Part shown: positions 1 to 64,000 of the stretch, piece after piece
Numbering within the stretch: the stretch's first letter is position 1
Layout: each line of letters begins with the position of its first letter
From: Ilumatobacter sp.
Lineage (GTDB): Bacteria; Actinomycetota; Acidimicrobiia; Acidimicrobiales; Ilumatobacteraceae
DNA length: 64,000 nt
Assembly: GCF_030065885.1 (NCBI RefSeq)
Contig: NZ_JASJCS010000001.1
Coordinates: 1 to 64,000, forward strand
Direction of reading: 5' to 3'
The notes under the pieces: generated by a model
What the model was told of the DNA's origin: nothing
The model's database searches: none
The model's input: only the letters and a program-made list of their open reading frames with translations
Made by a program: the position numbers and the translations under genes

Positions 1-557
1 TCGCGGTCGCGCCGGTACTGGGCCTTGGCGTCTTCGGCGGTCTGCCCGGTGAGGTGGTTCTTGATCTCCGCGGTGGCGACCGGGATGCCGTTGAGGAACA
101 ACCCGACGTCGACCGTCTTGGTGGACGACGGGTCGTACGGCAGCTGCCGGGTGACGGTCAGCCGGTTCGCCTGATACTTGGCTTCGAGATCAGCGTTGAG
201 CCCCGACGCCGGCCGGAAGTAGGCGAGCCGGAACTCGGCCTTCTCGTGCCCGGCGTACACGACCCCGTGCCGCAACACATCGACCGTCCCCCGACTGTCG
301 AGCTCCTTGGCCACCCGCGAAGCGAACGCCCGCTGCGCCTCATCAGCCGACGAGTGCGACTTGCGGACCTTCTCCCACTCCTCACCCTGCGTCGCCCCGA
401 TGAACGCAAACAACTCCGCCGTGTCGAGCGCCAGATCAGCCGAGAAGTCATCATCCCGATCAGCAGCGTTCCAAACCTTCGCCGTAAGGTACCCGCCTGC
501 GGACGTCAGCGAGTCGCAGATCGCCGTCTCAAAGGCCTGCTCCGATGGACCCGCCAC
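1..557 (-). CDS. hsdR: Type I restriction enzyme R subunit, N-terminal part (cut by window edge)
   Basis: The reverse strand from 557 to base 1 reads open as VAGPSEQAFETAICDSLTSA, then continues through 'VYAGHEKAEFRLAYF' and 'NGIPVATAEIKNHLTG'. This is the N-terminal nuclease region of HsdR; the segment ending in 'AEIKNHL' is the PD-(D/E)xK-like core that cuts DNA after ATP-driven translocation. The ORF track lists only shadows here because the gene leaves the window. The GTG at 557 gives the usual N-terminus; an in-frame GTG at 620 would add 21 residues, and neither has a strong ribosome site. It shares strand with hsdM and hsdS, but about 7 kb of other defence genes lie between. Family identification is from motif memory and is fairly secure. 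Confidence 0.85.
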   Translation of the reverse strand, partial: MAGPSEQAFETAICDSLTSAGGYLTAKVWNAADRDDDFSADLALDTAELFAFIGATQGEEWEKVRKSHSSADEAQRAFASRVAKELDSRGTVDVLRHGVVYAGHEKAEFRLAYFRPASGLNADLEAKYQANRLTVTRQLPYDPSSTKTVDVGLFLNGIPVATAEIKNHLTGQTAEDAKAQYRRDR

Positions 558-709
558 CTCTCCGAACGTAGCCGGGGCGCCCACGCGCCCGCGGACGCGT
601 CGACCCGGTAACTCTGTCACAGCCCCTGATTACGCTGAGGTCGAGCGAGCTCGACCAAGCCCCTCGCTGAACGGGCGGTCCGAACCACCAGATCATCTGG
701 AGGCCGACC

Positions 710-1720
710 ATGGCTGCTCGCACATCTTCCGTCCTACCCACGCTTCCGCTGACGCGTGACCTCAACGACGCCCTCACCACCTGGTCCACCAGCCAGCGAA
801 CGGTGATCGGCTTGGCCGCCGACTTCGCCGACTCCGGCGAGTGGATGGCCACCGCCGCCGTGTCGGCGGCGCACTGGATCGCCGCAGTGGCCGACATCGA
901 AGTCTGTACGGCGAGGGAGTGGATCCGCATCGGTCGGAAGCTGCACTCGCTGAAGGTGATCGCTGACCTGTTCGAAGCCGACGAGCTGTCGTACAGCAAG
1001 GTGCGCGCCCTGTCGCGGGTCGCCACACCCGCGAACGAGCAGCACTTGGCGGCGATTGCCGTCGACGTGCCCGCGGGCGCGCTGCCGCGGGCGATCGCAG
1101 CGTGGATGCACCGCAACAGCGACGACCGCAAGCTCGAACGGCTGCAGCACGAGCAGCGATCAGTGACGTGGCGCAACGAGCCCGACGGCATGGTCACCTT
1201 CTCGGCCCGGCTCCCACCACTGGTCGCCGGTGTGTTGATCAGCCGGCTCACCACCCACGTGATGAGCACAAGGCCAAACGCCACTGCGATCGAGCAATGG
1301 CCGAGCCTCGCCAAACAGTACGCCGATGCTTTGGAACACCTACTGCAGGTTGGAGCGGGAGACGTGACGACCGAAGTGATCGTGCACGTCCGAGAGGACG
1401 GCGCCACTTTCGACGACGGTACGGCAGTGCCGATGAGCGTGGTCGAACGGATTGCGCCCGACGCGTTCATCCGGGCGCTGATCCACGACGCCGAGAACCG
1501 CCCGATCAACGCCAGCGCCAAGCGACGCCACCCAAGCGCCCGCCAGAAGCGGGTGGTGAAGGAACGCGACCGGGTCTGCGTCGACTGCGGAGCCACGATG
1601 CTCCTCGAGTACGACCACGTCCCCGACTTCGCCCATACCAGCCATACCGTCGTGGACGAACTAGAACTGCGCTGCGCCCCGTGCCATCAGCGCCGACACG
1701 AACGGAGGGCGGCTGCGTGA
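710..1720 (+). CDS. DUF222 / 13E12-family HNH endonuclease-like protein
   Basis: 336 residues. The N-terminal two thirds is the helical DUF222 (13E12 repeat) region. The C-terminus holds an HNH-type zinc finger: 'VCVDCGATMLL', 'EYDHVPDF' and 'CAPCHQRRH'. The paired CxxC motifs are present, and the central His lies in YDHV rather than the more usual HHI. Such proteins are multicopy in actinobacteria and associated with repeats and integration sites; their substrate is unknown. The gene is divergent from hsdR with about 150 bp between starts. A second family member lies at 13635-14864. The ATG start is preceded by 'ctggaggccgacc', a reasonable ribosome site. Confidence 0.85.
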   Translation: MAARTSSVLPTLPLTRDLNDALTTWSTSQRTVIGLAADFADSGEWMATAAVSAAHWIAAVADIEVCTAREWIRIGRKLHSLKVIADLFEADELSYSKVRALSRVATPANEQHLAAIAVDVPAGALPRAIAAWMHRNSDDRKLERLQHEQRSVTWRNEPDGMVTFSARLPPLVAGVLISRLTTHVMSTRPNATAIEQWPSLAKQYADALEHLLQVGAGDVTTEVIVHVREDGATFDDGTAVPMSVVERIAPDAFIRALIHDAENRPINASAKRRHPSARQKRVVKERDRVCVDCGATMLLEYDHVPDFAHTSHTVVDELELRCAPCHQRRHERRAAA

Positions 1721-1830
1721 GAAGCTACGCGCAGCTGCGGACATGCCGGCCGGCCTGGAGTAGGCCGGTCAACGTTCGGCGTTACGTCCGCGAAGACGTG
1801 GCGGATCACAGCGAGGTCTGCCCTGGTCGT

Positions 1831-2409
1831 ATGCCAGAGTTGACGACAGTGGCCACCCGAGATCACCTGGACCGTGCCGTCATCAGTCAGCTTCGTAGCG
1901 CGCCCAAGGCCTGGAACGGCATCTTCACCGACGACGTTCTCAAGGCCGTGGACGCGAACACAGACCCGCCGAATACGAAGGTCCCCTTGGCCACAGTTTC
2001 CGCGGGTGGGCGGACGTACAACCTGACGGTGATCGTCCGGGTCGGGCCCCGGCACCCAACGGACTTCTCAGTGATCCTGCAGGCCAAAGAGCAGTACCAG
2101 CCGGACGACGCCAGGTTGCTGCGCATCAACGGTCCGCACATCCCGGACCACAGAAACAAGCTCGACAAGGCAGTCGGCTACATCCCGCCCATGACCGCAC
2201 ACGCGCACTACGCCACAGAGCGGTACCTCCGTGCCGAACAGGCTGGGAGGGCAGTCGTTCACGACGGCTTCGCGCTACGGACGAGACCCGTCACCTCCCT
2301 CGTCGATGCGCTTCGGGTGTTCGCCCGTCGTGCCAACGTCTCCAGTGGTCAGCTACCGTTGAATGTTGCACCCGATCGTCAAGATGGGTGGCCGAGGGCC
2401 CTGCCATGA
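1831..2409 (+). CDS. Hypothetical protein, first gene of a coupled pair with a DUF1828-like protein
   Basis: 192 residues, soluble, no membrane segment. The C-terminal half contains 'LLRINGPHIPDHRNKLD', a short His-rich stretch 'HAHYATERY' and 'LVDALRVFARRANV'. From memory these resemble a small family (DUF6978-like) found beside DUF1828 proteins in bacteria and phages; function unknown. I chose the ATG at 1831, because the long open frame starting at 1102 is a shadow of the HNH gene up to about 1720. Its stop overlaps the ATG of the next gene (ATGA), which indicates translational coupling. The arrangement resembles a toxin-antitoxin or small defence module, but nothing in the sequence proves that. 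Confidence 0.6.
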   Translation: MPELTTVATRDHLDRAVISQLRSAPKAWNGIFTDDVLKAVDANTDPPNTKVPLATVSAGGRTYNLTVIVRVGPRHPTDFSVILQAKEQYQPDDARLLRINGPHIPDHRNKLDKAVGYIPPMTAHAHYATERYLRAEQAGRAVVHDGFALRTRPVTSLVDALRVFARRANVSSGQLPLNVAPDRQDGWPRALP

Positions 2410-3212
2410 GCATCGTTGAACGCACTTCCTGGGCTGATCAGCTCAAGCAAGCCTGGTGTCGCGAGTTCGACGTCGTCGAGATCGATGGGGGCTCCGCCGC
2501 AGTGGTGACACCCTTCTACAGGCCTGACGGCGACGGCATGACCGTGGTCGTCGAGCGAAGAGACGACCGTTGGATCGTTTCGGACCTTGGCCACACCCAA
2601 TCTTGGTTCGATATCGAGGGGTTCGACGTGACGGAGGGCCGCCACGTCATCCTCGATCGGATTGGCACGCGATTCCGTGGCCAGTGGGACGGCTCGGCGT
2701 TTGCGCTGGAACTCGACTCGCCGCCGACGGTCGAAGACATCGCCGGGTTCGTTCACATGCTTGCGGAAGCTCATGCGATCCCAGAGATCCAGCGCCGAGT
2801 CGATCTCGGCGCTGAGAGATTCCGAACGACGGCCAGAGCGCGCGTGCAGCAGCGTCTCAGATTCGGCGATCGGGCCCAGCTCAACTGGAACCCGCCCGAA
2901 GATCAGCAGCGCTTGTTCCCCACCGACCTCTGGATTCCATCCGAGCGAGCGCCCGTGGCCGCCTTCTTCGCTGCCAGCGACGACAAGATCAATCAGACGG
3001 TGATCATCGCCGATCAGTACCGCGACTGGAGTCTGGATCTGCAGCCGCTAATCCTGCACCGCAACCTCAGGTCACGTGCGATCGATCGCGCAGCGTTCCG
3101 ACTCGGCAATGAGAATGTCGTATCACTCCCCGTCGATCAACAGACGCGCTTCGTGATGCGAGCCGCCGAGCGAAGACTCGAAGAGCTGGGCGTTGAGCTA
3201 GCCGCCGCTTGA
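2406..3212 (+). CDS. DUF1828-like protein, second gene of coupled pair
   Basis: 268 residues from the ATG at 2406, which overlaps the upstream stop as ATGA and is preceded by GAGGG. A GTG at 2388 would add six residues. The N-terminal region ('VTPFYRPDGDGMTVVV', 'WIVSDLGHTQSWF') matches my memory of DUF1828: a beta-rich domain that describes disordered or absent product with an 'I.SD.G.T' signature. The C-terminal part ('SDDKINQTVIIADQYRDW') resembles the partner domain DUF1829. The biochemical role is unknown. The family is frequently seen in mobile or defence regions, consistent with the Gabija and restriction genes nearby. Most likely the two genes act together. Confidence 0.6.
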   Translation: MSIVERTSWADQLKQAWCREFDVVEIDGGSAAVVTPFYRPDGDGMTVVVERRDDRWIVSDLGHTQSWFDIEGFDVTEGRHVILDRIGTRFRGQWDGSAFALELDSPPTVEDIAGFVHMLAEAHAIPEIQRRVDLGAERFRTTARARVQQRLRFGDRAQLNWNPPEDQQRLFPTDLWIPSERAPVAAFFAASDDKINQTVIIADQYRDWSLDLQPLILHRNLRSRAIDRAAFRLGNENVVSLPVDQQTRFVMRAAERRLEELGVELAAA

Positions 3213-3346
3213 CGCCTCTTCCACGCCGAGCAGAGTGGAGCAGCGCAAACCCCGAGGTCGTTTGCACACACGTGAGGGTTGATCAGGCAGGGACCCCACG
3301 AGTCGCCGGTGAGCTTCGACCTCCTGCCTGTGGGTGGCCGCTGGGG

Positions 3347-4951
3347 CTACGTCAGAGATCCGAACGGTGCAACGAGTGGGTGGGGGTCGCCCCCCAGGAT
3401 CACCGTGATCTCCTTTCGCGCACGGGTGAGTACGACGTACAACAGGCGTGATGCCTCAGGAAATGGCTCGACCTCCCTGCCGTGAAAGTCGCTGTCGCTG
3501 AACAGGATCACCACAGCGTCCGACTCGCGGCCCTTCGTTTGGTGGAGGTTCATGACTTGTACGGCGGGGGAGCGCCTTCTCCGACTGTCGAACATGGCGC
3601 TCGCTCGCATCTGGCCAATTGCTGCGGCCAAGTCGTCTAGGTGCCGCTCCCCCCGACCTTCGGTGCGCTTGCAGAGTGAGATGAACGAAGGTGCGGACCG
3701 TTCCCACGGCGCATTGCCGGCGACGACGCCGAGCGACGTCCATGCCTCGGCGGCCACCGCCGCTACCTCTGCGAGCGACTCCTCCGCAGCGTTGACAAGA
3801 CTGGCCATGACGCCATCCAGGCGTTCCTCGAGCGCCGACGGCAATGGCGTGTCGGACGCGAGAGCATGAGCCAGCGGCGGCGGGCTGCCACGGGTGCTCG
3901 CGGTTAGGAACGTACCTAGTGCGACCTTGACGTCCGGCCATTCGGCCTCGCGATAGGCGTAGCGTGTGGAGGCAAGCATCGCGTAGAGCGCGTCGGCCTC
4001 CGCATCGGGCAGTCCAACGAGTTCGTGCTCGACATTCGCGTCGGCGAGCTGCAACGAGAGCTCGGCGACACTTTGGTTGCTGTGGGCGAACACCCCGAAT
4101 GTGCGGCACCCGCGTTGCCAGGCCCCGTCGAGCGTGCCCCCGATCAGCTCAACGACTCCGTCGTCCTCAACACCAGAGTGAATCCGCAAACGACCCTCGG
4201 CGATCGCGTCGCGAACTGATTCGTCACCAAATCGCCGCTCTCGGATTGAGCTCGCGAGCGCTGGGATCGCGCCAGTTGGATCGCGATGGGAGACCTGCTC
4301 GAGCTCGACAACTCGGTCGACCAACGTAGCTGTGTCGCGGATCCGTCCGGGTTGGACTCCCTTGTGAGCGAGGAACCCGAAGATCGACTGATGCTCATCG
4401 CCAAGGAGCATCAAGCGCGAAGACACCCGGAGCATGCTCAGCAAGTCCCAATGCTCATCCCCTGTGTCCTGAAACTCATCGCAGACCACCATGCACCACC
4501 GTTGAGCGAACAGGCCCGCAACAGCGGGTGTCTCCAGCACACGGAGTGCCAAGGGCATCAGGTCGTCGTAGACAAGTCGGTCCACTGACTGGCCAAGGAG
4601 CTTCGCTTCGGAGGCAGACTGAACTGTCGGATTGCGCTCGGTGACGCCCGCAAGGTGCCCAAAACGTCTCAGGATGCGGTAAGCGAATGAATGAAACGTC
4701 GACACCTCGATCCGACTCTCGATGCCGGAGACCACAGCTTTCGACCTCGTTGCGATCTGGTCGACGGCCGTTCGGGAAAACGTGAGAAAGAGCGCTCGGC
4801 TACCGGCGTTCTCGGGCCGCTCCAACTCGGTGCGAGCTGCCCAGAGCGCCAACGACGTCTTTCCGGTGCCCGCTCCACCGATCACTAGGAGGGCGTTCTC
4901 GCGTGCGTCGACCGCTTCGCGCTGCTTGGCCGTGAGATCCGACCGATTCAC
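3347..4951 (-). CDS. gajB: UvrD/PcrA-like superfamily 1 helicase, GajB-like (Gabija)
   Basis: 534 residues. SF1A helicase motifs appear in order: Walker A 'GGAGTGKT' near residue 25, Q-motif 'LTAKQREAV' at the start, 'FLTFSRTAVDQI' (Ia), Walker B 'VVCDEFQD' near 155, 'LLGDEHQSIFGF' (III), 'NLHQTKGRESDAVVI' (V) and 'LYVVLTRAR' (VI). It lacks the large 1B/2B insertions of UvrD and is close to the roughly 500 residues of GajB. The start ATG overlaps the stop of the upstream OLD nuclease gene (ATGA), so the two are cotranslated. In Gabija, GajB senses DNA ends or activity and GajA cuts DNA when nucleotide is depleted. The assignment rests on the gene pair rather than on this gene alone. Confidence 0.8.
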   Translation of the reverse strand: MNRSDLTAKQREAVDARENALLVIGGAGTGKTSLALWAARTELERPENAGSRALFLTFSRTAVDQIATRSKAVVSGIESRIEVSTFHSFAYRILRRFGHLAGVTERNPTVQSASEAKLLGQSVDRLVYDDLMPLALRVLETPAVAGLFAQRWCMVVCDEFQDTGDEHWDLLSMLRVSSRLMLLGDEHQSIFGFLAHKGVQPGRIRDTATLVDRVVELEQVSHRDPTGAIPALASSIRERRFGDESVRDAIAEGRLRIHSGVEDDGVVELIGGTLDGAWQRGCRTFGVFAHSNQSVAELSLQLADANVEHELVGLPDAEADALYAMLASTRYAYREAEWPDVKVALGTFLTASTRGSPPPLAHALASDTPLPSALEERLDGVMASLVNAAEESLAEVAAVAAEAWTSLGVVAGNAPWERSAPSFISLCKRTEGRGERHLDDLAAAIGQMRASAMFDSRRRRSPAVQVMNLHQTKGRESDAVVILFSDSDFHGREVEPFPEASRLLYVVLTRARKEITVILGGDPHPLVAPFGSLT

Positions 4952-6693
4952 AGTTGCTCGACGCCTTCCAGGCGCTGCCTGCCGGCGTCGATGATCTTCT
5001 CGAGCACTGCACGCAACCGAGGTGGCACTCTGCCCCTAGGTAGGAGTTCCACGAACTGTGCGTGAAGACCCCCGCTGCTCTTGAGCGCCTTCTCCACTGC
5101 CTTGCCGAGCGGACGTCCCGAAAGCTCGTCAAGGCCCGAGGGCGGTTGTGCTCCGGTAGCCGAACACACCATCTTCAGGGTCTTGGTGAGGACTCCGTCG
5201 TCGAGCGCACTCACGATCGCTCGCTCGACCGCGAACCCGTCGGGCAGTCTCACGACGCAATCGGCTGCTGCTTCGGCGTCGGCCAGAGCCTGCTCGCCGG
5301 CCTTGCCAGGATCCCCATCGATGACTGCGACCGTGTGAAACCCGAGGTTCCGCGCCAAGCCCGCTAGTCGAACAACCGAAGACGCGCCACCGGAACCATC
5401 CGCTGCGCCAGCATCCACAATCGCGATGCCGAAACTGGCAGGAAGCGGCTCGCCCGACCTTAGGAACCTGCGCCGCGCTAGCGCATCAAGCGCCGCGCGA
5501 TCATGAGGTCCCTCTACGATCGCGACGGTTGCGGCAGACGCAGCGGGGAGCAGCTGCATGCTCAAATGTCTCATTGCGATCCGCTCAGCCCGCGTCGTGG
5601 GCGGGTCCAGCTGCGACGCCAGCCGCCCACCCGACTTGGTATGGAGCCTGACAATCTCCTCGACGCGAAACACGCCCAGCGAGGACGAACGCCGCGTTGA
5701 GATCCACGCCTGACCAGCGTGACGGCGAAGTGTTGCAGATAGGTGCTCAGAACTGATGGGGTCTAGGTCCTCCCCGAAGTCATCAACCAGCAACACCATG
5801 CCTGGCTGTCCGAGCGCCGCTATCGCTTCTCCAGCCTGTACCAGGGCTGTGGAGCTTGCACCATGGCGATGAAGCGGCAAGTGCCCCGGCGGCCCGAGAT
5901 CGATCGCCGGCTGAAGGCTTCGAAGCAACCCCGACAACGAGCCGCCCTCGGGGACGAACTGGACCAAACCGTCATCGTCAGCATCAATCCCGAGCGGTCC
6001 CGCCACCGGCGTAAGCACCTCTCCCACCAGGCTGCTGAGATCAGCTGACTTCGCAAGCACCTCACCGGCTGAAGCAACTGAGTCAACAAGGTTGTCGAAG
6101 TCATCCGCAATGGTTCGGCTTCCAACGCTGTCGAGAAGTCTCCGAAAGTCAGCCCGAGGATGCAGCCGCAGCGGCCGCCGCCTGCTCTCGACGACCGTCA
6201 CGGGAAGCCGGTCGTGGAGACGTTTCGGCACCCTCACGAATGTCCCAGCGGAAGGGTCGCTCTCGTCGGGGAAGTCGACCCAGTGGGTAGCTTGCTCTTG
6301 ATCGGCATCCCACTCCGCGCGGTAGCACAGCCGAAGTACCCACTCCACTTCGGCAGATGAGGCCGCTTCGGTGGGAGGACGCGAACCGAAAAGGTCGGAC
6401 TGCTCGTGGTCCCATGCTTCCAAATGATCGATGAAGTCTTGTTCGAGTTCCGAGCCAAGATCTCCGAGCACAACCTCCACCTCGGCCCGTTGTTCTGTAG
6501 TCGTCATCCAGAAGTCGAGTTCTGAAGGCGTCGTGTATCGGATTGCGTCCGAGGAGAGAACGCGTCGGAGCCCTTCGAGCAGATCGGAGCGGCCGGCTCG
6601 CGGCTCGCCGACCAAGGCGACGTGACCATCAGGCCAGAACGTCAAGTCCTCGAACCCTCGGAACCGCCGCAGCGAAACTCGTAGAACTTGCAC
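4948..6693 (-). CDS. gajA: OLD-family ATPase/TOPRIM nuclease, GajA-like (Gabija)
   Basis: 581 residues, matching the usual GajA length. The N-terminal ABC-type ATPase has a P-loop 'GEPRAGRSD' around residue 32, in which the usual Lys is Arg, and a Walker B 'VLLVDDFGEDLDP' near 305. The C-terminal TOPRIM domain has the invariant Glu in 'AIVEGPHD' (about 385) and the DxD in 'AVIDGDPGK' (about 460). OLD nucleases use these acidic residues to bind two metals for DNA cleavage. It is followed directly by the UvrD-like helicase, the gene order of Gabija systems. The Arg-for-Lys change suggests weak or altered ATP hydrolysis; in Gabija, nucleotide binding restrains the nuclease. Sub-family assignment is by architecture and neighbour. 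Confidence 0.8.
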   Translation of the reverse strand: MQVLRVSLRRFRGFEDLTFWPDGHVALVGEPRAGRSDLLEGLRRVLSSDAIRYTTPSELDFWMTTTEQRAEVEVVLGDLGSELEQDFIDHLEAWDHEQSDLFGSRPPTEAASSAEVEWVLRLCYRAEWDADQEQATHWVDFPDESDPSAGTFVRVPKRLHDRLPVTVVESRRRPLRLHPRADFRRLLDSVGSRTIADDFDNLVDSVASAGEVLAKSADLSSLVGEVLTPVAGPLGIDADDDGLVQFVPEGGSLSGLLRSLQPAIDLGPPGHLPLHRHGASSTALVQAGEAIAALGQPGMVLLVDDFGEDLDPISSEHLSATLRRHAGQAWISTRRSSSLGVFRVEEIVRLHTKSGGRLASQLDPPTTRAERIAMRHLSMQLLPAASAATVAIVEGPHDRAALDALARRRFLRSGEPLPASFGIAIVDAGAADGSGGASSVVRLAGLARNLGFHTVAVIDGDPGKAGEQALADAEAAADCVVRLPDGFAVERAIVSALDDGVLTKTLKMVCSATGAQPPSGLDELSGRPLGKAVEKALKSSGGLHAQFVELLPRGRVPPRLRAVLEKIIDAGRQRLEGVEQL

Positions 6694-6867
6694 AGGTCCC
6701 GTCCCCGCTCTCGTCTGACGCGTGTGTGCAAAGACTAAGAGATGCTAGGCCGCCCAGGCGCCTGCATTTCAGGGGTCGCCGAGCTCAGCGACGGCAACGA
6801 CCGAGGCATTGATAGCGGCGCCCCAGCCGGTGCACGGTCGGCCGTGATGCGCACCGCAGCTCCTTGC

Positions 6868-7428
6868 CTAGTTGGCCGAGGAAGAACCCAGGTCCTCTCG
6901 CTCCATCCATGCGTCGTGGAACTTCTGAGCGTCCCGGACTCGCCGATTTACGGCCCACCGGCGTTGACGAGACGGTGTGCGGCCCTCGGAGTAGGCATAG
7001 GCAATCGCCTTGTCGAGCGCAACTCGTAGCTGATCAGCACGGTCAAGAAACTTTTGCCCCGTGGCCGGGTCGGACTTGTAGTGCTGAACGTAGTCACCGA
7101 CTCGCGTCATGAAGTGAAGTCCGTCATCGAGACCAGCGAGGTGGTAGCGCAGCTCAGTGCGCATCCGCTTCAGGGCGTCGCGATGAATGCGCATCCGGGC
7201 GATCCACTCGGAGGTGTCCTGACCGCGTTCAACACGCCGTAGGTAGGTCGTCGAGGTCGCCATGATGCCACTGATGTCCCTAGCGAGCTGCTGGAGAGAT
7301 GGTCCGAGGCCATCTCGATGCGCATTGCGCGCGGGTTGACGCCACCGCATCAGGGCAGCAACCAGAACTCCGACAAGGGCGAGCCCCGCCGTTATCACTG
7401 CCGCAACGACTGTCGGATCCGCCGTCAC
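6868..7428 (-). CDS. Hypothetical membrane-anchored protein
   Basis: 186 residues from the GTG at 7428; the ORF track uses a TTG at 7503 that would run through the promoter of the opposite-strand RNA, so I prefer the shorter form. One N-terminal membrane segment, 'VVAAVITAGLALVGVLVAAL', is followed by a basic stop-transfer 'MRWRQPAR' and a helical, charged cytoplasmic domain ('TYLRRVERGQDTSEWIARMR', 'LRYHLAGLDDGLHFM'). I recognise no catalytic motif. It lies between the Gabija pair and hsdS and is divergent from the structured RNA. A single-TM protein within a defence island could be an effector or accessory factor, but this is inference only. Confidence 0.55.
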   Translation of the reverse strand: MTADPTVVAAVITAGLALVGVLVAALMRWRQPARNAHRDGLGPSLQQLARDISGIMATSTTYLRRVERGQDTSEWIARMRIHRDALKRMRTELRYHLAGLDDGLHFMTRVGDYVQHYKSDPATGQKFLDRADQLRVALDKAIAYAYSEGRTPSRQRRWAVNRRVRDAQKFHDAWMEREDLGSSSAN

Positions 7429-7432
7429 GTCG

Positions 7433-7462
7433 TTGACCGTAGACGGTCGGTCGTGCTTTACT
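7433..7462 (+). promoter_or_regulatory. Predicted sigma70-type promoter for the structured RNA
   Basis: A -35 element TTGACC (7433-7438) is followed by an 18-bp spacer and a -10-like TTTACT (7457-7462). The expected transcription start is about 7468-7470, immediately before the first hairpin of the downstream RNA. The -35 is near consensus; the -10 matches 4 of 6 positions. Confidence 0.5.
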
Positions 7463-7467
7463 TGAGG

Positions 7468-7638
7468 CCAGCCCGGGAGAAGCCCTGGCTGCAGAGAAAC
7501 CAAGGAGGTTTCTGTGATGAGGAATCACATGTGGTCAAGCAGTCCACCAATGCCTGCTTGTCACCGCTGCAGCTAGGGCTCTTATACGGCCCTTTCGGGA
7601 GAGGCCCGGGGATTGTCCCCGGGCCTCTCGAGTTTTTC
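7468..7638 (+). ncRNA. Candidate structured small RNA, about 170 nt, undescribed
   Basis: Between the 5' end of the membrane-protein gene and the 3' end of hsdS lies a chain of hairpins read on the plus strand: CAGCC..GGCTG with inner GGG/CCC (about 7469-7490), AGAAACC-AAGGA-GGTTTCT (7494-7512), TGTGAT-GAGGA-ATCACA (7513-7529), CAAGCAG/CTGCTTG with an 11-nt loop (7536-7560), AGGGC/GCCCT (7575-7593), and a 14-bp terminator stem. Two adjacent hairpins expose purine-rich loops AAGGA and GAGGA. A promoter-like sequence precedes it and an intrinsic terminator ends it, so it looks like a discrete transcript. It does not match 6S, tmRNA, SRP or actinobacterial 6C RNA as I remember them. A 19-codon reading frame with a perfect AAGGAGG lies within it. 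Confidence 0.6.
7599..7637 (+). terminator. Strong Rho-independent terminator
   Basis: A perfect 14-bp stem, GAGAGGCCCGGGGA paired with TCCCCGGGCCTCTC around a TTG loop (7599-7629), is followed by GAG and TTTTT (7633-7637). The T-run is on the plus strand only, so it terminates the structured RNA rather than hsdS. Confidence 0.85.
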
Positions 7639-7695
7639 GGTGAGCTCCCGCGACGCCTAAGGCGCCCGGAAGCAGCCTGCTGGACCAAGTGTCGT

Positions 7696-8910
7696 TCATG
7701 CAGAGTGCGGCGCGCCGAGGTCGCCCGTCACGGCGGCCGTGACGAGGGCCCGACGGCGTTCGGCCAAGAGGCCAATATGCCTGGTCAGCGTCGCGACCGT
7801 CCCATCCAGGATCCGCCACGCATCGCGAGTATCAGCGACGATTCGCCGTTGCTGATCGACCGATGGAAGCGGGACACGAAGCGACTTGAAGATCTCCAGG
7901 TTGATCATCTGACGGGTTGACCCTTGGGCACCGAGGCGGAAGCGCTCGGCAGCGCTCGGGGAAGAGCACGCCAGTGCCACGTACTCCGGGTCAGCGACTC
8001 GGCCATCGACGCGTCCGCAGAAGCACTTGCCCTTCACGATTGCCGGGCCGAGATCGGGCGCCACGCAAGCACGACCGGCGTGGTTCCGTTCGTCACCAAG
8101 CGCGGCGGCAAGCAGATCGCCCTCGCGCACCCGATACCTGGTGAACTCCGGTTGGCGCTCGAGTGGGAGGTACACCAGTTCGTCGCCTCGGAACTCGGCG
8201 AAGCCGATGTTGCCGAGGCGAATCACGGCCATCCCGGAGTCCACGTAGTCAGCGGAGCTGAAGGCACTGCCAAACGGTCCGTCCGTCAGGAAGGTCAGCA
8301 TCCGCCGCAGCGGCACCAGGTCAGAGGCACCTTCTGCGGCCAGTTCGTCGAAGGTCCTCCACCGCCGTTCTTCGAGGAGGTGGATTAGTTGTTGCTTCTT
8401 GGCGATCAGGGCGTCGATGCGGGCGGTCTCGGCGTCCAGGTAGTCGGCGATCGCCCGTTGCTCGGCCAGCGGCATGTCTGGGAAGGGGAAGTTCCCGACC
8501 TGTTCCGCGTTGAGGTTGTCCTGCGTGTTGCTGCGAGTCAGCCCGCCAAGCGATGGGCGAAGGTGCTCGAGCCAGTACCGGATGAATCGTTCATCGCTCA
8601 GGCCCGGCCGTGGTGCGATGCCGAGCAGCGCTTGATTCCAGGTCGCCCGGGTGGCGAGACGGCCCACCGCGCCGACGCTCGCGTACATCGCAAACAGCAG
8701 TGTGCCAGGCTGCCCGATGGGCAGCCGCTTTGACTCGACACCGCGCTCAGAGACACGCCGGGCCGTAGCCGAGACCGGCTTGCCATCGGACATGTCCCCG
8801 ATGGACACCCAAGGGACGCCATCGTCCTCCGACTCGCTCCACATGTTCGGGTCGTCGACTGACGGAGTACCACCCGCACGAAGCGAGGCGACCCGCTTCA
8901 GCGTCGTCAC
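7696..8910 (-). CDS. hsdS: Type I restriction-modification specificity subunit
   Basis: 404 residues with the duplicated HsdS layout: a target-recognition domain ('GVPWVSIGDMSDGK'), a first helical spacer ending 'LIAKKQQLIHLLEERR' (about 170-205), a second recognition domain ('LTDGPFGSAF' to 'MINLEIFKSLRVPLP'), and a second helical spacer with 'LLAERRRALVTAAVTGDL'. The PLA/SVxQQR-like conserved segments 'MPLAEQRAIADYLDAE' and 'SVDQQRRIVAD' are diagnostic. It determines the DNA sequence methylated and restricted by the HsdM/HsdR complex. The start ATG overlaps the hsdM stop (ATGA). The gene appears intact. Confidence 0.92.
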   Translation of the reverse strand: MTTLKRVASLRAGGTPSVDDPNMWSESEDDGVPWVSIGDMSDGKPVSATARRVSERGVESKRLPIGQPGTLLFAMYASVGAVGRLATRATWNQALLGIAPRPGLSDERFIRYWLEHLRPSLGGLTRSNTQDNLNAEQVGNFPFPDMPLAEQRAIADYLDAETARIDALIAKKQQLIHLLEERRWRTFDELAAEGASDLVPLRRMLTFLTDGPFGSAFSSADYVDSGMAVIRLGNIGFAEFRGDELVYLPLERQPEFTRYRVREGDLLAAALGDERNHAGRACVAPDLGPAIVKGKCFCGRVDGRVADPEYVALACSSPSAAERFRLGAQGSTRQMINLEIFKSLRVPLPSVDQQRRIVADTRDAWRILDGTVATLTRHIGLLAERRRALVTAAVTGDLGAPHSA

Positions 8911-10982
8911 TCAGTCACCTCACGCAGCAACTCCTGGATCTCCCGCTCGAGCTGCTTGATCTCGGCGTCGATCTCCTCGAGCGGCCGTGGCGGTGTGTGG
9001 ACGTAGAAGTGCCTCGCGAGGGGGATCTCGTAGCCAATCTTGGTCTTGGTGTGGTCGACCCAGGCGTCGGGGACGTAGGGGTGGACCTCCTGCTCGACGT
9101 ACTGCTCGACGGCCTTGACGCAGGTGTCGGTGGCGAGGCGGTCGGTGGGGTCGGGTTCGTAGCGCACCGGGTCGGGCGGGAGAGGGACGTTCTCGTTGTC
9201 GCGCAGGTCGGCGTCGGGCTCGGGGTGGCCGTGCTTGTCGGTGATCGGGTCGGCGTCGGGGTCGCGAAAGGCCAGGGCGTCGACGATGGCGTTCTCGATC
9301 GGTTTGCCCGACAGGTCGAGCTTGGCCATCCAGTGCTTCGCTTCCTGGCGCGCGGCGGCCTCGCTGTCGAAACCTGTCCCGGCGCCTCTGCGGGCGCGTT
9401 CGGCCAGTCCCTCGAGCTGCTGCTCGTCGAGCTTGGCGAGCTTCTTGTCGGACAGCAGCGCGTCCGCGGACGCGTCGGTCACCTCCCACCTCAGGCGGAG
9501 GGGGCGTTCGACCGTGATGCGGAGGAAGCCGAACGACTCGTTGGGGAAGATCTTCACCCGGGCCTCGTCCTCGTTCTGCTGCTGGTCGAAGTTGCCGTAG
9601 AGGCGGACGATCTCGGCGATCTGGGCGTCGCTGACCTCCTTGCGCTTCTCACCGAGGCTCTTGCGCATCTTGGTGAAGTGCGTCCGGGCGTCGATGAGCT
9701 GCACCTTGCCCCGGCGGTTCGGGCTCTTGCGGTTGGTGACGATCCAGAAGTAGGTGGAGATGCCGGTGTTGTAGAAGAGCTGGTCGGGCAGGGCGACCAC
9801 GGCCTCGAGCCAGTCGTGCTCGATGATCCAGCGGCGGATCTCGCTCTCACCGCTGCCGGCCGCGCCGGTGAACAGCGGGGAGCCGTTGAACACGATCGCC
9901 AGGCGCGAGCCGCCCTGCTCGGGCGGGCGCATCTTCGAGATCATGTGCTGGAGGAACAAGAAGCTGCCGTCGTTGATCCGCGGCAGGCCCGCCCCATATC
10001 GGCCGGCGAAACCGAGCGACTCGTGCTCGTGGCGGACCGAGTCGGCGACCTTCTTCCACTCCACCCCGAACGGCGGGTTGGCGAGCAGGTAGTCGAACCG
10101 CTCGTTGGGGTGCTGGTCGCCCTGGTCGCCCGGATCGTCCGGGTCGTGCTGCTTGAGGGAGTTGCCGACCTTGATGTTCGACGCGTTCTGGCCCTTCAGC
10201 ATCATGTCCGACCGGCAGATCGCGTACGACTCCGAGTTCAGCTCCTGGCCGAACACGGTGAGGGTGGCCTGCGGGTTGTGACTGCGGACGAAGTCTTCCG
10301 CCACGCTCAACATGCCACCGGTGCCACACGCCGGGTCGTACAACGTCGCCTTCGCACCCGGCTTGGAGAGGATGTCGTCGTCCTCGATGAACAACAGGTT
10401 CACCATCAGCCGGATGACCTCCCGCGGGGTGAAGTGCTCGCCGGCCGTCTCGTTGCTCAGCTCGGAGAAGCGGCGGATCAGCTCCTCGTAGAGGTAGCCC
10501 ATCTCCAGGTTGGAGACGTGCTCGGGGTGGAGGTCGATCTCGGCGAACTTGCCGAGCACCAGGTACAGCAGCCCCGCCTTGTGGAGCCGGGTGATCTGGG
10601 TGGCGAACTCGAACCGCTCGAGGATCTCCTTCGCCTCGGGCGAGAAGCCGTGGATGTAGTTGAGGAGGTTGTCGCGGATGTTGTCCGGATCGTCGAGCAG
10701 CTTCGGGATGTCGTACGGGCTGATGTTCCAGAGCCCGTCGGTGGTGGTCATCGCGTCGAGGATCGGTGCGAAGTTCTCGACCTTGCCCTGGAGCTGCTCG
10801 TGGCGGGCGAGCATGTCGGCCTTGACCGGGGCGAGCACGCAGTCGAACCGCCGGAGGACCGTGAGCGGAAGGATGACCTTGCCGTACTCCGACTGCTTGT
10901 AGTCGCCGCGGAGCAGGTCGGCCACCGACCAGATGAACGCCGCATGGTTCTTGATCGCCTCGCCGTTCGGCACGCCGGTCAT
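8907..10982 (-). CDS. hsdM: Type I restriction-modification DNA adenine methyltransferase subunit
   Basis: 691 residues from the ATG at 10982 (MTGVPNGEAIKNH); the longer ORF-track start lacks family similarity. The N-terminal helical HsdM domain ('LLRGDYKQSEYGKVILPLTVLRRFD') is followed by '[20 protein letters not shown]', the SAM-binding motif '[10 protein letters not shown]' and the N6-adenine motif IV 'NPPFG'. The C-terminal half carries an acidic, proline-rich stretch and ends in a helical tail ('AEIKQLEREIQELLREV') that probably contacts HsdS. It overlaps hsdS by four bases. A degraded duplicate of its central segment lies at 13050-13517. Confidence 0.93.
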   Translation of the reverse strand: MTGVPNGEAIKNHAAFIWSVADLLRGDYKQSEYGKVILPLTVLRRFDCVLAPVKADMLARHEQLQGKVENFAPILDAMTTTDGLWNISPYDIPKLLDDPDNIRDNLLNYIHGFSPEAKEILERFEFATQITRLHKAGLLYLVLGKFAEIDLHPEHVSNLEMGYLYEELIRRFSELSNETAGEHFTPREVIRLMVNLLFIEDDDILSKPGAKATLYDPACGTGGMLSVAEDFVRSHNPQATLTVFGQELNSESYAICRSDMMLKGQNASNIKVGNSLKQHDPDDPGDQGDQHPNERFDYLLANPPFGVEWKKVADSVRHEHESLGFAGRYGAGLPRINDGSFLFLQHMISKMRPPEQGGSRLAIVFNGSPLFTGAAGSGESEIRRWIIEHDWLEAVVALPDQLFYNTGISTYFWIVTNRKSPNRRGKVQLIDARTHFTKMRKSLGEKRKEVSDAQIAEIVRLYGNFDQQQNEDEARVKIFPNESFGFLRITVERPLRLRWEVTDASADALLSDKKLAKLDEQQLEGLAERARRGAGTGFDSEAAARQEAKHWMAKLDLSGKPIENAIVDALAFRDPDADPITDKHGHPEPDADLRDNENVPLPPDPVRYEPDPTDRLATDTCVKAVEQYVEQEVHPYVPDAWVDHTKTKIGYEIPLARHFYVHTPPRPLEEIDAEIKQLEREIQELLREVTE

Positions 10983-11072
10983 CGTGCCACGTCCCGGCCA
11001 GGGCCGCGACACCCCTCTGGTAGGTTGGCCGTACCGACTTCCCCTCGCATCACACCGATCGAGGAGAACCGA

Positions 11073-11333
11073 ATGACGGTCGACGACCGCACCCGATTGA
11101 ATCTGCACCGAAAGCTCGAAGCGGTGCTCGGACACGACGACGCAGACACGCTCATGGCTCACCTTCCACCCGTCACCTGGCAGGACGTTGCGACCAAAGC
11201 CGACGTCGACGCGGCGTGCGATCGCGTCCGGGTCGAGTTCTCGCAGGCGATGGAGCGGCAGATCCGTTGGATGGTGACGTTCAACACCGCCCTCGTCGCA
11301 GTCGCCCTCGCCGCCGCCCGCCTGCTCTTCTGA
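11073..11333 (+). CDS. Small protein with coiled coil and C-terminal membrane anchor
   Basis: 86 residues, present only as the tail of a long shadow frame in the ORF track. The ATG at 11073 has a clear ribosome site (GAGGAG, 7 nt upstream). The sequence contains 'TLMAHLPPVTWQDVATKADVD', then a heptad-like stretch 'DRVRVEFSQAMERQIRWM', and ends with the hydrophobic helix 'NTALVAVALAAARLLF'. Similar small tail-anchored proteins of unknown function are common in actinobacteria and resemble the coiled-coil DUF1640 type. It is divergent from hsdM and upstream of the acyl-CoA ligase gene. Confidence 0.7.
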   Translation: MTVDDRTRLNLHRKLEAVLGHDDADTLMAHLPPVTWQDVATKADVDAACDRVRVEFSQAMERQIRWMVTFNTALVAVALAAARLLF

Positions 11334-11401
11334 CGGCTCGCTCCCGTCTCGGCTGAAGCTCGGCGCTCACTACGATCGCCCGGACACACGAGAGGGCACC
11401 C

Positions 11402-13033
11402 ATGACGGCGACAGGGGATTCGACGGAGTTCATCGACGAGGCCGAGGCGATCGCCTCCATGACCACCTCGCGCCCGTCCGGGCACGGGGCGATCCGGGCG
11501 TACGACTGGATCGGGCATCACGCCCGCAACCGTCCCGACCACGAAGCCGTCCGCGATCTCGGCACCGACCGCACCTTCACCTACGCCGAGCTCGACCGGC
11601 GGATCGACGCGATGGCCGCCTACCTCACCTCGCTCGGCATCGGCCGCGGCGACCGGATCGGCGTGCTCGCCCACAACGGCGTCGAATACTTCGACATCCA
11701 GTTCGCATGCGCCCGCACCGGATCGATTTGTGTCCTGCTCAACTGGCGGCTCACCGTCACCGAGCTCGAGTACATCGTCGGCGACTCGTCCCCGATGCTG
11801 CTCGTCCACGACACCGAGTTCGCCGCCACCGCCACCGAGCTCCAACAGCGCTGCCACATCGCCACCCTCCTCGAGATCGACGGTGGCACCCCCGACAGCG
11901 CCTACGAGACCGTCCTCGCCGAACACACCGGCACGCCCGTCACACCGCACACCCTCACCCACGACGACGTGATCACGATCATGTACACGTCCGGCACCAC
12001 CGGGCTGCCGAAGGGGGCGATGATCACCCACGGCATGAACTTCTGGAACTGCGTCAACCTCGGCGTCCCCGCGGGGATCGGCATCGACACGGTCCACCTC
12101 AACATCCTCCCCCTGTTCCACACCGGCGGGCTGAACTGCTACAGCAACCCGGTGCTCCACGCCGGCGGCACCGTCGTCATCCTCAAGACCTTCGACCCGG
12201 GCGAGACGCTGCTGGTGCTCGGCGACCCCGACCAGGGGATCACCCACTTCTTCGGGGTGCCGGCGCCGTACCAGTTCATGATGCAGCACCCCGACTTCGA
12301 CACGACCGACCTCTCCCGGCTCCGCATCGCCGGCGTCGGCGGGGCACCGTGCGCGCTGACGATCATGGAACGCTGGACCGAGCGGGGCGTGCTCCTCGCC
12401 CAGGGGTTCGGGATGACCGAGACCAGCCCCGCCTGCATCTTCCTCGACCCGAGCGACGCGCTCCGCAAGATCGGCTCGACCGGCAAGGCGCTGATGCACA
12501 CCGAATTCCGGATCGTCAACGAGTCGGGCTCGGATTGCGGGCCGGACGAGGTCGGTGAGCTGTGGGTCGCCGGGCCGAACATCACCCCCGGCTACTGGAA
12601 CCGGCCCGACGCCACCGCCGCCGCGTTCGAGGGCCGCTGGCTCAAGACCGGCGACGCCGCCCGCATCGACGACGAGGGGTTCGTCTACATCGTCGACCGC
12701 TGGAAGGACATGTACATCTCCGGCGGCGAGAACGTCTACCCCGCCGAGGTCGAGAACGTCCTGTACCAGCTGCCGGCCGTGGCGGAGGCGGCCGTGATCG
12801 GCGTGCCGAGCGAGCGGTGGGGCGAGACCGGCCTGGCCGTGATCGCGTTGAAGGAGGGCGAATCACTGGATCGCCAGCAGGTCCAGGAGTACTGCGCCGA
12901 GAGGCTGGCCAAGTTCAAGGTCCCAGCCGACATCGCCATCATCGAGGCTCTGCCGAGGAACGCCACGGGCAAGGTGTTGAAGCGCGAACTGAGAGACCAG
13001 TTCGTCGGCACCGGCGAACCGGCGATCACGTAG
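11402..13033 (+). CDS. Acyl-CoA synthetase (AMP-binding, FadD-like)
   Basis: 543 residues with complete ANL-superfamily motifs: P-loop '[16 protein letters not shown]' near 195, '[10 protein letters not shown]' near 340, '[19 protein letters not shown]' near 415, the hinge region '[20 protein letters not shown]', and the catalytic Lys in '[13 protein letters not shown]' at the C-terminus. It activates a fatty or other carboxylic acid as an acyl-adenylate and transfers it to CoA. It is not part of the NRPS cluster 30 kb away. The gene ends about 20 bp before a degraded hsdM copy, suggesting that rearrangement occurred just downstream. Chain-length specificity cannot be read from the sequence. 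Confidence 0.85.
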
Positions 13034-13049
13034 CGCTGCGCCGTATGGG

Positions 13050-13517
13050 GCTGCCGTCGTAGCAGCGGCAGGCCCGTACCGACCGGCAAGGCCGAGCGAC
13101 TCGTGCTCGTGCTTGACCGAGTCGGCGACCTTCTTCCACTCCACCCCGAACGGCGGGTTGGCGAGCAGGTAGTCGAACCGCTCGTTCGGGTGCTGGTCGC
13201 CCTGATCGTCCGGGTCGTACTGCTTGAGGGAGTTGCCGACCTCGAGTTCGACGCGTTCTGGCCCTTCAGCATCATGTCCGACCGGCAGATCGCGTACGAC
13301 TCCGAGTTCAGCTCCTGGCCGAAGACGGTGAGGGTGGCCTGCGGGTTGTGACTGTGGACGAAGTCCTCCGCCACGCTCAACATGCCACCGGTGCCACACG
13401 CCGGGTCGTACAACGTCGCCTTGGCACCCGGCTTGGAGAGGATGTCGTCGTCCTCGATGAACAACAGGTTCACCATCAGCCGGATGACTTCCCGCGGGGT
13501 GAAGTGCTCACCGGCCG
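13050..13517 (-). pseudogene. Degraded duplicate of the central hsdM segment
   Basis: This stretch is nearly identical to 9963-10447 within hsdM, in the same orientation, covering the residues from '[13 protein letters not shown]' through 'DPACGTGG' to '[11 protein letters not shown]'. It differs by scattered substitutions, a 9-bp deletion (loss of one 'gtcgcccgg'-like unit) and a 1-bp deletion that shifts the frame. It lacks both ends of the gene. Immediately to its right lies a perfect hairpin GCCGTGTTG-GCA-CAACACGGC (13533-13553), then the second 13E12-family gene. The copy cannot encode a methyltransferase. It is probably a remnant of duplication or of a second restriction locus. Confidence 0.85.
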
Positions 13518-13634
13518 CCGTTCGGCACGGCCGCCGTGTTGGCACAACACGGCCGCGACCGCCGTCCGACGACGGAGCGTGCGCTGAGACGAATCGAACA
13601 TCAGTTCGAAACTGTGTCACACCCCCTCGTCAAG

Positions 13635-14864
13635 ATGGGCGGCATGGAGATCGGCACCGTCATCGAGCACGTGCGGCACGTGGCCGACGTGCGCACCGAT
13701 GGCACGGCACCGACCGAACGGCTCGAGTCGGCGTTGCGAGATGTGGGCCGTCTGGAGGCCTGGTTGGCAGGCACCAAGGCGGCGCTCACCTCCCTGCTGG
13801 CAGCGCAGGTGTCGTTCCCTGAGAAGACGATCGCCGACTGCACGCGTGGCTCGACCCGCGACGCGATCAACGACACCGCCCGCGCCGGAACGTTGGACGC
13901 GGCGCCGTCGCTGGCCGACGCGCTCGACGATGCCCGCGTCACCGTCGGCCACGTCGACGCCGTCACCAAGGCCACCAAATCGCTCGACGCCGACCAGCGC
14001 GACGAGCTGCTCGGCCGGCTCGACACGGGGCTGCTCGACATCGCCGCCGTCGCAACGGTGGCCGAGTGGCGCCGACGGCTGGCGATGGAGGTCAACAACA
14101 TCCAGCGCGACGACGGCATCGACCGGTTCGAACGCCAGCAGCGAGCGACGAGCGTGCGGAGTTGGACCGACGGCGAGGGAATGTGGTGCCTGTCGGGTCG
14201 GTTCGACCCGGTGACCGGCGTGAAGCTGTCGGCTGCGATCGACGCCGCCACCAACGCGCTGTTCGCCGAGCAGACGCCGACTACCTGCCCCACCGACCCG
14301 GTCGAGAAGCAGCGACACCTGAACGCTCTGGCGCTGGCGGGCCTGATCACCGACGCCGGCGGCACTGGGCGGCCGGGGCGGCCCGAGTACGTGGTGGTCG
14401 TCGACACCTCGCAGCCCGACGGCGCTGGCGGGCCCGAGGTCGACTGGGGGATTCCCGTCGAGGTGCCGCACCGCGTGCTGGCCGAGCTGATGGGCGACGG
14501 CCGGGTCGAGACCGTGATCGTCCGCAACCGCGTCGTGCTCCACGCACCGGGCGAACTGAACCTCGGCCGCACCACCCGCCTCGCCAACCGAGCCCAGCGT
14601 CGGGCGCTGCGGGCGCTGTACTCCAGCTGCGCGATCCCCGGCTGCGACGTGCGTTACGACCGCTGCAAGCTCCACCACATCGTGTGGTGGCGAAACGGCG
14701 GGCGCACCGACCTCGACAACCTGTTGCCCGTCTGCACCCACCACCACACCAAGATCCACGACGCCGGTTGGCAGGTCTCGCTCGGCGCCAACCGCGAGCT
14801 CACCATCACCTTCCCCGACGGCACCATTCACAACACCGGCCCACCCAGCCGCCGGGCTGCGTGA
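13635..14864 (+). CDS. DUF222 / 13E12-family HNH endonuclease
   Basis: 409 residues. The helical DUF222 region spans about 1-290, followed by a canonical HNH domain: 'CAIPGCDVRYDRCKLHHIVWWRNGG', 'DLDNLLPVCTHHHTKIHDAGW'. The HH pair, the central Asn and the CxxH-type zinc ligands are all present, so this copy looks catalytically intact, more so than the one at 710-1720. I take the ATG at 13635; another ATG three codons on (13644) is possible. The upstream bases 'cgtcaagatgggcggc' closely match a segment at 2376-2393 near the first copy. It lies directly after the hsdM remnant, in line with this family's known association with repeats and insertion sites. Confidence 0.85.
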   Translation: MGGMEIGTVIEHVRHVADVRTDGTAPTERLESALRDVGRLEAWLAGTKAALTSLLAAQVSFPEKTIADCTRGSTRDAINDTARAGTLDAAPSLADALDDARVTVGHVDAVTKATKSLDADQRDELLGRLDTGLLDIAAVATVAEWRRRLAMEVNNIQRDDGIDRFERQQRATSVRSWTDGEGMWCLSGRFDPVTGVKLSAAIDAATNALFAEQTPTTCPTDPVEKQRHLNALALAGLITDAGGTGRPGRPEYVVVVDTSQPDGAGGPEVDWGIPVEVPHRVLAELMGDGRVETVIVRNRVVLHAPGELNLGRTTRLANRAQRRALRALYSSCAIPGCDVRYDRCKLHHIVWWRNGGRTDLDNLLPVCTHHHTKIHDAGWQVSLGANRELTITFPDGTIHNTGPPSRRAA

Positions 14865-15014
14865 CCGCAGCCGAACGCTCCTTGACAACCGAAGACGCGC
14901 GTCACCGATCATTCCCGACCCGCACCCGGCGCGGCGAGACCGACCACTGCGCGCCGACCCCGTCCGCTCGCCACGGCTTGCCGGGGTTCGCTGGCCTCCC
15001 GAGCCGGATCCGTG

Positions 15015-15165
15015 GTCGGCGATCCGGCTCTTCGGGTCGCGGGAGCGCCACCTGGAGGCGGCGGTCGGTGAGCTCCCCTTGAATGACGAAGTTGGGGTAG
15101 GCGGCGACCAGCAGTTCCCAGCACCCGTCGCGCTCGGCGTCGTCGGTGACCTCGGTGAAGGTGCA
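15015..15165 (-). pseudogene. Relic of a deazaflavin-dependent nitroreductase-like gene
   Basis: One reverse frame reads 'DDAERDGCWELLVAAYPNFVIQGELTDRR', close to the C-terminal signature of F420-dependent nitroreductase-family (DUF385) proteins, which typically have 'R..LW..LV..YP.F..YQ..T.R'. No start, FMN/F420-binding region or proper end is present, so I call it a fragment. It lies next to a thioesterase relic on the same strand. Confidence 0.45.
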
Positions 15166-15234
15166 GTTTGGCGGCGGTTGCCATCCACCTCGACGAAGCC
15201 GCGCCGGCGGCGACCAGGTCGGAACGACGCTGCC

Positions 15235-15482
15235 GCTCCCCAGTGCCGCTGCGAGCTCGCGTGCTTCACCCGCGACCCGACGCAACTCGGCGGCTTCGAC
15301 CTCGCTGCCGACGCGCCTGAGGTGACCTTGCGCGACACCCTGCCTAGCTCCGCCACCGCCGCCCGGCGCTCCGCCAACTCCTCGGTCAGCTCCACCTCGG
15401 GCACGTCGACATCTCGCATCCCGGCCAGCTGCCGGTCGAGCGGGATGCCGCCAGCCGGCAACGATCGCTCCGGTCTGGCCAT
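15235..15482 (-). pseudogene. Frameshifted 5' fragment of a PaaI-like thioesterase gene
   Basis: From 15482 the reverse strand reads 'MARPERSLPAGGIP' and 'LAGMRDVDVPEVELTEELAE', aligning with 'LAGMRHVEVPDVEPTTELAD' at the N-terminus of the intact thioesterase at 27333-28067. After 'AAVAELGRVSRKVTSGA' the similarity continues in another frame as 'VGSEVEAAELRRVAGEARELAAAL', matching 'IGSEVAVDVMRRVAEEARGLAAAL'. The hotdog catalytic half is absent. This is a decayed paralogue. Confidence 0.65.
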
Positions 15483-15558
15483 CGCCGCATCCTGCCTCAG
15501 GAGTTGCGAGCTGCGCCTGGCACATCTCGCAATTTGGTGCAGCCGGGTGGCGGGTTCG

Positions 15559-17853
15559 TCAGGCGAGACCCGATCGGTCGATCGGATCGGTCCATTCGGC
15601 GGCTGCCGCCCGCAGCACCTCATAGGGGGAGACGCTGGGGTCCTCGTCGGTGCCGAACCGGTCGGTCGCATCGCGACCGAGGCTGTGGTTCACCAGTTCG
15701 AAGTACCAGCGACCCCGCACCGTCGCGAACAGCCCGCCTTGCTCTTCGGGCACCGTGCCACCCAGCTCGTTGCCCGATACGGGCTCGGCCGCGTCGCCCA
15801 GCACCGACGACAGATGCGCCTCGGCATCGGCGGCTGAAGCGAAGAGCGTGGCGCGCAACCACGACCGCGCCGCCGCCGGGTCGTCGCCGTCGAGATGATC
15901 GGTGGGGCGCCACCAGTCCGCCACCGCGCCAGCGGGCGACGCGGCACCCGGCGCACCGAGCACTGCGAACCCGTTCGGGAGGTCGAAGCTGTCGAACAGC
16001 TCGACGTCGGCGTCCGACGTGCGCGTCAGTCGCTGGTCGACCAACCAGAGGGCCCGACCGACCAGGCGGACCGAATCGACATCGGTGCCAGCAACGGCAC
16101 CGCGCGCCGCCTCCTCGATCCGTCGACCGATCTCGAGCATCAACTCCATGTCGTCGGCGTAGACGTCGTCCTTCGGCCGTTCGGCATCGACTCGATCGAA
16201 CGACGACGAGTTCTCCGGCCAGATGGAGAGACCCACGGCGCCGTCGTGCCGGACGAAGTACGTCCTGTATCTGGTCTCCAGCTCGCCGTCCTCACCGAAG
16301 CGCGCCAACTCCTCCTCCACCCGCTGCTGCCACTCACCGTCCCCGAGCGAACCGACGTGAGGAACGAACCGATCGATGAACTCGCGGCGGTCGACACCGA
16401 TGACGAACTCGGCGTCCATCCGGCGGGCCGAGAATTGCCGGCCGAGCATCTGTTCGACCGACATGCTCACCATGGGAGCACCGGTCAGTGGGTCGACCGA
16501 TACGTCGATGTCGCTCACCTGCCACTCCTCCGGCAGCTCCGCGAACACGGCGAATGGGACCAGGTCGAGCATCGGATCGTCGGGCACCGGATGTGGGAGC
16601 AGCACCGGTTCGGTGGCCAGGCCCAGCCCATCGAGGTGTTCGAGCAGCGCCGCCACCAGTCGCTCGACGAACGCTCCGTCGGCGTTCGCCGCGAGCGACT
16701 CGGAGACGTCGACCGAGTACCGGCGGTCACCGGCGACGAACCACACGCTGTCGAAGCCATCGGACTGGAATGCCGACATGAACGCGTTGGCGATCCCGTC
16801 GATCGGCTCGGCGAGCCCGACGTCGACGAGTGCGGCAGCGGCGTCGGTCATGGTGACGAAGCGTTCGGCCCTGAGCACGATGACGCCGCTGGGGAACTCG
16901 ACCCGACGACGACCGGCCTCGACGATGCGTGTCCCATCGAGGTGTTGGAGGTCGTGTTCGAATCGCAACGACCAGTCGACCGGATCCTCGCCTCCGAGCT
17001 CGACGATCTCGGCCCACGGGAGCAGGACATCGTCGAGCGAGACGCGGGCGGCGAGGTCGACGAAGCCCGGCGCAGGCGTGTCGGGCTCGACACCCAACTC
17101 GTCCAGCAGCCGATCCTGCAAGGTGACCAGGTCCAGGAGGAGCGCCTCCGCCTCGCTGTCGACCAACTGGTCACTGGCCGTCATCTCGAAGTAGCGAAGC
17201 CCATGGCGCCGCCCGACGTTCCAACGGCGGAAGACCTCGCCCGCGTCGCGCAGCTCCGTCTCGCCGTATCGGCCCACCCACTCGCCGACCTCGAACCGCT
17301 CCCGGACCGCGAAGTCATCGCCGAACGCCTCGAGGTCCGACGTCCGTTCGATGAACGCCGCCTCGTATTCGTCGGCCGCGGCCATGTCGGGGAACTCACA
17401 CGCCCGCACGTCGAGCCAGCGGTACTTGCTGTCCTCGTCCCCCGCCCAGTTCCGGGTCCAGTTGAACGCGCACGCCGTGGTCGTCGCGTCGTAGGGCGCC
17501 GGATCGCCGCCGGGCGTCGGGTCGTCGTAGGGCGGGAGCAGACCACGTTGGTAGTCCGAATACACCCGGACGTCGGCGAGATCGACCATCACGTCCTCGA
17601 TGAGCGGCGCAACGCCCTCTGGCGACACGGTCGAGGGCCGGGCCGTCGTCGTGGCAGCGAGCTGCTGCGGCTCGGACGTCGCGGACGGCACAGGCGAAGT
17701 GCTGATCGAGTTCGGCGATGCATCATCGCCTGGCCCGCTCGACTCCGAGACCAGCGTCGCCTCGGACGATGCGTCACCGTCGCTTCCCGAACACGCAGTG
17801 CCGAACAGGGCACCCGCGAGCATGAGGGACGCGACGGTACGAGCCGAGGACAT
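15559..17853 (-). CDS. Large secreted lipoprotein of unknown function
   Basis: 764 residues from the ATG at 17853. The N-terminus 'LMLAGALFGTAC' is a lipoprotein signal with Cys21 as the lipidated residue, followed by a Ser/Thr-rich linker to about residue 85. The rest is acidic and probably globular, with several similar sub-blocks ('LLDLVTLQDRLLDELG', 'FVERLVAALLEHLDGLG', 'DMELMLEIGRRIEEA') that may reflect internal repeats of a surface domain. No enzyme motif is visible. The ORF-track start at 18528 would put 225 extra low-complexity residues before the signal peptide and is rejected. It is divergent from another lipoprotein gene at 18079. Confidence 0.75.
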   Translation of the reverse strand: MSSARTVASLMLAGALFGTACSGSDGDASSEATLVSESSGPGDDASPNSISTSPVPSATSEPQQLAATTTARPSTVSPEGVAPLIEDVMVDLADVRVYSDYQRGLLPPYDDPTPGGDPAPYDATTTACAFNWTRNWAGDEDSKYRWLDVRACEFPDMAAADEYEAAFIERTSDLEAFGDDFAVRERFEVGEWVGRYGETELRDAGEVFRRWNVGRRHGLRYFEMTASDQLVDSEAEALLLDLVTLQDRLLDELGVEPDTPAPGFVDLAARVSLDDVLLPWAEIVELGGEDPVDWSLRFEHDLQHLDGTRIVEAGRRRVEFPSGVIVLRAERFVTMTDAAAALVDVGLAEPIDGIANAFMSAFQSDGFDSVWFVAGDRRYSVDVSESLAANADGAFVERLVAALLEHLDGLGLATEPVLLPHPVPDDPMLDLVPFAVFAELPEEWQVSDIDVSVDPLTGAPMVSMSVEQMLGRQFSARRMDAEFVIGVDRREFIDRFVPHVGSLGDGEWQQRVEEELARFGEDGELETRYRTYFVRHDGAVGLSIWPENSSSFDRVDAERPKDDVYADDMELMLEIGRRIEEAARGAVAGTDVDSVRLVGRALWLVDQRLTRTSDADVELFDSFDLPNGFAVLGAPGAASPAGAVADWWRPTDHLDGDDPAAARSWLRATLFASAADAEAHLSSVLGDAAEPVSGNELGGTVPEEQGGLFATVRGRWYFELVNHSLGRDATDRFGTDEDPSVSPYEVLRAAAAEWTDPIDRSGLA

Positions 17854-18078
17854 GGCCGCAGTCTGCCCAGACATCGGCCGGCATGACATGGGGACGTCTC
17901 CCCGGTACGTCAGGCGACGGCGGGCGTACCGAAGAAACCCGCAGTCGTCAGGGGACTCGTCTCCATGTTCAGATCGGCGACGTCGTGGTGGACTGCGTTC
18001 GTGAACGGAGTTGCGCGACGACGAGGGCGGATGGCGCTCGCGGATGCTGTCGTGCGGGCGCGCCGTATCATCCGTGCG

Positions 18079-18816
18079 ATGGATCGCTCGGCGGGCTCGC
18101 GTGTGCTCGCGGCCGGGCTCACGCTGGTCGTGCTCGCGGCGGCCTGCAACGGCGACGACGACGGGGCACCGTCCACGACCGCTGCGACGGTGGTCGTGAC
18201 CCCGACCGAGCCGTTGACGACGAGTGTCCCCGTCACGATGCCCCCGACGACCGACGCGACGCCTTCGACGACCGACAGGACGGATGACACGACGCCGACT
18301 ACCGAACCTCCCCCATCGACGACGGCACCGCCGCCGACCACCGATCCGAGCGACGAGGCGGTGCGGCAGGCGGTCCTCGACGCGGTGGTCGAGAGCTGGC
18401 GGGTGTTCAACGAAGCCAAGCTCGACCCCTTCAACGACGAGAAGGTCGCCGCCCTGGGCGACGTCCGCGGCGGCCAGCTGCTGATCGACTCGACGGACAT
18501 CATCGCCCGCTATCGGGTCGAGAACCAACGTTCAATCACCAACCCCGACCTTCCTGCCACGATCGAACCGATCCCTGAGACGATTGAGCTCGATGCGGCG
18601 CGAATCAGCGCGACCGTGACGTACTGCCGGATCGGGTCGAACATCTTCGTCGAGACGGAGGGCAATCCGGACGGAAGCGACCTCGTGATCGATGACTCGA
18701 TCAACGCCTACCACGAGACCGCAGAACTGGTCTTCACGGATGGCGCGTGGATCGAGGTCGGCGGCTTCCAACTCGAACGATACGACGGAGCGACCGAGTG
18801 TCCGCCACTGTCGTGA
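18079..18816 (+). CDS. Secreted lipoprotein with Thr/Pro-rich linker
   Basis: 245 residues from the ATG at 18079. The signal peptide 'VLAAGLTLVVLAAAC' ends at lipobox Cys23, then a long threonine/proline-rich linker (about 35-110) leads to a C-terminal domain with 'AVLDAVVESWRVFNEA' and 'YRVENQRSITNPDLPATI'. That domain resembles small SnoaL/NTF2-like or DUF-type extracellular domains, but I cannot assign it. Its stop codon overlaps the GTG start of the next gene (GTGA), so the two secreted proteins are made together. The long linker suggests that it spans the cell wall. Confidence 0.75.
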   Translation: MDRSAGSRVLAAGLTLVVLAAACNGDDDGAPSTTAATVVVTPTEPLTTSVPVTMPPTTDATPSTTDRTDDTTPTTEPPPSTTAPPPTTDPSDEAVRQAVLDAVVESWRVFNEAKLDPFNDEKVAALGDVRGGQLLIDSTDIIARYRVENQRSITNPDLPATIEPIPETIELDAARISATVTYCRIGSNIFVETEGNPDGSDLVIDDSINAYHETAELVFTDGAWIEVGGFQLERYDGATECPPLS

Positions 18817-19733
18817 AGCGCCTCATCCTGGTCACGACAGCCGTCGTGGGGGCACTCGGCGCCACGGCAACGCCGTCATCAGCCGACGAGATCGACAGCG
18901 ATCGGCCCCCGCCACCTGAGCCGCCGCCAACAGTCGTGGCGACAGTGTCGAACTTCGAGCAGGAGACCGACGAGCCCCCGCCAGACGCTCCGCCACCGCC
19001 GTGCTCGTGGTACTACCCGGCCTCATCGGAAGAGGAGGCCGACATCCACAACCGCGTCACCGAGATCGTCAACGAGACCCTGCAGGTGGTCTTCTTCGAA
19101 TCCCGCAGGATCACCGTCACCTACTACTACGCCGAAGGCGTCCTCAACCGCTGGAACGAGTCCGATGGCGAGTTCGAGTGGCGCATCAAGGCCGACTGCC
19201 ACGGCGACAAGTCCCGCTACGGCGTCGCCGACGGGGAGATCGACTACACGTCCACCGCGCCACCCGACCCGTCGATCCTGCTGCGACGCACGACCGTCGC
19301 CGTCACCGAGGAGATCGACGTGCCGCCACCCGCCATCAACCCCGCCGGCGCCGCTGCGATCAACCTCGGGCTGTGGCTCGGCGTCGAGCCGATCCCGCCG
19401 GTGGTTGCCGAGGCGACACTCGGCCCGCTCTGGGCCCGCACCACCGCCACGCTGGCGAGCACTTCGTTCGACCTCGGCAACGGTGAGACCGTCACCTGCG
19501 CCGGCAACGGGACCCCGATCCCGGAGAGCCAACTCGACACGCTCGACGCCGGGCCCTGCGGCTACACGTACACGACCACCGATGACCTCGACGTGACCGA
19601 GATCGGTGTCACGGTGACCTGGCACGTCACCTGGGAACTGTCGAACGGCCGCACCGGCCGCGAACCCGACATCGTCGTCACCACCACGATTCCGTACGAG
19701 GTCTACGAGATCCAGACCGTCGGCACCGGCTGA
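18813..19733 (+). CDS. Secreted protein of unknown function
   Basis: 306 residues from the GTG at 18813, overlapping the upstream stop as GTGA. A Sec signal peptide 'LILVTTAVVGALGATATPSSA' precedes a proline-rich segment ('PPPPEPPPTV', 'PPPDAPPPPC') and a mature domain with several Cys residues ('CSWYYP', 'KADCHGDKSRYG', 'TVTCAGNGTPIP', 'GPCGYTYT'), probably disulfide-bonded outside the cell. The C-terminal part, 'VTVTWHVTWELSNGRTG', looks beta-rich. No lipobox is present. Paired with the lipoprotein upstream, it may form an extracellular complex; function unknown. Confidence 0.75.
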   Translation: MKRLILVTTAVVGALGATATPSSADEIDSDRPPPPEPPPTVVATVSNFEQETDEPPPDAPPPPCSWYYPASSEEEADIHNRVTEIVNETLQVVFFESRRITVTYYYAEGVLNRWNESDGEFEWRIKADCHGDKSRYGVADGEIDYTSTAPPDPSILLRRTTVAVTEEIDVPPPAINPAGAAAINLGLWLGVEPIPPVVAEATLGPLWARTTATLASTSFDLGNGETVTCAGNGTPIPESQLDTLDAGPCGYTYTTTDDLDVTEIGVTVTWHVTWELSNGRTGREPDIVVTTTIPYEVYEIQTVGTG

Positions 19734-20068
19734 GCAAGTCCGATCCCGATCGCCGTCACTTCCCGGATCTGCCGGCGAGCTCGTCCGGAAGAGCGTTGTG
19801 CCTGGCACATCTCGTAGCTTCGCTCGGCTGACGATGGAGTGGGAACTGGCGAACCCGCGATCACCTGAGACGGTCGGGTGCCCAGGCACCGATCGAGACG
19901 CGGCGCGCTCGCTGCCTGATCGCACCGCCCGACTCGGAACCGCACTGGGCCCGATCATCTCGTCCGCTCCCTCCTCGCCCTGACGCAACGCGCATGGTTG
20001 TCAGCACCAGCGGTGAGCGATCAGTTCGTCGGCGACGCGGCCGGCGCGATCACATAGACGTTCATCCC
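19734..20068. other. Intergenic region without a recognisable gene
   Basis: 335 bp between the secreted-protein gene and the Rieske oxygenase gene. The only notable item is the palindrome-like GTGCCTGGCAC at about 19798-19808, whose 15-mer context gcctggcacatctcg recurs at 15515-15529. No convincing promoter or terminator was seen. Confidence 0.5.
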
Positions 20069-21199
20069 ATGGACCATCGAACGCAACTCGCACTGATCGA
20101 ACGCATCCAGGCCCACCGCACGGCCGGTCGCGGCACCGACACCGCACCGACCTCGATGCTGCTGCCGACTACCGCCTACACCGAACGCGAGCGGTTCGAT
20201 CGCGAACGGCGCCTCCTGGTCACGACCCCCACGATCGTGGGCCTCTCCGGCCTGCTGCCCGAACCGAACACCCACGCCACCGTTGAGATCGGTGACCGGT
20301 CGGTGATCGTCACTCGCGACACAGGCGGTGACGTCCATGCGATGCTCAACGTCTGCCGCCACCGGGGCGCCGAGGTCGCCCACGGCTGCGGTGCTGCCGC
20401 CCGGCTGCGCTGCCCCTACCACGGCTGGACGTACGAGCTCGACGGCGCCCTCGCCGCCCGCCGCGGCGACCAGCACTTCGACGACCGACCGGCCGCCGAT
20501 CTCGCTCGAGTCCCGGTGCTCGAGCGCGGCGGCCTGATCTGGGTCAACGCCGATCGCGACGGGAGCATCCCCGACCAGCCCCTCACCGGTGCCGACGCCG
20601 AGCTCGCCCCCTTCGACCTCGCGTCGTACCGCCACTTCGGCACCCGGACCTTCACGCGCGACCTCAACTGGAAGCTGGCCGTCGACACGTTCTGCGAGGC
20701 GTACCACGTCGCGGTGCTCCATCGAGACACGCTCGCACCGATGATCCACTCCGACTTCGCGCTGTTCGACGCCGCTGGCCTCCACGGCCGGCTGGTCGCG
20801 GTCCGACGATCGTTCACCGAACTCGACGAGCAGCCGGTCGACCAACGCAGCCTCTTCCCGCACGCAACCATCCTCTGGTTCCTGATGCCGAACACTGTCC
20901 TGATCCACCAGCAGGACCACGTGCAGCTCTACCAGTCGCGGCCCGGCGCGACGCCCGAGCAGGCGCACCTCACCGTCAGCATCTACGTCCCACCCGACTC
21001 ACCCCGGTCCGACCAGCACTGGGAACGCAACTTCGACCTCCTCGTCGAGGTCACCGACACCGAGGACTTCGCCACTGCAGCCGGCATCCAGCGCAACTAC
21101 TACGCCGGCGCCCAGACCCACGTCACCTTCGGGCGCAACGAGCCGGCCCTGCAGCACTACCACCGGTCGCTGCTCACCCTCCTCGAAGAACCGACATAA
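20069..21199 (+). CDS. Rieske non-heme iron oxygenase, large (alpha) subunit
   Basis: 376 residues from the ATG at 20069. The Rieske [2Fe-2S] domain has 'CRHRGAEVAH' and 'RCPYHGWTYELDG' near 85-110. The catalytic domain has the mononuclear-iron signature 'DLNWKLAVDTFCEAYHVAVLH' near 195-215. Such enzymes hydroxylate aromatic or aliphatic rings using electrons from a separate reductase, which is not encoded next door. The substrate cannot be inferred. It stands alone between unrelated genes. Confidence 0.88.
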   Translation: MDHRTQLALIERIQAHRTAGRGTDTAPTSMLLPTTAYTERERFDRERRLLVTTPTIVGLSGLLPEPNTHATVEIGDRSVIVTRDTGGDVHAMLNVCRHRGAEVAHGCGAAARLRCPYHGWTYELDGALAARRGDQHFDDRPAADLARVPVLERGGLIWVNADRDGSIPDQPLTGADAELAPFDLASYRHFGTRTFTRDLNWKLAVDTFCEAYHVAVLHRDTLAPMIHSDFALFDAAGLHGRLVAVRRSFTELDEQPVDQRSLFPHATILWFLMPNTVLIHQQDHVQLYQSRPGATPEQAHLTVSIYVPPDSPRSDQHWERNFDLLVEVTDTEDFATAAGIQRNYYAGAQTHVTFGRNEPALQHYHRSLLTLLEEPT

Positions 21200-21393
21200 G
21201 GGTGTGGATCATCCCGAACTCGGCCTAGCCCGGCTGCCGATCAGACACACTCGCTTGGTCCGCTGACCGACCAAGCCGACCGCCTCATCGCCATTCCTCG
21301 CAGCATCGGTCTCCCCCTGAGCACAGGCCGCCGAGCACTACGCTCCGATCCGAGTCAGCCGGCACGAGTCGGCGACGAGATCCGAGGACCACA

Positions 21394-22446
21394 GTGGCCG
21401 ACAACGTCATCGACTACATACCGCTCGCCGGTGTCGTCGTCGGATCGCTCGTCGTCTGGTTGGCCGCGCGAGCGGTCATCCGTCGCAAGGCTCGCCGCGA
21501 CCCTCACGCCAACGTTGCGCTGCGCAACCAGGTCGCCACGATCGCCGTCGTGTTCGTCGGGCTCGTCGCCGCCATCGTGGCGATGCCGATCTCCGACTCC
21601 CAGCGCGGCCAGATCCTCGCCCTCCTGGGCATCGTGCTCAGCGCCGCCATCGCGCTGTCGGCCACCACCATCCTCGGCAACCTGATCGCCGGCATGATGC
21701 TGCGCTCGGTGCGCGGCTTCCGCACCGGCGACTTCATCCGGTGCGACAGCCACTTCGGCCGGGTCTCCGCCCGCGGCCTGTTCCACACCGAGGTGCAGAC
21801 CGAGGACCGCGACCTCACCACGCTGCCCAACATGTTTCTCGTGACCCATCCGGTCACCACGATCCGCACCTCCGGCACCGTGCTCTCGACGAGCGTCGGC
21901 CTCGGCTACGACGTGCCCCGCCACGATGTCGAGGAGGTCCTGCTCGCCGCCGCCGAACGAGCCGGGCTCGAGCAGGGCTTCGTCCAGATCACCGAGCTCG
22001 GCGACTTCGCCGTCGTCTACCGGTGCGCCGGCCTGCTCACCGACGTCAAGCGGCTCATCACCGTGCGCTCCAACCTCAACGGCGCCGTGCTCGACGGCTG
22101 CCACGAGGCCGGCATCGAGATCGTCTCGCCCGCGTTCATGAACCAGCGCCAGGTGAACGGCGTCGAGTTCATCCCACGCCGGCACTTCCGCGCCAGGGCC
22201 GACCACGAGGTCGCACACGAGGACCTGCCCGAGGCGATGCTGTTCGACAAGGCCGAGCAGGCCGAGTCGCGCGAGATCCTCCTGGCGACCCTTGCGAAGA
22301 TCGAGCAGCTCATCGACGACTCCGCCGGCGAGGTGCACCCGACCCTCCTCCGCCGGCGCGACCTCGCCCGTTCGCTGCTGGCCGACATCGACGGCGACGA
22401 GGACGAGAACGACGGAGCCGACACACCGAAGTCCACCTCGACCTGA
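21394..22446 (+). CDS. MscS-family small-conductance mechanosensitive ion channel
   Basis: 350 residues from a GTG start. Membrane segments include 'LAGVVVGSLVVWLAARAVI', 'QVATIAVVFVGLVAAIVAM' and the pore-lining-like 'LALLGIVLSAAIALSATTILGNLIAGMML'. The beta domain follows ('FRTGDFIRC', 'TEDRDLTTLPNMFLVTHPV'), then an alpha/beta cytoplasmic part and an acidic tail (DIDGDEDEND). MscS channels release solutes during hypo-osmotic shock. The single-gene context gives no further hint. Confidence 0.85.
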   Translation: MADNVIDYIPLAGVVVGSLVVWLAARAVIRRKARRDPHANVALRNQVATIAVVFVGLVAAIVAMPISDSQRGQILALLGIVLSAAIALSATTILGNLIAGMMLRSVRGFRTGDFIRCDSHFGRVSARGLFHTEVQTEDRDLTTLPNMFLVTHPVTTIRTSGTVLSTSVGLGYDVPRHDVEEVLLAAAERAGLEQGFVQITELGDFAVVYRCAGLLTDVKRLITVRSNLNGAVLDGCHEAGIEIVSPAFMNQRQVNGVEFIPRRHFRARADHEVAHEDLPEAMLFDKAEQAESREILLATLAKIEQLIDDSAGEVHPTLLRRRDLARSLLADIDGDEDENDGADTPKSTST

Positions 22447-22610
22447 CGGTTCCCGCCCAGTGGCTCCTGCCGCTCGCCGGGTCTACCCGGCCGAACTCGG
22501 CAGATGCACCAGCTACGCCCTGCCCGCCGCGCAACGGGTGCTCGGGCGTCACAGGCCCAGGAAGAGCGTCGATCGGCGACCCGGTGTCCCCCCGCAAGGC
22601 ACGCCCATCG

Positions 22611-23375
22611 TCAGCGCTCCAGTTGCAGGGCCGGCGTGTCGGGCCGGGGGTCTGCGATCCCGCGCCGGCGATCGGCTCGGCGCTGGATCCAGCGCTTCAC
22701 CGCGGGGACGCGAGCTGCGAAGCCGAGTGAGATGAGGACGAACCCGAGGCCGATGTCGCCGATCAGCAGGACGTGCGCCATCAGCGCCACGGCGACGACG
22801 TAGGTCGCCTTGTGCAGGAGCCGCCAACGCCGCATCCCGAGTCGCCGCTGCGACCACCGGTTGCTCGTCACGAACAGCGGCGCGGCCAACGCAAGGGCGA
22901 CGGTGCCGGCCACGAGGAATGGGGCGCTCAGTGCCGCCCCCACGCCGGACTCGATCGCGAACATCACGCCGTTGCTGAGCGCGAGCAGGAAGAAGACGAT
23001 CCCCAAGTACTTCCGGACCCGCACCTGGCTGCGGCCGGTCCACCACTGGACGGGGGAGGCGAGGAACATCGCGCCGAACGTGATCATGCCCGGGTTCTCC
23101 CCGGCAGCGAGCGCAACGGCGACCATCGCGCCGACCGAGATCAATCCGAGCAGCGCCGCGCCGACCGCGCCGACGATCACCAGCGGCGCGATCGTGGCGA
23201 GCACCAGCACCACCAGCTGAGGTGCGCTGAAGCGGTTCCACAGCGGCCGGCGCCACCATCGTTCTGGCGGTTCTGACGCCACTGGTCCGGCGACGAGATC
23301 TGCGACCGGATCGGTGAGGGGATCGGTGACGGGAGGTGCAGGAGGATCTGCGAGTCGAGCGGTCATGGTCGCCAT
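22611..23375 (-). CDS. Ferric-reductase-like transmembrane protein (MsrQ/YedZ-like)
   Basis: 254 residues with about six membrane helices. The first 40 residues are Pro/Asp-rich and cytosolic. The core includes 'RKYLGIVFFLLALSNGVMF' and the signature 'TSNRWSQRRLGMRRWRLLHKATYVVAVALMAHVLL', typical of the ferric-reductase transmembrane family, where His residues bind heme b. MsrQ-type members pass electrons to the periplasmic methionine-sulfoxide reductase MsrP; no msrP is adjacent, so this sub-type is uncertain. It is divergent from the histidine kinase gene at 23535. Confidence 0.65.
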   Translation of the reverse strand: MATMTARLADPPAPPVTDPLTDPVADLVAGPVASEPPERWWRRPLWNRFSAPQLVVLVLATIAPLVIVGAVGAALLGLISVGAMVAVALAAGENPGMITFGAMFLASPVQWWTGRSQVRVRKYLGIVFFLLALSNGVMFAIESGVGAALSAPFLVAGTVALALAAPLFVTSNRWSQRRLGMRRWRLLHKATYVVAVALMAHVLLIGDIGLGFVLISLGFAARVPAVKRWIQRRADRRRGIADPRPDTPALQLER

Positions 23376-23534
23376 CGTCTGCGACGCACCCGCACCACGA
23401 ATCCGCCTCCGGGTGTTCGCGGATACATCCCGGGGAGTACGAGCTGCTCCCGAGCGTCGGTCACACTTGGTCCGAGGAGCCGCGCCTCAACGACGTCCTC
23501 CCAGACGGCGATCGCACGGGTCCCGGACCGACCG

Positions 23535-24695
23535 ATGAGCACTCCGACACGAGCACGAGCAACCACGCACCTCGGATCGCTCGACCCGCGTCTCGGCGAC
23601 GCCGCCCTCACCGTGGTCGTCACCACGTTCGCCGTCTGCGCGTTGGCGTTCGACCTCGATCAGGAAGGCTCGACGAGCGGTCGTTCGTACGCGGTCGCCG
23701 CCATCGCAGCCGGCTGCGTCGCGGCGAGGAGAGTGAGCCCGCCGGCCGTGCTGGCGGCCACCATCGCCGGACGCCTGTTCGTGACGTGGGACGTCGGCAA
23801 CGACCTCGCGCTCTTCCCGGCAACCGCGGTCGCGCTCTACACGGTCGCCCGCGAGGGTGATCGGCGCGTCGGTCTGGCCACCGCCTCGGCCGGGGCCGTC
23901 GTGTTGGCGGTGGCGTCCGCACTGCTCGGCGACGACGGGTTCGCGATCGAGCTGCTCGCCGAGGGCGCACAGGCGTTCCTCCCGATCGCCGTCGGCGACG
24001 CGATGCGCACCCGCGCCGACCGGATCGACGAGCTCATCGAGACCGAGGCGGCCGCCCGCGTGCAGGCCGAGCGGCTCCGCATCGCCCGTGACCTGCACGA
24101 CGTGGTTGCCCACGGCCTCTCCACGATCGCGATCCAGTCGGGCGTCGCCGCCCACCTGCTCGATCGCGAGCCCGGCCAGGCGAAGGAGGCGCTCGAGATC
24201 ATCAACACGACCGGCAAGTCGTCGCTCGAGGAGCTGCGGGCGATGGTCGGCGTGCTGCGCTCGACCGACGACGCCGAGCTCCGCCCGACGCCGACCGACC
24301 CGGACGACCTCGGCGAGTTCGCGGCCGCCGCGGTCAACGCCGGTGTGCCCGTCACGACCGAGACGACGGGAGCGTTCCCCGCCGACGTCAGCGACGCGGC
24401 CGTCGTCGCCGTGCACCGGATCGTGCGCGAAGCGCTCACCAACGTCGCCCGCCACGCCGGTTCGGCCGCGACGACCGTCCACCTCGACCATCACGACGAC
24501 CACGTCGTCGTCGAGGTCCGCAACGAGCCTTCGTCCGCCGGTGGGAGTGGCCGAGCCGTGCCGTCGACCGGGGTCGGCATCGTCGGGATGCGAGAGCGTG
24601 CCGAGTCCGTCGGTGGTCGCCTCGACGCCGGATCGACGCCCGACGGCGGCTTCCGGGTGAACGCCGTCGTGCCCTACTACCGTCACGGCACATGA
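23535..24695 (+). CDS. Sensor histidine kinase (NarL/DesK type)
   Basis: 386 residues. The N-terminal half contains several hydrophobic helices ('ALTVVVTTFAVCALAF', 'AGAVVLAVASALL'). The HisKA_3 phosphoacceptor His is in 'RIARDLHDVVAHGLSTIAIQ' near 190, and the HATPase domain has the N box 'REALTNVARHAG' and G box 'GVGIVGMRERA'. It phosphorylates the response regulator encoded immediately downstream, whose ATG overlaps its stop codon (ATGA). The sensed signal is unknown. Confidence 0.88.
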   Translation: MSTPTRARATTHLGSLDPRLGDAALTVVVTTFAVCALAFDLDQEGSTSGRSYAVAAIAAGCVAARRVSPPAVLAATIAGRLFVTWDVGNDLALFPATAVALYTVAREGDRRVGLATASAGAVVLAVASALLGDDGFAIELLAEGAQAFLPIAVGDAMRTRADRIDELIETEAAARVQAERLRIARDLHDVVAHGLSTIAIQSGVAAHLLDREPGQAKEALEIINTTGKSSLEELRAMVGVLRSTDDAELRPTPTDPDDLGEFAAAAVNAGVPVTTETTGAFPADVSDAAVVAVHRIVREALTNVARHAGSAATTVHLDHHDDHVVVEVRNEPSSAGGSGRAVPSTGVGIVGMRERAESVGGRLDAGSTPDGGFRVNAVVPYYRHGT

Positions 24696-25372
24696 CGAGC
24701 GACCCACGCCGGTCGATCCGGGTCGTGCTCGCCGACGATCAAGAGCTCGTCCGGCGCGGCTTCGGCGCGCTGATCGACGCCGAGAACGGCCTCGAGGTCG
24801 TCGGCGAGGCGGCGAACGGGCTCGAGGCGATCGAGCAGGCCTTCACGAGCCGTCCCGACGTCATCCTGATGGACATCCGCATGCCGGTGCTCGACGGCAT
24901 CGAGGCGACGCGGCGGATCACTGCCGACGAGCGGCTCGAACCGACCCGGGTGCTCGTGCTCACCACCTTCGACCTCGACGAGTACGTCTACGAAGCGCTC
25001 CGGGCCGGCGCGTCGGGCTTCCTCCTGAAGGACACCGCACCCCAGCGTCTGCTCGACGCGATCCGGGTGGTCGCCGACGGCGACGCGTTGATCGCCCCGG
25101 GGATCACCCGGCGCCTGATCGCCGAGTTCGCGGCCCGCCCCGACCCCGACCGGAGCGACGACGTGCTCGGCACCCTGACCGACCGCGAGCGCGACGTGCT
25201 CGTCGAGGTCGGCCGCGGTCTCACCAACGCCGAGATCGCCGAACGCCTCTACATCTCCCCGCTCACCGCGAAGACCCACGTCAGCCGGATCCTCACCAAG
25301 CTCAACGCACGCGACCGCGCCCAGCTCGTCGTGATCGCCTACGAGACCGGCCTCGTGCAGCCGGGTCGCTGA
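24692..25372 (+). CDS. LuxR/NarL-family response regulator
   Basis: 226 residues. The receiver domain begins 'RVVLADDQELVRRGF'; its phosphorylatable Asp is in 'DVILMDIRMPVLDG' near residue 58, with the conserved Thr and Lys in 'VLTTFD' and 'FLLKDT'. The C-terminal LuxR helix-turn-helix is 'LTDRERDVLVEVGRGLTNAEIAERLYIS' to 'THVSRILTKL'. It is cotranslated with the kinase. Likely targets include neighbouring genes such as the lipoprotein hydrolase at 25526, but no operator was identified. Confidence 0.9.
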   Translation: MTSDPRRSIRVVLADDQELVRRGFGALIDAENGLEVVGEAANGLEAIEQAFTSRPDVILMDIRMPVLDGIEATRRITADERLEPTRVLVLTTFDLDEYVYEALRAGASGFLLKDTAPQRLLDAIRVVADGDALIAPGITRRLIAEFAARPDPDRSDDVLGTLTDRERDVLVEVGRGLTNAEIAERLYISPLTAKTHVSRILTKLNARDRAQLVVIAYETGLVQPGR

Positions 25373-25525
25373 CCGTCCGCCGGGATGAGGCAGCGCGCCG
25401 TCGCGGTACTCCGCCGGGAGTAGGCGAACACTCTCCCGGGTCGATGCCGACGGCGTCGCCCTCCCGCAGGATCGGAGGAAACCCAGCAGCCACCAGCGGC
25501 TGCTCCCGATCCGGAAGGACACCCC

Positions 25526-26875
25526 GTGAAGCAGCGTTCGATCCTCGCCACCGCCACCGCCGTCGGTCTCGGCGTCGCCGCCTGTGGCGCCGCAGTCGCG
25601 ACGGTCGGGTCCGACGAACGGATCGGCACCGACGCCGTCGAGAACACATTCGAGCACGTCGCCACCGCCGACCACGAGGCCGACCTCGACGCCGATCTCG
25701 ACGAGCTCGCCGACCATCGCCTCGACGTCGATGCCGCCGGAGACGATCCTCGCCACGACGTCGACAGCCGTACCAGCGACGGCCAGTGGTACCGCGACAT
25801 CCGGATGAGCCGGTGGACGTGGCTCGGCGCCGACGAGGCCTCGATCACCGACACCCTCGACCGGATCGCCGCTGCGAACGGCAACCGCACCGACCCCGAC
25901 CTGCTCGACACCATCGACACGTTCGGCCCCGGCCACTGGACGTACGAGTTCGCGACCGCCGCCGACGCTGCCGCCGCACGCGGCGACCACCGCGAGGCGT
26001 CGGCGCTCTCACTGATCGCCTCGTACCCCCACAACGATCCGGACGGCGCCGGCGGCGCCGCGCTCGCCGCCTCGATCCACCAGTACGAGCTCGCGGCCAT
26101 CGCCGACGGGCACCACGTCGAGCGGATCAGCTTGGTCGTCGACGGCGCCGACGTGACCGCCCTCCTCCACCTGCCCCCGGTCGCCACGACCGCCGGCCCG
26201 GCCCCGGTCATGATGATCACGGGCGGCATCGACGTCGTGCTCACCGAGCACTACCCGTACTTCCGCGATCACCTCGCCCCGGCCGGCGTGGCGACAATCA
26301 CGTTCGACATCCCGGGCAACGGCGGCAGCAGCGACCTCGTGCTCGACCCCGACATGGACCGCGTCCACGTCGCCGTGCTCGACGCGATCGCCGCCGACGA
26401 CCGGCTCGACCCCGACCGCGTCGCCGCGATGTCGATGAGCGGCGGCGGACCCGCCGTCGTCGAGCTCGCCATCGACCAGAGCGATCGCCTCGTCGCCGCC
26501 GTCAACCGTTGCGGCGTCGTCGCCTCGGCGCTCGGTCTCCCGGCCGAGGTGTACGCGGCCTTCCCGGCCATGACGATCGACACCTACGCCGTTCGGGCCG
26601 GCCTCGAGCCGGGCGATCTGGAGGGTCTGGCGCTGGCGACCGGTGAGATCGACCTGGTCGAACGAGGCCTCCTCGGCACCGGTCGGCCGATGACCGATGT
26701 GCCGATCCTCAGCGTCAACACCGCCGACGACGACGTCGCCCCGCTCGAGGACATGGAGCTCGTGACCGCGGCGAGCACCCACGGCGAGCTCGTGGTCGTC
26801 GGCGAGGAGGGCCACTGCGCCCCCGACCAGAGCGACGCCGACCTGATCATGGACTGGGTGCTCGACCATCTGTAG
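25526..26875 (+). CDS. Alpha/beta-hydrolase lipoprotein (FrsA-like esterase)
   Basis: 449 residues from a GTG preceded by GGAAGGA. The signal 'ATAVGLGVAAC' has lipobox Cys20. The C-terminal alpha/beta-hydrolase domain contains 'PVMMITGGIDVVLTEHYPYF' (oxyanion side), nucleophile elbow 'MSMSGGGPAVVEL' with the active Ser, an acid in 'NTADDDVAPLED', and the His in 'GEEGHCAPDQ'. The arrangement resembles FrsA/DUF1100 esterases. A very acidic linker (EADLDADLDELAD) separates the anchor from the helical cap. It probably hydrolyses esters at the cell surface; substrate unknown. Confidence 0.72.
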   Translation: MKQRSILATATAVGLGVAACGAAVATVGSDERIGTDAVENTFEHVATADHEADLDADLDELADHRLDVDAAGDDPRHDVDSRTSDGQWYRDIRMSRWTWLGADEASITDTLDRIAAANGNRTDPDLLDTIDTFGPGHWTYEFATAADAAAARGDHREASALSLIASYPHNDPDGAGGAALAASIHQYELAAIADGHHVERISLVVDGADVTALLHLPPVATTAGPAPVMMITGGIDVVLTEHYPYFRDHLAPAGVATITFDIPGNGGSSDLVLDPDMDRVHVAVLDAIAADDRLDPDRVAAMSMSGGGPAVVELAIDQSDRLVAAVNRCGVVASALGLPAEVYAAFPAMTIDTYAVRAGLEPGDLEGLALATGEIDLVERGLLGTGRPMTDVPILSVNTADDDVAPLEDMELVTAASTHGELVVVGEEGHCAPDQSDADLIMDWVLDHL

Positions 26876-27332
26876 CCGTCGACCTGAGGCAGACGACATC
26901 GGCCCGGAACCACGGCGCGGGATCCGGGCCGCACGCGGAGATCGGTCGCGCCACGGATCGGGTGGGCTCCGCTGCGATGCGTCGGCACCGGGGTCCACTG
27001 CGCCGGTCAACCGCACCCTCCACCGCCGGCGGGCGCGACGCCCGCCGGCGTGACGCACGATCGCCGGACCCCGAAGTGCGCACGGCCAGCCTCCTGACGC
27101 CAACTGGCCAACTACCGGCGCCGACGGTGGACGATGGTCACCACGCCGTCGGCCCCGACCAGGCCCTGCTGGTGATCTCGTGGCTGATGGTGGGGTCGCG
27201 GGACGATCTCGCGTCCTTCGAAGCCCGCCCGGCGAGCACCGCCCACCGGTGTCGGGTGTCGTCGACCAGCGATCCCGCCCCCGTCGCCCGCTGAACCGTC
27301 GGCGCTCGACCGTCGACCGTGGACGTCTGCGT
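26876..27332. other. Intergenic region without a convincing gene
   Basis: 457 bp between convergent genes. A plus-strand frame (26962-27294) is open for 110 codons, but its Arg/Ser/Pro composition is typical of a high-GC shadow frame and it has no ribosome site. The segment 'cgccggcgggcgcgacgcccgccggcg' (27023-27050) can form a GC-rich hairpin, possibly a terminator between the converging genes, although no T-run follows. Confidence 0.4.
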
Positions 27333-28067
27333 TCAGTCCGCCGGTTCCGCGGCGCCGCCGAACAGCCGGGCGGCCTGCTCGGGCCGCAGCGCCAGGAACC
27401 GTCCCTCGGCCTCGACGAGCGCCGTGTCGGGGTCGGCCGCCAGACCGATCGAGCCCCGGACCGCGGCGCGCACACCGAGCACGTCGATCAGCCTGGCCTC
27501 GAGCCGTAGCGGCTCACCGAGCGGGACGGTCGAGCGGTAGCGCACCTCCAACCTGCCGGTGACCCCAGGGTGGTCGGCCGCCGCCGCGGCGTACCCCATG
27601 ATCTGGTCGAGGAGCATCGCGCTGACGCCGCCGTGCGCGAACGTGAACGGCCCCTCGTAGCGCCAGTCGAGCGTGCACGAACCGATCGCGACACCGTCGA
27701 CGATCTCGACGCGCATCGGCGGCGCGACGGGGTTGCCCAACCCCACGACCGGGTTGAACGGACGCTGGCCGCGGCCCAGGTCGTCGACCGAGGACCGCTC
27801 GTCCGGGCGACGCTGCCGCTCGGTGAGCGCCGCCGCCAGCCCACGTGCCTCCTCGGCGACCCGCCGCATCACGTCGACCGCGACCTCGCTGCCGATCGCC
27901 TGCGACGTCAGGTCGCGCAGCGCTGCGCCGAGCTCCGCCACGGCCTTGCGCCGGTCGGCGAGCTCTGTCGTCGGCTCCACATCGGGAACCTCGACGTGAC
28001 GCATGCCCGCGAGCGGCCGATCGGGTGTGTTGCCGGTCGCGGGTGACGATCCCTCCGGTACGGTCAT
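27333..28067 (-). CDS. PaaI-family (hotdog) acyl-CoA thioesterase
   Basis: 244 residues from the ATG at 28067. An N-terminal helical extension (to about 95) precedes a single hotdog domain with 'GPFTFAHGGVSAMLLDQIMGY', the active-site HGG motif, and 'GRLEVRYRSTVPLGEPLRLEARL'. Such enzymes hydrolyse acyl- or aryl-CoA thioesters. The N-terminal extension is shared with the frameshifted relic at 15235-15482, so the genome has at least two family members. It follows the RHH/SPFH genes on the same strand, but a repeat-containing gap separates them. Confidence 0.82.
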   Translation of the reverse strand: MTVPEGSSPATGNTPDRPLAGMRHVEVPDVEPTTELADRRKAVAELGAALRDLTSQAIGSEVAVDVMRRVAEEARGLAAALTERQRRPDERSSVDDLGRGQRPFNPVVGLGNPVAPPMRVEIVDGVAIGSCTLDWRYEGPFTFAHGGVSAMLLDQIMGYAAAAADHPGVTGRLEVRYRSTVPLGEPLRLEARLIDVLGVRAAVRGSIGLAADPDTALVEAEGRFLALRPEQAARLFGGAAEPAD

Positions 28068-28221
28068 CGACCCATCCTGCCCCAACGAGTCCGCGACGAC
28101 GCGCGTCGACCGGACCGGTTCGAGCGTCGCCTCGACGACCCGGCCTCGATCGAGGCCCATGGCGTCGTCGTCTGCGACGGTGTCGCGCTCCGCATCCCCG
28201 GCGAGCTGCATCTGGACCCGG

Positions 28222-28346
28222 CCCGCACGGCTGTCGAGACCACCACCACCGACCGGCCGTCACTCCTCCCCCGAATCGCCCGCTGGAACCGACCCGCACG
28301 GCTGTCGAGACAACCACCACCGACCGGCCGTCACCCCTCCCCCGAA
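28222..28346. repeat. Two direct copies of a 54-bp repeat, period 71 bp
   Basis: The copies at 28222-28275 and 28293-28346 both start cccgcacggctgtcgagac and end ctcccccgaa. They differ at two positions (52 of 54 identical). The right copy includes the 3' end and stop of the ribbon-helix-helix gene; the left copy is a duplicate lying downstream of it. Confidence 0.85.
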
Positions 28347-28501
28347 CCGCGCGCGTGCCGGCCCGCCCGACGGGCGGCGTCGACCAGGGTCGCCTCGATC
28401 TGGGCGTTGACCGACCGGAACTCGTCGGCCGCCCACGCCTCGTAGACGTCGTACAGCTCCTGCGGAATCCGCAACAGGTACTGCTTGCGTTCGCGCCCCA
28501 C
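28331..28501 (-). CDS. Arc-type ribbon-helix-helix DNA-binding protein
   Basis: 56 residues, too short for the ORF track. From the GTG at 28501 the reverse strand encodes '[20 protein letters not shown]' then '[20 protein letters not shown]', and ends in a basic tail. The beta strand (QYLLRIP), first helix ([13 protein letters not shown]) and second helix ([15 protein letters not shown]) fit the Arc/MetJ fold; the strand inserts into the major groove as a dimer. Its start lies 15 bp after the SPFH stop, so the two form an operon. A long AT-rich dyad upstream of the SPFH gene is its likely operator, implying autoregulation. The Arg-rich C-terminus may be modified by the local tandem repeat. 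Confidence 0.75.
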
Positions 28502-28516
28502 GGCGAGCCCGCCGGA

Positions 28517-29425
28517 CTAGCGGTTCAACGTCCCGACGTTGACCACCGGGTTCGTGGGTTGGTCGCTCGCGATGACCGTCATCAGGTTCGAGGCGAACGT
28601 CGCCTTGCGATCGGAGTCGAGCGGGATCGAGTCGTGCTCGTCGCTGCCTTCCTCCAGGGCCTCGATCGCCTCGCGCACCATCAGCACCGCACCCTCGACG
28701 ATCTTCGCACGAGCCGCCACGATGGCCGCCGCCTGCTGCCGACGCAGCATCGCCTCGGCGATCTCGGGGGCGTACGCGAGATCGGTGATCCGGGTCTCGA
28801 TGACCTCGACACCGGCGTCGTCGGCGCGCTCCTGCAGTTCGATCTCGAGGTTGTGGTTGATCTCACCGGTGTCGCCGATCAACGTAGTCACGTCGTGCTC
28901 CTCGAAGGCGTCGTAGGGATACGAGCGCGCCAGCTGCCGCACAGCCGACTCGGACTGGATGTGCACGTAGTTGGTGAAGTTGTCGACGCCGAACGTCGCT
29001 CGGGCGGTGTCGACGACCCGCCACACCACGACGGCTGCGATCTCGATCGGGTTGCCGCGGGCGTCGTTGACCTTGGACGTCTCGGTGGTGAAGTTGCGCA
29101 CCCGCAGCGACACCTTCTTCGACATGTACAGCGGATTCGCCCAGCGGAGGCCGGGCTCGCGATCTGAGCCTCGGTAGTCGCCGAACAGCGTCAGCACCGC
29201 GGACTGGTTGGGCTGGATCATGTAGAAGCCCAGCAGGACGACGATGAACGCCAGCGCCAGCGGGATGCCGAGCAGGATCACCGGCAGGGTGCCGGTGACG
29301 CCGCCGACGACGAAGCACGCCACCGCGGCGGGCAGCAGCACGACGTCGGCCAACAACCACGGGATGCCGCGGAACGACCGGCCGCGCGACTCGGTGATCG
29401 AGGTGGGGGTCTCGGTGATGGACAT
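28517..29425 (-). CDS. SPFH-domain (stomatin/flotillin-like) membrane protein
   Basis: 302 residues from the ATG at 29425, which has AAGGAG five bases upstream. Two hydrophobic helices ('LLADVVLLPAAVACFVVGGV', 'PVILLGIPLALAFIVVLLGF') are followed by an SPFH domain: 'MIQPNQSAVLTLFGDY', 'VSLRVRNFTTET', 'ARGNPIEIAAVVVWRVVD', 'AESAVRQLAR'-like 'SESAVRQLARSYPYDAF', and a helical C-terminus ('ADDAGVEVIETRITDLAYAPEIAEAMLRRQQAAA'). SPFH proteins form membrane-associated ring assemblies that scaffold proteases or other factors. It is followed by the small RHH regulator and divergent from a zinc-ribbon protein gene. Confidence 0.85.
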   Translation of the reverse strand: MSITETPTSITESRGRSFRGIPWLLADVVLLPAAVACFVVGGVTGTLPVILLGIPLALAFIVVLLGFYMIQPNQSAVLTLFGDYRGSDREPGLRWANPLYMSKKVSLRVRNFTTETSKVNDARGNPIEIAAVVVWRVVDTARATFGVDNFTNYVHIQSESAVRQLARSYPYDAFEEHDVTTLIGDTGEINHNLEIELQERADDAGVEVIETRITDLAYAPEIAEAMLRRQQAAAIVAARAKIVEGAVLMVREAIEALEEGSDEHDSIPLDSDRKATFASNLMTVIASDQPTNPVVNVGTLNR

Positions 29426-29467
29426 CGTCACTCCTTCGCGCTCGGGGTCTCGCCGGTGTCGAGACGA

Positions 29468-29495
29468 CCTATCAGTATGATATCATATTGATAGG
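29468..29495. promoter_or_regulatory. 28-bp AT-rich dyad, predicted operator of the SPFH/RHH locus
   Basis: The arms read CCTATCAg-TATGAT and its reverse complement ATCATA-tTGATAGG, with a single mismatched pair. The core TATGATATCATA is a perfect palindrome. It lies between the divergent SPFH (-) and zinc-ribbon (+) genes, 43 bp and 21 bp from their start codons, and is conspicuously AT-rich for this genome. Repeated TGATA half-sites are a style used by RHH repressors. Confidence 0.65.
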
Positions 29496-29515
29496 ACACG
29501 CGAGAAGGAGCACAC

Positions 29516-29716
29516 ATGTCTGTCGTCCTCGTCGAAGACCCCGATCTCGTCCCGCTGTGTCCGCACTGCGGGCGCGAGCTGTCAGAGATCGTGGCGACCA
29601 TCCCGGCCGCCAGCGGATCGTCGAAGTTCAAGTTCGGCAAGCGCACCGTCTACGCCTGCCCGATGTGCCGGAAGGCACTCGGTGTCTCCGAGCGGAAGGG
29701 CTTCTGGGCCGGGTAG
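29516..29716 (+). CDS. Small zinc-ribbon protein
   Basis: 66 residues. The ATG at 29516 follows a strong AAGGAG. Two CxxC pairs, 'CPHCGRELSEIV' and 'ACPMCRKALG', are about 35 residues apart and should bind one zinc ion. The C-terminus 'GVSERKGFWAG' is conserved-looking. It has no catalytic motif. It is divergent from the SPFH gene and shares the dyad promoter region, so it is probably controlled by the same RHH repressor. It may bind nucleic acid or protein; function unknown. Confidence 0.75.
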   Translation: MSVVLVEDPDLVPLCPHCGRELSEIVATIPAASGSSKFKFGKRTVYACPMCRKALGVSERKGFWAG

Positions 29717-29804
29717 CTCCGACGGTTCGTCGGCACCGACCGGTCGCCCATGGCACGTCAGCCGGCGACCGAGCGTCACTGCGCCGACGCGACGCCACCT
29801 GCGC

Positions 29805-31856
29805 TCAGTCGACGCCGTTGAGCTCGTCGACCACGGCCATGACATCGCCCTTCGAGACGAAGTCGACGGCGAGCAGGTTCGGGTGCAGGTCGCGCTCGTC
29901 GCGGCACCGCTCGGCTCGCTCGAGCAGGACGTCGGAGTCGTTCACCGTCTGGTTGCTCGGTCGGGCCACGGTGATGAAGTGATTCACGACGAACAACGGG
30001 CTGGTCGGCGTCCCCCTGTTCGAGATGCACGAGAACTCCTCCGGCGCCGCGAAGGCGAACGGCGTCTCCTGGCTGAACTCGAACGCCTGGTGGAGCCAGT
30101 CGACGCCGGTGCCGTCCTCCTCCACCATCACGAAGACGCGCCGGCCCGACTCGATCATGTCGCCCAGGGTCGGGAACGGATCGCCCAGTCGCTGGATGAG
30201 CACCAGATCCCCGAACCCCGCTTGCTCGAACACCGCCGCCGTGTCAGCCGGCTCGGTCGCGTCCTGCACGACGAACACGAGGACCTCCCGCGGATGGTCG
30301 TCGAGCCACTCGCGCACGGCGCGCAGCTCGTCGACGGCGTCGAGCGCCCCGATCTCGCAGAAGCTGTGGCAGAGGAACACCCGCTCGTCGTCCAGGTCGG
30401 CGGTCTGGCGCTCCCGCGCCGCCTCGGCGGCCGCCCGTGCGGCATCGTCGAGGGTGTCGGTGTCGCCCAGCCCGAGGCTCGTCCTCACCGACCCGTCCGG
30501 GGCGCGGCGGCCGTACCACGTGTCGATCATCAGCCCCCGCACGCCCTGGTCGAGCTGCGCGCGGATCGTCGTCAGGTGGTTCGGCAGCAGGAACCCGGTC
30601 GCCGTCGACGACATCGCGTTGTGCGATGTCGCGAGCGTCACCTCGTCGAGCCGCCGGTCGCACAGCTCGACGTGGCCGTTGCAGCCGTCCGGATCGGCGA
30701 GCGCAGAGGCATCGTCGTCCCGTGACAGCAGCACCACGCCCAGCACCCCGAATCCCACCACCGTCACCATCGGCACGACCATGCGCCGGCCGACCGACCG
30801 CAGCGACACGACGTCGTCGTCCTCCGGCTGGAGCGACGCGAGCCGCCGAGCCAAGCTCAGCCCGTCGGCCAGCCGGGCGACGACGACGACCGCCAGCACG
30901 AATCCCGCGCACCGCACGCCCGCGGCCACCAGCGACAGCGGTTCGAGCACGGCCCAGACCGCCACCAACAAGGCGACCCCAGCCCGCGCGACGTTGCGGG
31001 CGATCGACTCCGACTCGCCGAGCAGGCGACCTGCGACGTCGCGGGCGGCGGCATCGAGGTGACCGCTGTGCAGCACGGCCCACCCGAGTCCGGCGAGGAA
31101 CGCGCCGCCCGCGACGAGCGCCCACCCCCAGTTCGCGAGGTCACCGACCACGACGTTCCAGGCAGCCGCGAGGGCGTCGCGCTCGAGGTCGGTGTCTCCG
31201 TACGAGGCCAGCACCGTCGCCCCGACACCGCGCCCGACCACGAGGAACAGTCCGATCGAGCCCAGCGCCAGCCCCAGCCGGGTGAGCCCCCGGAACAGCG
31301 TCGCCTCGACCACGACCAGCGCGACCAGCAACACGACGGTCGCCACGACCAGCACGACGGTCAGCAGCCGGAGCTGCTCGGCGAGTCGCACCGTGCCGGC
31401 CGACACCTCACCCGAGCTCAGATCGACCGACAGCGAGCGCACATCGTCGGGGATCGCGTCCGCCAGATCGGGGTTCAACGCCGTCAGCGCCTGGTCGATC
31501 GACACCACGAGGTCCGACAGTTCGAGCACCAGCGAGTCGTCGCCGCCCACGAAGATCGCCTCGTGCGCCTCACGGGCGGCGAGCTCGACCACCCGCACCG
31601 CCACGTCGGACTCCAGCACCGTCCCGGTGACGTCCGCCAGCAGTGGTCCGCCGACGCCGAGGTCAGGCACCTGCTCGATCAACGCCTCACTGACGGATTC
31701 GGCGAGGTACTCGTTGATCGCCGGGTCCTCCAGCGTCGACGCCACCGTGGTCGAGAACGAGTCGGCGTCGAACAGCCGGTCCTGCGCGAAGACCATCAAC
31801 GTGGCCGCCACGCCGACGGCGAAGGTCAATACCGACAACACCCGGTCGCGGATCAT
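29805..31856 (-). CDS. Polytopic membrane protein with C-terminal PI-PLC-like domain
   Basis: 683 residues from the ATG at 31856 (GGGGG five bases upstream). An N-terminal helix 'VLSVLTFAVGVAATLMVFA' precedes an extracytoplasmic region of about 170 residues, then five or more membrane segments ('LLTVVLVVATVVLLVALVVV', 'LGLALGSIGLFLVVGRGVG', 'VRCAGFVLAVVVVARLA', 'MVTVVGFGVLGVVLL'). The C-terminal PI-PLC X-type domain has 'LATSHNAMSS', 'LDQGVRGLMIDTWYG' and 'LCHSFCEIGALD', with the two catalytic His positions present. It would act outside the membrane on a phosphoinositide or glycerophosphodiester-like substrate, which is unknown. Confidence 0.75.
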   Translation of the reverse strand: MIRDRVLSVLTFAVGVAATLMVFAQDRLFDADSFSTTVASTLEDPAINEYLAESVSEALIEQVPDLGVGGPLLADVTGTVLESDVAVRVVELAAREAHEAIFVGGDDSLVLELSDLVVSIDQALTALNPDLADAIPDDVRSLSVDLSSGEVSAGTVRLAEQLRLLTVVLVVATVVLLVALVVVEATLFRGLTRLGLALGSIGLFLVVGRGVGATVLASYGDTDLERDALAAAWNVVVGDLANWGWALVAGGAFLAGLGWAVLHSGHLDAAARDVAGRLLGESESIARNVARAGVALLVAVWAVLEPLSLVAAGVRCAGFVLAVVVVARLADGLSLARRLASLQPEDDDVVSLRSVGRRMVVPMVTVVGFGVLGVVLLSRDDDASALADPDGCNGHVELCDRRLDEVTLATSHNAMSSTATGFLLPNHLTTIRAQLDQGVRGLMIDTWYGRRAPDGSVRTSLGLGDTDTLDDAARAAAEAARERQTADLDDERVFLCHSFCEIGALDAVDELRAVREWLDDHPREVLVFVVQDATEPADTAAVFEQAGFGDLVLIQRLGDPFPTLGDMIESGRRVFVMVEEDGTGVDWLHQAFEFSQETPFAFAAPEEFSCISNRGTPTSPLFVVNHFITVARPSNQTVNDSDVLLERAERCRDERDLHPNLLAVDFVSKGDVMAVVDELNGVD

Positions 31857-32199
31857 GTGCACCCCCTGACCCCCGCAGTCTGTTCGGCGACCGCCCGGTG
31901 ACCACGAACCCAGCAGGCCGCGCCGGTTCGGCTGGGACGAGTGTCGGGGTGCTCCCACCGACCTCGCGAGAACACGCCCGCAGCCGACCGGTGGTCGACG
32001 GGTCGCACGGGCCGCGATCGGCCACGGCGCCGGCAGACCCGTCGCGCGACGGGTTCTGCTCACCCGCATCTCCGCCGCGAGGCGGAGTCGCAGATCCGCT
32101 CGCAGCCGGTTCCAGACGGTGGGTGGCAGGAGTTGAGTGATGAGTACCGACGACCCGTGCGAGCGATCAGGACGTCGCACGAGAGGAGGAACCAACGCC

Positions 32200-33150
32200 A
32201 TGACATTCCCACCAGACCGCTACCGGCTCGACGTCACGAACCTCACCAAGCGCTACGGCGGCAACGCCGTCGTGGACGGTCTCACCTTCACCGTCGAGCC
32301 CGGCCGCGTCACCGGCTTCCTGGGCCCGAACGGATCGGGCAAGTCCACGACCATGAAGATGCTGCTCGACCTGGCCGAGCCGGACGACGGGACCGCCACG
32401 ATCGGCGGTGTCCGCTACCGCGACCTCCCCGACCCCGCCGGAACCCTCGGCGTCGTGCTCGAACCGAACGCCTTCCACCCCGGTCGCTCGGGCCGCAACC
32501 ACCTTCGCATCCTCGCCCTCGCATCCGGCCAGACCGTCGACCGCGTCGACGCAACGCTCGCCGTCGTCGGCCTCACGCCCGAGGCGGCCAGACGACGCGT
32601 CGGCACCTACTCGCTCGGCATGAAGCAGCGACTGTCGCTCGCTGCGGCGCTCCTCACCGACCCGCCGGTGCTCGTGCTCGACGAGCCCGCCAACGGCCTC
32701 GACCCCCAGGGCATCCGCGAGCTGCGCGATCTGCTGCGCGGCCGGGCGGCACGAGGCCACACGGTGTTGGTGTCGAGCCATCTGCTCACCGAGGTGCAGC
32801 ACCTGGTCGACGACGTCGTCGTCATCGACCAGGGCCGACTCGTCACCACCGGCACCGTCGACGCGCTCACCGACAGCTCGGCCCGGGTGCGCACTCCCCA
32901 CCCGCGGTTGCTGGCGGAACGGCTGACCGCGGTCGGCGGCCGCGTCGAACCCTCGGGACGGGACACCCTGGTCGTCTCCGGGCTCGATCTCGATCGGATC
33001 GGCGACATCGCCCATGCGGCCGACATCGCGCTCCACGAGCTGTCCCCGCACGCCGGCTCGCTCGAGGACGTCTTCCTCGCCCTCACCGCACACGACCCCG
33101 ACAACAGCACCGACATCGACCGCGCCCCACAGGAGGCACACGCGTCATGA
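32200..33150 (+). CDS. ABC transporter ATP-binding protein
   Basis: 316 residues from the ATG at 32200, preceded by GAGGAGG. Motifs: Walker A 'GFLGPNGSGKSTTMKML', signature 'YSLGMKQRLSLAAALL', Walker B 'VLVLDEPANGLDPQG', H-loop 'VSSHLLTEVQ'. It belongs to the DRR/antibiotic-exporter type of ATPase. The permease gene begins in its stop codon (ATGA), and a sensor kinase/regulator pair follows. The four genes therefore resemble modules in which a two-component system controls an ABC exporter for antimicrobial resistance or envelope stress. Confidence 0.9.
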   Translation: MTFPPDRYRLDVTNLTKRYGGNAVVDGLTFTVEPGRVTGFLGPNGSGKSTTMKMLLDLAEPDDGTATIGGVRYRDLPDPAGTLGVVLEPNAFHPGRSGRNHLRILALASGQTVDRVDATLAVVGLTPEAARRRVGTYSLGMKQRLSLAAALLTDPPVLVLDEPANGLDPQGIRELRDLLRGRAARGHTVLVSSHLLTEVQHLVDDVVVIDQGRLVTTGTVDALTDSSARVRTPHPRLLAERLTAVGGRVEPSGRDTLVVSGLDLDRIGDIAHAADIALHELSPHAGSLEDVFLALTAHDPDNSTDIDRAPQEAHAS

Positions 33151-33893
33151 CCTCGATCGACCTCATCCACAGCGAGCTCCGCAAGCTCACCAGCACCCGC
33201 ATGCCCGCCGCGTTCGGCGCCGTGCTCGTCGCGCTCGCCGCCATCAACGGCGTCGCCGTCGTGGCCGGCACCGACATGGACGGCTCGAAGACCTTCATCT
33301 CCACCGGCACCGACCAGCAGTCGCTGATCGCGTTCGCCGCCAACGCCTTGATGCTCGCCGGCTTGTTCGGCGCCACGGCCGCGGCCCGCGAATACGCCCA
33401 CAACACCACCATCGCGACGTACCTGACGACGCCCGATCGACCACGCGCGCTGCGCGCCCAGTTCACCGCGATCGCCGCCGGCGGTGGTGTCCTGGGTCTG
33501 GCCGGCGCCGCCCTCACCGCCATCGCCGTCGCCGTGTCGCTGCCGCTCACCGACTACGGATTCATGGTGTCGGCGACCGGCCTCGTGCAGGTCCTCGCCG
33601 CGTCGGCGTGGGCCGGCGCAGCCGGCGCCGTGCTCGGCGCCGGGATCGGCACCGTGATCCGCAACACCGGGGGTGCCGTCACCGGTGCGGTCATCGCACT
33701 CGTGATCGCTCCGCCGGTCGCCGTGCAGCTCGCCAGCGACTTCGCGGACTGGGTCCCCTCCACGCTGGCACTCGTCGCGTCGGGTGTCGCCGACGGCACC
33801 AGCACCGCCGCCGCGGTCGCCGCGATCGGCGTCTGGGGCCTCGTACCGGCCCTCGCCGCGGCGTGGTCGGTGCAGCACCGCGACGTCGTGTGA
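33147..33893 (+). CDS. ABC transporter permease
   Basis: 248 residues with about six membrane helices, for example 'MPAAFGAVLVALAAINGVAVV', 'LIAFAANALMLAGLFGATAAA' and 'GAVTGAVIALVIAPPVAVQLA'. It starts with the amphipathic 'IDLIHSELRKLTSTR', typical of ABC-2 permeases. It is cotranslated with the ATPase gene (ATGA overlap). The substrate is not identifiable. Confidence 0.82.
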   Translation: MTSIDLIHSELRKLTSTRMPAAFGAVLVALAAINGVAVVAGTDMDGSKTFISTGTDQQSLIAFAANALMLAGLFGATAAAREYAHNTTIATYLTTPDRPRALRAQFTAIAAGGGVLGLAGAALTAIAVAVSLPLTDYGFMVSATGLVQVLAASAWAGAAGAVLGAGIGTVIRNTGGAVTGAVIALVIAPPVAVQLASDFADWVPSTLALVASGVADGTSTAAAVAAIGVWGLVPALAAAWSVQHRDVV

Positions 33894-33925
33894 GCCTCGA
33901 CGTCCTCGACGTGCTCGCCGGCACT

Positions 33926-33964
33926 TCCCTCCGGAGGTGGGTCTCGACTCCGCCTCCGGAGGGA
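33926..33964. promoter_or_regulatory. 12-bp inverted repeat made of two CCTCCGGAGG palindromes
   Basis: TCCCTCCGGAGG (33926-33937) and CCTCCGGAGGGA (33953-33964) are reverse complements with a 15-nt spacer. Each contains the 10-bp palindrome CCTCCGGAGG, and the copies are 25 bp apart centre to centre. They lie 32 bp after the permease stop and 40 bp before the kinase start. With no T-run, an operator for the downstream regulator or an RNA processing hairpin is more likely than a terminator. Confidence 0.5.
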
Positions 33965-34003
33965 TGACCCGCGTCCGGCACCGGTTTAGCGTGGAGATCA
34001 ACC

Positions 34004-35323
34004 ATGACGACCGTCAACCACCCGCACGACACCGGCGCACCGGCGCCACGGCGGATCTCCGCCCTCGCGGCGCGGTTCGACGCGGGCGAACCCCACCCCA
34101 CCCGCGGGCCGTTCACCCGCTGGCCACACGCCGCCGACGGCGCCCTCGCCGTGATCGTCTTCGCGGCAGCCGTGATCTCGGTCGCCGTCAGCGAGCTCGC
34201 CGACGGCGACACGTTCGGCGCCGCGGCGATCGGCGATCTTCCGGCAGGTGCGTTCGTGCTGCTGGCCGTCGCCGCGGCCGCGCTGTGGTGGCGGCGAGCC
34301 CGGCCCGTTGCGGTGACGGCGTCCGTGCTCGCCGTCATGATCGTCTGGGCGCTGGCCGGCTACGGGGACGGCCACGACGTCATCCTGGTCGTCGCCGTCT
34401 ACAGCGTCGGCCGCCACAGCACCGACCACCGCCACAGCCTCGCGGTCCTCGCCGCCGCCTTCTCCGTCAGCTTCCTCGGCTCCGTCATCGACAGCGACCA
34501 GCGGATCGACGTGTGGCCCGCCGTGATCTTCATCGGACTGCCGTGGTACGTCGGCCGCCGGATTCGCAATCGCGGCGACTACCTCGCCTTGCTGCAGGAG
34601 CGTGCCGAGCGCCTCGAAGCCGAGCAACATGCCCGCGCGCGCGAGGCCGTCGCCGCCGAACGTTCCCGGATCGCACGCGAGCTCCACGACGTTGTCGCCC
34701 ACCAGGTCTCGATGATGACGGTGCAAGCCGGTGCCGCCAGGACGATCGCTCGTGACGACCTCGACACCGCCATCGAGGCGATGGGCGACGTCGAGCATGC
34801 CGGCCGCAAGGCGATCGGCGAGCTCCGACATCTCCTCGGCGTGCTCCGCCACGACGGTGCCGAGCCCGACGACGACCGCGACCGCCTCGGCCCGCAGCCC
34901 GGGCTCGACGACGTCCCCACACTCGTGGAACAGCTCTCGCACACCGGCGCCGACGTCACCCTCACGCTCGCGGACCTCCCCGACCACCTCAACAGGGCGG
35001 TCGATCTCTCCGCCTACCGCATCGTCCAGGAGTCGTTCACCAACATCGTCAAGCACGCCGGACCCGACCCGACCGTCGAGCTCTCCGTTGCGCTCGACGG
35101 CGACACGCTCGCCATCGGCATCACCAACACCATCACCAACACCATCGGCACGACCATCGCAACCACCGCCACCGCAGCTGCGACGCTCCCGCAGTCCGGA
35201 TACGGCATCGCCGGCATGCGCGAACGAGCCAGTCTCCTCGGCGGCACCCTCACCGCCGGACCGCGCCCGCCCGACCGCTACCACGTCGCTGCCCGCCTGC
35301 CCGTCGAACCGGATCCCACATGA
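34004..35323 (+). CDS. Sensor histidine kinase (NarL/DesK type)
   Basis: 439 residues. Several membrane helices fill the N-terminal 180 residues ('GALAVIVFAAAVISVAVSELA', 'AFVLLAVAAAALWW', 'VTASVLAVMIVWALAGY'). A coiled linker 'LLQERAERLEAEQHARAREAV' leads to the phosphoacceptor 'RIARELHDVVAHQVSMMTVQ', and the ATPase domain has 'VQESFTNIVKHAG' and 'GYGIAGMRERASLLGG'. A low-complexity Thr/Ile repeat (ITNTITNTIGTTIATT) lies inside the ATPase domain. The downstream regulator overlaps its stop (ATGA). It probably regulates the adjacent ABC exporter. Confidence 0.88.
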   Translation: MTTVNHPHDTGAPAPRRISALAARFDAGEPHPTRGPFTRWPHAADGALAVIVFAAAVISVAVSELADGDTFGAAAIGDLPAGAFVLLAVAAAALWWRRARPVAVTASVLAVMIVWALAGYGDGHDVILVVAVYSVGRHSTDHRHSLAVLAAAFSVSFLGSVIDSDQRIDVWPAVIFIGLPWYVGRRIRNRGDYLALLQERAERLEAEQHARAREAVAAERSRIARELHDVVAHQVSMMTVQAGAARTIARDDLDTAIEAMGDVEHAGRKAIGELRHLLGVLRHDGAEPDDDRDRLGPQPGLDDVPTLVEQLSHTGADVTLTLADLPDHLNRAVDLSAYRIVQESFTNIVKHAGPDPTVELSVALDGDTLAIGITNTITNTIGTTIATTATAAATLPQSGYGIAGMRERASLLGGTLTAGPRPPDRYHVAARLPVEPDPT

Positions 35324-35997
35324 CCATCCGAGTGGCGATCGTCGACGACCAGGCCCTGGTCCGCCGGGGCCTCGCCCTGGTCCTCGATCACCAACCCGAC
35401 ATCGAGGTCGTCGCCGAGGCAGGCAACGGACTCGAAGCCATCGATGCCACCCGCCGAGACCGGCCCGACGTCGTGCTGATGGACATCCGCATGCCCGAGA
35501 TGGACGGGCTCACCGCGACCGCCGACCTCCTCGACCACGCCGACTGGCCGCTCAAGGTCGTCATCCTCACCACCTTCGACCCCGACGAGTACGTCTATCG
35601 AGCGCTCCGAGCCGGCGCGAGCGGGTTCATCCTCAAGGACATCCCGCCCGAGCACCTGGCTCCCGCGATTCGCACCGTCGCCGACGGCGGTGCCCTCCTC
35701 GACCCCACGATCACCCGCCGCCTCATCGGACGCTTCGCCCAGACCATCGCCGCCGACACCGCCTCCGCCCGCCGCCTCGACACCCTGACCGACCGCGAGC
35801 GTGACGTCCTCGCCGAGCTGGCCAGAGGCGCCAGCAACGCCGAGATCTCCGAGACGCTCTTCATCGGCGCCGCCACCGTCAAGAGCCACGTCTCCAACAT
35901 CCTCACCAAGCTCGGGCTCCGCGACCGCGCCCAAGCCGTCGTCTTCGCCTACGAGAGCGGCCTCGTCACGCCCGGCCACCACGACATCGGCCACTAG
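35320..35997 (+). CDS. LuxR/NarL-family response regulator
   Basis: 225 residues. Receiver domain 'RVAIVDDQALVRRGL', phospho-Asp in 'DVVLMDIRMPEMDG', then 'ILTTFDPDEYVY' and 'FILKDIPPEH'. The HTH domain is 'LTDRERDVLAELARGASNAEISETLFIG' with 'KSHVSNILTKLGLRDRAQ'. It is clearly paralogous to the regulator at 24692 (shared TTFDxDEYVY and DRAQxVV segments). It is translationally coupled with its kinase. The CCTCCGGAGG repeats upstream of the kinase gene are a candidate binding site. Confidence 0.9.
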   Translation: MTIRVAIVDDQALVRRGLALVLDHQPDIEVVAEAGNGLEAIDATRRDRPDVVLMDIRMPEMDGLTATADLLDHADWPLKVVILTTFDPDEYVYRALRAGASGFILKDIPPEHLAPAIRTVADGGALLDPTITRRLIGRFAQTIAADTASARRLDTLTDRERDVLAELARGASNAEISETLFIGAATVKSHVSNILTKLGLRDRAQAVVFAYESGLVTPGHHDIGH

Positions 35998-36326
35998 TCC
36001 CGCACCCACCAACATCTTCCCTGTTCGCCGACCGAACGCACCGCTGGCGTCGTTCCGGCTTCCTCGAAAGTGCGCACGGCAAGGCCGCCGGCACTTCCTT
36101 CGTCGCCGTGCCTTGCCAGCGGCACGTTCGACTCGGCGCGCAACAGTGCAAACGTTGCCGGACACGGCACTAACGAGCAGCACCGGTGGCGGGGAGCCGG
36201 TGCAGTCGGTCGATCGCCGCTCCACGTGCGCCCGGTACGTCGCGCGGTCCGCAGAGCCGGCAGGCAGTCACCACGTCGCCGCCGACCGGTCGTCTCTCGG
36301 TGTGGCGGCCTCGCGCCACACGTCAC
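35998..36326. other. Intergenic region between convergent genes
   Basis: 329 bp separating the response regulator (+) from the VOC-family gene (-). No coding frame with a ribosome site, no tRNA-like fold and no convincing terminator were seen. The stretch around 36085-36130 (ggccgccggcacttcc, gccttgccagcggcac) has weak inverted similarity only. Confidence 0.4.
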
Positions 36327-36749
36327 TCAGGTCGACTGCGAACCGTCGACGTCGATCTGCCAGATGACGCCGAACTTGTCGGTGCACTGGCCCCAGTAGT
36401 CGCCCCAGAACATGTCCTGGGGTGGCTGGATGTCGGAGCCGCCGTCGCTCAGCTTGGCGAACAGCTCGTCGGCCTCGGCCTTCGTGTCGGGCATCAACAT
36501 GACGCTGACGTGGTTGCCGACCTGGGCCTCGGGCGAATCGCTGCCCATCAGCAGATGATCGCCGAGGATCGTCAGACCGACGTGCATCACCATCTGTCCC
36601 ATCTCGTCGGGTACGCCTTCGGCCGCCGGCGCGTCGGCGAAACGCATGATGCCGTCCCCGTTGTACTCCGTGCCGAACACCGACTTGTAGAACTCGAACG
36701 CCTCCTCGGTCGTCCCGGGAAGGTGCAGATACGTGGCGACGCCGGCCAT
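36327..36749 (-). CDS. VOC-superfamily protein (PhnB/glyoxalase-like)
   Basis: 140 residues from the ATG at 36749, with GAGGAGG upstream. 'TYLHLPGTTEEAFEFYKSVFG', 'MQMVMHVGLTILGDHLLMGSD'-like 'MGQMVMHVGLTILGDHLLMGS' and 'DMFWGDYWGQCTDKFGVIWQID' are the hallmarks of the PhnB-like branch of the VOC fold. These proteins have broad or unknown functions; metal-binding residues of true glyoxalases are not clearly conserved. Monocistronic. Confidence 0.8.
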   Translation of the reverse strand: MAGVATYLHLPGTTEEAFEFYKSVFGTEYNGDGIMRFADAPAAEGVPDEMGQMVMHVGLTILGDHLLMGSDSPEAQVGNHVSVMLMPDTKAEADELFAKLSDGGSDIQPPQDMFWGDYWGQCTDKFGVIWQIDVDGSQST

Positions 36750-36842
36750 GACGTTCCTCCTCGTCGATTCCCGTCGACTCCGCGTCGACGACTCAGCCCG
36801 GGTCAACCGGACACGCGCCCGGCAGGACCGGGATCGGGCCTG

Positions 36843-37652
36843 TCAGAGCAGGTCGAGCAACTCGGCCCACCCCCCATCAGCCGCGGGGGCGACGACGTGG
36901 TCGGCGACGCCGAGCGCGTCGGGATGTGCGTCGGACGGCGCGACCGCCACCGCCGCCGACATCAGCATCCGGACGTCGTTGGCGCCATCGCCGATCGCCA
37001 GCACACGCGAGGCGTCGAGGCCGTGCCGACCGCAGAACGCCACCACGCCGTCCCACTTCGAATCACCTCGAGGAGCCACACTCAGCCAACCGCCGCCGTA
37101 GTGACGGTCGACGTCGAGATGGGTCGTGGCGACGTCACCCACCGACGCCACGACGGCCTCGCCGACGTCGCGCTCGATGCCGAGGACGCCGAACGCCAGG
37201 ATCCGCTCGGCCGCCACGACGTCGGCGAGCGACGCAGTGCGGACGCTGTCGCCGAACGACGCAAGGTGCTCGGGATGCGTCGACGGCGTGTCCGACACGA
37301 ACACCGCCGGCGCCTCCCCCTCGACGTACAGGCACGGATCGACACCGTTCGCCTCGAACGCGGCCAGCACGCGCTGCGCCGCATCCGTCTCGAACCCGCC
37401 CAGGTGGAAGCGATCACCCGTCGCGAGGTGGATGCCGAGCGATCCGTTGAGGAGGACCGCCGGCGGCGCGAGGCCGACCTTGCCGAGCGCCCGCCGGGCC
37501 GCGCCCGCCCGCCGACCGGTGGCCACGAGCAGCGGCACACCCCGCTCGGCGAGCGTGTCGAGCGCCGCCTCGGTGCGCGGGTGGAGCGCGCCCTCGGTGT
37601 CCCACAACGTGCCGTCCAGGTCGGTGACGACCAGATCGATGCCCATGCCCAT
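36843..37652 (-). CDS. HAD-superfamily phosphatase (Cof-type)
   Basis: 269 residues. Motif I 'LVVTDLDGTLWDTEG' carries the two catalytic Asp, motif II is 'LLVATGRR', the Lys of motif III is in 'RGDSKWDGVVAFC', and motif IV is 'AIGDGANDVRML'. The cap is of the Cof/IIB type. Such enzymes dephosphorylate sugar phosphates or cofactors such as FMN-type substrates. Start may be Met1 or Met3. No functional hint comes from neighbours. Confidence 0.85.
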   Translation of the reverse strand: MGMGIDLVVTDLDGTLWDTEGALHPRTEAALDTLAERGVPLLVATGRRAGAARRALGKVGLAPPAVLLNGSLGIHLATGDRFHLGGFETDAAQRVLAAFEANGVDPCLYVEGEAPAVFVSDTPSTHPEHLASFGDSVRTASLADVVAAERILAFGVLGIERDVGEAVVASVGDVATTHLDVDRHYGGGWLSVAPRGDSKWDGVVAFCGRHGLDASRVLAIGDGANDVRMLMSAAVAVAPSDAHPDALGVADHVVAPAADGGWAELLDLL

Positions 37653-37913
37653 CAGCGCGGCGACGCGCTCAGACCGAGCCGGCGAAGACGATCACGATGG
37701 TCCTGAGGCCCCTCGGCCTGGGTACCTGCGACGTGACCGGACATGACGTCGCGCATGACGGAGATCGTCCCGATGTCGTCATCGCCGACGCTCTGGTCGT
37801 CCCCCGGCGACCGCCCGCCACGTGCTGGTCGTCTCCCGCGTACCACGCAACGAGCGTACCCCCGGGCCCGACCCGGCCGATCCGCCGCAGGTGCCCGACG
37901 CAACTCGACAGGC

Positions 37914-38885
37914 TCAGGCGTTGACGAGCGTCGACTCCAAGCGGGCGTACGACGACTCCATGCCATCGACCATGCCGGTGGCGAGGGCCTGATCGCGCAC
38001 CTCCGAGCTCGGGTAGGTCACGACGAGCATCAGCAAGGTGCCGCCGTCGACCGCGGTGAGCGTCATCTCGTTGGTGGCCGGGTCGCCCTCCATCCCGACC
38101 ATCCGCTCGGTCGTCACCTCCCGATGCGGCGGCACCGACTCGAGCACCTCGCCCTCCAGTCCGAAGCCGCCCGAGCCGTCCTCGGCCTCCCACCCGTAGC
38201 GGAACGTGCTCCCGACCTCGCCCGGGACCTCGCAGACCGGCATCGTCCAGCCGTCGGGCCCGAGCATCCACCGCTGCACCAGATCGGCATCGTGATGCGC
38301 ACGCCAGACCTGCTCGACCGAGCCGCGCACGATGCGGGTGAACCGCACCTGGGTGTCGTTCAGGATCTTCGACTCGGTGCTGCGGCCCGCGGCGAACGAC
38401 GCCAGGTCGGCGAGCACGTCGTCCATCTGTCCGAACGCCGCCGTCGCGCCCTCGACCATCCCCATCTCGACCAGCTGCTCCATCGCCTCGACGCTCGCGA
38501 AGGTGGTCACGCCGACGAACCTCGACCCGCTCTCGGTCGACTCGAAGCTGAACCGCATCGTCATCGTCGGCATCTCGTCGTTGGGGTTGCCGTCGTCGCC
38601 TGCGAACCCGTCGATCACTTCGAAGCTCCGGCCGGGATCGATCGCCGTCACGATCCAGTACCCGTGGGTCACGCCGGCAGCGCCGGTCATCACGTACGAG
38701 CTCCGCCCGCCGACGACCATGTCGTGGCGGGTGAACGTCGCGGGGTAGTCCGGTGGGCCGAAGAACCTCTCGAGCTGGCGCGGATCGACCCAGGCATCCC
38801 ACAACCACTCGACCGGTACGGCGTAGTCGCCGACGACGGTGAGCGTGAGGGCGTTGGCGTCGGAGGTGACGGACGTGATGGGCAC
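37914..38885 (-). CDS. Tandem AHSA1/SRPBCC-domain protein
   Basis: 323 residues from the GTG at 38885 (AAGGAG nine bases upstream). Two AHSA1-like START-fold domains follow one another: 'DYAVPVEWLWDAWVDPRQLERFFGPPDYPATF' to about 165, then 'RIVRGSVEQVWRAHHDADLVQRWMLGPDGWTM' from about 175. Both have the typical 'W..P..L..W..P' signature. In actinobacteria such genes are commonly paired with an ArsR repressor, as here (52 bp upstream). The domains bind hydrophobic ligands, but no ligand is known. Confidence 0.82.
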   Translation of the reverse strand: MPITSVTSDANALTLTVVGDYAVPVEWLWDAWVDPRQLERFFGPPDYPATFTRHDMVVGGRSSYVMTGAAGVTHGYWIVTAIDPGRSFEVIDGFAGDDGNPNDEMPTMTMRFSFESTESGSRFVGVTTFASVEAMEQLVEMGMVEGATAAFGQMDDVLADLASFAAGRSTESKILNDTQVRFTRIVRGSVEQVWRAHHDADLVQRWMLGPDGWTMPVCEVPGEVGSTFRYGWEAEDGSGGFGLEGEVLESVPPHREVTTERMVGMEGDPATNEMTLTAVDGGTLLMLVVTYPSSEVRDQALATGMVDGMESSYARLESTLVNA

Positions 38886-38937
38886 TGGCGGGCTCCTTCG
38901 GATCAGCGGTGATGTCGGGTGGCGGTCGGCCGGCGTG

Positions 38938-39294
38938 TCAGTGGGTGGTGTCGGGGTCGGCGAGGACCTGGTCGAGCTGGTCGAACCGCGCCCGCCACAG
39001 CCCCTCGAGGTCGGCGAGCAGGATGCGGGCGCGGGCGATCCGGTTCGGGTCGGCGCGCACGATGCGCTCACGGCCCCGGCGGTCCTTGGTCACGAGCCCC
39101 GCTCCTTCCAGCACGGCCACGTGCTTCTGCACCGCGGCGAAGCTCATGTCGTAGTCCGCGGCGAGCACGCTGACCGACGCCTCGCCGACCAGCGTCCGGC
39201 GCACGATGTCGCGGCGAGTGGCGTCGGCGAGCGCGCGGAAGATGCGGTCGACCTCGGCGTCCGACAGCGCTGGCGGTTCGGTGCGTACAACCAT
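38938..39294 (-). CDS. ArsR-family winged-helix transcriptional regulator
   Basis: 118 residues from the ATG at 39294. 'IFRALADATRRDIVRRTLVGE' and the recognition region 'DYDMSFAAVQKHVAVLEGAGLVTKDRRGRE' are typical of ArsR proteins paired with AHSA1/SRPBCC proteins; no metal-binding Cys cluster is present. The track start at 39324 precedes the promoter elements and is unlikely. A promoter with consensus-like spacing ends right at the ATG, so the transcript is probably leaderless, and an inverted repeat overlaps the start, implying autorepression together with the AHSA1 gene downstream. Confidence 0.85.
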   Translation of the reverse strand: MVVRTEPPALSDAEVDRIFRALADATRRDIVRRTLVGEASVSVLAADYDMSFAAVQKHVAVLEGAGLVTKDRRGRERIVRADPNRIARARILLADLEGLWRARFDQLDQVLADPDTTH

Positions 39295-39331
39295 TCGGTT
39301 GTACATTAGCCACCGAGCAGCCACTCGTCAA
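39286..39331 (-). promoter_or_regulatory. Promoter and overlapping operator of the arsR-AHSA1 operon
   Basis: On the reverse strand, -35 TTGACG (39331-39326), a 17-bp spacer and -10 TAATGT (39308-39303) place transcription at about 39296, essentially on the ATG at 39294. A perfect inverted repeat TACAACC-N4-GGTTGTA (39286-39303) abuts the -10 and spans the start site, the expected position for an ArsR operator. Confidence 0.7.
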
Positions 39332-39396
39332 TCGACGGACCGAACGCATGCGAAACCACGGCGTCGACGGCGGCCCCGGCGCGCGAACTTGTCAGG

Positions 39397-40071
39397 GTGA
39401 TCTTCGGCGATGACGTCGTCTCCCCGGTCTCGGTCGCGGCCTCCGAGTGGCTCGCGCCAGCGTGCCGGGGATCGTGGGGCACCGTCGGCGCGCTCGTGCC
39501 GAACCACTACGCGTCGATCCTCCACGTCGACGCGCCGGAGCCGGACATCGAGGACTGGTGGTCGGCGTATCGGCGCCTCTTCCAGATCATCGCGTCGGTC
39601 GGTGAGCGGCACACCTCCAACGCCGACCGAGCCTGGTTCGCCGTGTGGGAGGGGCACGGCTTCGACAGGATCGCAACGCGCGTGGCGTTGCCCGGGCCAC
39701 TCGACGAGGCAGCTCGCCAGGCGCTCGAGCGCGAGCGCGCGAGGCTGCGCGAGGACGACGAACGGCGGAACGCCGCGACCCGCGCTGCGTTGCGTGAAGT
39801 CCCACGATTCGCGCTGCCGGATCGCAGCTACTACCTCGTGACGGGCCCGGTCGCCGCGGCGACACGGCTGCGCACACCTGGGTCCCCCGAGAGGTGGCAA
39901 CGCCCCGACCTGTTCTGGCCCGACGACCGTCGATGGTTCGTCGCCACCGACGTCGACTTCTGGTCCCTGTACATCGGGGGTGACCATCACCTCATCTCCG
40001 AGGTCGCGCGCCGCGTCGCGACCCCGTCCGAACTCGTCCTCCCCGACCATCAGCTCGTGGCCGAGGACTGA
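39397..40071 (+). CDS. Hypothetical protein, soluble
   Basis: 224 residues from a GTG (weak CAGG ribosome site). Tryptophan-rich segments 'DIEDWWSAYRRLFQII', 'RAWFAVWEGHGF' and 'PDLFWPDDRRWFVATDVDFWSLYIGG' suggest a conserved fold; similar proteins of unknown function occur in other actinobacteria as I recall. The central stretch 'RQALERERARLREDDERRNA' is a charged helix, probably a coiled coil. No signal peptide or membrane segment. Confidence 0.65.
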   Translation: MIFGDDVVSPVSVAASEWLAPACRGSWGTVGALVPNHYASILHVDAPEPDIEDWWSAYRRLFQIIASVGERHTSNADRAWFAVWEGHGFDRIATRVALPGPLDEAARQALERERARLREDDERRNAATRAALREVPRFALPDRSYYLVTGPVAAATRLRTPGSPERWQRPDLFWPDDRRWFVATDVDFWSLYIGGDHHLISEVARRVATPSELVLPDHQLVAED

Positions 40072-40242
40072 CTCGCCCGGGTCCGCGTCCAGCGTCACGG
40101 TCGCCGAGCACGCGTGCGGGTCCGGCGCACCCGACCATCGATCTTCCGGGTAGCCCCATGGTGCCGGCGTGCCGGCGGCGCGACCATCGACGCACAGAGA
40201 TCGACACGACCGGCAAGGCCGGTCACGAACAAAGGAACCCCC

Positions 40243-40560
40243 ATGGCACGCCGCGACCGGACCCTCTACCGCGACACCGACGACAAGAAGATCGGCGGCG
40301 TCTGCTCGGGCCTCGCCCGCTACTTCGACGTCGACCCGGTGCTCGTTCGCGTGGCGTTCGTCGCCGCCCTCGTGTTCGGCGGCGGATCGCTCGTCGCCTA
40401 CCTGCTCCTCTGGTGGCTCGTCGACCCCGCCCCCGCAGGCGCCTGGGAGGACGAGGGCTCCGGCGGCTCGACCACCGACTCGACCGCCGACTCGACCGCT
40501 GGCCCGACCGCCGACTCGACCGATGCCGGCGACGACGACGTCGCCGGGCAGGCCGCCTGA
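40243..40560 (+). CDS. PspC-domain membrane protein
   Basis: 105 residues; ATG preceded by AAAGGAA. The PspC domain is 'RDRTLYRDTDDKKIGGVCSGLARYFDVDPVLVRVAFVA' followed by one membrane helix ('LVFGGGSLVAYLLLWWLV'). The acidic tail repeats Thr-Asp-Ser units (TTDSTADSTAGPTADSTDAG). PspC proteins respond to envelope stress; the partner membrane protein is encoded 24 bp downstream. Confidence 0.85.
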   Translation: MARRDRTLYRDTDDKKIGGVCSGLARYFDVDPVLVRVAFVAALVFGGGSLVAYLLLWWLVDPAPAGAWEDEGSGGSTTDSTADSTAGPTADSTDAGDDDVAGQAA

Positions 40561-40584
40561 GACGTCACGGAAACGGAGACCGAC

Positions 40585-40779
40585 ATGACCATCATCCTGT
40601 GGCTCATCCTGCTGGTGCTCGCATGGCCGCTGGCACTGCTCGTCCTGATCGTCTACCCGCTCGCGTGGTTGCTGCTGCTCCCGTTCCGGATCGTCGGGAT
40701 CTCGGTGAGCGGCATCCTCGAGACGCTCCGGGCCGTCATCACCCTGCCGGCCCGGCTGCTGACCGCCGGCCGACCCTGA
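40585..40779 (+). CDS. Small hydrophobic membrane protein, PspC partner
   Basis: 64 residues, ribosome site GGAAACGGAG. Almost entirely hydrophobic: 'IILWLILLVLAWPLALLVLIVYPLAWLLLLPF' forms one or two helices, followed by an amphipathic tail 'ILETLRAVITLPARLL'. It lies directly after the PspC gene and is probably cotranscribed with it. Similar small proteins follow PspC in other actinobacteria; role unknown. Confidence 0.7.
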   Translation: MTIILWLILLVLAWPLALLVLIVYPLAWLLLLPFRIVGISVSGILETLRAVITLPARLLTAGRP

Positions 40780-41117
40780 GGTCGAGACCCGGACGTCGCC
40801 TCGAAGGTGTCGGACGGGGACCCCGCGGAGGAGGCCGGCGCGACGCCGGCGACGCAGCCGGAGACGACCCCGCACACGCCGACGACATCGAGATCACCTC
40901 GGAGTCGTCACCGGCGACCCGGACCGGCCGCCAACGGCCCTGCCCGACCGACGGCCACGCCCCGCACGAGTTGCGAGGTGTGGTCGCCACCATGTCGGGC
41001 ACCGATCGCACGTCCGCCGTCCGGCAGGCTCGGAGATCCCGATCCAGCCTCGTCGAGATGTCGAACGACGCCCCGAACGACGCCTCAGCGACGGCGACGG
41101 CGACAGCGGCGACGCGC
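40780..41117. other. Intergenic region between convergent genes
   Basis: 338 bp with strong coding-like composition but no frame with a start, a ribosome site and plausible residue usage. I see no promoter, repeat or RNA fold. It could hold a decayed gene, since a short acidic stretch 'DDPAHADDIEITSESS' is readable in one plus frame. Confidence 0.4.
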
Positions 41118-41669
41118 TCAGGCCGTCGCGAGCTGGAACCGGTCGGCGAGCCCGGCCCGGTTGTACCGCTGCAACATCACGGGGTAGAGGTTCATCAGCA
41201 CGTCGAAGAGCAGGGTGAGCGCCGCCGCCGTCCACCAACCACGGGCGAGTGCGTGCCCCACCACCGCCAGTTCCGCGACGAACAGCACGGCATGGCTCGC
41301 CTCGGCGTCGCGCATGCGCTGGGCCAGGCGGGAGAGCTCGGCCGGCGTCCGTTCAGCCGGCAGGTGCAACTTGGGGTTGAAGACGGCCAACGGGCCCCTG
41401 CGCAACACCGACTTCGCGAGGCGCACGCCGACACGTTCGTACACGCGCCCGTCGCGCTCGAACGGTCGGAGCGCGTGATAGCGCTCGGGCAGACGCAACT
41501 GCGCCACACGGCTGAGCAGCCCGACCGCGACCATCGGCACCCAGACCACCAGGAACGCGAACCAGGCACTCGCCGCGCCGAGCGCCCCAGCCGTCCACAC
41601 GAGCACCGCCAGCGAGACGACGACGGCGGCTGCGGTTGCGAAGATCGCTCGCACCCCTCGATGGTGCAC
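41118..41669 (-). CDS. Membrane protein resembling glycosyl-diaponeurosporenoate acyltransferase family
   Basis: 183 residues from a GTG at 41669 (an internal GTG at 41654 is an alternative). Helices 'VRAIFATAAAVVVSLAVLVWTAGAL', 'WFAFLVVWVPMVAVGLLS', 'AVLFVAELAVVGHALA' and 'WWTAAALTLLFDVLMNLYPVMLQRYNR' surround the conserved-looking 'ERYHALRPFERDGRVYERVGVRLAKSVL'. That segment and the C-terminal NLYPxxLQRYNR recall CrtO-like acyltransferases of carotenoid tailoring. The similarity is short, and no carotenoid genes are nearby. It lies about 170 bp downstream of the NRPS operon on the same strand; membership in the cluster is doubtful. Confidence 0.5.
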   Translation of the reverse strand: MHHRGVRAIFATAAAVVVSLAVLVWTAGALGAASAWFAFLVVWVPMVAVGLLSRVAQLRLPERYHALRPFERDGRVYERVGVRLAKSVLRRGPLAVFNPKLHLPAERTPAELSRLAQRMRDAEASHAVLFVAELAVVGHALARGWWTAAALTLLFDVLMNLYPVMLQRYNRAGLADRFQLATA

Positions 41670-41841
41670 TGAACGGCCCGGTCCTCACCAGGGCCGGACG
41701 TCTCGACGAGCAGCGACCTGCGCCGCGCCCGCCGAACCCACCGCATGGCGCGGTTGGATGAGTCGCCGCCCGCCGCGGCCGGGGACGTCGAGCGCGTGCA
41801 CGATGCGATCGATCGTGGCCGGCGAGTCCGTCGGGCCCGGC

Positions 41842-44800
41842 CTACGGTGAGCCGCGCCTCGACTCGGCGAGCTCGCGGTCGGGCACCGATCCGTCGGTCG
41901 CGCCACGCACCACACGGCCGTCGCCCAGGTGGGACTTGAGGCGCACGCCCAGCCGCTCGATCTCCCGCGGCTCCTGCCAGAGGAGGCCCGAGTGCGTGGT
42001 GTCGTGGACCACCAACTGCTCGACGCGCCCCCGAGCCAGCCGGCGCCAGCGCTGTTGGGTGTCCGGATCCGCGGCCAACTCCTCGCTCTGCACAAGGAGC
42101 AGATCGACGTCGAGCGGTCGCGCCTCGTAGACACGTTGCGCGTTCCGATGGGCGATGAACGCCCTGTCGACCCGGCGATCGACCACTCGACGCCGCAGAC
42201 GGGCACGAATCTTTCGGACCAGCGTGCCGCTCCGGACGCCGCGTACTGCGAATCGCACGAGGCGGATCGGAATCGGGCGGCCACGAGCCCTCGTCCAGTC
42301 CGGCCCGTTGTCCGGGGCCGTCGAATCGAGCACGACCACGCTGTCGACGTCGGCTCCGTCCCGGGCGAGCAGGTCGGCCATCTCCCAGGCGACGTGTGCG
42401 CCCATGCACATCCCGCCGACCCGGTACGGGCCGGCCGGCTCGACCGAGCGCATGTCGGAGAGGTAGCGGGCAGCCATCTCGGCGATCGACGATTCGGGTC
42501 CGGCGTCGCCGTCGATGCCGAGTGGTTGGAAGGCGTACAGCGGCTGCTCGGTGCCGATGTGCCGTGCGAGCTCCCTGAAGATCAACGCGGTGGCACCGGC
42601 CGGCGGGACGAGGAACAGCGGCGGCAGCGAGCCCTCCGGGTTGAGCGCCACCACCGAACCCGGGTCGGCCGGTGGCTCCTCGTCCCGGAGCAGCCTCGCC
42701 TGGCCGGTGATCGTCGGGTCCTCGAGCAGCGATGCCAACGGGAGCTCCCGACCGGTCGCCTGGCGGATCCTCTCGACGAGCGAAACTGCGACGATCGAGT
42801 GGCCACCGGCCTCGAAGAAGTCGTCGTCGACGCCGAAGTTCGCGTCCGGCAGCACCTCGCTCCAGATGGCATGCAGCGTCCGTTCGAGCTCGTCGCGCGG
42901 CCCGAGCGGCGGCGCCGACGCCGGCGGTGCCGCCTCCGGCAGGGCCGACCGGTCGACCTTTCCGTTGGGGAGTCGGGGCAGCGAGTCCAGGACGAGCACC
43001 GAGCTCGGCACCATGTAGGCGGGCAGTCGGCTTCGCAGATGGTCGAGGAGCTCGCGGCCGTCAACGGCACTCGCGCCCTCGACATAGGCCACGAGGTACG
43101 TCCCGGCGTCGTTGCTGCGTGCGACGACGGCACTCGTGACGACGTCGGGTCGGCGCACGAGCATCTCCTCGATCCCTCCGAGCTCGACCCGGTGTCCCCG
43201 CACCTTCACCTGCTCGTCCATCCGGCCGTGGAAGTCGATGAGACCGTCGGGCCGGTACTGCCCGATGTCGCCCGTTCGGAACAGCCGGGTCATCTCCCCC
43301 GGCGCGGCGACCGTCGGTGGGAGCCGGCTGGACGGTACGTCGACGAACCTGGCCGCCGTCATCTCGGGACGCCGGTGGTACCCGCGTGCGAGCCCCCCGC
43401 CACCGATGTAGATCTCGCCGGGCACGCCGACAGGAACCAGCTGCTGTGCGCTGTCGAGCAGCACGACCTGGGTGTTCGCGATCGGCCGCCCGATCGGGAC
43501 GCGATCTGGCTCGTGGGCGCTGTCGCATCGGTGGACGGTCGCCCACACGCTCGCCTCGGTCGGCCCGTACTCGTTGAAGAGCGCCGCGCCCGGGTTGGAC
43601 CTGGCGTGTTGATCGACGAGCTCGGTCGGACACGCCTCCCCCGCCACGATGACAGTGCGAAGCGAGGCACGGCTGTCGGCGTCGACGTGATCGAGCAGGA
43701 GTTGGTAGATCGACGGCAGGCACAGCGTGTGGGTCACCCGGTGACCCTGGATGAGCCGCTGCAACGAACGAACGTCGAGTTGCTGCTCATGGGTCGGCAC
43801 GACGAGCGTTCCTCCGGTCGTCAGCGTCCAGAACACGCCCACCACCGAGCTGTCGAACGAGAGCGAGGACAACAACAGGAAGACGTCGGGCGCCTCCTCG
43901 TAGTAGGCGAACCGCGCGTTCATCGAATGGAGGAGGTTGCGGTGATCGATCGGCACGCCGTTCGGTCGACCGGTGGAACCGGACGTGTAGATCATGTAGG
44001 CGAGGTCGTCGACCGTCACGAGTCGCCGCTCGCCGGAGGGCGGCGGTGGGCCGGTCCGCAGGAGGACGGACTCGTCGGACAGCTCGGTGACGAGCTCCGT
44101 GTCGCCGAACACGTCTCGACCGTCCGTGCTCGGCGACGTGACGATCAACGCCGCCTCGGAGTCCTCGACCATCTCTCGCAGCTGCCGCGACGGGTAGGCA
44201 GGGTCCACGGGGACGTACGCACCGCCGGCCTGCAGGACACCGACGATCGACACGATGAGCTCGACCGAGCGCTCCAGGTGGACCACGACCGCACTCCCCG
44301 GGCGGACGCCGGCCTCGCGCAGTGCCCGTGCACACGCGTCAGCCCGTCGCGCCAGCTCGCCGTACGTCACCGAGCTGCCGGCGCACGCGACTGCGAGGCG
44401 ATCAGGACGGGCCGCAGCCTCCCGCTCGATCATCTCGTGCACCAATGGCACGGGATCGGCAGTCATCCCGGTGTCGTTCCACCGGCCGATGCGGTCTCGC
44501 TCACTCTCGGAGACCATGCCCAACTCGCCGAGTGTGGCGTCGGGGTGCTGCAGGATCTCCCCGAGCACGTTGAGCAAGTGGCCGAACAGCGCGTCGATCG
44601 CACCGGACGCGAACAGCGTCGGATCGCTCACGAGCTTGAAGGTGAGCACGTCCCTCGGGAGGACGATCAGTGCGAGCGGGAAGTTGCTGTCATCGAGGTA
44701 GCGCGTTCCACCGACCATGCCGCTCGTCGCGACATCGCTCGGCACGTTCTCGACGACGACGATGCTGTCGAAGAGGTCGACGCCGGCCGGTACGTCTGAC

Positions 44801-45837
44801 CATCGCTGGATCTCGACCAGCGACGTGTGCTCGTGGTCGGCGATCTCGAGCTGGTGCGCCTGCATGCGTGCCAGCCACGGAACCACGCCGTCAGCCGGAT
44901 CGACCGTCGACCGGACGGGCACGGTCGTCAGGAACATGCCGACGATCTGCTCGACGCCCGGCAGGTCCATCGGCCGCCCGGACGACGTCGCGCCGAACAC
45001 GACGTCGCGGGCACCGCTGTACCGGCTCAGGACCAGACTCCACGCGCCCTGCACGACCGTGGCGAGCGTGAGGCGATGCCGCCGGGCGAACTCCGTGAGC
45101 CGATCGCCCGTCTCGGTCGGCAGCTGTCGCATCGTGGTGCGCCGCTGCGCTCCGCCAGGTCCGGCACGTTCGCGTCGGAACCGCCGGATCGGCAATGCGG
45201 TCGGCGTCGTGAACCCGGCGAGCTCATCTCGCCAGAACGACTCCGACGAGGCCAGGTCGCGGCGTTCCAGCCACGCGACGAAATCCTTGAACGGTCGACC
45301 CGTCGGCGCCGTCCACTCGCGGTCCTCGAGGATCGCGCCGTAGGCGTCGAGCAACTCGGAGAGGACGATCTGTGCCGACCAACCGTCGAGCATCGCGTGG
45401 TGGAAGCTCCACACCATCGTCGGGTCGTCGGCCCCCGATGTCACCAGCCTGACCCGGGACGACGGAACCGAATCCAGATCGAAACCCCGCCGGCGGTCGG
45501 CCTCGAGCAGACGCTCGAGCTCAGCGGTCCGGCCGGCCTCGTCGTTCGCGGCCAACTCGACGATCGCGAAGTCGACGGTGGCGGTTCGCCGCACGACCTG
45601 GAGTGGTTGACCGATCCGCTCCCAGACGAACGCCGTCCGCAAGATGTCGTGGCGGTCGATCATCGACTGCCATGCGCGCTCGAGCGCGGTGACCACGATC
45701 GGGCCGCGCAGGGTCGTCACGACCTGGACGGTGTAGGCGCTCCGCTCGGGGTCGGCGACGGTGTGGAACACCATGCCGGCCTGCGTCGGCGCCATCGGGT
45801 AGATGTCGGCGACGCCGTCGAGCTGATGCTCACTCAT
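41842..45837 (-). CDS. Non-ribosomal peptide synthetase, C-A-T-TE (terminal module)
   Basis: 1331 residues from the ATG at 45837, overlapping the previous NRPS by 8 bp. Condensation domain: 'SFHHAMLDGWS' (HHxxxDG intact, 146-152). Adenylation domain about 455-985: 'YMIYTSGSTGRPNGV' (A3, with Asn in place of the usual last Lys), 'FNEYGPTE' (A5), 'GQYRPDGLIDFHGRMDEQVKVRGHRVE' (A7-A8), 'LPNGKVDRSAL' (A10, catalytic Lys). Its A4 'LSFDSSVVGVF' keeps the Asp that binds the alpha-amino group. Carrier: 'FFEAGGHSIVAVSL'. Thioesterase: 'GGMCMGAHVAWEM' with Cys (about 1144) as nucleophile, His in 'DTTHSGLL'. It adds the last residue and releases the product by hydrolysis, cyclisation or lactonisation. 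The substrate is unknown. Confidence 0.93.
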   Translation of the reverse strand: MSEHQLDGVADIYPMAPTQAGMVFHTVADPERSAYTVQVVTTLRGPIVVTALERAWQSMIDRHDILRTAFVWERIGQPLQVVRRTATVDFAIVELAANDEAGRTAELERLLEADRRRGFDLDSVPSSRVRLVTSGADDPTMVWSFHHAMLDGWSAQIVLSELLDAYGAILEDREWTAPTGRPFKDFVAWLERRDLASSESFWRDELAGFTTPTALPIRRFRRERAGPGGAQRRTTMRQLPTETGDRLTEFARRHRLTLATVVQGAWSLVLSRYSGARDVVFGATSSGRPMDLPGVEQIVGMFLTTVPVRSTVDPADGVVPWLARMQAHQLEIADHEHTSLVEIQRWSDVPAGVDLFDSIVVVENVPSDVATSGMVGGTRYLDDSNFPLALIVLPRDVLTFKLVSDPTLFASGAIDALFGHLLNVLGEILQHPDATLGELGMVSESERDRIGRWNDTGMTADPVPLVHEMIEREAAARPDRLAVACAGSSVTYGELARRADACARALREAGVRPGSAVVVHLERSVELIVSIVGVLQAGGAYVPVDPAYPSRQLREMVEDSEAALIVTSPSTDGRDVFGDTELVTELSDESVLLRTGPPPPSGERRLVTVDDLAYMIYTSGSTGRPNGVPIDHRNLLHSMNARFAYYEEAPDVFLLLSSLSFDSSVVGVFWTLTTGGTLVVPTHEQQLDVRSLQRLIQGHRVTHTLCLPSIYQLLLDHVDADSRASLRTVIVAGEACPTELVDQHARSNPGAALFNEYGPTEASVWATVHRCDSAHEPDRVPIGRPIANTQVVLLDSAQQLVPVGVPGEIYIGGGGLARGYHRRPEMTAARFVDVPSSRLPPTVAAPGEMTRLFRTGDIGQYRPDGLIDFHGRMDEQVKVRGHRVELGGIEEMLVRRPDVVTSAVVARSNDAGTYLVAYVEGASAVDGRELLDHLRSRLPAYMVPSSVLVLDSLPRLPNGKVDRSALPEAAPPASAPPLGPRDELERTLHAIWSEVLPDANFGVDDDFFEAGGHSIVAVSLVERIRQATGRELPLASLLEDPTITGQARLLRDEEPPADPGSVVALNPEGSLPPLFLVPPAGATALIFRELARHIGTEQPLYAFQPLGIDGDAGPESSIAEMAARYLSDMRSVEPAGPYRVGGMCMGAHVAWEMADLLARDGADVDSVVVLDSTAPDNGPDWTRARGRPIPIRLVRFAVRGVRSGTLVRKIRARLRRRVVDRRVDRAFIAHRNAQRVYEARPLDVDLLLVQSEELAADPDTQQRWRRLARGRVEQLVVHDTTHSGLLWQEPREIERLGVRLKSHLGDGRVVRGATDGSVPDRELAESRRGSP

Positions 45838-48800
45838 CGAAGAGGCTCCCCAGGCGTTCGAGCTCTTCGGGCGCGAGCGAGACCATCGAGAAGGGCTCGG
45901 GTTCGTGACGGTCGTCCGGCGAGTCCTCGTCGTCGGCGACGGGCGTGGCGACCGAGGCGAGTCCGTGGACGGTCTGCTGCTCGAAGATCTGGCGCGGCGC
46001 GATCTGCCATCCGACCGCACCCGCCCGCGCGACGATCTGGATGGCGTTGATCGAGTCGCCGCCGAGCTCGAAGTAGTTGTCGTGGACGCCGACGGCGTCG
46101 ATGCCGAGCACGTCGGACCAGACCGCTGCGAGCTCCCGTTCCGCGGGCGTCTTCGGCTGGACCGGTCGGTGACCGAGGGTCGGTCGATCGTCGTCGGGCC
46201 GCAAGCGCGCCTTGTCGATCTTCCCGTTCTCGTTGAGCGGCATCTGATCGACCTGGACGAACCGCGCGGGGATCGCGTACTCGGGCAGGGCGCGCGCCAG
46301 GTGCGACCGCAACTCCGCGACCGACAGCGATTGACTGGCGACGAAGTAGGCCCACAGCTGCAGGTTGCCGGACGGGTCGGGGTGGGCGACGACCGCCGCG
46401 TCGTGGATCTCGCGCACGGAGTACCCGATGCGGTCCAGCACGCGATTGACGTGACGGACGTTGGTCACCGGGGTGACTTCCTCGAGAGCCTGCTCGCGTG
46501 TGGTGACACCCAACCTGATGTCCCAGCTGAGCGGGGCCTCGTAATTGTGGTAGCCCTCGTCCGCCGAGTGCACGGCGATCCCGATGTCGTTCATCCTGCA
46601 GTTCGACGAGCAGAAGCCCGTGTCATCGGGCTGCCGCCAGTACGCGTCGCGTTCTTGCAGGTACGCCCGCACCCCACCGGTCGCGATGTCGTCGTAGCGG
46701 AAGAAGTCGACGAAATCGATCTCGTCGAGATCGATGCCTTCGACATCGACGTCGAGCAGGGCGGCGGTGCGATCCCGGTTCGCGTGGTACGCCATGCGGA
46801 AGAGCCGCAGCTTCTCCTCGATCTCGCCGACGTCTCGCACACCCTGGCCGAGCAACCCCGCGACCTTCGTGTCGAAGATCTGGCCGCGTGAGAGACCGGT
46901 GACGACCGCGTTGATGCCGCGCTCGTGGGCGAGCCGGGTGCTCGCCGTCGTCAGCGCCTTGAAGCAGCCGGAGCAGACCGTGCTGTCGTCGTTCAGGCTC
47001 TCGACGAAGATGTCGTCCATCCGCGCCTCGGCCGTCACGACGCTCTCGACGCCGAGCCGAGCGGTCTGCCGCTCGATGTTGCGGAACGCCGCCGGTGAGA
47101 TGTGGCCGTTGTCGAACGTGTAGGCGAGCACCCGCAGACCCATCTCGACGAGTCGGTGCAGGACGTAGGAGCTGTCCTTGCCGCCGCTGTACAGGAGGAG
47201 GCAATCGTGCTCACCCGCTCCGCGGTCCGCCGCACGGGCGAGTCGTCCGGCGAGATCGTCGATCGTGCCGAAGTACCGCCCGGCCTCCGATCCGACCTCG
47301 ACGAACTCGCGGCAGACGCTGCACACGCCGGCCTCGTCCAGAACCACGCCGGGGTGCTGCTCCGACAGCAGGCACTCGCTGCACCGAACGGGCGCCGCCG
47401 GGGCGGCGCTCGTGACCGGGACGTGGGTTCGCCGCACGCGGAAGCGCCGCAACGCTGCTTCGACCTCCTCGACCTCGAGGCGGTGGCCCCGGACCTTCAC
47501 CTGCGAGTCGCGCCGACCGAGGAACTCGATCACGCCGTCGGCCGACTGGCGGGCGAGGTCGCCGGTTCGGTACAGCCGGCCGGGCCCGAACGGGTTGTCG
47601 ACGAACCGCTCGTCGGAGGCCTCGTCCCCGTCGACGTAGCCACGACCGACGCCGGACCCGCCGATGCACAACTCGCCCGCGACACCGAACGGCTGCAGGT
47701 TGCCGTGGGGATCGAGGACGTAGACCGATGCTCCCGGCATCGGCCGCCCGATCGGTACGGTGTCGAAGTCGTCGAGATTGTCGGGTGTCACGCTCCACGT
47801 GACGCTGTCGACGCAACACTCGGCGGGTCCGTACGCGTTGGTGAGGGCCGGTACCCGTGTCGTGAACCGGTCGAAGAACCGACGCACCAGCGGTTTGGCG
47901 AGCGCCTCGCCACCGATGATGAAGTGCTGGACCGGGAGCGACGCGAGGTCACCCGCTCCGGCACCGGCGAGCATCATCACGTGTCCGGGCGTCCCATCGC
48001 TCACATCGATGCGGTGCGCCTCGAGGAACGACCGGAGCCGATCGCCATCGGTCCGCGCCTCGTCGGGCACGATGACGAGCGTGTGGCCGCCGAGCAGTGC
48101 AGCGAAGATCTGCTGGACCGACGGATCGAAGACGTAGGGCGCGACGAGCGCAACCCGGAGGCCCTCGCCGGCGGTCGGAACGCACGGTCCGTACACCCGC
48201 TCGTGCAACCCGCCGACGAGATTGACCACGTTGCGGTGCTCGATCATCGTGGCCTTCGGCTCGCCGGTGGTCCCGGACGTGAAGAGGACGTATGCGAGGT
48301 GGTGCGGCCGCAGTTCGGACCGTGGAGCCGCTGCAGATGCACCGTGTTCCGGGTCGTCGATCCGCACGATCGGCAGGTCGAGTCCGGCCACCACGTGTGC
48401 CGTCGGTTCGTGGACGACCACCGCCACCGAATTCGACGACGCCACCATGCGGCGGCGTCGATCCGGTGGGTCGTTGGGCGCCAGCGGCATGTAGGCCGCC
48501 CCTGCCTTCTGGATGCCGAGCATCCCGACGATCATGTCGACGGTCCGCGCGGAGCACAGCGCCACGACCCGATCGGGCCCTGCGCCGAGCGCAGTGAGCC
48601 GGTCGGCGAGCAGCTCGGCCCGTGCGTCGAGCTCCGCGTAGGTCAGGCTCTGCTCGTCGTCGGCCACTGCGATCCGTTCGGCGTGCTGCGCAAGCTGCTC
48701 GGCGAATCGGCTCGGGATCGTGTCGGACGCCGCGGGACCGTCGACAGTGCTGCTCGCCAGGATCCGCGCCCGCTCGTCACCGGTCGGCAGCTCGATCGCC

Positions 48801-50140
48801 GTCAGCGACGTCCCGGGGTCGTCCAACCAAGCGTCGAGCACCCGGAAGAAGTGATCGACGATCAGCCCGCGCTGCTCGTCGTCGAACACGCCGTCCTTGA
48901 GATCGAAATACAGCCGGAACGATCCGGGGTCGGCGTCGGGAAGCACCTGCACCCGGATCGCGTGTGCCGGGTCGCCGTAGCCGCAATGGTGCCACCGTGC
49001 CTCGGCCGGGAGGTCGCCGAACCGCTCGAACGGCGCGTGGATGTAGTTGAGCACGACCTCGAACGCGTTCGCCTCGTGTGCCGCCGAGACCGGGAACCGG
49101 GCGCGCTGCATGCCCTCGAACGCCTCCCGCCCGACCTGCTGCATGAGCGACGCCATCGTCTCGTCGGGTCGCACGTCGACGGTCAGCGGGAAGAGGTTCA
49201 TGAACAGGCCGACCGTGTGCCGGAACTGCTCGTTCAGCCGGTTGTGGAACGGCGTGCCGATCGCGAGGCGATCGTGACCGGTGAGCCGGTGGAGCAGCCC
49301 GAACAGCACGGTGTGGAAGATTCGGAGACCGGTCAGCTCGGGCGAGAGCGCGGCGATGTCGGGGCGTTGCATGAACCGTGCGAGCCGCTCGGCTCGGTCC
49401 CCGTCGATGCCCGCCTCGATGCGAACCGTCGCAGGACCCGCATCGGCCGAGGCTCGCCCGTAGAACGACAGCGGCTCGAACGGCTCCTGCAGCTTGTCGC
49501 TCCAGGCCTGTGCTGCCTCGGCGTACTCGTCCGACGAGAGGGTCTCGTCCTCGGCAGCCAGGAAGTCGCCGTACGACGGCAACGTCGGCGCCTCGTCGAG
49601 ACGCCCGTCCCGAGCCCGCTCGTAGAGGTCGGCCTGGTACCGGAGCAGGAGCGACGCCGACCAGGCATCGGCGATCAGGTGATGTTGGTTGAGGAACCAC
49701 ACGAACCGCGCCGGGCCGAGCCTGAACAGCACCGTGTCGAACAGCAGGTCCCCCGGCTCGAACATGTGGTCGCCACGCTCCGCGATCTGTTCGGCGAGCG
49801 CGAGCTCGGGATCGTCCGCGCCGCTGAGGTCGACGAGCGGCAGCTCCCGTTCGTACCGGCCGACGACGCGTTGAACCGGCGTGCCGTCACGCTCGTCGAT
49901 GACCGTTCGCAACGCGTCGCACCGGTCGACGAGTGCCCCGAACGCAGCGCGGAACGCGTCGACATCGAGCTCGGCGTTGATCGTGAACGTCCTGATCATG
50001 TTGAACAGCGGGACGCCGGGATCGAGCTGCTGCGCGGTCCAGATCATCCGCTGGCGACTGCTCAACGGCCGCACGGGATCCATCTCGGTTGCGTTCGGCG
50101 ATCGATCCTGGGTCGCCGTCCGATCCAGGAACGACGTCAT
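45830..50140 (-). CDS. Non-ribosomal peptide synthetase, C-A-T with PP-loop ATPase domain embedded in the A domain
   Basis: 1436 residues from the ATG at 50140, which overlaps the halogenase stop (ATGA). Condensation domain with 'LNQHHLIADAWS' (HHxxxDA variant, His153-154); as the first module it probably accepts the pyrrolyl starter from the free carrier protein. Adenylation: 'YVLFTSGTTGEPKATM' (A3, about 618), 'APYVFDPSVQQIF' (A4), 'NAYGPAE' (A5), 'LYRTGDLARQ' (A7), 'RGHRLEVEEVEAAL' (A8). About residues 905-1240 are a PP-loop ATP-pyrophosphatase domain. Then A9-A10 resume ('DAAVVAHPDPSGNLQLWAYFVA', 'LNENGKIDKARL') and the carrier 'YFELGGDSINAIQ'. The C-terminal 'FSMVSLAPEELERLGSLFDE' resembles a docking helix. 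It adds and probably modifies residue one. Confidence 0.93.
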   Translation of the reverse strand: MTSFLDRTATQDRSPNATEMDPVRPLSSRQRMIWTAQQLDPGVPLFNMIRTFTINAELDVDAFRAAFGALVDRCDALRTVIDERDGTPVQRVVGRYERELPLVDLSGADDPELALAEQIAERGDHMFEPGDLLFDTVLFRLGPARFVWFLNQHHLIADAWSASLLLRYQADLYERARDGRLDEAPTLPSYGDFLAAEDETLSSDEYAEAAQAWSDKLQEPFEPLSFYGRASADAGPATVRIEAGIDGDRAERLARFMQRPDIAALSPELTGLRIFHTVLFGLLHRLTGHDRLAIGTPFHNRLNEQFRHTVGLFMNLFPLTVDVRPDETMASLMQQVGREAFEGMQRARFPVSAAHEANAFEVVLNYIHAPFERFGDLPAEARWHHCGYGDPAHAIRVQVLPDADPGSFRLYFDLKDGVFDDEQRGLIVDHFFRVLDAWLDDPGTSLTAIELPTGDERARILASSTVDGPAASDTIPSRFAEQLAQHAERIAVADDEQSLTYAELDARAELLADRLTALGAGPDRVVALCSARTVDMIVGMLGIQKAGAAYMPLAPNDPPDRRRRMVASSNSVAVVVHEPTAHVVAGLDLPIVRIDDPEHGASAAAPRSELRPHHLAYVLFTSGTTGEPKATMIEHRNVVNLVGGLHERVYGPCVPTAGEGLRVALVAPYVFDPSVQQIFAALLGGHTLVIVPDEARTDGDRLRSFLEAHRIDVSDGTPGHVMMLAGAGAGDLASLPVQHFIIGGEALAKPLVRRFFDRFTTRVPALTNAYGPAECCVDSVTWSVTPDNLDDFDTVPIGRPMPGASVYVLDPHGNLQPFGVAGELCIGGSGVGRGYVDGDEASDERFVDNPFGPGRLYRTGDLARQSADGVIEFLGRRDSQVKVRGHRLEVEEVEAALRRFRVRRTHVPVTSAAPAAPVRCSECLLSEQHPGVVLDEAGVCSVCREFVEVGSEAGRYFGTIDDLAGRLARAADRGAGEHDCLLLYSGGKDSSYVLHRLVEMGLRVLAYTFDNGHISPAAFRNIERQTARLGVESVVTAEARMDDIFVESLNDDSTVCSGCFKALTTASTRLAHERGINAVVTGLSRGQIFDTKVAGLLGQGVRDVGEIEEKLRLFRMAYHANRDRTAALLDVDVEGIDLDEIDFVDFFRYDDIATGGVRAYLQERDAYWRQPDDTGFCSSNCRMNDIGIAVHSADEGYHNYEAPLSWDIRLGVTTREQALEEVTPVTNVRHVNRVLDRIGYSVREIHDAAVVAHPDPSGNLQLWAYFVASQSLSVAELRSHLARALPEYAIPARFVQVDQMPLNENGKIDKARLRPDDDRPTLGHRPVQPKTPAERELAAVWSDVLGIDAVGVHDNYFELGGDSINAIQIVARAGAVGWQIAPRQIFEQQTVHGLASVATPVADDEDSPDDRHEPEPFSMVSLAPEELERLGSLFDE
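46421..47428 (-). other. Embedded PP-loop (AANH) domain within the NRPS adenylation domain
   Basis: Residues about 905-1240 of the upstream NRPS. Two zinc-ribbon-like pairs, 'CSECLLSEQHPGVVLDEAGVCSVC' region (920-943), precede the ATP pyrophosphatase loop 'LLLYSGGKDSSYVLHRL' (985-990), 'RVLAYTFDNGHISPAAFRNIE', 'TVCSGCFKAL' (1056-1059), 'VTGLSRGQIFD' and 'GFCSSNCRMND' (1177-1181). The order matches WbpG/PseA-type N-acetyl-sugar amidotransferases, which adenylate an amide carbonyl before nucleophile attack; related PP-loop enzymes install sulfur. It sits exactly between motifs A8 and A9, the place where methyltransferases interrupt other A domains. Confidence 0.85.
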
Positions 50141-51402
50141 CCGATCGGCATGTCGGTCAGGTGGGCCTTGAGGAGGTGGCCGTCCGAGCGCTCGACCGCG
50201 TCGATGAAGTCGCGCATCTTCTGCAGCACGGGCACCTCGTCGCGGTCGTACACCTGTCCCTGGAGCAGTTCGAGCACCTGCAGCCGGTGCTCGGGCTCCT
50301 GGATGAAGTACGTGAACGTGTGCATCAGCTTGTAGTAGAGGCGGATGAACTCGTACCAGATCTCGACGCCGCCCCGCAGCGTGGTCTCGTAGCCGCGGAG
50401 CGACTCGGCGCTGACGTCGCCCTTGGCGAACCCGGCGACCAGCGCCTCGCTCGCGAGCTTGGCGCTGCTGAGCGCCACGCTGACGCCCGACGAGAAGATC
50501 GGATCGACGAAGCGCGCCGCGTCGCCGGCGAGGAGGTACCCGTTGCCGACGAAGTGCTCCATCGAGTAGCTGTAGTCGCCCTCGGATTTGACGTCGTTGA
50601 CACGCCTGGCGTTGCCCATCGCGGCGCGCAGCTCGGGCGTCGACCCGAGCTGCTCGGCGAAGAAATCCTCGATGCCCAGCTCGGAGGCGCGGAACACGTC
50701 GCGATGGACGACGACGCCGACCGACGTGATCTCGGGGGTGATCGGGATCTGCCAGACCCAGCTCCGCTCGAGCGGTAGGAAGTAGACGCGGATGTAGTCG
50801 GCGGTGCGCTCGACGCCCCGGTCGACGTTCTCGAACCACGCGTGGATCGCGAACTGGTTGAAGATCGGATCCCGGTTCTTGATGCCGAGCTGGCGTCCGA
50901 GCAACGTGTCGCGGCCGCTGGCGTCGACCACCGCGTCGGCCTGGATGGTGACGGGCTGGTCGCCGATGCAGACCTCGACGCCCCTGGCGAAGCCGTCCTC
51001 GAACACGACCCGCTGCGCCGCCACGCCCTGGTGGATCCGCGACCCGAGCGATTCGGCGTGCTTCAGGAGCATCAGATCGAACTTGCTGCGATCGACGTGG
51101 TACGTGTAGTCGACGTCGACGCCCTCTTGCGGGAACTCCGCGAAGGCGATGTCGAACTCGCCCCGGCCCGTCGGCGGGTGCCACGCGGCGCCGTACTTGC
51201 GAACGAACCCGGCGTTGTCGAACGTCTCCCAGAACCCGATCTCGTTGAAGATCCTCGTCGACGCCGTGACCATCGACTCGCCGACGTGCGGCCGGGGGTG
51301 GATCGCACGCTCGAGGATGGTGTTGTCGATGCCTGCCAGCGAGAGGTAGCTCCCGAGCGCCGAACCGGCCGGTCCGCCTCCGATGATCACCACATGTGCC
51401 AC
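50137..51402 (-). CDS. FAD-dependent halogenase (carrier-protein-acting, PltA/CmlS type)
   Basis: 421 residues. The FAD-binding 'VVIIGGGPAGSALGSYL' is at the N-terminus; 'HPRPHVGESMV' and 'GYLLAGDAARFVDPIFSSGVSVAL' are typical of the family. The halogenase signature WxWxIP is intact as 'SWVWQIPI' (Trp215, Trp217), which keeps the enzyme from acting as a monooxygenase. The likely haloamine-forming Lys is Lys69 in 'GFVRKYGAAW'. In operon with a stand-alone carrier protein and prolyl-type activating enzyme, it should chlorinate or brominate carrier-bound pyrrole. It needs a flavin reductase, not encoded in the operon. Its stop overlaps the first NRPS start; the carrier gene ends 18 bp before it. 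Confidence 0.88.
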   Translation of the reverse strand: MAHVVIIGGGPAGSALGSYLSLAGIDNTILERAIHPRPHVGESMVTASTRIFNEIGFWETFDNAGFVRKYGAAWHPPTGRGEFDIAFAEFPQEGVDVDYTYHVDRSKFDLMLLKHAESLGSRIHQGVAAQRVVFEDGFARGVEVCIGDQPVTIQADAVVDASGRDTLLGRQLGIKNRDPIFNQFAIHAWFENVDRGVERTADYIRVYFLPLERSWVWQIPITPEITSVGVVVHRDVFRASELGIEDFFAEQLGSTPELRAAMGNARRVNDVKSEGDYSYSMEHFVGNGYLLAGDAARFVDPIFSSGVSVALSSAKLASEALVAGFAKGDVSAESLRGYETTLRGGVEIWYEFIRLYYKLMHTFTYFIQEPEHRLQVLELLQGQVYDRDEVPVLQKMRDFIDAVERSDGHLLKAHLTDMPIG

Positions 51403-51420
51403 GGTTGTTGCCCCTGTTCG

Positions 51421-51678
51421 TCAGCCGGCGACGCCGGCAGGTCGGTTCGTCAGATAGTCGTCGATGCAGCGCACCGTGCGGAAGTTCTCGATGAGGATGT
51501 CCTCGTAGGGCACGTCGGTGCCGAACTCCTTGCGGATGAAGGCGATCAGGCGCATCAACCCGAGCGAGTCGATCAACCCCGTGGTCAACAGCTCGGCGTC
51601 GGCCGTCACGGCGTCATCGGACGCTCCGCCGAGGAGCGCCTCGCGGATGAACCCGATGAGTGCGTCCTGCCGGCTCAT
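51421..51678 (-). CDS. Stand-alone peptidyl carrier protein (PltL-like)
   Basis: 85 residues. 'AELLTTGLIDSLGLMRLIAFIRKEFGTDVP' contains the DSL motif whose Ser carries phosphopantetheine. The ATG overlaps the stop of the adenylation gene (ATGA). In pyrrole-forming pathways such a free carrier holds proline during oxidation to pyrrole and halogenation, then donates the pyrrolyl group to the first condensation domain. The dedicated PPTase gene upstream would activate it. Confidence 0.88.
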   Translation of the reverse strand: MSRQDALIGFIREALLGGASDDAVTADAELLTTGLIDSLGLMRLIAFIRKEFGTDVPYEDILIENFRTVRCIDDYLTNRPAGVAG

Positions 51679-53258
51679 CCCGCCGCACCGGCGGCGAGTG
51701 CCCGATAGTCGACCTTGCCGTTCGGCGAGCGCGGCAGCCGATCGCGGACGCCGAGCTGGGCCGGCACCGCGTAGGCGGGCAGCCGGCTCGCAGCGTGTCG
51801 TCGGATGTGATCGACGTCTCCACCGGCGCGGAGGACGAGGTCGGCCTGGATCATGGTGACATGATCGATCACCAGCGGATACACCGCAACTTCGGTGACG
51901 TCGGGGTGCGAGAACAACACCGCTTCGACCTCGCCGAGCTCGACCCGGAACCCGCGCGACTTGACCTGGCGATCGACCCGGCCGACGAACTCCAGGAGCC
52001 CGTCGGCCCCTCGACGTACGAGGTCGCCCGAGCGATAGAAGCGACGGTCCGGCGCTTCGGTGCTGGCCGGCCGGTACCTGAACGCCTCGGCGGTGAGGTC
52101 GGGGGCCTCCCAGTATCCCTGCATCGTCGTGGGCGCGCTGATCAGGAGCTCGCCCGGCTCACCGGGTGCGACCTCGTCGTCGTCGAGATCGACGACGCGC
52201 AGCTCGACCCCGGGGCAGCCGCGCCCGATCGGGACGCCGGTGTCGGCGTCGAGCTCCTGCGCGGTCAGCGGATCGACGTGGTGGTACGTGCACTGGTTCG
52301 TCTCGGCGGGGCCGTAGCAGTTGCTGAACCGGGCGTGTGGCCACAGCTCCATCAGTTCGGCGAGGTACTTCAGCGGGAACGGCTCGCCGCCGTAGATGAC
52401 CCACCGCAGCGCGCTGAGGTCGCGTTCGGCGAGCACCCCGAACTGCAGCAGTCGTATCAGTGCGAAGGGGACCGAGTACCAGATCGTCAGCCGCTCGCGC
52501 TCGATCAGCGCCGACAGGCTGGCCGGCACGAGCTGGTGCTCCTTGCCGATGATGACCGTCGTCGCGCCGACGAGCGGGCCCGCGAAGAAGTCGAACGTCG
52601 ACTGGTCGAAGTGGAGCGGGGGAAAGTTGCTCAGCCGGTCGCCGGCATGCAACCCGTAGAGCTCGGCCGACATCCGTGCGTACGCCAGGCCCGACTCGTG
52701 GGTGTGCACGATCCCCTTCGGCACACCCGTCGACCCCGACGTGAAGATGACGTAGGCCGGGCCGTCGGCGGTGGGGCCGGCTGACGGGGCCGTCTCGGCC
52801 GCACGGGCGACCTCGCTCCAGCCGATCACCGTGGACGAGCCGACGGACGCCGTCTCCGGGCCGATGACGTGCACCGGCGCGTCGATGCCGTCGACACCGT
52901 CGACGACGTCGAGCAACCGGTCGACGTTGCGGCCGTCGCTGACGATGTGCCGCAGGCGGCACTCCCGGACGAGGTGGCCCGTTCGCGCCGGCGGGGCCTC
53001 GACGTCGAGCGGCACGTACGCACCGCCGGCCTTCTGGATGCCGAAGACCGCGACGGCGGTGTCGAGCGACTTGTCCATGTAGATCCCGGCCAGCTCGCCC
53101 GGACGCAGGCCGGAGGCGACCAGCACGTTCGCGAGCTGGTTCGACCTGCGAACCAGCTCGCCGTAGGTGATCGATTCGTCCGCGTAGCGGAAGGCGACCG
53201 CGTCGGCGTTGCGCTCGGCCGACTCGTCGATGACCTGGGGAAGGTGGGCCGCCGCCAT
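51675..53258 (-). CDS. Stand-alone adenylation enzyme, probably L-prolyl-carrier ligase (PltF-like)
   Basis: 527 residues: a complete A domain with no C or T domain. 'AYVIFTSGSTGVPKGIVHTH' (A3), 'PPLHFDQSTFDFFAGPLVG' (A4), 'RFSNCYGPAETNQCTYHHV' (A5), 'YRSGDLVRRGADGLLEFVGRVDRQVKSRGFRVE' (A7-A8) and 'SPNGKVDYRAL' (A10). The A5 region 'NCYGPAETNQCTYH' and 'WVIYGGEPFP' resemble the proline-activating PltF/CloN4/RedM group rather than modular NRPS A domains. Together with the carrier and acyl-CoA dehydrogenase neighbours, proline is the most plausible substrate; this is inference. The gene starts three bases after the dehydrogenase stop. Confidence 0.82.
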   Translation of the reverse strand: MAAAHLPQVIDESAERNADAVAFRYADESITYGELVRRSNQLANVLVASGLRPGELAGIYMDKSLDTAVAVFGIQKAGGAYVPLDVEAPPARTGHLVRECRLRHIVSDGRNVDRLLDVVDGVDGIDAPVHVIGPETASVGSSTVIGWSEVARAAETAPSAGPTADGPAYVIFTSGSTGVPKGIVHTHESGLAYARMSAELYGLHAGDRLSNFPPLHFDQSTFDFFAGPLVGATTVIIGKEHQLVPASLSALIERERLTIWYSVPFALIRLLQFGVLAERDLSALRWVIYGGEPFPLKYLAELMELWPHARFSNCYGPAETNQCTYHHVDPLTAQELDADTGVPIGRGCPGVELRVVDLDDDEVAPGEPGELLISAPTTMQGYWEAPDLTAEAFRYRPASTEAPDRRFYRSGDLVRRGADGLLEFVGRVDRQVKSRGFRVELGEVEAVLFSHPDVTEVAVYPLVIDHVTMIQADLVLRAGGDVDHIRRHAASRLPAYAVPAQLGVRDRLPRSPNGKVDYRALAAGAAG

Positions 53259-53261
53259 CCC

Positions 53262-54407
53262 TCAGAGTCCGGTGATGTGCGAGACGATGTTGCGCTGGAT
53301 GTCGGACGTGCCGGAGTAGAGCAACCCGCCGACCCCGTCACGGAGGTCTCGTTCGACCTCGAACTCGGTGGCGTAGCCCTTCGCCCCGTGGATCCTGATC
53401 GCGTCGAGGCTGGACTCGACGAAGCACTCGCTGATGTGGAGCTTGGCCATCGCGGCTTCCTTCAGGAGCGGCTTGCCCTGCTGTTCGAGCCAGGCGACCT
53501 TGTAGAGCAGGTGCCGCGCCGTCTCGAGGCGGACCGTCATGTCGGCGATGCGGTGCGAGACGGCCTGGAACTTGCCGATCGACTGCCCGAACGCCTGCCG
53601 CTCGCGGGCGTACTCGACGCACGCGTCGAGCTGGCGCTCCATGCGGCCGAGCTGGCTCGCCAGCACGTAGCTCCGCTCCGACTCCATCGCCCGCGTGAAC
53701 ATGGCGACACCGCCACCCTCGGGCCCGAGGCGGTTCTCCTCGGGCACGAAGCAGCCGTCGAACGTCAGCTTGCCGAACGGCGTCGTGCGCAGGCCCATCT
53801 TCTCCTCGACGGGTTCGGCGGTGTAGCCCTCGGTGCTCCGGTCGACGATGAAGGCCGAGATCCCCCACGAGCCCAGCTCGGGCGCCGTCGACGCGAAGAC
53901 GATCGCGAACTCGGCGATCGGCGCGAACGTGATGTAGGCCTTCTGGCCGTTCAACACGTAGCCGCCGTCGACGCGTTCGGCAGTGGTGGCCATGGCGTAC
54001 GAGTCGGAGCCGGTCTCGGGCTCGCTGATGGCGAACGCTCCGACGCACTCGCCCGTGACGAGCCGGGGGAGGTACGTGCTGTTCTGCTCGGGGGTCCCGA
54101 ACGTCACGAGCGCGGGCTGCACGCTCCACATCAACGAGTTGAGCGCGAACGGCAGGCCGTTCTCACGGCAGCCGTACCCGATGCCCTCCATGACGAGGAT
54201 CGTCGTCATGATGTCGGTGTCGGTGCCCCCGTAGGCCTCGGGGACGGCGAGCCCGAGCAGCCCGAACTCGGCGCATGCACGCCAGGCCTCCCACGACCAC
54301 TCACCGTCGCGGTTGCGGGCGATCAAAGCGTCGTTGAGATGGGTCTCGGCGAACTCGACCGCCTCGCGGCGCCGCTGCTCTTGTTCCTCCGTCCAGCCGA
54401 AGTCCAT
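53262..54407 (-). CDS. Acyl-CoA dehydrogenase family flavoprotein, probable prolyl-carrier oxidase (PltE-like)
   Basis: 381 residues, complete fold. 'LLGLAVPEAYGGTD' and 'GAFAISEPETGSDSYAM' (FAD contact), 'YVLNGQKAYITFAP', 'FGQSIGKFQAVSHRIADM' and 'DAIRIHGAKGYATEFEVERDLRDG' are standard. Beside a prolyl-type activating enzyme and a free carrier, such enzymes desaturate carrier-bound proline to pyrrole-2-carboxyl. Its leader (142 bp to the PPTase stop) has the ribosome site GTGAGGA just before the ATG. It heads the tightly spaced biosynthetic operon that runs to 41842. Confidence 0.85.
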   Translation of the reverse strand: MDFGWTEEQEQRRREAVEFAETHLNDALIARNRDGEWSWEAWRACAEFGLLGLAVPEAYGGTDTDIMTTILVMEGIGYGCRENGLPFALNSLMWSVQPALVTFGTPEQNSTYLPRLVTGECVGAFAISEPETGSDSYAMATTAERVDGGYVLNGQKAYITFAPIAEFAIVFASTAPELGSWGISAFIVDRSTEGYTAEPVEEKMGLRTTPFGKLTFDGCFVPEENRLGPEGGGVAMFTRAMESERSYVLASQLGRMERQLDACVEYARERQAFGQSIGKFQAVSHRIADMTVRLETARHLLYKVAWLEQQGKPLLKEAAMAKLHISECFVESSLDAIRIHGAKGYATEFEVERDLRDGVGGLLYSGTSDIQRNIVSHITGL

Positions 54408-54549
54408 TCCTCACATCCTTTGGTCGGAGGGGCCGACCGCCTCGACAACCGAGAAAGCTGCCACATCCGCGAGGCAGTGTCGCATCGGTGTCGACTCTCG
54501 TGCGAATCTCGTGGGAGAGAACACCCACTCCGCCCGCTCGAGGAGTCCC

Positions 54550-55287
54550 TCAGCTCGTCAGCGCGGCCGCGTCCCGGACGCGGAGCGCGACGTCAGCACC
54601 CGAACGGCGCACGGCGACCGCCAGGCAGTGGCGGTCGGTGGGCCACGACTGGGCGAACTGCCAGCAACGCGGATCGTCGTCGAGCTCGGCGGCGAACGCC
54701 ACCGAGATCGGGTCAGCGAGATCGAAGGCGAACCGGTCGAGCGGGGTCGACAACCCGAGCCCGGTGGCCTTGATGTACGCCTCCTTCAGCGTCCAGTAGC
54801 GGAAGAAGCGCTCGCGACGATCGGCACCGGTCAGCGCGCCGACATCGGCCAGCTCGGTCGGCGCGAACACCCGCCGGGCGACCTCCATCGTGGCGACCCG
54901 GTCGTCGACGACCTGCACGTCGACGCCGACCGAACGGCCGACCGTGACGGCGCAGGCGACCATCCCATCGGTGTGAGAGAGGTTGAACCGCACCGAGCCG
55001 CCGTGCTCGGGCGCGAGTTGCGGGCGACCGTGCTCCTCCAGCACGAAGCGGAGCTCGGCGGGCTCGACGGACGTGTATCGCCCGAGCACCGTGCGAACGA
55101 GGGCGTGGGCGACGAGAAACGTGTGCCGGTCCTGTTCGCGGCGGAACCGCCGGTGGCGCTCTCGTTCGTCGTCGGCGAGCAACCGCTCGAGAGCCGCGAG
55201 CTCGACGCGGTCGGAGAACTCGCCGGGACGCGCCAACCAGACCTCCACCACGTCGTCGTCGAGCAGGCCGGCCGCCTGCGGCGCCAT
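54550..55287 (-). CDS. Sfp-type 4'-phosphopantetheinyl transferase
   Basis: 245 residues from the ATG at 55287. The family motifs are 'VRFNLSHTDGMVACAV', 'VGVDVQVVDD' (metal-binding Asp) and 'FFRYWTLKEAYIKATGLGL' (WxxKEA). It transfers phosphopantetheine from CoA to the Ser of the three carrier domains of this cluster. It lies between the exporter and the biosynthetic operon on the same strand, 38 bp after the exporter stop. Confidence 0.9.
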   Translation of the reverse strand: MAPQAAGLLDDDVVEVWLARPGEFSDRVELAALERLLADDERERHRRFRREQDRHTFLVAHALVRTVLGRYTSVEPAELRFVLEEHGRPQLAPEHGGSVRFNLSHTDGMVACAVTVGRSVGVDVQVVDDRVATMEVARRVFAPTELADVGALTGADRRERFFRYWTLKEAYIKATGLGLSTPLDRFAFDLADPISVAFAAELDDDPRCWQFAQSWPTDRHCLAVAVRRSGADVALRVRDAAALTS

Positions 55288-55325
55288 CACGGGCCAGACC
55301 CTATGCGTGCCCGTGACAGCGAGGG

Positions 55326-57017
55326 TCAGCCGACCAGGAGGCCGTCCTCGAGGCGCACGAGGCGAGGACAGGCTGCGAGCGCGGACTCGCGGTGCGACAC
55401 GACGATCGCCGCGCACGACTCACCGAGCGCGTCGATCGTCTTCGTGACCACTTCCTCCGCGGCACGGTCGAGTGCGCTGGTCGGCTCGTCCATCACCAGC
55501 AGCGACGGGCGACCGGCCAGCGCTCGGGCGATGCACACGCGCTGGCGTTGCCCACCCGACAGCGCCCGGACCCCGCGATCGCCGACGACCGTCTCGTACC
55601 CCTGCGGCCACGACATGATCTCGTCGTGGATGCCGACGGCCGCCGCGGCCTCCTCGATCGATTCGTCGGTCACGTGCGTCCGGAACAGGCGGATGTTCTC
55701 GCGCACGGTCGCCGTGATCAGCACCGGCGTCTGCGGGACGGCCGCCACCTGGCGTGACCACGATGCCAGCGAGAAGTCGGTCGACTCGTGGCCGTTGACG
55801 GTGACCCGCCCCGCCTCGGGTTCGAGCAGTCCGAGCAGGATCGCCAGCACGGTCGACTTGCCGGCGCCGGACGGCCCGACGATGCCGACCTTCTCGCCCG
55901 CGCCGACGACGAGATCGACGCGATCGAAGATCGGGGGCTGAGCGGCGTCGTAGCGGAACTGGACCGCCTCGAGCTCGACCCGCTCGACAGGTGCGAGCTC
56001 GACGTCGCCGGTGACGAACCGGCTCTGCCGGTAGTGCTCGAGCCGTGCGTTCACCTCGTGGACGAACGGGAGCGACTCCTGGACGGCGAGCGCCGAGGCG
56101 TGGATCGTCCGGCTCTCGAGGAGCGCGCGGACCATCAGCAGCACGACCGTCGTGGCGGCGGCGAGACGGATGTCGCCCCAGGTCAGCAACGCGCCGAGCC
56201 CCCCGAGCAGGACGGCGAACACCAGCGACCGGTACAGGGTCGGCGTCGTCAGCTTCAGCACCCAGCCCCGGTACGCGAGGTGCGACACGCGTTCGGCCTC
56301 GACCTCGAGGCGAGCCGCAGCGTCGTCGACGGTGCCGAAGAAGCGGTACTCCTTCGCCGCGTTCAACATCTCGTTCGAGTTCCGCCCGTAGTCGAGGCTC
56401 GCTTGTCCCTGCTCGTGTCCGATCCGCTGCGCCATCCGCTGCACGGGCAACATCAACAACAGGAAGACGCCGGCGATCAGGCCGATCGCCACGAACGCCA
56501 CGGCGTCCACCACCGCGGCGGCGACAGCGAGCACGAGCAGCATCGTGATCGAGGAGATCGCGTTGGCGGCGGAGTATCCGACCAGCCCGACCCGAATTGC
56601 ATGCGTCATCAACAGGTCCTGCGTCAGCCCGACCGGCTCGCTCTGCTGCCGGGTGAACGAGGCGTCGAGGTAGCCGCGGGTCAGGCGATCACGCACGCAG
56701 GAGATCGGGAACGCACCCATCCGTGAGATCACGCGGGCCTCGACGACGCGCAGCACGATCACTGCGACCGTCGCTGCGAGCCCGCCGATGACGAGCGCCG
56801 CCACCGAGCGGCTGCCGAGCACCGGCAGGTCGGCGGCACCGTTGTCGCCGCCCGATTCGACGCTGGCGGCGAGCGAGCCGATCGATGCGAGCACGCCGGC
56901 CTCGAGGACACCCGCCACGCCGCCGATGACCACGAGACCGAGACCGAGCGAGCGATGGTTGCGAGGCAGGAACGGCGCCAGTGCGGCCAACCCGCTCTTC
57001 GACCCTGCGGGCTCCAT
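55326..57017 (-). CDS. ABC exporter, fused membrane and ATPase domains (MsbA/LmrA type)
   Basis: 563 residues. The N-terminal half has about six helices ('LGLGLVVIGGVAGVLEAGVLASIG', 'VAALVIGGLAATVAVIVLRVVEA', 'SITMLLVLAVAAAVVDAVAFVAIG'). The ATPase has Walker A 'GIVGPSGAGKSTVLAILLG', 'GVRALSGGQRQRVCIARAL' (signature), Walker B 'LLVMDEPTSALD' and 'IVVSHRES' (H-loop). It begins the minus-strand gene run of the NRPS cluster and is the obvious candidate for export of, or self-resistance to, the product. Confidence 0.87.
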   Translation of the reverse strand: MEPAGSKSGLAALAPFLPRNHRSLGLGLVVIGGVAGVLEAGVLASIGSLAASVESGGDNGAADLPVLGSRSVAALVIGGLAATVAVIVLRVVEARVISRMGAFPISCVRDRLTRGYLDASFTRQQSEPVGLTQDLLMTHAIRVGLVGYSAANAISSITMLLVLAVAAAVVDAVAFVAIGLIAGVFLLLMLPVQRMAQRIGHEQGQASLDYGRNSNEMLNAAKEYRFFGTVDDAAARLEVEAERVSHLAYRGWVLKLTTPTLYRSLVFAVLLGGLGALLTWGDIRLAAATTVVLLMVRALLESRTIHASALAVQESLPFVHEVNARLEHYRQSRFVTGDVELAPVERVELEAVQFRYDAAQPPIFDRVDLVVGAGEKVGIVGPSGAGKSTVLAILLGLLEPEAGRVTVNGHESTDFSLASWSRQVAAVPQTPVLITATVRENIRLFRTHVTDESIEEAAAAVGIHDEIMSWPQGYETVVGDRGVRALSGGQRQRVCIARALAGRPSLLVMDEPTSALDRAAEEVVTKTIDALGESCAAIVVSHRESALAACPRLVRLEDGLLVG

Positions 57018-57150
57018 GGCGGCGAACTCTACCTGCCGCCCGTTCGGGGCACCCGCAGGCTCCCCGCTGTTCGACCGGGACCGCCCGCCTCGACACCCTC
57101 GTCGACGCCCCGCCGCGATGCCCGGGCGACGGTGACCCGAGCCACACCCG

Positions 57151-57636
57151 TCAGTTCCGGCCGATCGACGCGTTCCAGGCCTCGTTGCGGTCGACGTACC
57201 ACTTGACCGTCAGCGGCGCCGACCACCAGGCGACGATCAGCGACGGCGGCGCCCCCGACAGGAAGCCGACCCACCCGAAGAACAGCGCGAGCAACCCGCC
57301 GCCCCACAAGCCCGCCAGCACGGTCGCGACCCGGCGCACGGTGCGCACCGTCGCGTCCTCACCCTCGTAGGGCACTGCGTAGAGCGCCACCACGCCGGCG
57401 ACGGCGAACGCGAGGAACGGTCCGGTGAAGGCGCCGAAGAGCGCCCCGACCCGCCCGAACGCGGACGCCGAGCCGACCGACAGGCTGTCCTCGATCGTCA
57501 TCAACCCGAAGTTGGCGACCGTGCCGACGGCGAAGCCGCCGGCGATCGTGACCAACCACGCGCGCCAGAAGACGCCGACGAACACGCCCCCTGTTGTCGG
57601 CGGGCGCTCCACGTACGTCGACGTCGCCGGCTCCAC
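57151..57636 (-). CDS. Hypothetical membrane protein
   Basis: 161 residues from a GTG. Four membrane segments: 'AWLVTIAGGFAVGTVANFGLM', 'FTGPFLAFAVAGVVALYA', 'VATVLAGLWGGGLLALFFGWVGFL' and a weaker one near the C-terminus. No motif is recognised. It lies 133 bp upstream of the ABC exporter on the same strand and is likely outside the biosynthetic cluster. Confidence 0.6.
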   Translation of the reverse strand: MEPATSTYVERPPTTGGVFVGVFWRAWLVTIAGGFAVGTVANFGLMTIEDSLSVGSASAFGRVGALFGAFTGPFLAFAVAGVVALYAVPYEGEDATVRTVRRVATVLAGLWGGGLLALFFGWVGFLSGAPPSLIVAWWSAPLTVKWYVDRNEAWNASIGRN

Positions 57637-57707
57637 CCGCCGAGTGTCGCACGCCGCGCCGGTGGATCAGGCACCACCGGTTCGCGTCCGTCGCTTCGGC
57701 CTGCGGC

Positions 57708-58301
57708 TCAGGACTCCGCTCCGTCGGCATGCGGCAGGCCGAACCAGATCACGGCCAGGAGGATCGGCAGCGTGAGGACGTGACCGATCGTCCACAAGCG
57801 GATCGCCATCGGCCCCAGCTCCCACCGGTCGGTCACCACGAACTCGACGTCGCCGCCGAACAGCTGCGCGTACCCACGACCGGCGTCGTCGTACTCCCGG
57901 TCCTGCAACTTCACGAGGTTGAAGCGGATCACCGAGCCGGTGATCAGGCCGGCCAGCGCCCCCAGGAGCGCGACCACGGCCGGCCACGGGATGTCGTACA
58001 GGACCCGGTACGCGAACCACGCACCGCCGACCAGCGCGACGACTGCGACACCTGCGGCGAAGAGGCCGTGCAGCTCGGCGACGCCCTCGGACGGCGATGC
58101 CGCCACGCGCACGTCGCTCCCGGGTTCGTACCCGTACCAACCGGGGTCGGACTCGTGCGTCACGAACTGCCACGCGCCGGTGACCGACACCCCGACGAGA
58201 CAGACGATCGACGCCCACGTCAGCACCCTCACGCCCCGTTGCTGCCGCTCGGTCAGGTTCGACCGGAACCGGCGACGGGCCTCCTCGAGCCTGCTCGACA
58301 T
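57708..58301 (-). CDS. Hypothetical four-helix membrane protein
   Basis: 197 residues from the ATG at 58301; the track start at 58484 is unlikely because it crosses the promoter of the divergent hcp-like gene. Helices are 'VLTWASIVCLVGVSVTGAWQF', 'ELHGLFAAGVAVVALVGGAWFAYRVL', 'WPAVVALLGALAGLITGSVIRF' and 'WTIGHVLTLPILLAVIWFGL'. His residues near the helix ends (ELHG, TIGHV) could bind heme as in cytochrome b-type proteins, but this is weak. The N-terminus is basic. Confidence 0.6.
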   Translation of the reverse strand: MSSRLEEARRRFRSNLTERQQRGVRVLTWASIVCLVGVSVTGAWQFVTHESDPGWYGYEPGSDVRVAASPSEGVAELHGLFAAGVAVVALVGGAWFAYRVLYDIPWPAVVALLGALAGLITGSVIRFNLVKLQDREYDDAGRGYAQLFGGDVEFVVTDRWELGPMAIRLWTIGHVLTLPILLAVIWFGLPHADGAES

Positions 58302-58431
58302 GTCGGAACGGTACTGCTCGCCGCAGCGCCACCGGCCCGCCCCCACGCCGACACGTTCGGGAAACGGCCCCCTGCAGCCGCTTGGTACGTTGATGTCACG
58401 ACTGACGGCGAGACGACCAAAGGAGCATCTC

Positions 58432-58950
58432 ATGCCCATCCTGGTGAAGATCGACGGTCTCAACGGCCACGGCGACGCCATCATCGCGGGCTACGGCGAC
58501 GGCGACTGGTTCACCGCCGACTCGTTCTCGTTCGGGGTCGAACGCGAGATGAAGGAGTCGGGCGAGAAGGGCGGCACCGAGGACATCAACATCGGCGTCG
58601 GCGAGCTGCAGGAGTGCACCATCTCGAAGTCGATGGATGCCGCGTCGGCGGTGCTCGCCCAGTACGCCGTCAACGGCAACAGCGCAGGCGGCGCCCAGAT
58701 CGACTTCCTGCAGATGGCCGGCGGCGACCAGAAGCCGACGGTCTACCTTCGCTACAAGCTCGACCGCTGCTTCGTGAAGAGCTGGTCGACGAGCGGCGAC
58801 GCGGACGATCGCCCCACCGAGGAGGTCGCGTTCTACTTCAACAAGATCGCGTTCGCGGTCGCCGGCGGCGGACAGGTCTTCGGATGGGACGACGTCAAGA
58901 ACACCAAGTGGGACCAGCACGAGCTCGAACCCATCCCATCACCGGGCTGA
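58432..58950 (+). CDS. Hcp-like tube protein (type VI secretion Hcp family)
   Basis: 172 residues; ATG with AAAGGAG six bases upstream. 'ILVKIDGLNGHGD', 'DSFSFGVEREM', 'DAASAVLAQYAVNGNSAGGAQIDFLQM', 'YLRYKLDRCFVKSWSTSG' and 'EEVAFYFNKIAFAV' follow the Hcp beta-barrel pattern, including 'KSMDAAS' and 'LxxCxVxSxSxSG'. Hcp forms hexameric rings in contractile injection systems and is sometimes a secreted orphan. No sheath, baseplate or ATPase genes occur in this window. Confidence 0.8.
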   Translation: MPILVKIDGLNGHGDAIIAGYGDGDWFTADSFSFGVEREMKESGEKGGTEDINIGVGELQECTISKSMDAASAVLAQYAVNGNSAGGAQIDFLQMAGGDQKPTVYLRYKLDRCFVKSWSTSGDADDRPTEEVAFYFNKIAFAVAGGGQVFGWDDVKNTKWDQHELEPIPSPG

Positions 58951-59014
58951 CGCGCCGTTCGGTCCGGCAGTCCCTCGCATCCGAGTTCGTTCGCCCGCCT
59001 GGAACCGAGCGGAG

Positions 59015-59467
59015 TCAGGACATGAGGCCGGCTGCCAGCGCGGCCCCGAGCTCCCAGCAGGCGGTGAGGTCGTCGCGGGTCGGTTCGCCGATGACCCGCA
59101 ACGGCGCCTGTGTCTCGCGCCAGTCGAGCCCGGTGGTGATCTTGGCGATGTCGCGCAGCGCGCCGTCGACATCGTTGTTGCCGTGCACGTACACACCCAC
59201 CGGTCGCCCTCGGGTGTCGTCGAGGCACGGGTAGTAGATCGTGTCGAAGCAGTGCTTGAGGGCGCCGCTCATCGTGCCCAGGTTGGCGGGCGTCCCCAGC
59301 ACGTAGCCGTCAGATGCGAGCACGTCGGCCGCTGTGGTCGCGAGGGCGGCGCGGCACACGACCTGGACACCGTCGATCCCGTCCGCAGCCGTCCCGTCGC
59401 GCACGGCCTCGAAGAGCATGTGCATCGCCGGCGACGGGGTGTGGTGGATGATCAGCAACCGCGCCAC
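59015..59467 (-). CDS. Flavodoxin-like NAD(P)H-dependent oxidoreductase
   Basis: 150 residues from the GTG at 59467. 'RLLIIHHTPSPAMHMLFEAV' is the phosphate-binding loop of the flavodoxin fold; 'DGYVLGTPANLGTMSGALKHCFDTIYYP' and 'YVHGNNDVDGALRDI' are typical of FMN reductase-like proteins. It probably binds FMN. It could supply reduced flavin to a halogenase, but it is 7.5 kb from that gene and outside the operon. Confidence 0.75.
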   Translation of the reverse strand: MARLLIIHHTPSPAMHMLFEAVRDGTAADGIDGVQVVCRAALATTAADVLASDGYVLGTPANLGTMSGALKHCFDTIYYPCLDDTRGRPVGVYVHGNNDVDGALRDIAKITTGLDWRETQAPLRVIGEPTRDDLTACWELGAALAAGLMS

Positions 59468-59633
59468 GGCGCCATCGTCGCACGGTTCATCGATCGACCT
59501 CGTCACCCCGAGACACGCAGACCCGGGCCGTCCACACCGTTCGGGACGGAGCCGGCAGACCCCCGCCGCCGGGCGGCGTGACCGCACCGCGCTCGCGGTC
59601 GAGCCGGCTCGACCGGTCTGACAGGCTGCGTCG

Positions 59634-60170
59634 ATGGCGATCGAGTCCGACGAGGCGCGGCTCTGGCCGGCGGTGACGGTGACGCGGACGATCGGCGCGA
59701 CTCCTGGCGAGCTCTGGGCGGCGATCTCGATGCCGGGCAATCTCGAGCTCGCTCATCCGTTCTGCGACACGAATCCGGTCGAGGTGTGGCCGGGCATCGG
59801 CGCGCGTGACGAGATCCACTACCTGAGCGGATGGGTGTACCGCCGCGAGTGCACCGGGTGGATCGACGGGGTGGGCTACGACCTCAGCGTCGGCGGCGCG
59901 GGCGAGCAGCCGTCCCACGTGGCGTGGCGGATCGCGACCGATCGGTCGGCGACGGGTGAGGCCGGCGCCTCGCTGACGATCACGATCCGACCGCGGTCCA
60001 TCGACGGCATCCCGAAGGTCGCTCAGCGACCCGTCCAGTTCGTGTACGTCCGGCGCCAGCTCCGCAACTACCTCGAATCGGTCGTGCGCGGCTTCGACTG
60101 GTACGTCACGACCGGACGGCCGGTTTCCCGCAACCAGTTCGGACGCCACCGCTGGTTCTCCGAGCGGTGA
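59634..60170 (+). CDS. SRPBCC (polyketide cyclase-like) family protein
   Basis: 178 residues. 'VTVTRTIGATPGELWAAISMPGNLELAHPFCDTNPVEVWPG' and the C-terminal helix 'QFVYVRRQLRNYLESVVRGFDWYVTTG' fit the START-like fold with a hydrophobic cavity. Ligand and reaction are unknown. It stands alone on the plus strand. Confidence 0.7.
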   Translation: MAIESDEARLWPAVTVTRTIGATPGELWAAISMPGNLELAHPFCDTNPVEVWPGIGARDEIHYLSGWVYRRECTGWIDGVGYDLSVGGAGEQPSHVAWRIATDRSATGEAGASLTITIRPRSIDGIPKVAQRPVQFVYVRRQLRNYLESVVRGFDWYVTTGRPVSRNQFGRHRWFSER

Positions 60171-60301
60171 GCACCATCTCGACCGGCCGGCGCGGCAAGG
60201 CAGCCGTCGAACCGCCACGCAAGCCGCTCGCGCCCACCGACCGAACGCGTCAGCTGCCGCTGCCCTACGGACGGGTGAAGTTCTCCAGCAGAGCTGCCGG
60301 G

Positions 60302-61753
60302 TCAGAGCTTCACGAGGTCGCGGAACGCTTCGTCGACGGCATCACGGAAGTCGCCGGGCTCCTCGATGGCGATCGGGTCGACGAACAGGCCGATGCCGAA
60401 CCCGCCGTCGTAGGAGATCCCCGTCGCGTTGCACGCCGTGCCGGCGACCGGGCCCATCGGGAGCATCTCGAGGATGCGGGCACCGGCGATGTAGAGCGTG
60501 AACGGCGCCCCGCGCAGGTTCGAGGTGGCGAAGTCGACGTGGGCTGCCCGCGCCCTCGCAGCCCGGGTCACGACAGACGTCGGCAGCAGGTTGACGACAC
60601 CCGCCAGAGCGCCCATCCCACCACCGTGCGACAGCGCCTCGCGCTTCTCGGCGAGGCGGACGTGGATGTCGGCGATCCGCTCCTCGAACGGCATCGGGCC
60701 GCCCGGCACCTGCACCGGGACCGGCGTGAACGAGTTGCCGCCGACCGCCTTGTCGTTGCGTGTGCTCAGCACGAAGCTCGTGTTGAACGCGTCGACCTCG
60801 ACGCCGCGATCGGCGTGGTAGCGCACCGCACCCTCGACCATGCCCGCGAGGAACAGATCGTTGACCGACGCATCGATGCGCTTCGAGGTCGCCTTCAACT
60901 GCTGGAGCGACGTGCGAACGGCCTCGAGGTGGCGATGGCGTGATCGCCTGACCCACAGCGGCGAGCCGCCGGGCACGTCGTCGCCCGAGCCGATCGCGCC
61001 ACCGACAGTGGTCTTCGCCGCCGTGACCACGTCGCTGACGGTCTCGACCGCGCGGCCCGGGTCGGCCGGCCAGGCCGCGAACTCGCCGGCCACGCGGCGG
61101 GCCAGACCGAGCTGGCGGCGGGCCAGGTGTCCGACGGCACCGACCGTCGATTCGAACACGCTCTCGCCGAGGTCGCCGCCGAGCTGGTGCGGCACGTGGG
61201 CCGCGACGGACTCGGCGATCACCGCGTCGAGGTCGACATCCGGTGGCGGCGGGTCGTCGGGTGACAGCTGCTGGTAGAGCTCGGCCATCCGCATCTGGCC
61301 GATGCCGTCGGCGACCACGTGGTGCACGATCGACCAGAGCGCCGAGCGGCCCCCGCGCAGCCCGTCGATCACCACGTAGCGCCACAGCGGCCGGGTGCGC
61401 TCGAACGGTTCCTGGTACAGCGTCGACGCGAGGTCGAACAACTGACGTTCGGTGCCCGGCTTGGGGAGTCGCACGTGGCGGACGTGGAAGCCGAGGTCGA
61501 ACTCGGCGTCGGGCACCCACACGGGCGTCGCCAGGCGGCCGATCCCCGGGACGACGCGCTCGTGCAGGCGGGGCAGCCCGACCACCGCGGCCCGCATCGT
61601 CTGGAGGAAGTGATCCATGTCGAGCGGCTTGTCGAGGATGGTCAGCGCCGCGCCGCTGGGGTTGAGCCAGGGATCCTTCTCGACGTTCCACATCAGCGCC
61701 TCGCTGTCGGACATGCGATGCGCGAACCGTTGCTCTCGTTCTCGTGCTGCCAT
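60302..61753 (-). CDS. Wax ester synthase/diacylglycerol acyltransferase (WS/DGAT)
   Basis: 483 residues. The catalytic 'WSIVHHVVADGIGQMRMAELYQQL' contains HHxxxDG near 145. 'NPSGAALTILDKPLDMDHFLQTM' at the N-terminus, 'NDLFLAGMVEGAVRYHADRG' and 'TSNLRGAPFTLYIAGARILEMLPMGP' are family blocks. It transfers acyl groups from acyl-CoA to fatty alcohol or diacylglycerol to form storage lipid. The ATG at 61753 has GGAG nine bases upstream. Confidence 0.9.
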   Translation of the reverse strand: MAAREREQRFAHRMSDSEALMWNVEKDPWLNPSGAALTILDKPLDMDHFLQTMRAAVVGLPRLHERVVPGIGRLATPVWVPDAEFDLGFHVRHVRLPKPGTERQLFDLASTLYQEPFERTRPLWRYVVIDGLRGGRSALWSIVHHVVADGIGQMRMAELYQQLSPDDPPPPDVDLDAVIAESVAAHVPHQLGGDLGESVFESTVGAVGHLARRQLGLARRVAGEFAAWPADPGRAVETVSDVVTAAKTTVGGAIGSGDDVPGGSPLWVRRSRHRHLEAVRTSLQQLKATSKRIDASVNDLFLAGMVEGAVRYHADRGVEVDAFNTSFVLSTRNDKAVGGNSFTPVPVQVPGGPMPFEERIADIHVRLAEKREALSHGGGMGALAGVVNLLPTSVVTRAARARAAHVDFATSNLRGAPFTLYIAGARILEMLPMGPVAGTACNATGISYDGGFGIGLFVDPIAIEEPGDFRDAVDEAFRDLVKL

Positions 61754-61840
61754 GATGCGACGCTCCTGCGAGGTTCCATCATCCCGCCGGCGAGGCCCAC
61801 ACGCCAGGGCCGGACGACCCGCGATGGCGGGCCGGCGACG

Positions 61841-62416
61841 TCAGGGCGTGGGCAGCCGATCGGGGACGACGCGGCCGCGCTCGTCGCGGAATCGCGCGTC
61901 GAACGCGTAGGCCTCGGCTTCGAGCGGGTTGCGGTGATACGCGGTCGGGTTGCGGATGTGGCCCGGCACGTCGCCGCCGCCGGCGAGGTAGCCCTTGCCG
62001 TACTCGCAGGCGAAGTCGTCCTCGCTGCCGTAGCGCCGAACCTGATCGACGTGCATCACCTCGTGGACGAGCTTGACGAGGTCGGTCGGATCGTCCTCGT
62101 CGAGGTTGTCCCGCCAGTAGATCGTGTAGCCGAACGTCATGCCGTAGATCGACCCGGTCTGGCTGAAGCGGTTCGACGGCAGCCGACAGCGGGTGCGGAC
62201 CCGGATCGCGTTGACATCGAGCTCGGGGAACAGCTCGCGCATCAGCGCTCTCGTCCCGGGACGCAGCTGCCGGCGGGGGCGATGGAAGTTGGCGATCTGC
62301 GCCGACCGCTTCGTCTCCCGGTAGATGACCTTCCCGAGGTTGCAGCCGACCGGCTCCGCCGCGCGCTTCCACCCGAACACTTCGCCGATCGACCGCAACG
62401 TGCCCCACAACGACAT
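61841..62416 (-). CDS. Putative zinc metallopeptidase-like protein (HExxH)
   Basis: 191 residues. 'LVKLVHEVMHVDQVRRYGS' contains the HExxH zinc-binding motif with flanking hydrophobics, preceded by 'GSIYGMTFGYTIYWRD'. The layout (short globular domain, HExxH near residue 120, no signal peptide) resembles DUF4157-like proteins. The third zinc ligand could be a Glu in 'NPLEAEAYAFDARF'. Substrate and localisation are unknown. Confidence 0.6.
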   Translation of the reverse strand: MSLWGTLRSIGEVFGWKRAAEPVGCNLGKVIYRETKRSAQIANFHRPRRQLRPGTRALMRELFPELDVNAIRVRTRCRLPSNRFSQTGSIYGMTFGYTIYWRDNLDEDDPTDLVKLVHEVMHVDQVRRYGSEDDFACEYGKGYLAGGGDVPGHIRNPTAYHRNPLEAEAYAFDARFRDERGRVVPDRLPTP

Positions 62417-62479
62417 GCCTCGAGTTTCGCACTCTCAGCGCGCTGGTGCTCCGATTATTCACCCTCCGTGCCGGAAATC

Positions 62480-62493
62480 TCCGATATATCGGA
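62480..62493. promoter_or_regulatory. Perfect 14-bp palindrome in a divergent intergenic region
   Basis: TCCGATATATCGGA lies between the HExxH gene (-) and the PAS-GGDEF gene (+), 64 bp from one start and 35-73 bp from the other. Its AT-rich centre stands out in this genome. It is a candidate binding site for a dimeric regulator. Confidence 0.45.
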
Positions 62494-62527
62494 ACATGCC
62501 CTGGTCAGCGGCATCTACGCTCGCGAG

Positions 62528-62569
62528 ATGAGCGAACACGGTCGCCGTCGGGCGGAGCGCCGACGATGA
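62528..62569 (+). CDS. Possible 13-residue leader peptide overlapping the GGDEF gene
   Basis: ATG at 62528 encodes MSEHGRRRAERRR and its TGA overlaps the ATG of the PAS-GGDEF gene (ATGA, 62566-62569). Six of 13 residues are Arg. There is no strong ribosome site. It may be a translated leader coupling expression to arginine supply, or only chance. Confidence 0.3.
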   Translation: MSEHGRRRAERRR

Positions 62570-64000
62570 CGACTGGCCGCGACACCGCTGGCCACGATCG
62601 GTCCGCTGACGACGCGCCACGATCCGTGGGGCTGCCCGGGGAACCGACCGGCGGGCAGCCCGACGACTGGTCGCCGGACCCCCACTTCCCGCAGGACCCC
62701 GAGTTCTACCGGCGGGTGCTCGACCACGTCCCGACCCCTCTCCTCGTCGTCAACTCCTCCGGCGAGATCATCTACGGCAACCGCTCGATGGCCGAGCTCG
62801 AGGGCCGAAGCACCGAGGAGAGCGTCGGGAGCAGCATCCTCGGCTACATCCACCCCGACGACATGGAGTGGGTCGTCGAGGCGTTCGTGCAGCTCGTCGA
62901 CGAACCACGACCTCGCCTCACCCACGACGTCCAGCCGTGGGCGTCGGTCCACGTCCGGATGATCGGCCGCGACGGGACCGAGATCCCGCTCGAGGTCACC
63001 GCCACCGGTGCGGTCTCCGATCCGGTGATCGGCGGTGTGATCTACGACGTCCGGCCGGCCCGCAACCAGGCCGTGCTGACCAGCGTGCTGACGGGCCTCG
63101 CCAGCGGCGACAGCGACCGCGAGCTGCTCGGCCACGTCGTCGACCTGATCGCCAACCCGCCACTCGACCTCGACGCCGTGATCCTCGAGCAGGGCGAGGT
63201 CGGTGCGTTCGGCGTCCTGGCCGCCTCGCGCGACGACCTCGGCGACGCCTTCCAGGGCCACACCGAGGCCGCCCCCTGGGACCAGCCGGCCCGATCGCCG
63301 ACCTTCGTCGACGTCGCCGACCTGCCGGCGCCGATCGCCGAACGGCTGACGGCGCTCGGCTTCGTCGACCTGTGGCACATCGCCGTCGAGTCCGAGATCG
63401 GATCCCAGTCCTACCGGATCATCACGTGCTCGCCGTCCCACCACACGCCTGCGACCGGCGTGATCAACCGCGTGATCCGCGCCGGCGAGCTCGCCTCGAT
63501 CGTCCTGCTGCGGGCCCAGACCGATGCCGCCCTCGAACACGCCGCCGCCCACGACCACCTCACCCAACTGCTCAACCGGACCGGCTTCCGGCAGCGGGCC
63601 GCGGAGATGCAGGCGGCGCACGTCGGCGACCCGATCGCCGCGCTGTTCGTCGACCTCGACGACTTCAAGCCGATCAACGACGAGTTCGGCCATGCCACCG
63701 GCGACCGCGTCCTGCAGATCACCGCCGAGCGCCTGCGTGGCGCGTGCCGGGACGGCGACATCGTCGCTCGCCTCGGCGGCGACGAGTTCTTCGTCATGCT
63801 CGGCCGGCGGATGGACGAGCCGGTCGACGCCATCTCGGCCAAGGCGGTCGCCGATCGCATCGTCGAGGCGATCGGGCAGCCGATCCACGTCGACGACGTG
63901 ACGACGCAGGTCACCGCCAGCGTCGGGTTGGTCGTGGCGGACGCGGGGCTCGACGTCGACGAGCTCCTCGCCCGCGCCGACCGGGCGATGTTCTCCGCCA
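62566..64000 (+). CDS. PAS-GGDEF diguanylate cyclase (cut by window edge)
   Basis: 478 residues visible, absent from the ORF track because it runs off the end. Residues about 45-165 form a PAS domain ('FYRRVLDHVPTPLLVVNSSGEIIYGNRSMAELEG', 'GYIHPDDMEWVVEAF'). A linker domain follows, then a GGDEF domain from about 325: 'AHDHLTQLLNRTGFRQRA', 'ALFVDLDDFKPINDEFGHATGD', 'DIVARLGGDEFFVMLG'. The active-site GGDEF is intact, so it should make cyclic di-GMP. A C-terminal EAL domain may follow beyond the window. Its start overlaps a tiny Arg-rich frame. Confidence 0.9.
   Translation, partial: MTTGRDTAGHDRSADDAPRSVGLPGEPTGGQPDDWSPDPHFPQDPEFYRRVLDHVPTPLLVVNSSGEIIYGNRSMAELEGRSTEESVGSSILGYIHPDDMEWVVEAFVQLVDEPRPRLTHDVQPWASVHVRMIGRDGTEIPLEVTATGAVSDPVIGGVIYDVRPARNQAVLTSVLTGLASGDSDRELLGHVVDLIANPPLDLDAVILEQGEVGAFGVLAASRDDLGDAFQGHTEAAPWDQPARSPTFVDVADLPAPIAERLTALGFVDLWHIAVESEIGSQSYRIITCSPSHHTPATGVINRVIRAGELASIVLLRAQTDAALEHAAAHDHLTQLLNRTGFRQRAAEMQAAHVGDPIAALFVDLDDFKPINDEFGHATGDRVLQITAERLRGACRDGDIVARLGGDEFFVMLGRRMDEPVDAISAKAVADRIVEAIGQPIHVDDVTTQVTASVGLVVADAGLDVDELLARADRAMFSA

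Follow-up and report, generated by a model that had tools for sequence, protein, structure and literature searches.

Genomic setting and candidate transcription signals

Does the short segment between hsdS and an orphan gene for a single-TM protein in this Ilumatobacter genome encode a small RNA, and if so, what could such an RNA do? The window, i.e., the whole stretch of 64,000 nucleotides that was analysed, comprises the first 64 kb of a 136-kb contig in a draft genome of 5.0 Mb (91% complete). It contains a type I restriction locus that is interrupted between hsdS and hsdR by Gabija-like cargo (Table 1), and the gap between these two genes is a known insertion site of defence genes (PMC12255303). 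The segment is located at the hsdS edge of the cargo, with its signals on the forward strand, and between 3347 and 11162 all protein genes that were identified are encoded on the reverse strand. A search of 395 genomes of the class gave no GajA relative at E <= 1e-10, which fits a recent acquisition. The same hsdS-hsdR interval also carries the orphan TM gene as well as forward-strand genes (DUF222, DUF1828/PDC-M24B-like). Beyond hsdM, a reverse-strand ORF at 12736-13620 shows a partial N6-methylase match and may be a methylase fragment; it overlaps the forward-strand AMP-ligase (11402-13033) and DUF222-HNH (13536-14864) genes.

In a preliminary description of this DNA, a promoter TTGACC-N18-TTTACT and a perfect 14-bp terminator with T5 were claimed, and both sequences are indeed present, although the -10 element is poor. 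The candidate promoter is a 9/12 match, one of six sites reaching at least 9/12 on the two strands of the whole window. A stricter promoter scan rejects it, as the -10 element lacks the A at position 2 that is normally its most conserved base. The neighbouring TM gene is a candidate for a leaderless start, as it has no Shine-Dalgarno (SD) sequence and a TANNNT box, which suggests such a start, is located 7 nt ahead of the GTG. The palindrome GACCG-TAGA-CGGTC (7435-7448) overlaps both the -35 element of the RNA and the candidate -10 element of the divergent TM gene, and it could be a shared operator. As for the terminator, its T-tail points forward amid reverse-strand genes, and a short forward transcript is therefore needed to explain it. 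Pairing of 7466-7479 with the terminator, as in antitermination, was considered and rejected, since the pairs that are possible by eye are far weaker than the 14-bp hairpin. Judging from these signals, the segment probably makes a small forward-strand RNA of ~170 bases.

Such an RNA might be non-coding and serve only as an antisense or insulator, pairing or colliding with hsdMS read-through and thereby separating the two defence operons. Its position exactly between hsdS and the TM gene, in the opposite direction, is consistent with this role, as are its full complementarity to any read-through RNA and the overlap of its promoter with the palindrome and the candidate leaderless promoter of the TM gene. 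However, there is no evidence for read-through and the TM gene apparently has its own start, while the SD/AUG pair and the elaborate four-way junction discussed below would be left unexplained. We thus consider this role rather unlikely.

Table 1. Coordinates of the features discussed, numbered from the first letter of the window.
Feature	Position	Strand	Remarks
HsdR N-terminus	620 to 3	-	runs off contig start
GajB-like gene	3347-4951	-	
GajA-like gene	4948-6693	-	
186-aa N-terminal single-TM protein	6868-7428	-	orphan; candidate leaderless start TACGGT-N7-GTG, without SD
Candidate promoter TTGACC-N18-TTTACT	7433-7462	+	TTGACC 7433-7438, TTTACT 7457-7462; overlaps palindrome 7435-7448
Predicted ~169-nt transcript	7469-7637	+	from promoter spacing and terminator; fold z -7.7
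Closing stem, 5' strand AGCCCUGGCUGCAG	7481-7494	+	computed fold
Arm 1, AGAAACC-AAGGA-GGUUUCU	7495-7513	+	loop AAGGA 7502-7506 carries SD core; unpaired probability 1.0
SD AAGGAGGU	7502-7509	+	exact complement of 16S anti-SD ACCUCCUU
Arm 2, GUGAU-GAGGA-AUCAC	7514-7528	+	loop GAGGA 7519-7523; holds start codon and second GGA loop
Mini-ORF, 19 codons, MRNHMWSSSPPMPACHRCS*	7517-7576	+	ATG 7517 (or GTG 7514), stop TAG 7574-7576
Arm 3 (long), GUGG-U-CAAGCAG-(11-nt loop)-CUGCUUG-UCAC	7531-7564	+	computed fold
Closing stem, 3' strand CUGCAGCUAGGGCU	7567-7580	+	computed fold; contains mini-ORF stop TAG 7574-7576
Intrinsic terminator	7599-7637	+	perfect 14-bp stem (7599-7629), 3-nt loop, T5 at 7633-7637
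hsdS	7696-8910	-	
hsdM	8907-11162	-	

Fold of the element and its strand

The structural element is real. The predicted transcript folds at -94.3 kcal/mol with a z of -7.7 against dinucleotide shuffles, and the longer segment 7433-7638 (forward strand) gives z -6.6. In a forward-strand scan of the 64 kb, 7471-7586 had the top fold z among 2,130 segments of 116 nt, the top ranks being rough with 20 shuffles per segment. Other strong folds (z -5.4 to -6.2) were recorded at 33901-34016, 1711-1826, 55411-55526, and 8131-8246, the last of them within hsdS. The two stems that had been noticed earlier, AGAAACC/GGUUUCU with loop AAGGA and (U)GUGAU/AUCAC(A) with loop GAGGA, are both found in the computed fold. 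The preliminary description also spoke of five successive hairpins; the segment does fold better than chance, but its architecture is a four-way junction, in which a closing stem of ~13 bp encloses three arms, rather than a simple series. The designation as an undescribed structured small RNA is well supported by the sequence.

The reverse strand of the segment also folds well (z -5.8), and the identified neighbouring genes all lie on that strand. A functional RNA could accordingly be sought there, either as a leader or attenuator of TM-gajA-gajB or as an sRNA from the 3'UTR of hsdS. It would present the C-rich anti-SD loops UCCUU and UCCUC, and loops of this type are typical of several sRNAs. 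Nevertheless, the G-U pairs of the closing stem and arm 3 turn into C-A mismatches on the reverse strand, with the loss of two wobble pairs and a weaker fold, and the T-run of the terminator is on the forward strand. We therefore take the forward strand as the likelier structured one. A leader in front of the TM gene would also be at odds with a start that has no SD and for which the TANNNT box suggests leaderless initiation, and a functional RNA on the reverse strand is in our opinion very unlikely.

Ribosome-binding loop and 19-codon reading frame

It had further been suggested that the two loops display GGA motifs to a protein or mimic ribosome sites. The genome does possess CsrA (see below) and loop 1 does look like a genuine ribosome-binding site, but it is probably such a site rather than a mimic. 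Loop AAGGA and the GGU that follows it make up the SD, which is located 7 nt ahead of the ATG at 7517. The anti-SD pattern was not found in the draft genome itself, and the comparison was made with the anti-SD of a genome of the same genus (GGATCACCTCCTTTCT), to which the SD matches at 8/8 positions. Its strength in terms of pairing energy ranks third among the 1136 ATGs of the window, and it is the only AAGGAGGT in the window with a start codon after it. The SD and the 19-codon ORF at this ATG, which are absent from the earlier reading, were spotted after the fact. By one estimate, roughly ten percent of bacterial sRNAs or more contain a coding ORF, and the three features from which such ORFs are predicted include SD strength (PMC5521070). 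Here, a strong SD at proper spacing is present, as would be expected of a translated mini-ORF.

The reading frame itself is less typical of the host. Its codon usage is not host-like (GC3 of 0.58 versus 0.67-0.93 in the neighbouring genes, with the rare codons AAT, TGT, and AGT), and no relative of the peptide is known. A type I toxin was rejected, as the peptide is not hydrophobic. Pairing with the 16S 3' end over more than the SD was also considered and dropped, since the additional blocks would all need the same 16S bases.

In the computed fold, loop AAGGA is always unpaired, while base pairing takes up the GGU of the SD together with most of the AUG. The second GGA loop coincides with codons 1-3 of the mini-ORF. 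The core of the RNA would thus be a translation start region, in which arm 1 exposes the SD in its loop, arm 2 contains the AUG, and the ORF ends in the closing stem. The 30S subunit may dock on the exposed loop, and, given the pairing of the GGU and of most AUG bases, the fold would gate translation of the mini-ORF. Docking would be followed by melting, and translating the mini-ORF would in turn open the whole RNA. The output gated in this way could be the peptide, the stability of the RNA, or titration of the ribosome or CsrA. Our preferred reading is therefore an autonomous forward-strand transcript, ~169 nt long, that has a promoter and a terminator of its own, a four-way junction and a structure-gated mini-ORF of 19 codons, to which we assign a tentative probability of about 0.4. 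The terminator, the SD, and the ORF are seen in the sequence and the fold is computed; transcription, docking, and gating are what we infer.

Regarding its type, the RNA is an orphan case of a known kind, namely small structured transcripts, some of which contain a mini-ORF. Like the dual-function sRNAs (PMC5521070), it is short and has its own terminator, a strong SD and an ORF in the range of 10-50 codons. It differs from them in that the SD lies inside a hairpin of a four-way junction and in being a candidate from sequence alone.

Comparison with known systems

CsrA is the one well-known reader of GGA in hairpin loops. The genome encodes it (84.7 bits) beside FliW, seemingly in a flagellar region. 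CsrA recognises GGA in loops and frequently covers the SD; the two sites that it bridges can lie 10-63 nt apart, a spacing near 18 nt being optimal (PMC7652899). The transcript contains five GGA motifs, two of which are in unpaired loops, 17 nt apart (start to start), and one of these is on the SD. One dimer could bridge this distance, which is near the optimum and comparable to the 21 nt of the flaA leader (PMC4894983, PMC7652899). With regard to chance, loosely defined GGA-loop hairpins are not enriched in the window (51 and 70 seen per strand versus 72 expected), nor are close pairs of them (2 and 2 seen versus 4.5 expected). Pentaloops that conform exactly to RAGGA are rare, with 0.9 expected per strand, and the only close pair of them is at this locus.

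The RNA could also be read as a CsrA-binding one, with a single CsrA dimer occupying both GGA hairpins. It would then titrate CsrA as an sRNA or serve as a leader repressed by CsrA, and the SD match would be part of the CsrA site. The adjoining csrA and fliW genes and the spacing of the motifs are in favor of this, and site 1 matches about 9/12 of the CsrA SELEX consensus, RUACARGGAUGU. However, there are only two sites, of which the one in loop 2 matches the consensus poorly. Loose GGA hairpins often arise by chance, and the pentaloops sit on long stems, while CsrA prefers hexaloops on short ones. Moreover, no CsrA match was obtained in several members of the genus that were searched, some of them incomplete, and an anti-correlation exists between FliW and the regulators driving Csr sponge sRNAs (PMC7652899). 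The sponges CsrB and RsmZ also hold GGA in hairpin loops, but they have many sites, in contrast to the two loop sites of this RNA. A CsrA-binding RNA in this sense appears unlikely.

A close parallel is the flaA leader of Campylobacter jejuni, a species with CsrA and FliW; in this leader, two GGA loops follow one another at a distance of 21 nt (PMC4894983). The likeness lies in the adjacent GGA hairpins about 17-21 nt apart in a genome with CsrA-FliW, with the SD on one of them here. The Ilumatobacter RNA differs by its pentaloops, its stems of 5-7 bp, a mini-ORF that is not flagellin, and a four-way junction followed by a terminator. Within the gated mini-ORF reading, CsrA may bind both loops and compete with the ribosome as in the flaA leader, an optional step by analogy that we consider rather unlikely.

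SymE and SymR adjoin hsdS of E. coli, where SymR is antisense to the start site of the toxin. Our segment would likewise constitute a small RNA gene adjoining hsdS in a restriction island, but the RNA is not antisense to a toxin start and its neighbour is the 186-aa TM protein rather than SymE. CreT, the RNA toxin of CreTA modules, which a resident CRISPR-Cas system represses, is similar in being a small RNA with an SD and a mini-ORF in a defence locus (PMC10097628). In contrast to CreT, neither CreA nor a CRISPR repeat was seen here, there is no tandem rare-codon start, and the ORF has 19 codons instead of about 10. Furthermore, no match to Cas1 was found in the genome, an absence that is not final at 91% completeness. 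A CreT-like guard without CRISPR, in which the perfect SD and mini-ORF would tie up ribosomes (or CsrA) upon de-repression, is highly improbable in our view. De-repression would in that case take place when a phage attacks the flanking restriction system, and would affect the promoter shared with TM-gajAB via the palindrome. More generally, no positive evidence emerged for the roles of RNA antitoxin, sponge, or defence-sensing RNA put forward in the preliminary description, and no reverse transcriptase was detected among the neighbouring proteins with Pfam or PADLOC matches.

Relatives and significance

The Rfam and covariance searches for homologues that had been proposed earlier were carried out and returned none. 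No Rfam family reached its gathering score in the window, and the best sub-threshold match was that of the terminator hairpin alone to sX14 (22/80 bits). Searching plasmids, phages, and 199 relatives with blastn yielded only short coincidences, and in the genome itself the RNA matched only its own single copy and the palindromic terminator. A covariance model derived from this one sequence, with 115 positions and 40 pairs, found this locus alone in 395 genomes of the class and 397 of the phylum, a sample of about 790 genomes, some shared by both sets, in which fast filters can miss weak matches.

Several candidate relatives were discarded. Covariance matches at 19-21 bits (E 0.14-0.43) were attributed to chance, as the closing stem or arm 1 was broken. 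Among the pattern matches in GTDB species, 80 of 85 were read, and none had the fold (best model score 17 bits). None of the viral pattern matches fits, the first 19 having been folded and scored and the later 7 scored (2 folded). Match L003, in a genome of the same family (1501-1524, 24 nt, 96%, arm 3 loop), was judged a coincidence in a coding frame without the RNA fold; the frame, recognised by eye, is presumably that of an aspartate carbamoyltransferase (antisense). Match L004 is a terminator-like hairpin.

The neighbouring genes did not lead to relatives either. The TM protein has none in the 395 class genomes, the GTDB species scan, viral contigs, plasmids, or phages, and three actinobacterial GajAB plasmid loci gave no match to the RNA model. 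Upstream of GajA in the two of these loci that are annotated, no protein is named as TM, the upstream proteins being judged by name and the TM protein having no plasmid match. The lack of a homologue is neither for nor against function, but it weakens the claim of a conserved system.

The single copy without relatives in these searches, the poor codon usage and the poor -10 element would also be compatible with a non-functional leftover or a chance cluster of palindromes, e.g., the remnant of a leader with its terminator whose downstream gene was lost. An abandoned element should have broken pairs, yet about 40 pairs are intact with hardly any decay, the terminator is intact, and the fold z is the best of the scan. 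We therefore disfavour a leftover, which seems distinctly unlikely.

Our literature search retrieved no sRNA study for Ilumatobacter-like Actinomycetota. The interest of the locus is modest until expression is shown. If expressed, it would represent an undescribed small RNA at the border of two nested defence systems. If CsrA binds it, the RNA would also bear on the question, left open by previous work (PMC7652899), of whether one and the same CsrA is ever under the control of both FliW and sRNAs.
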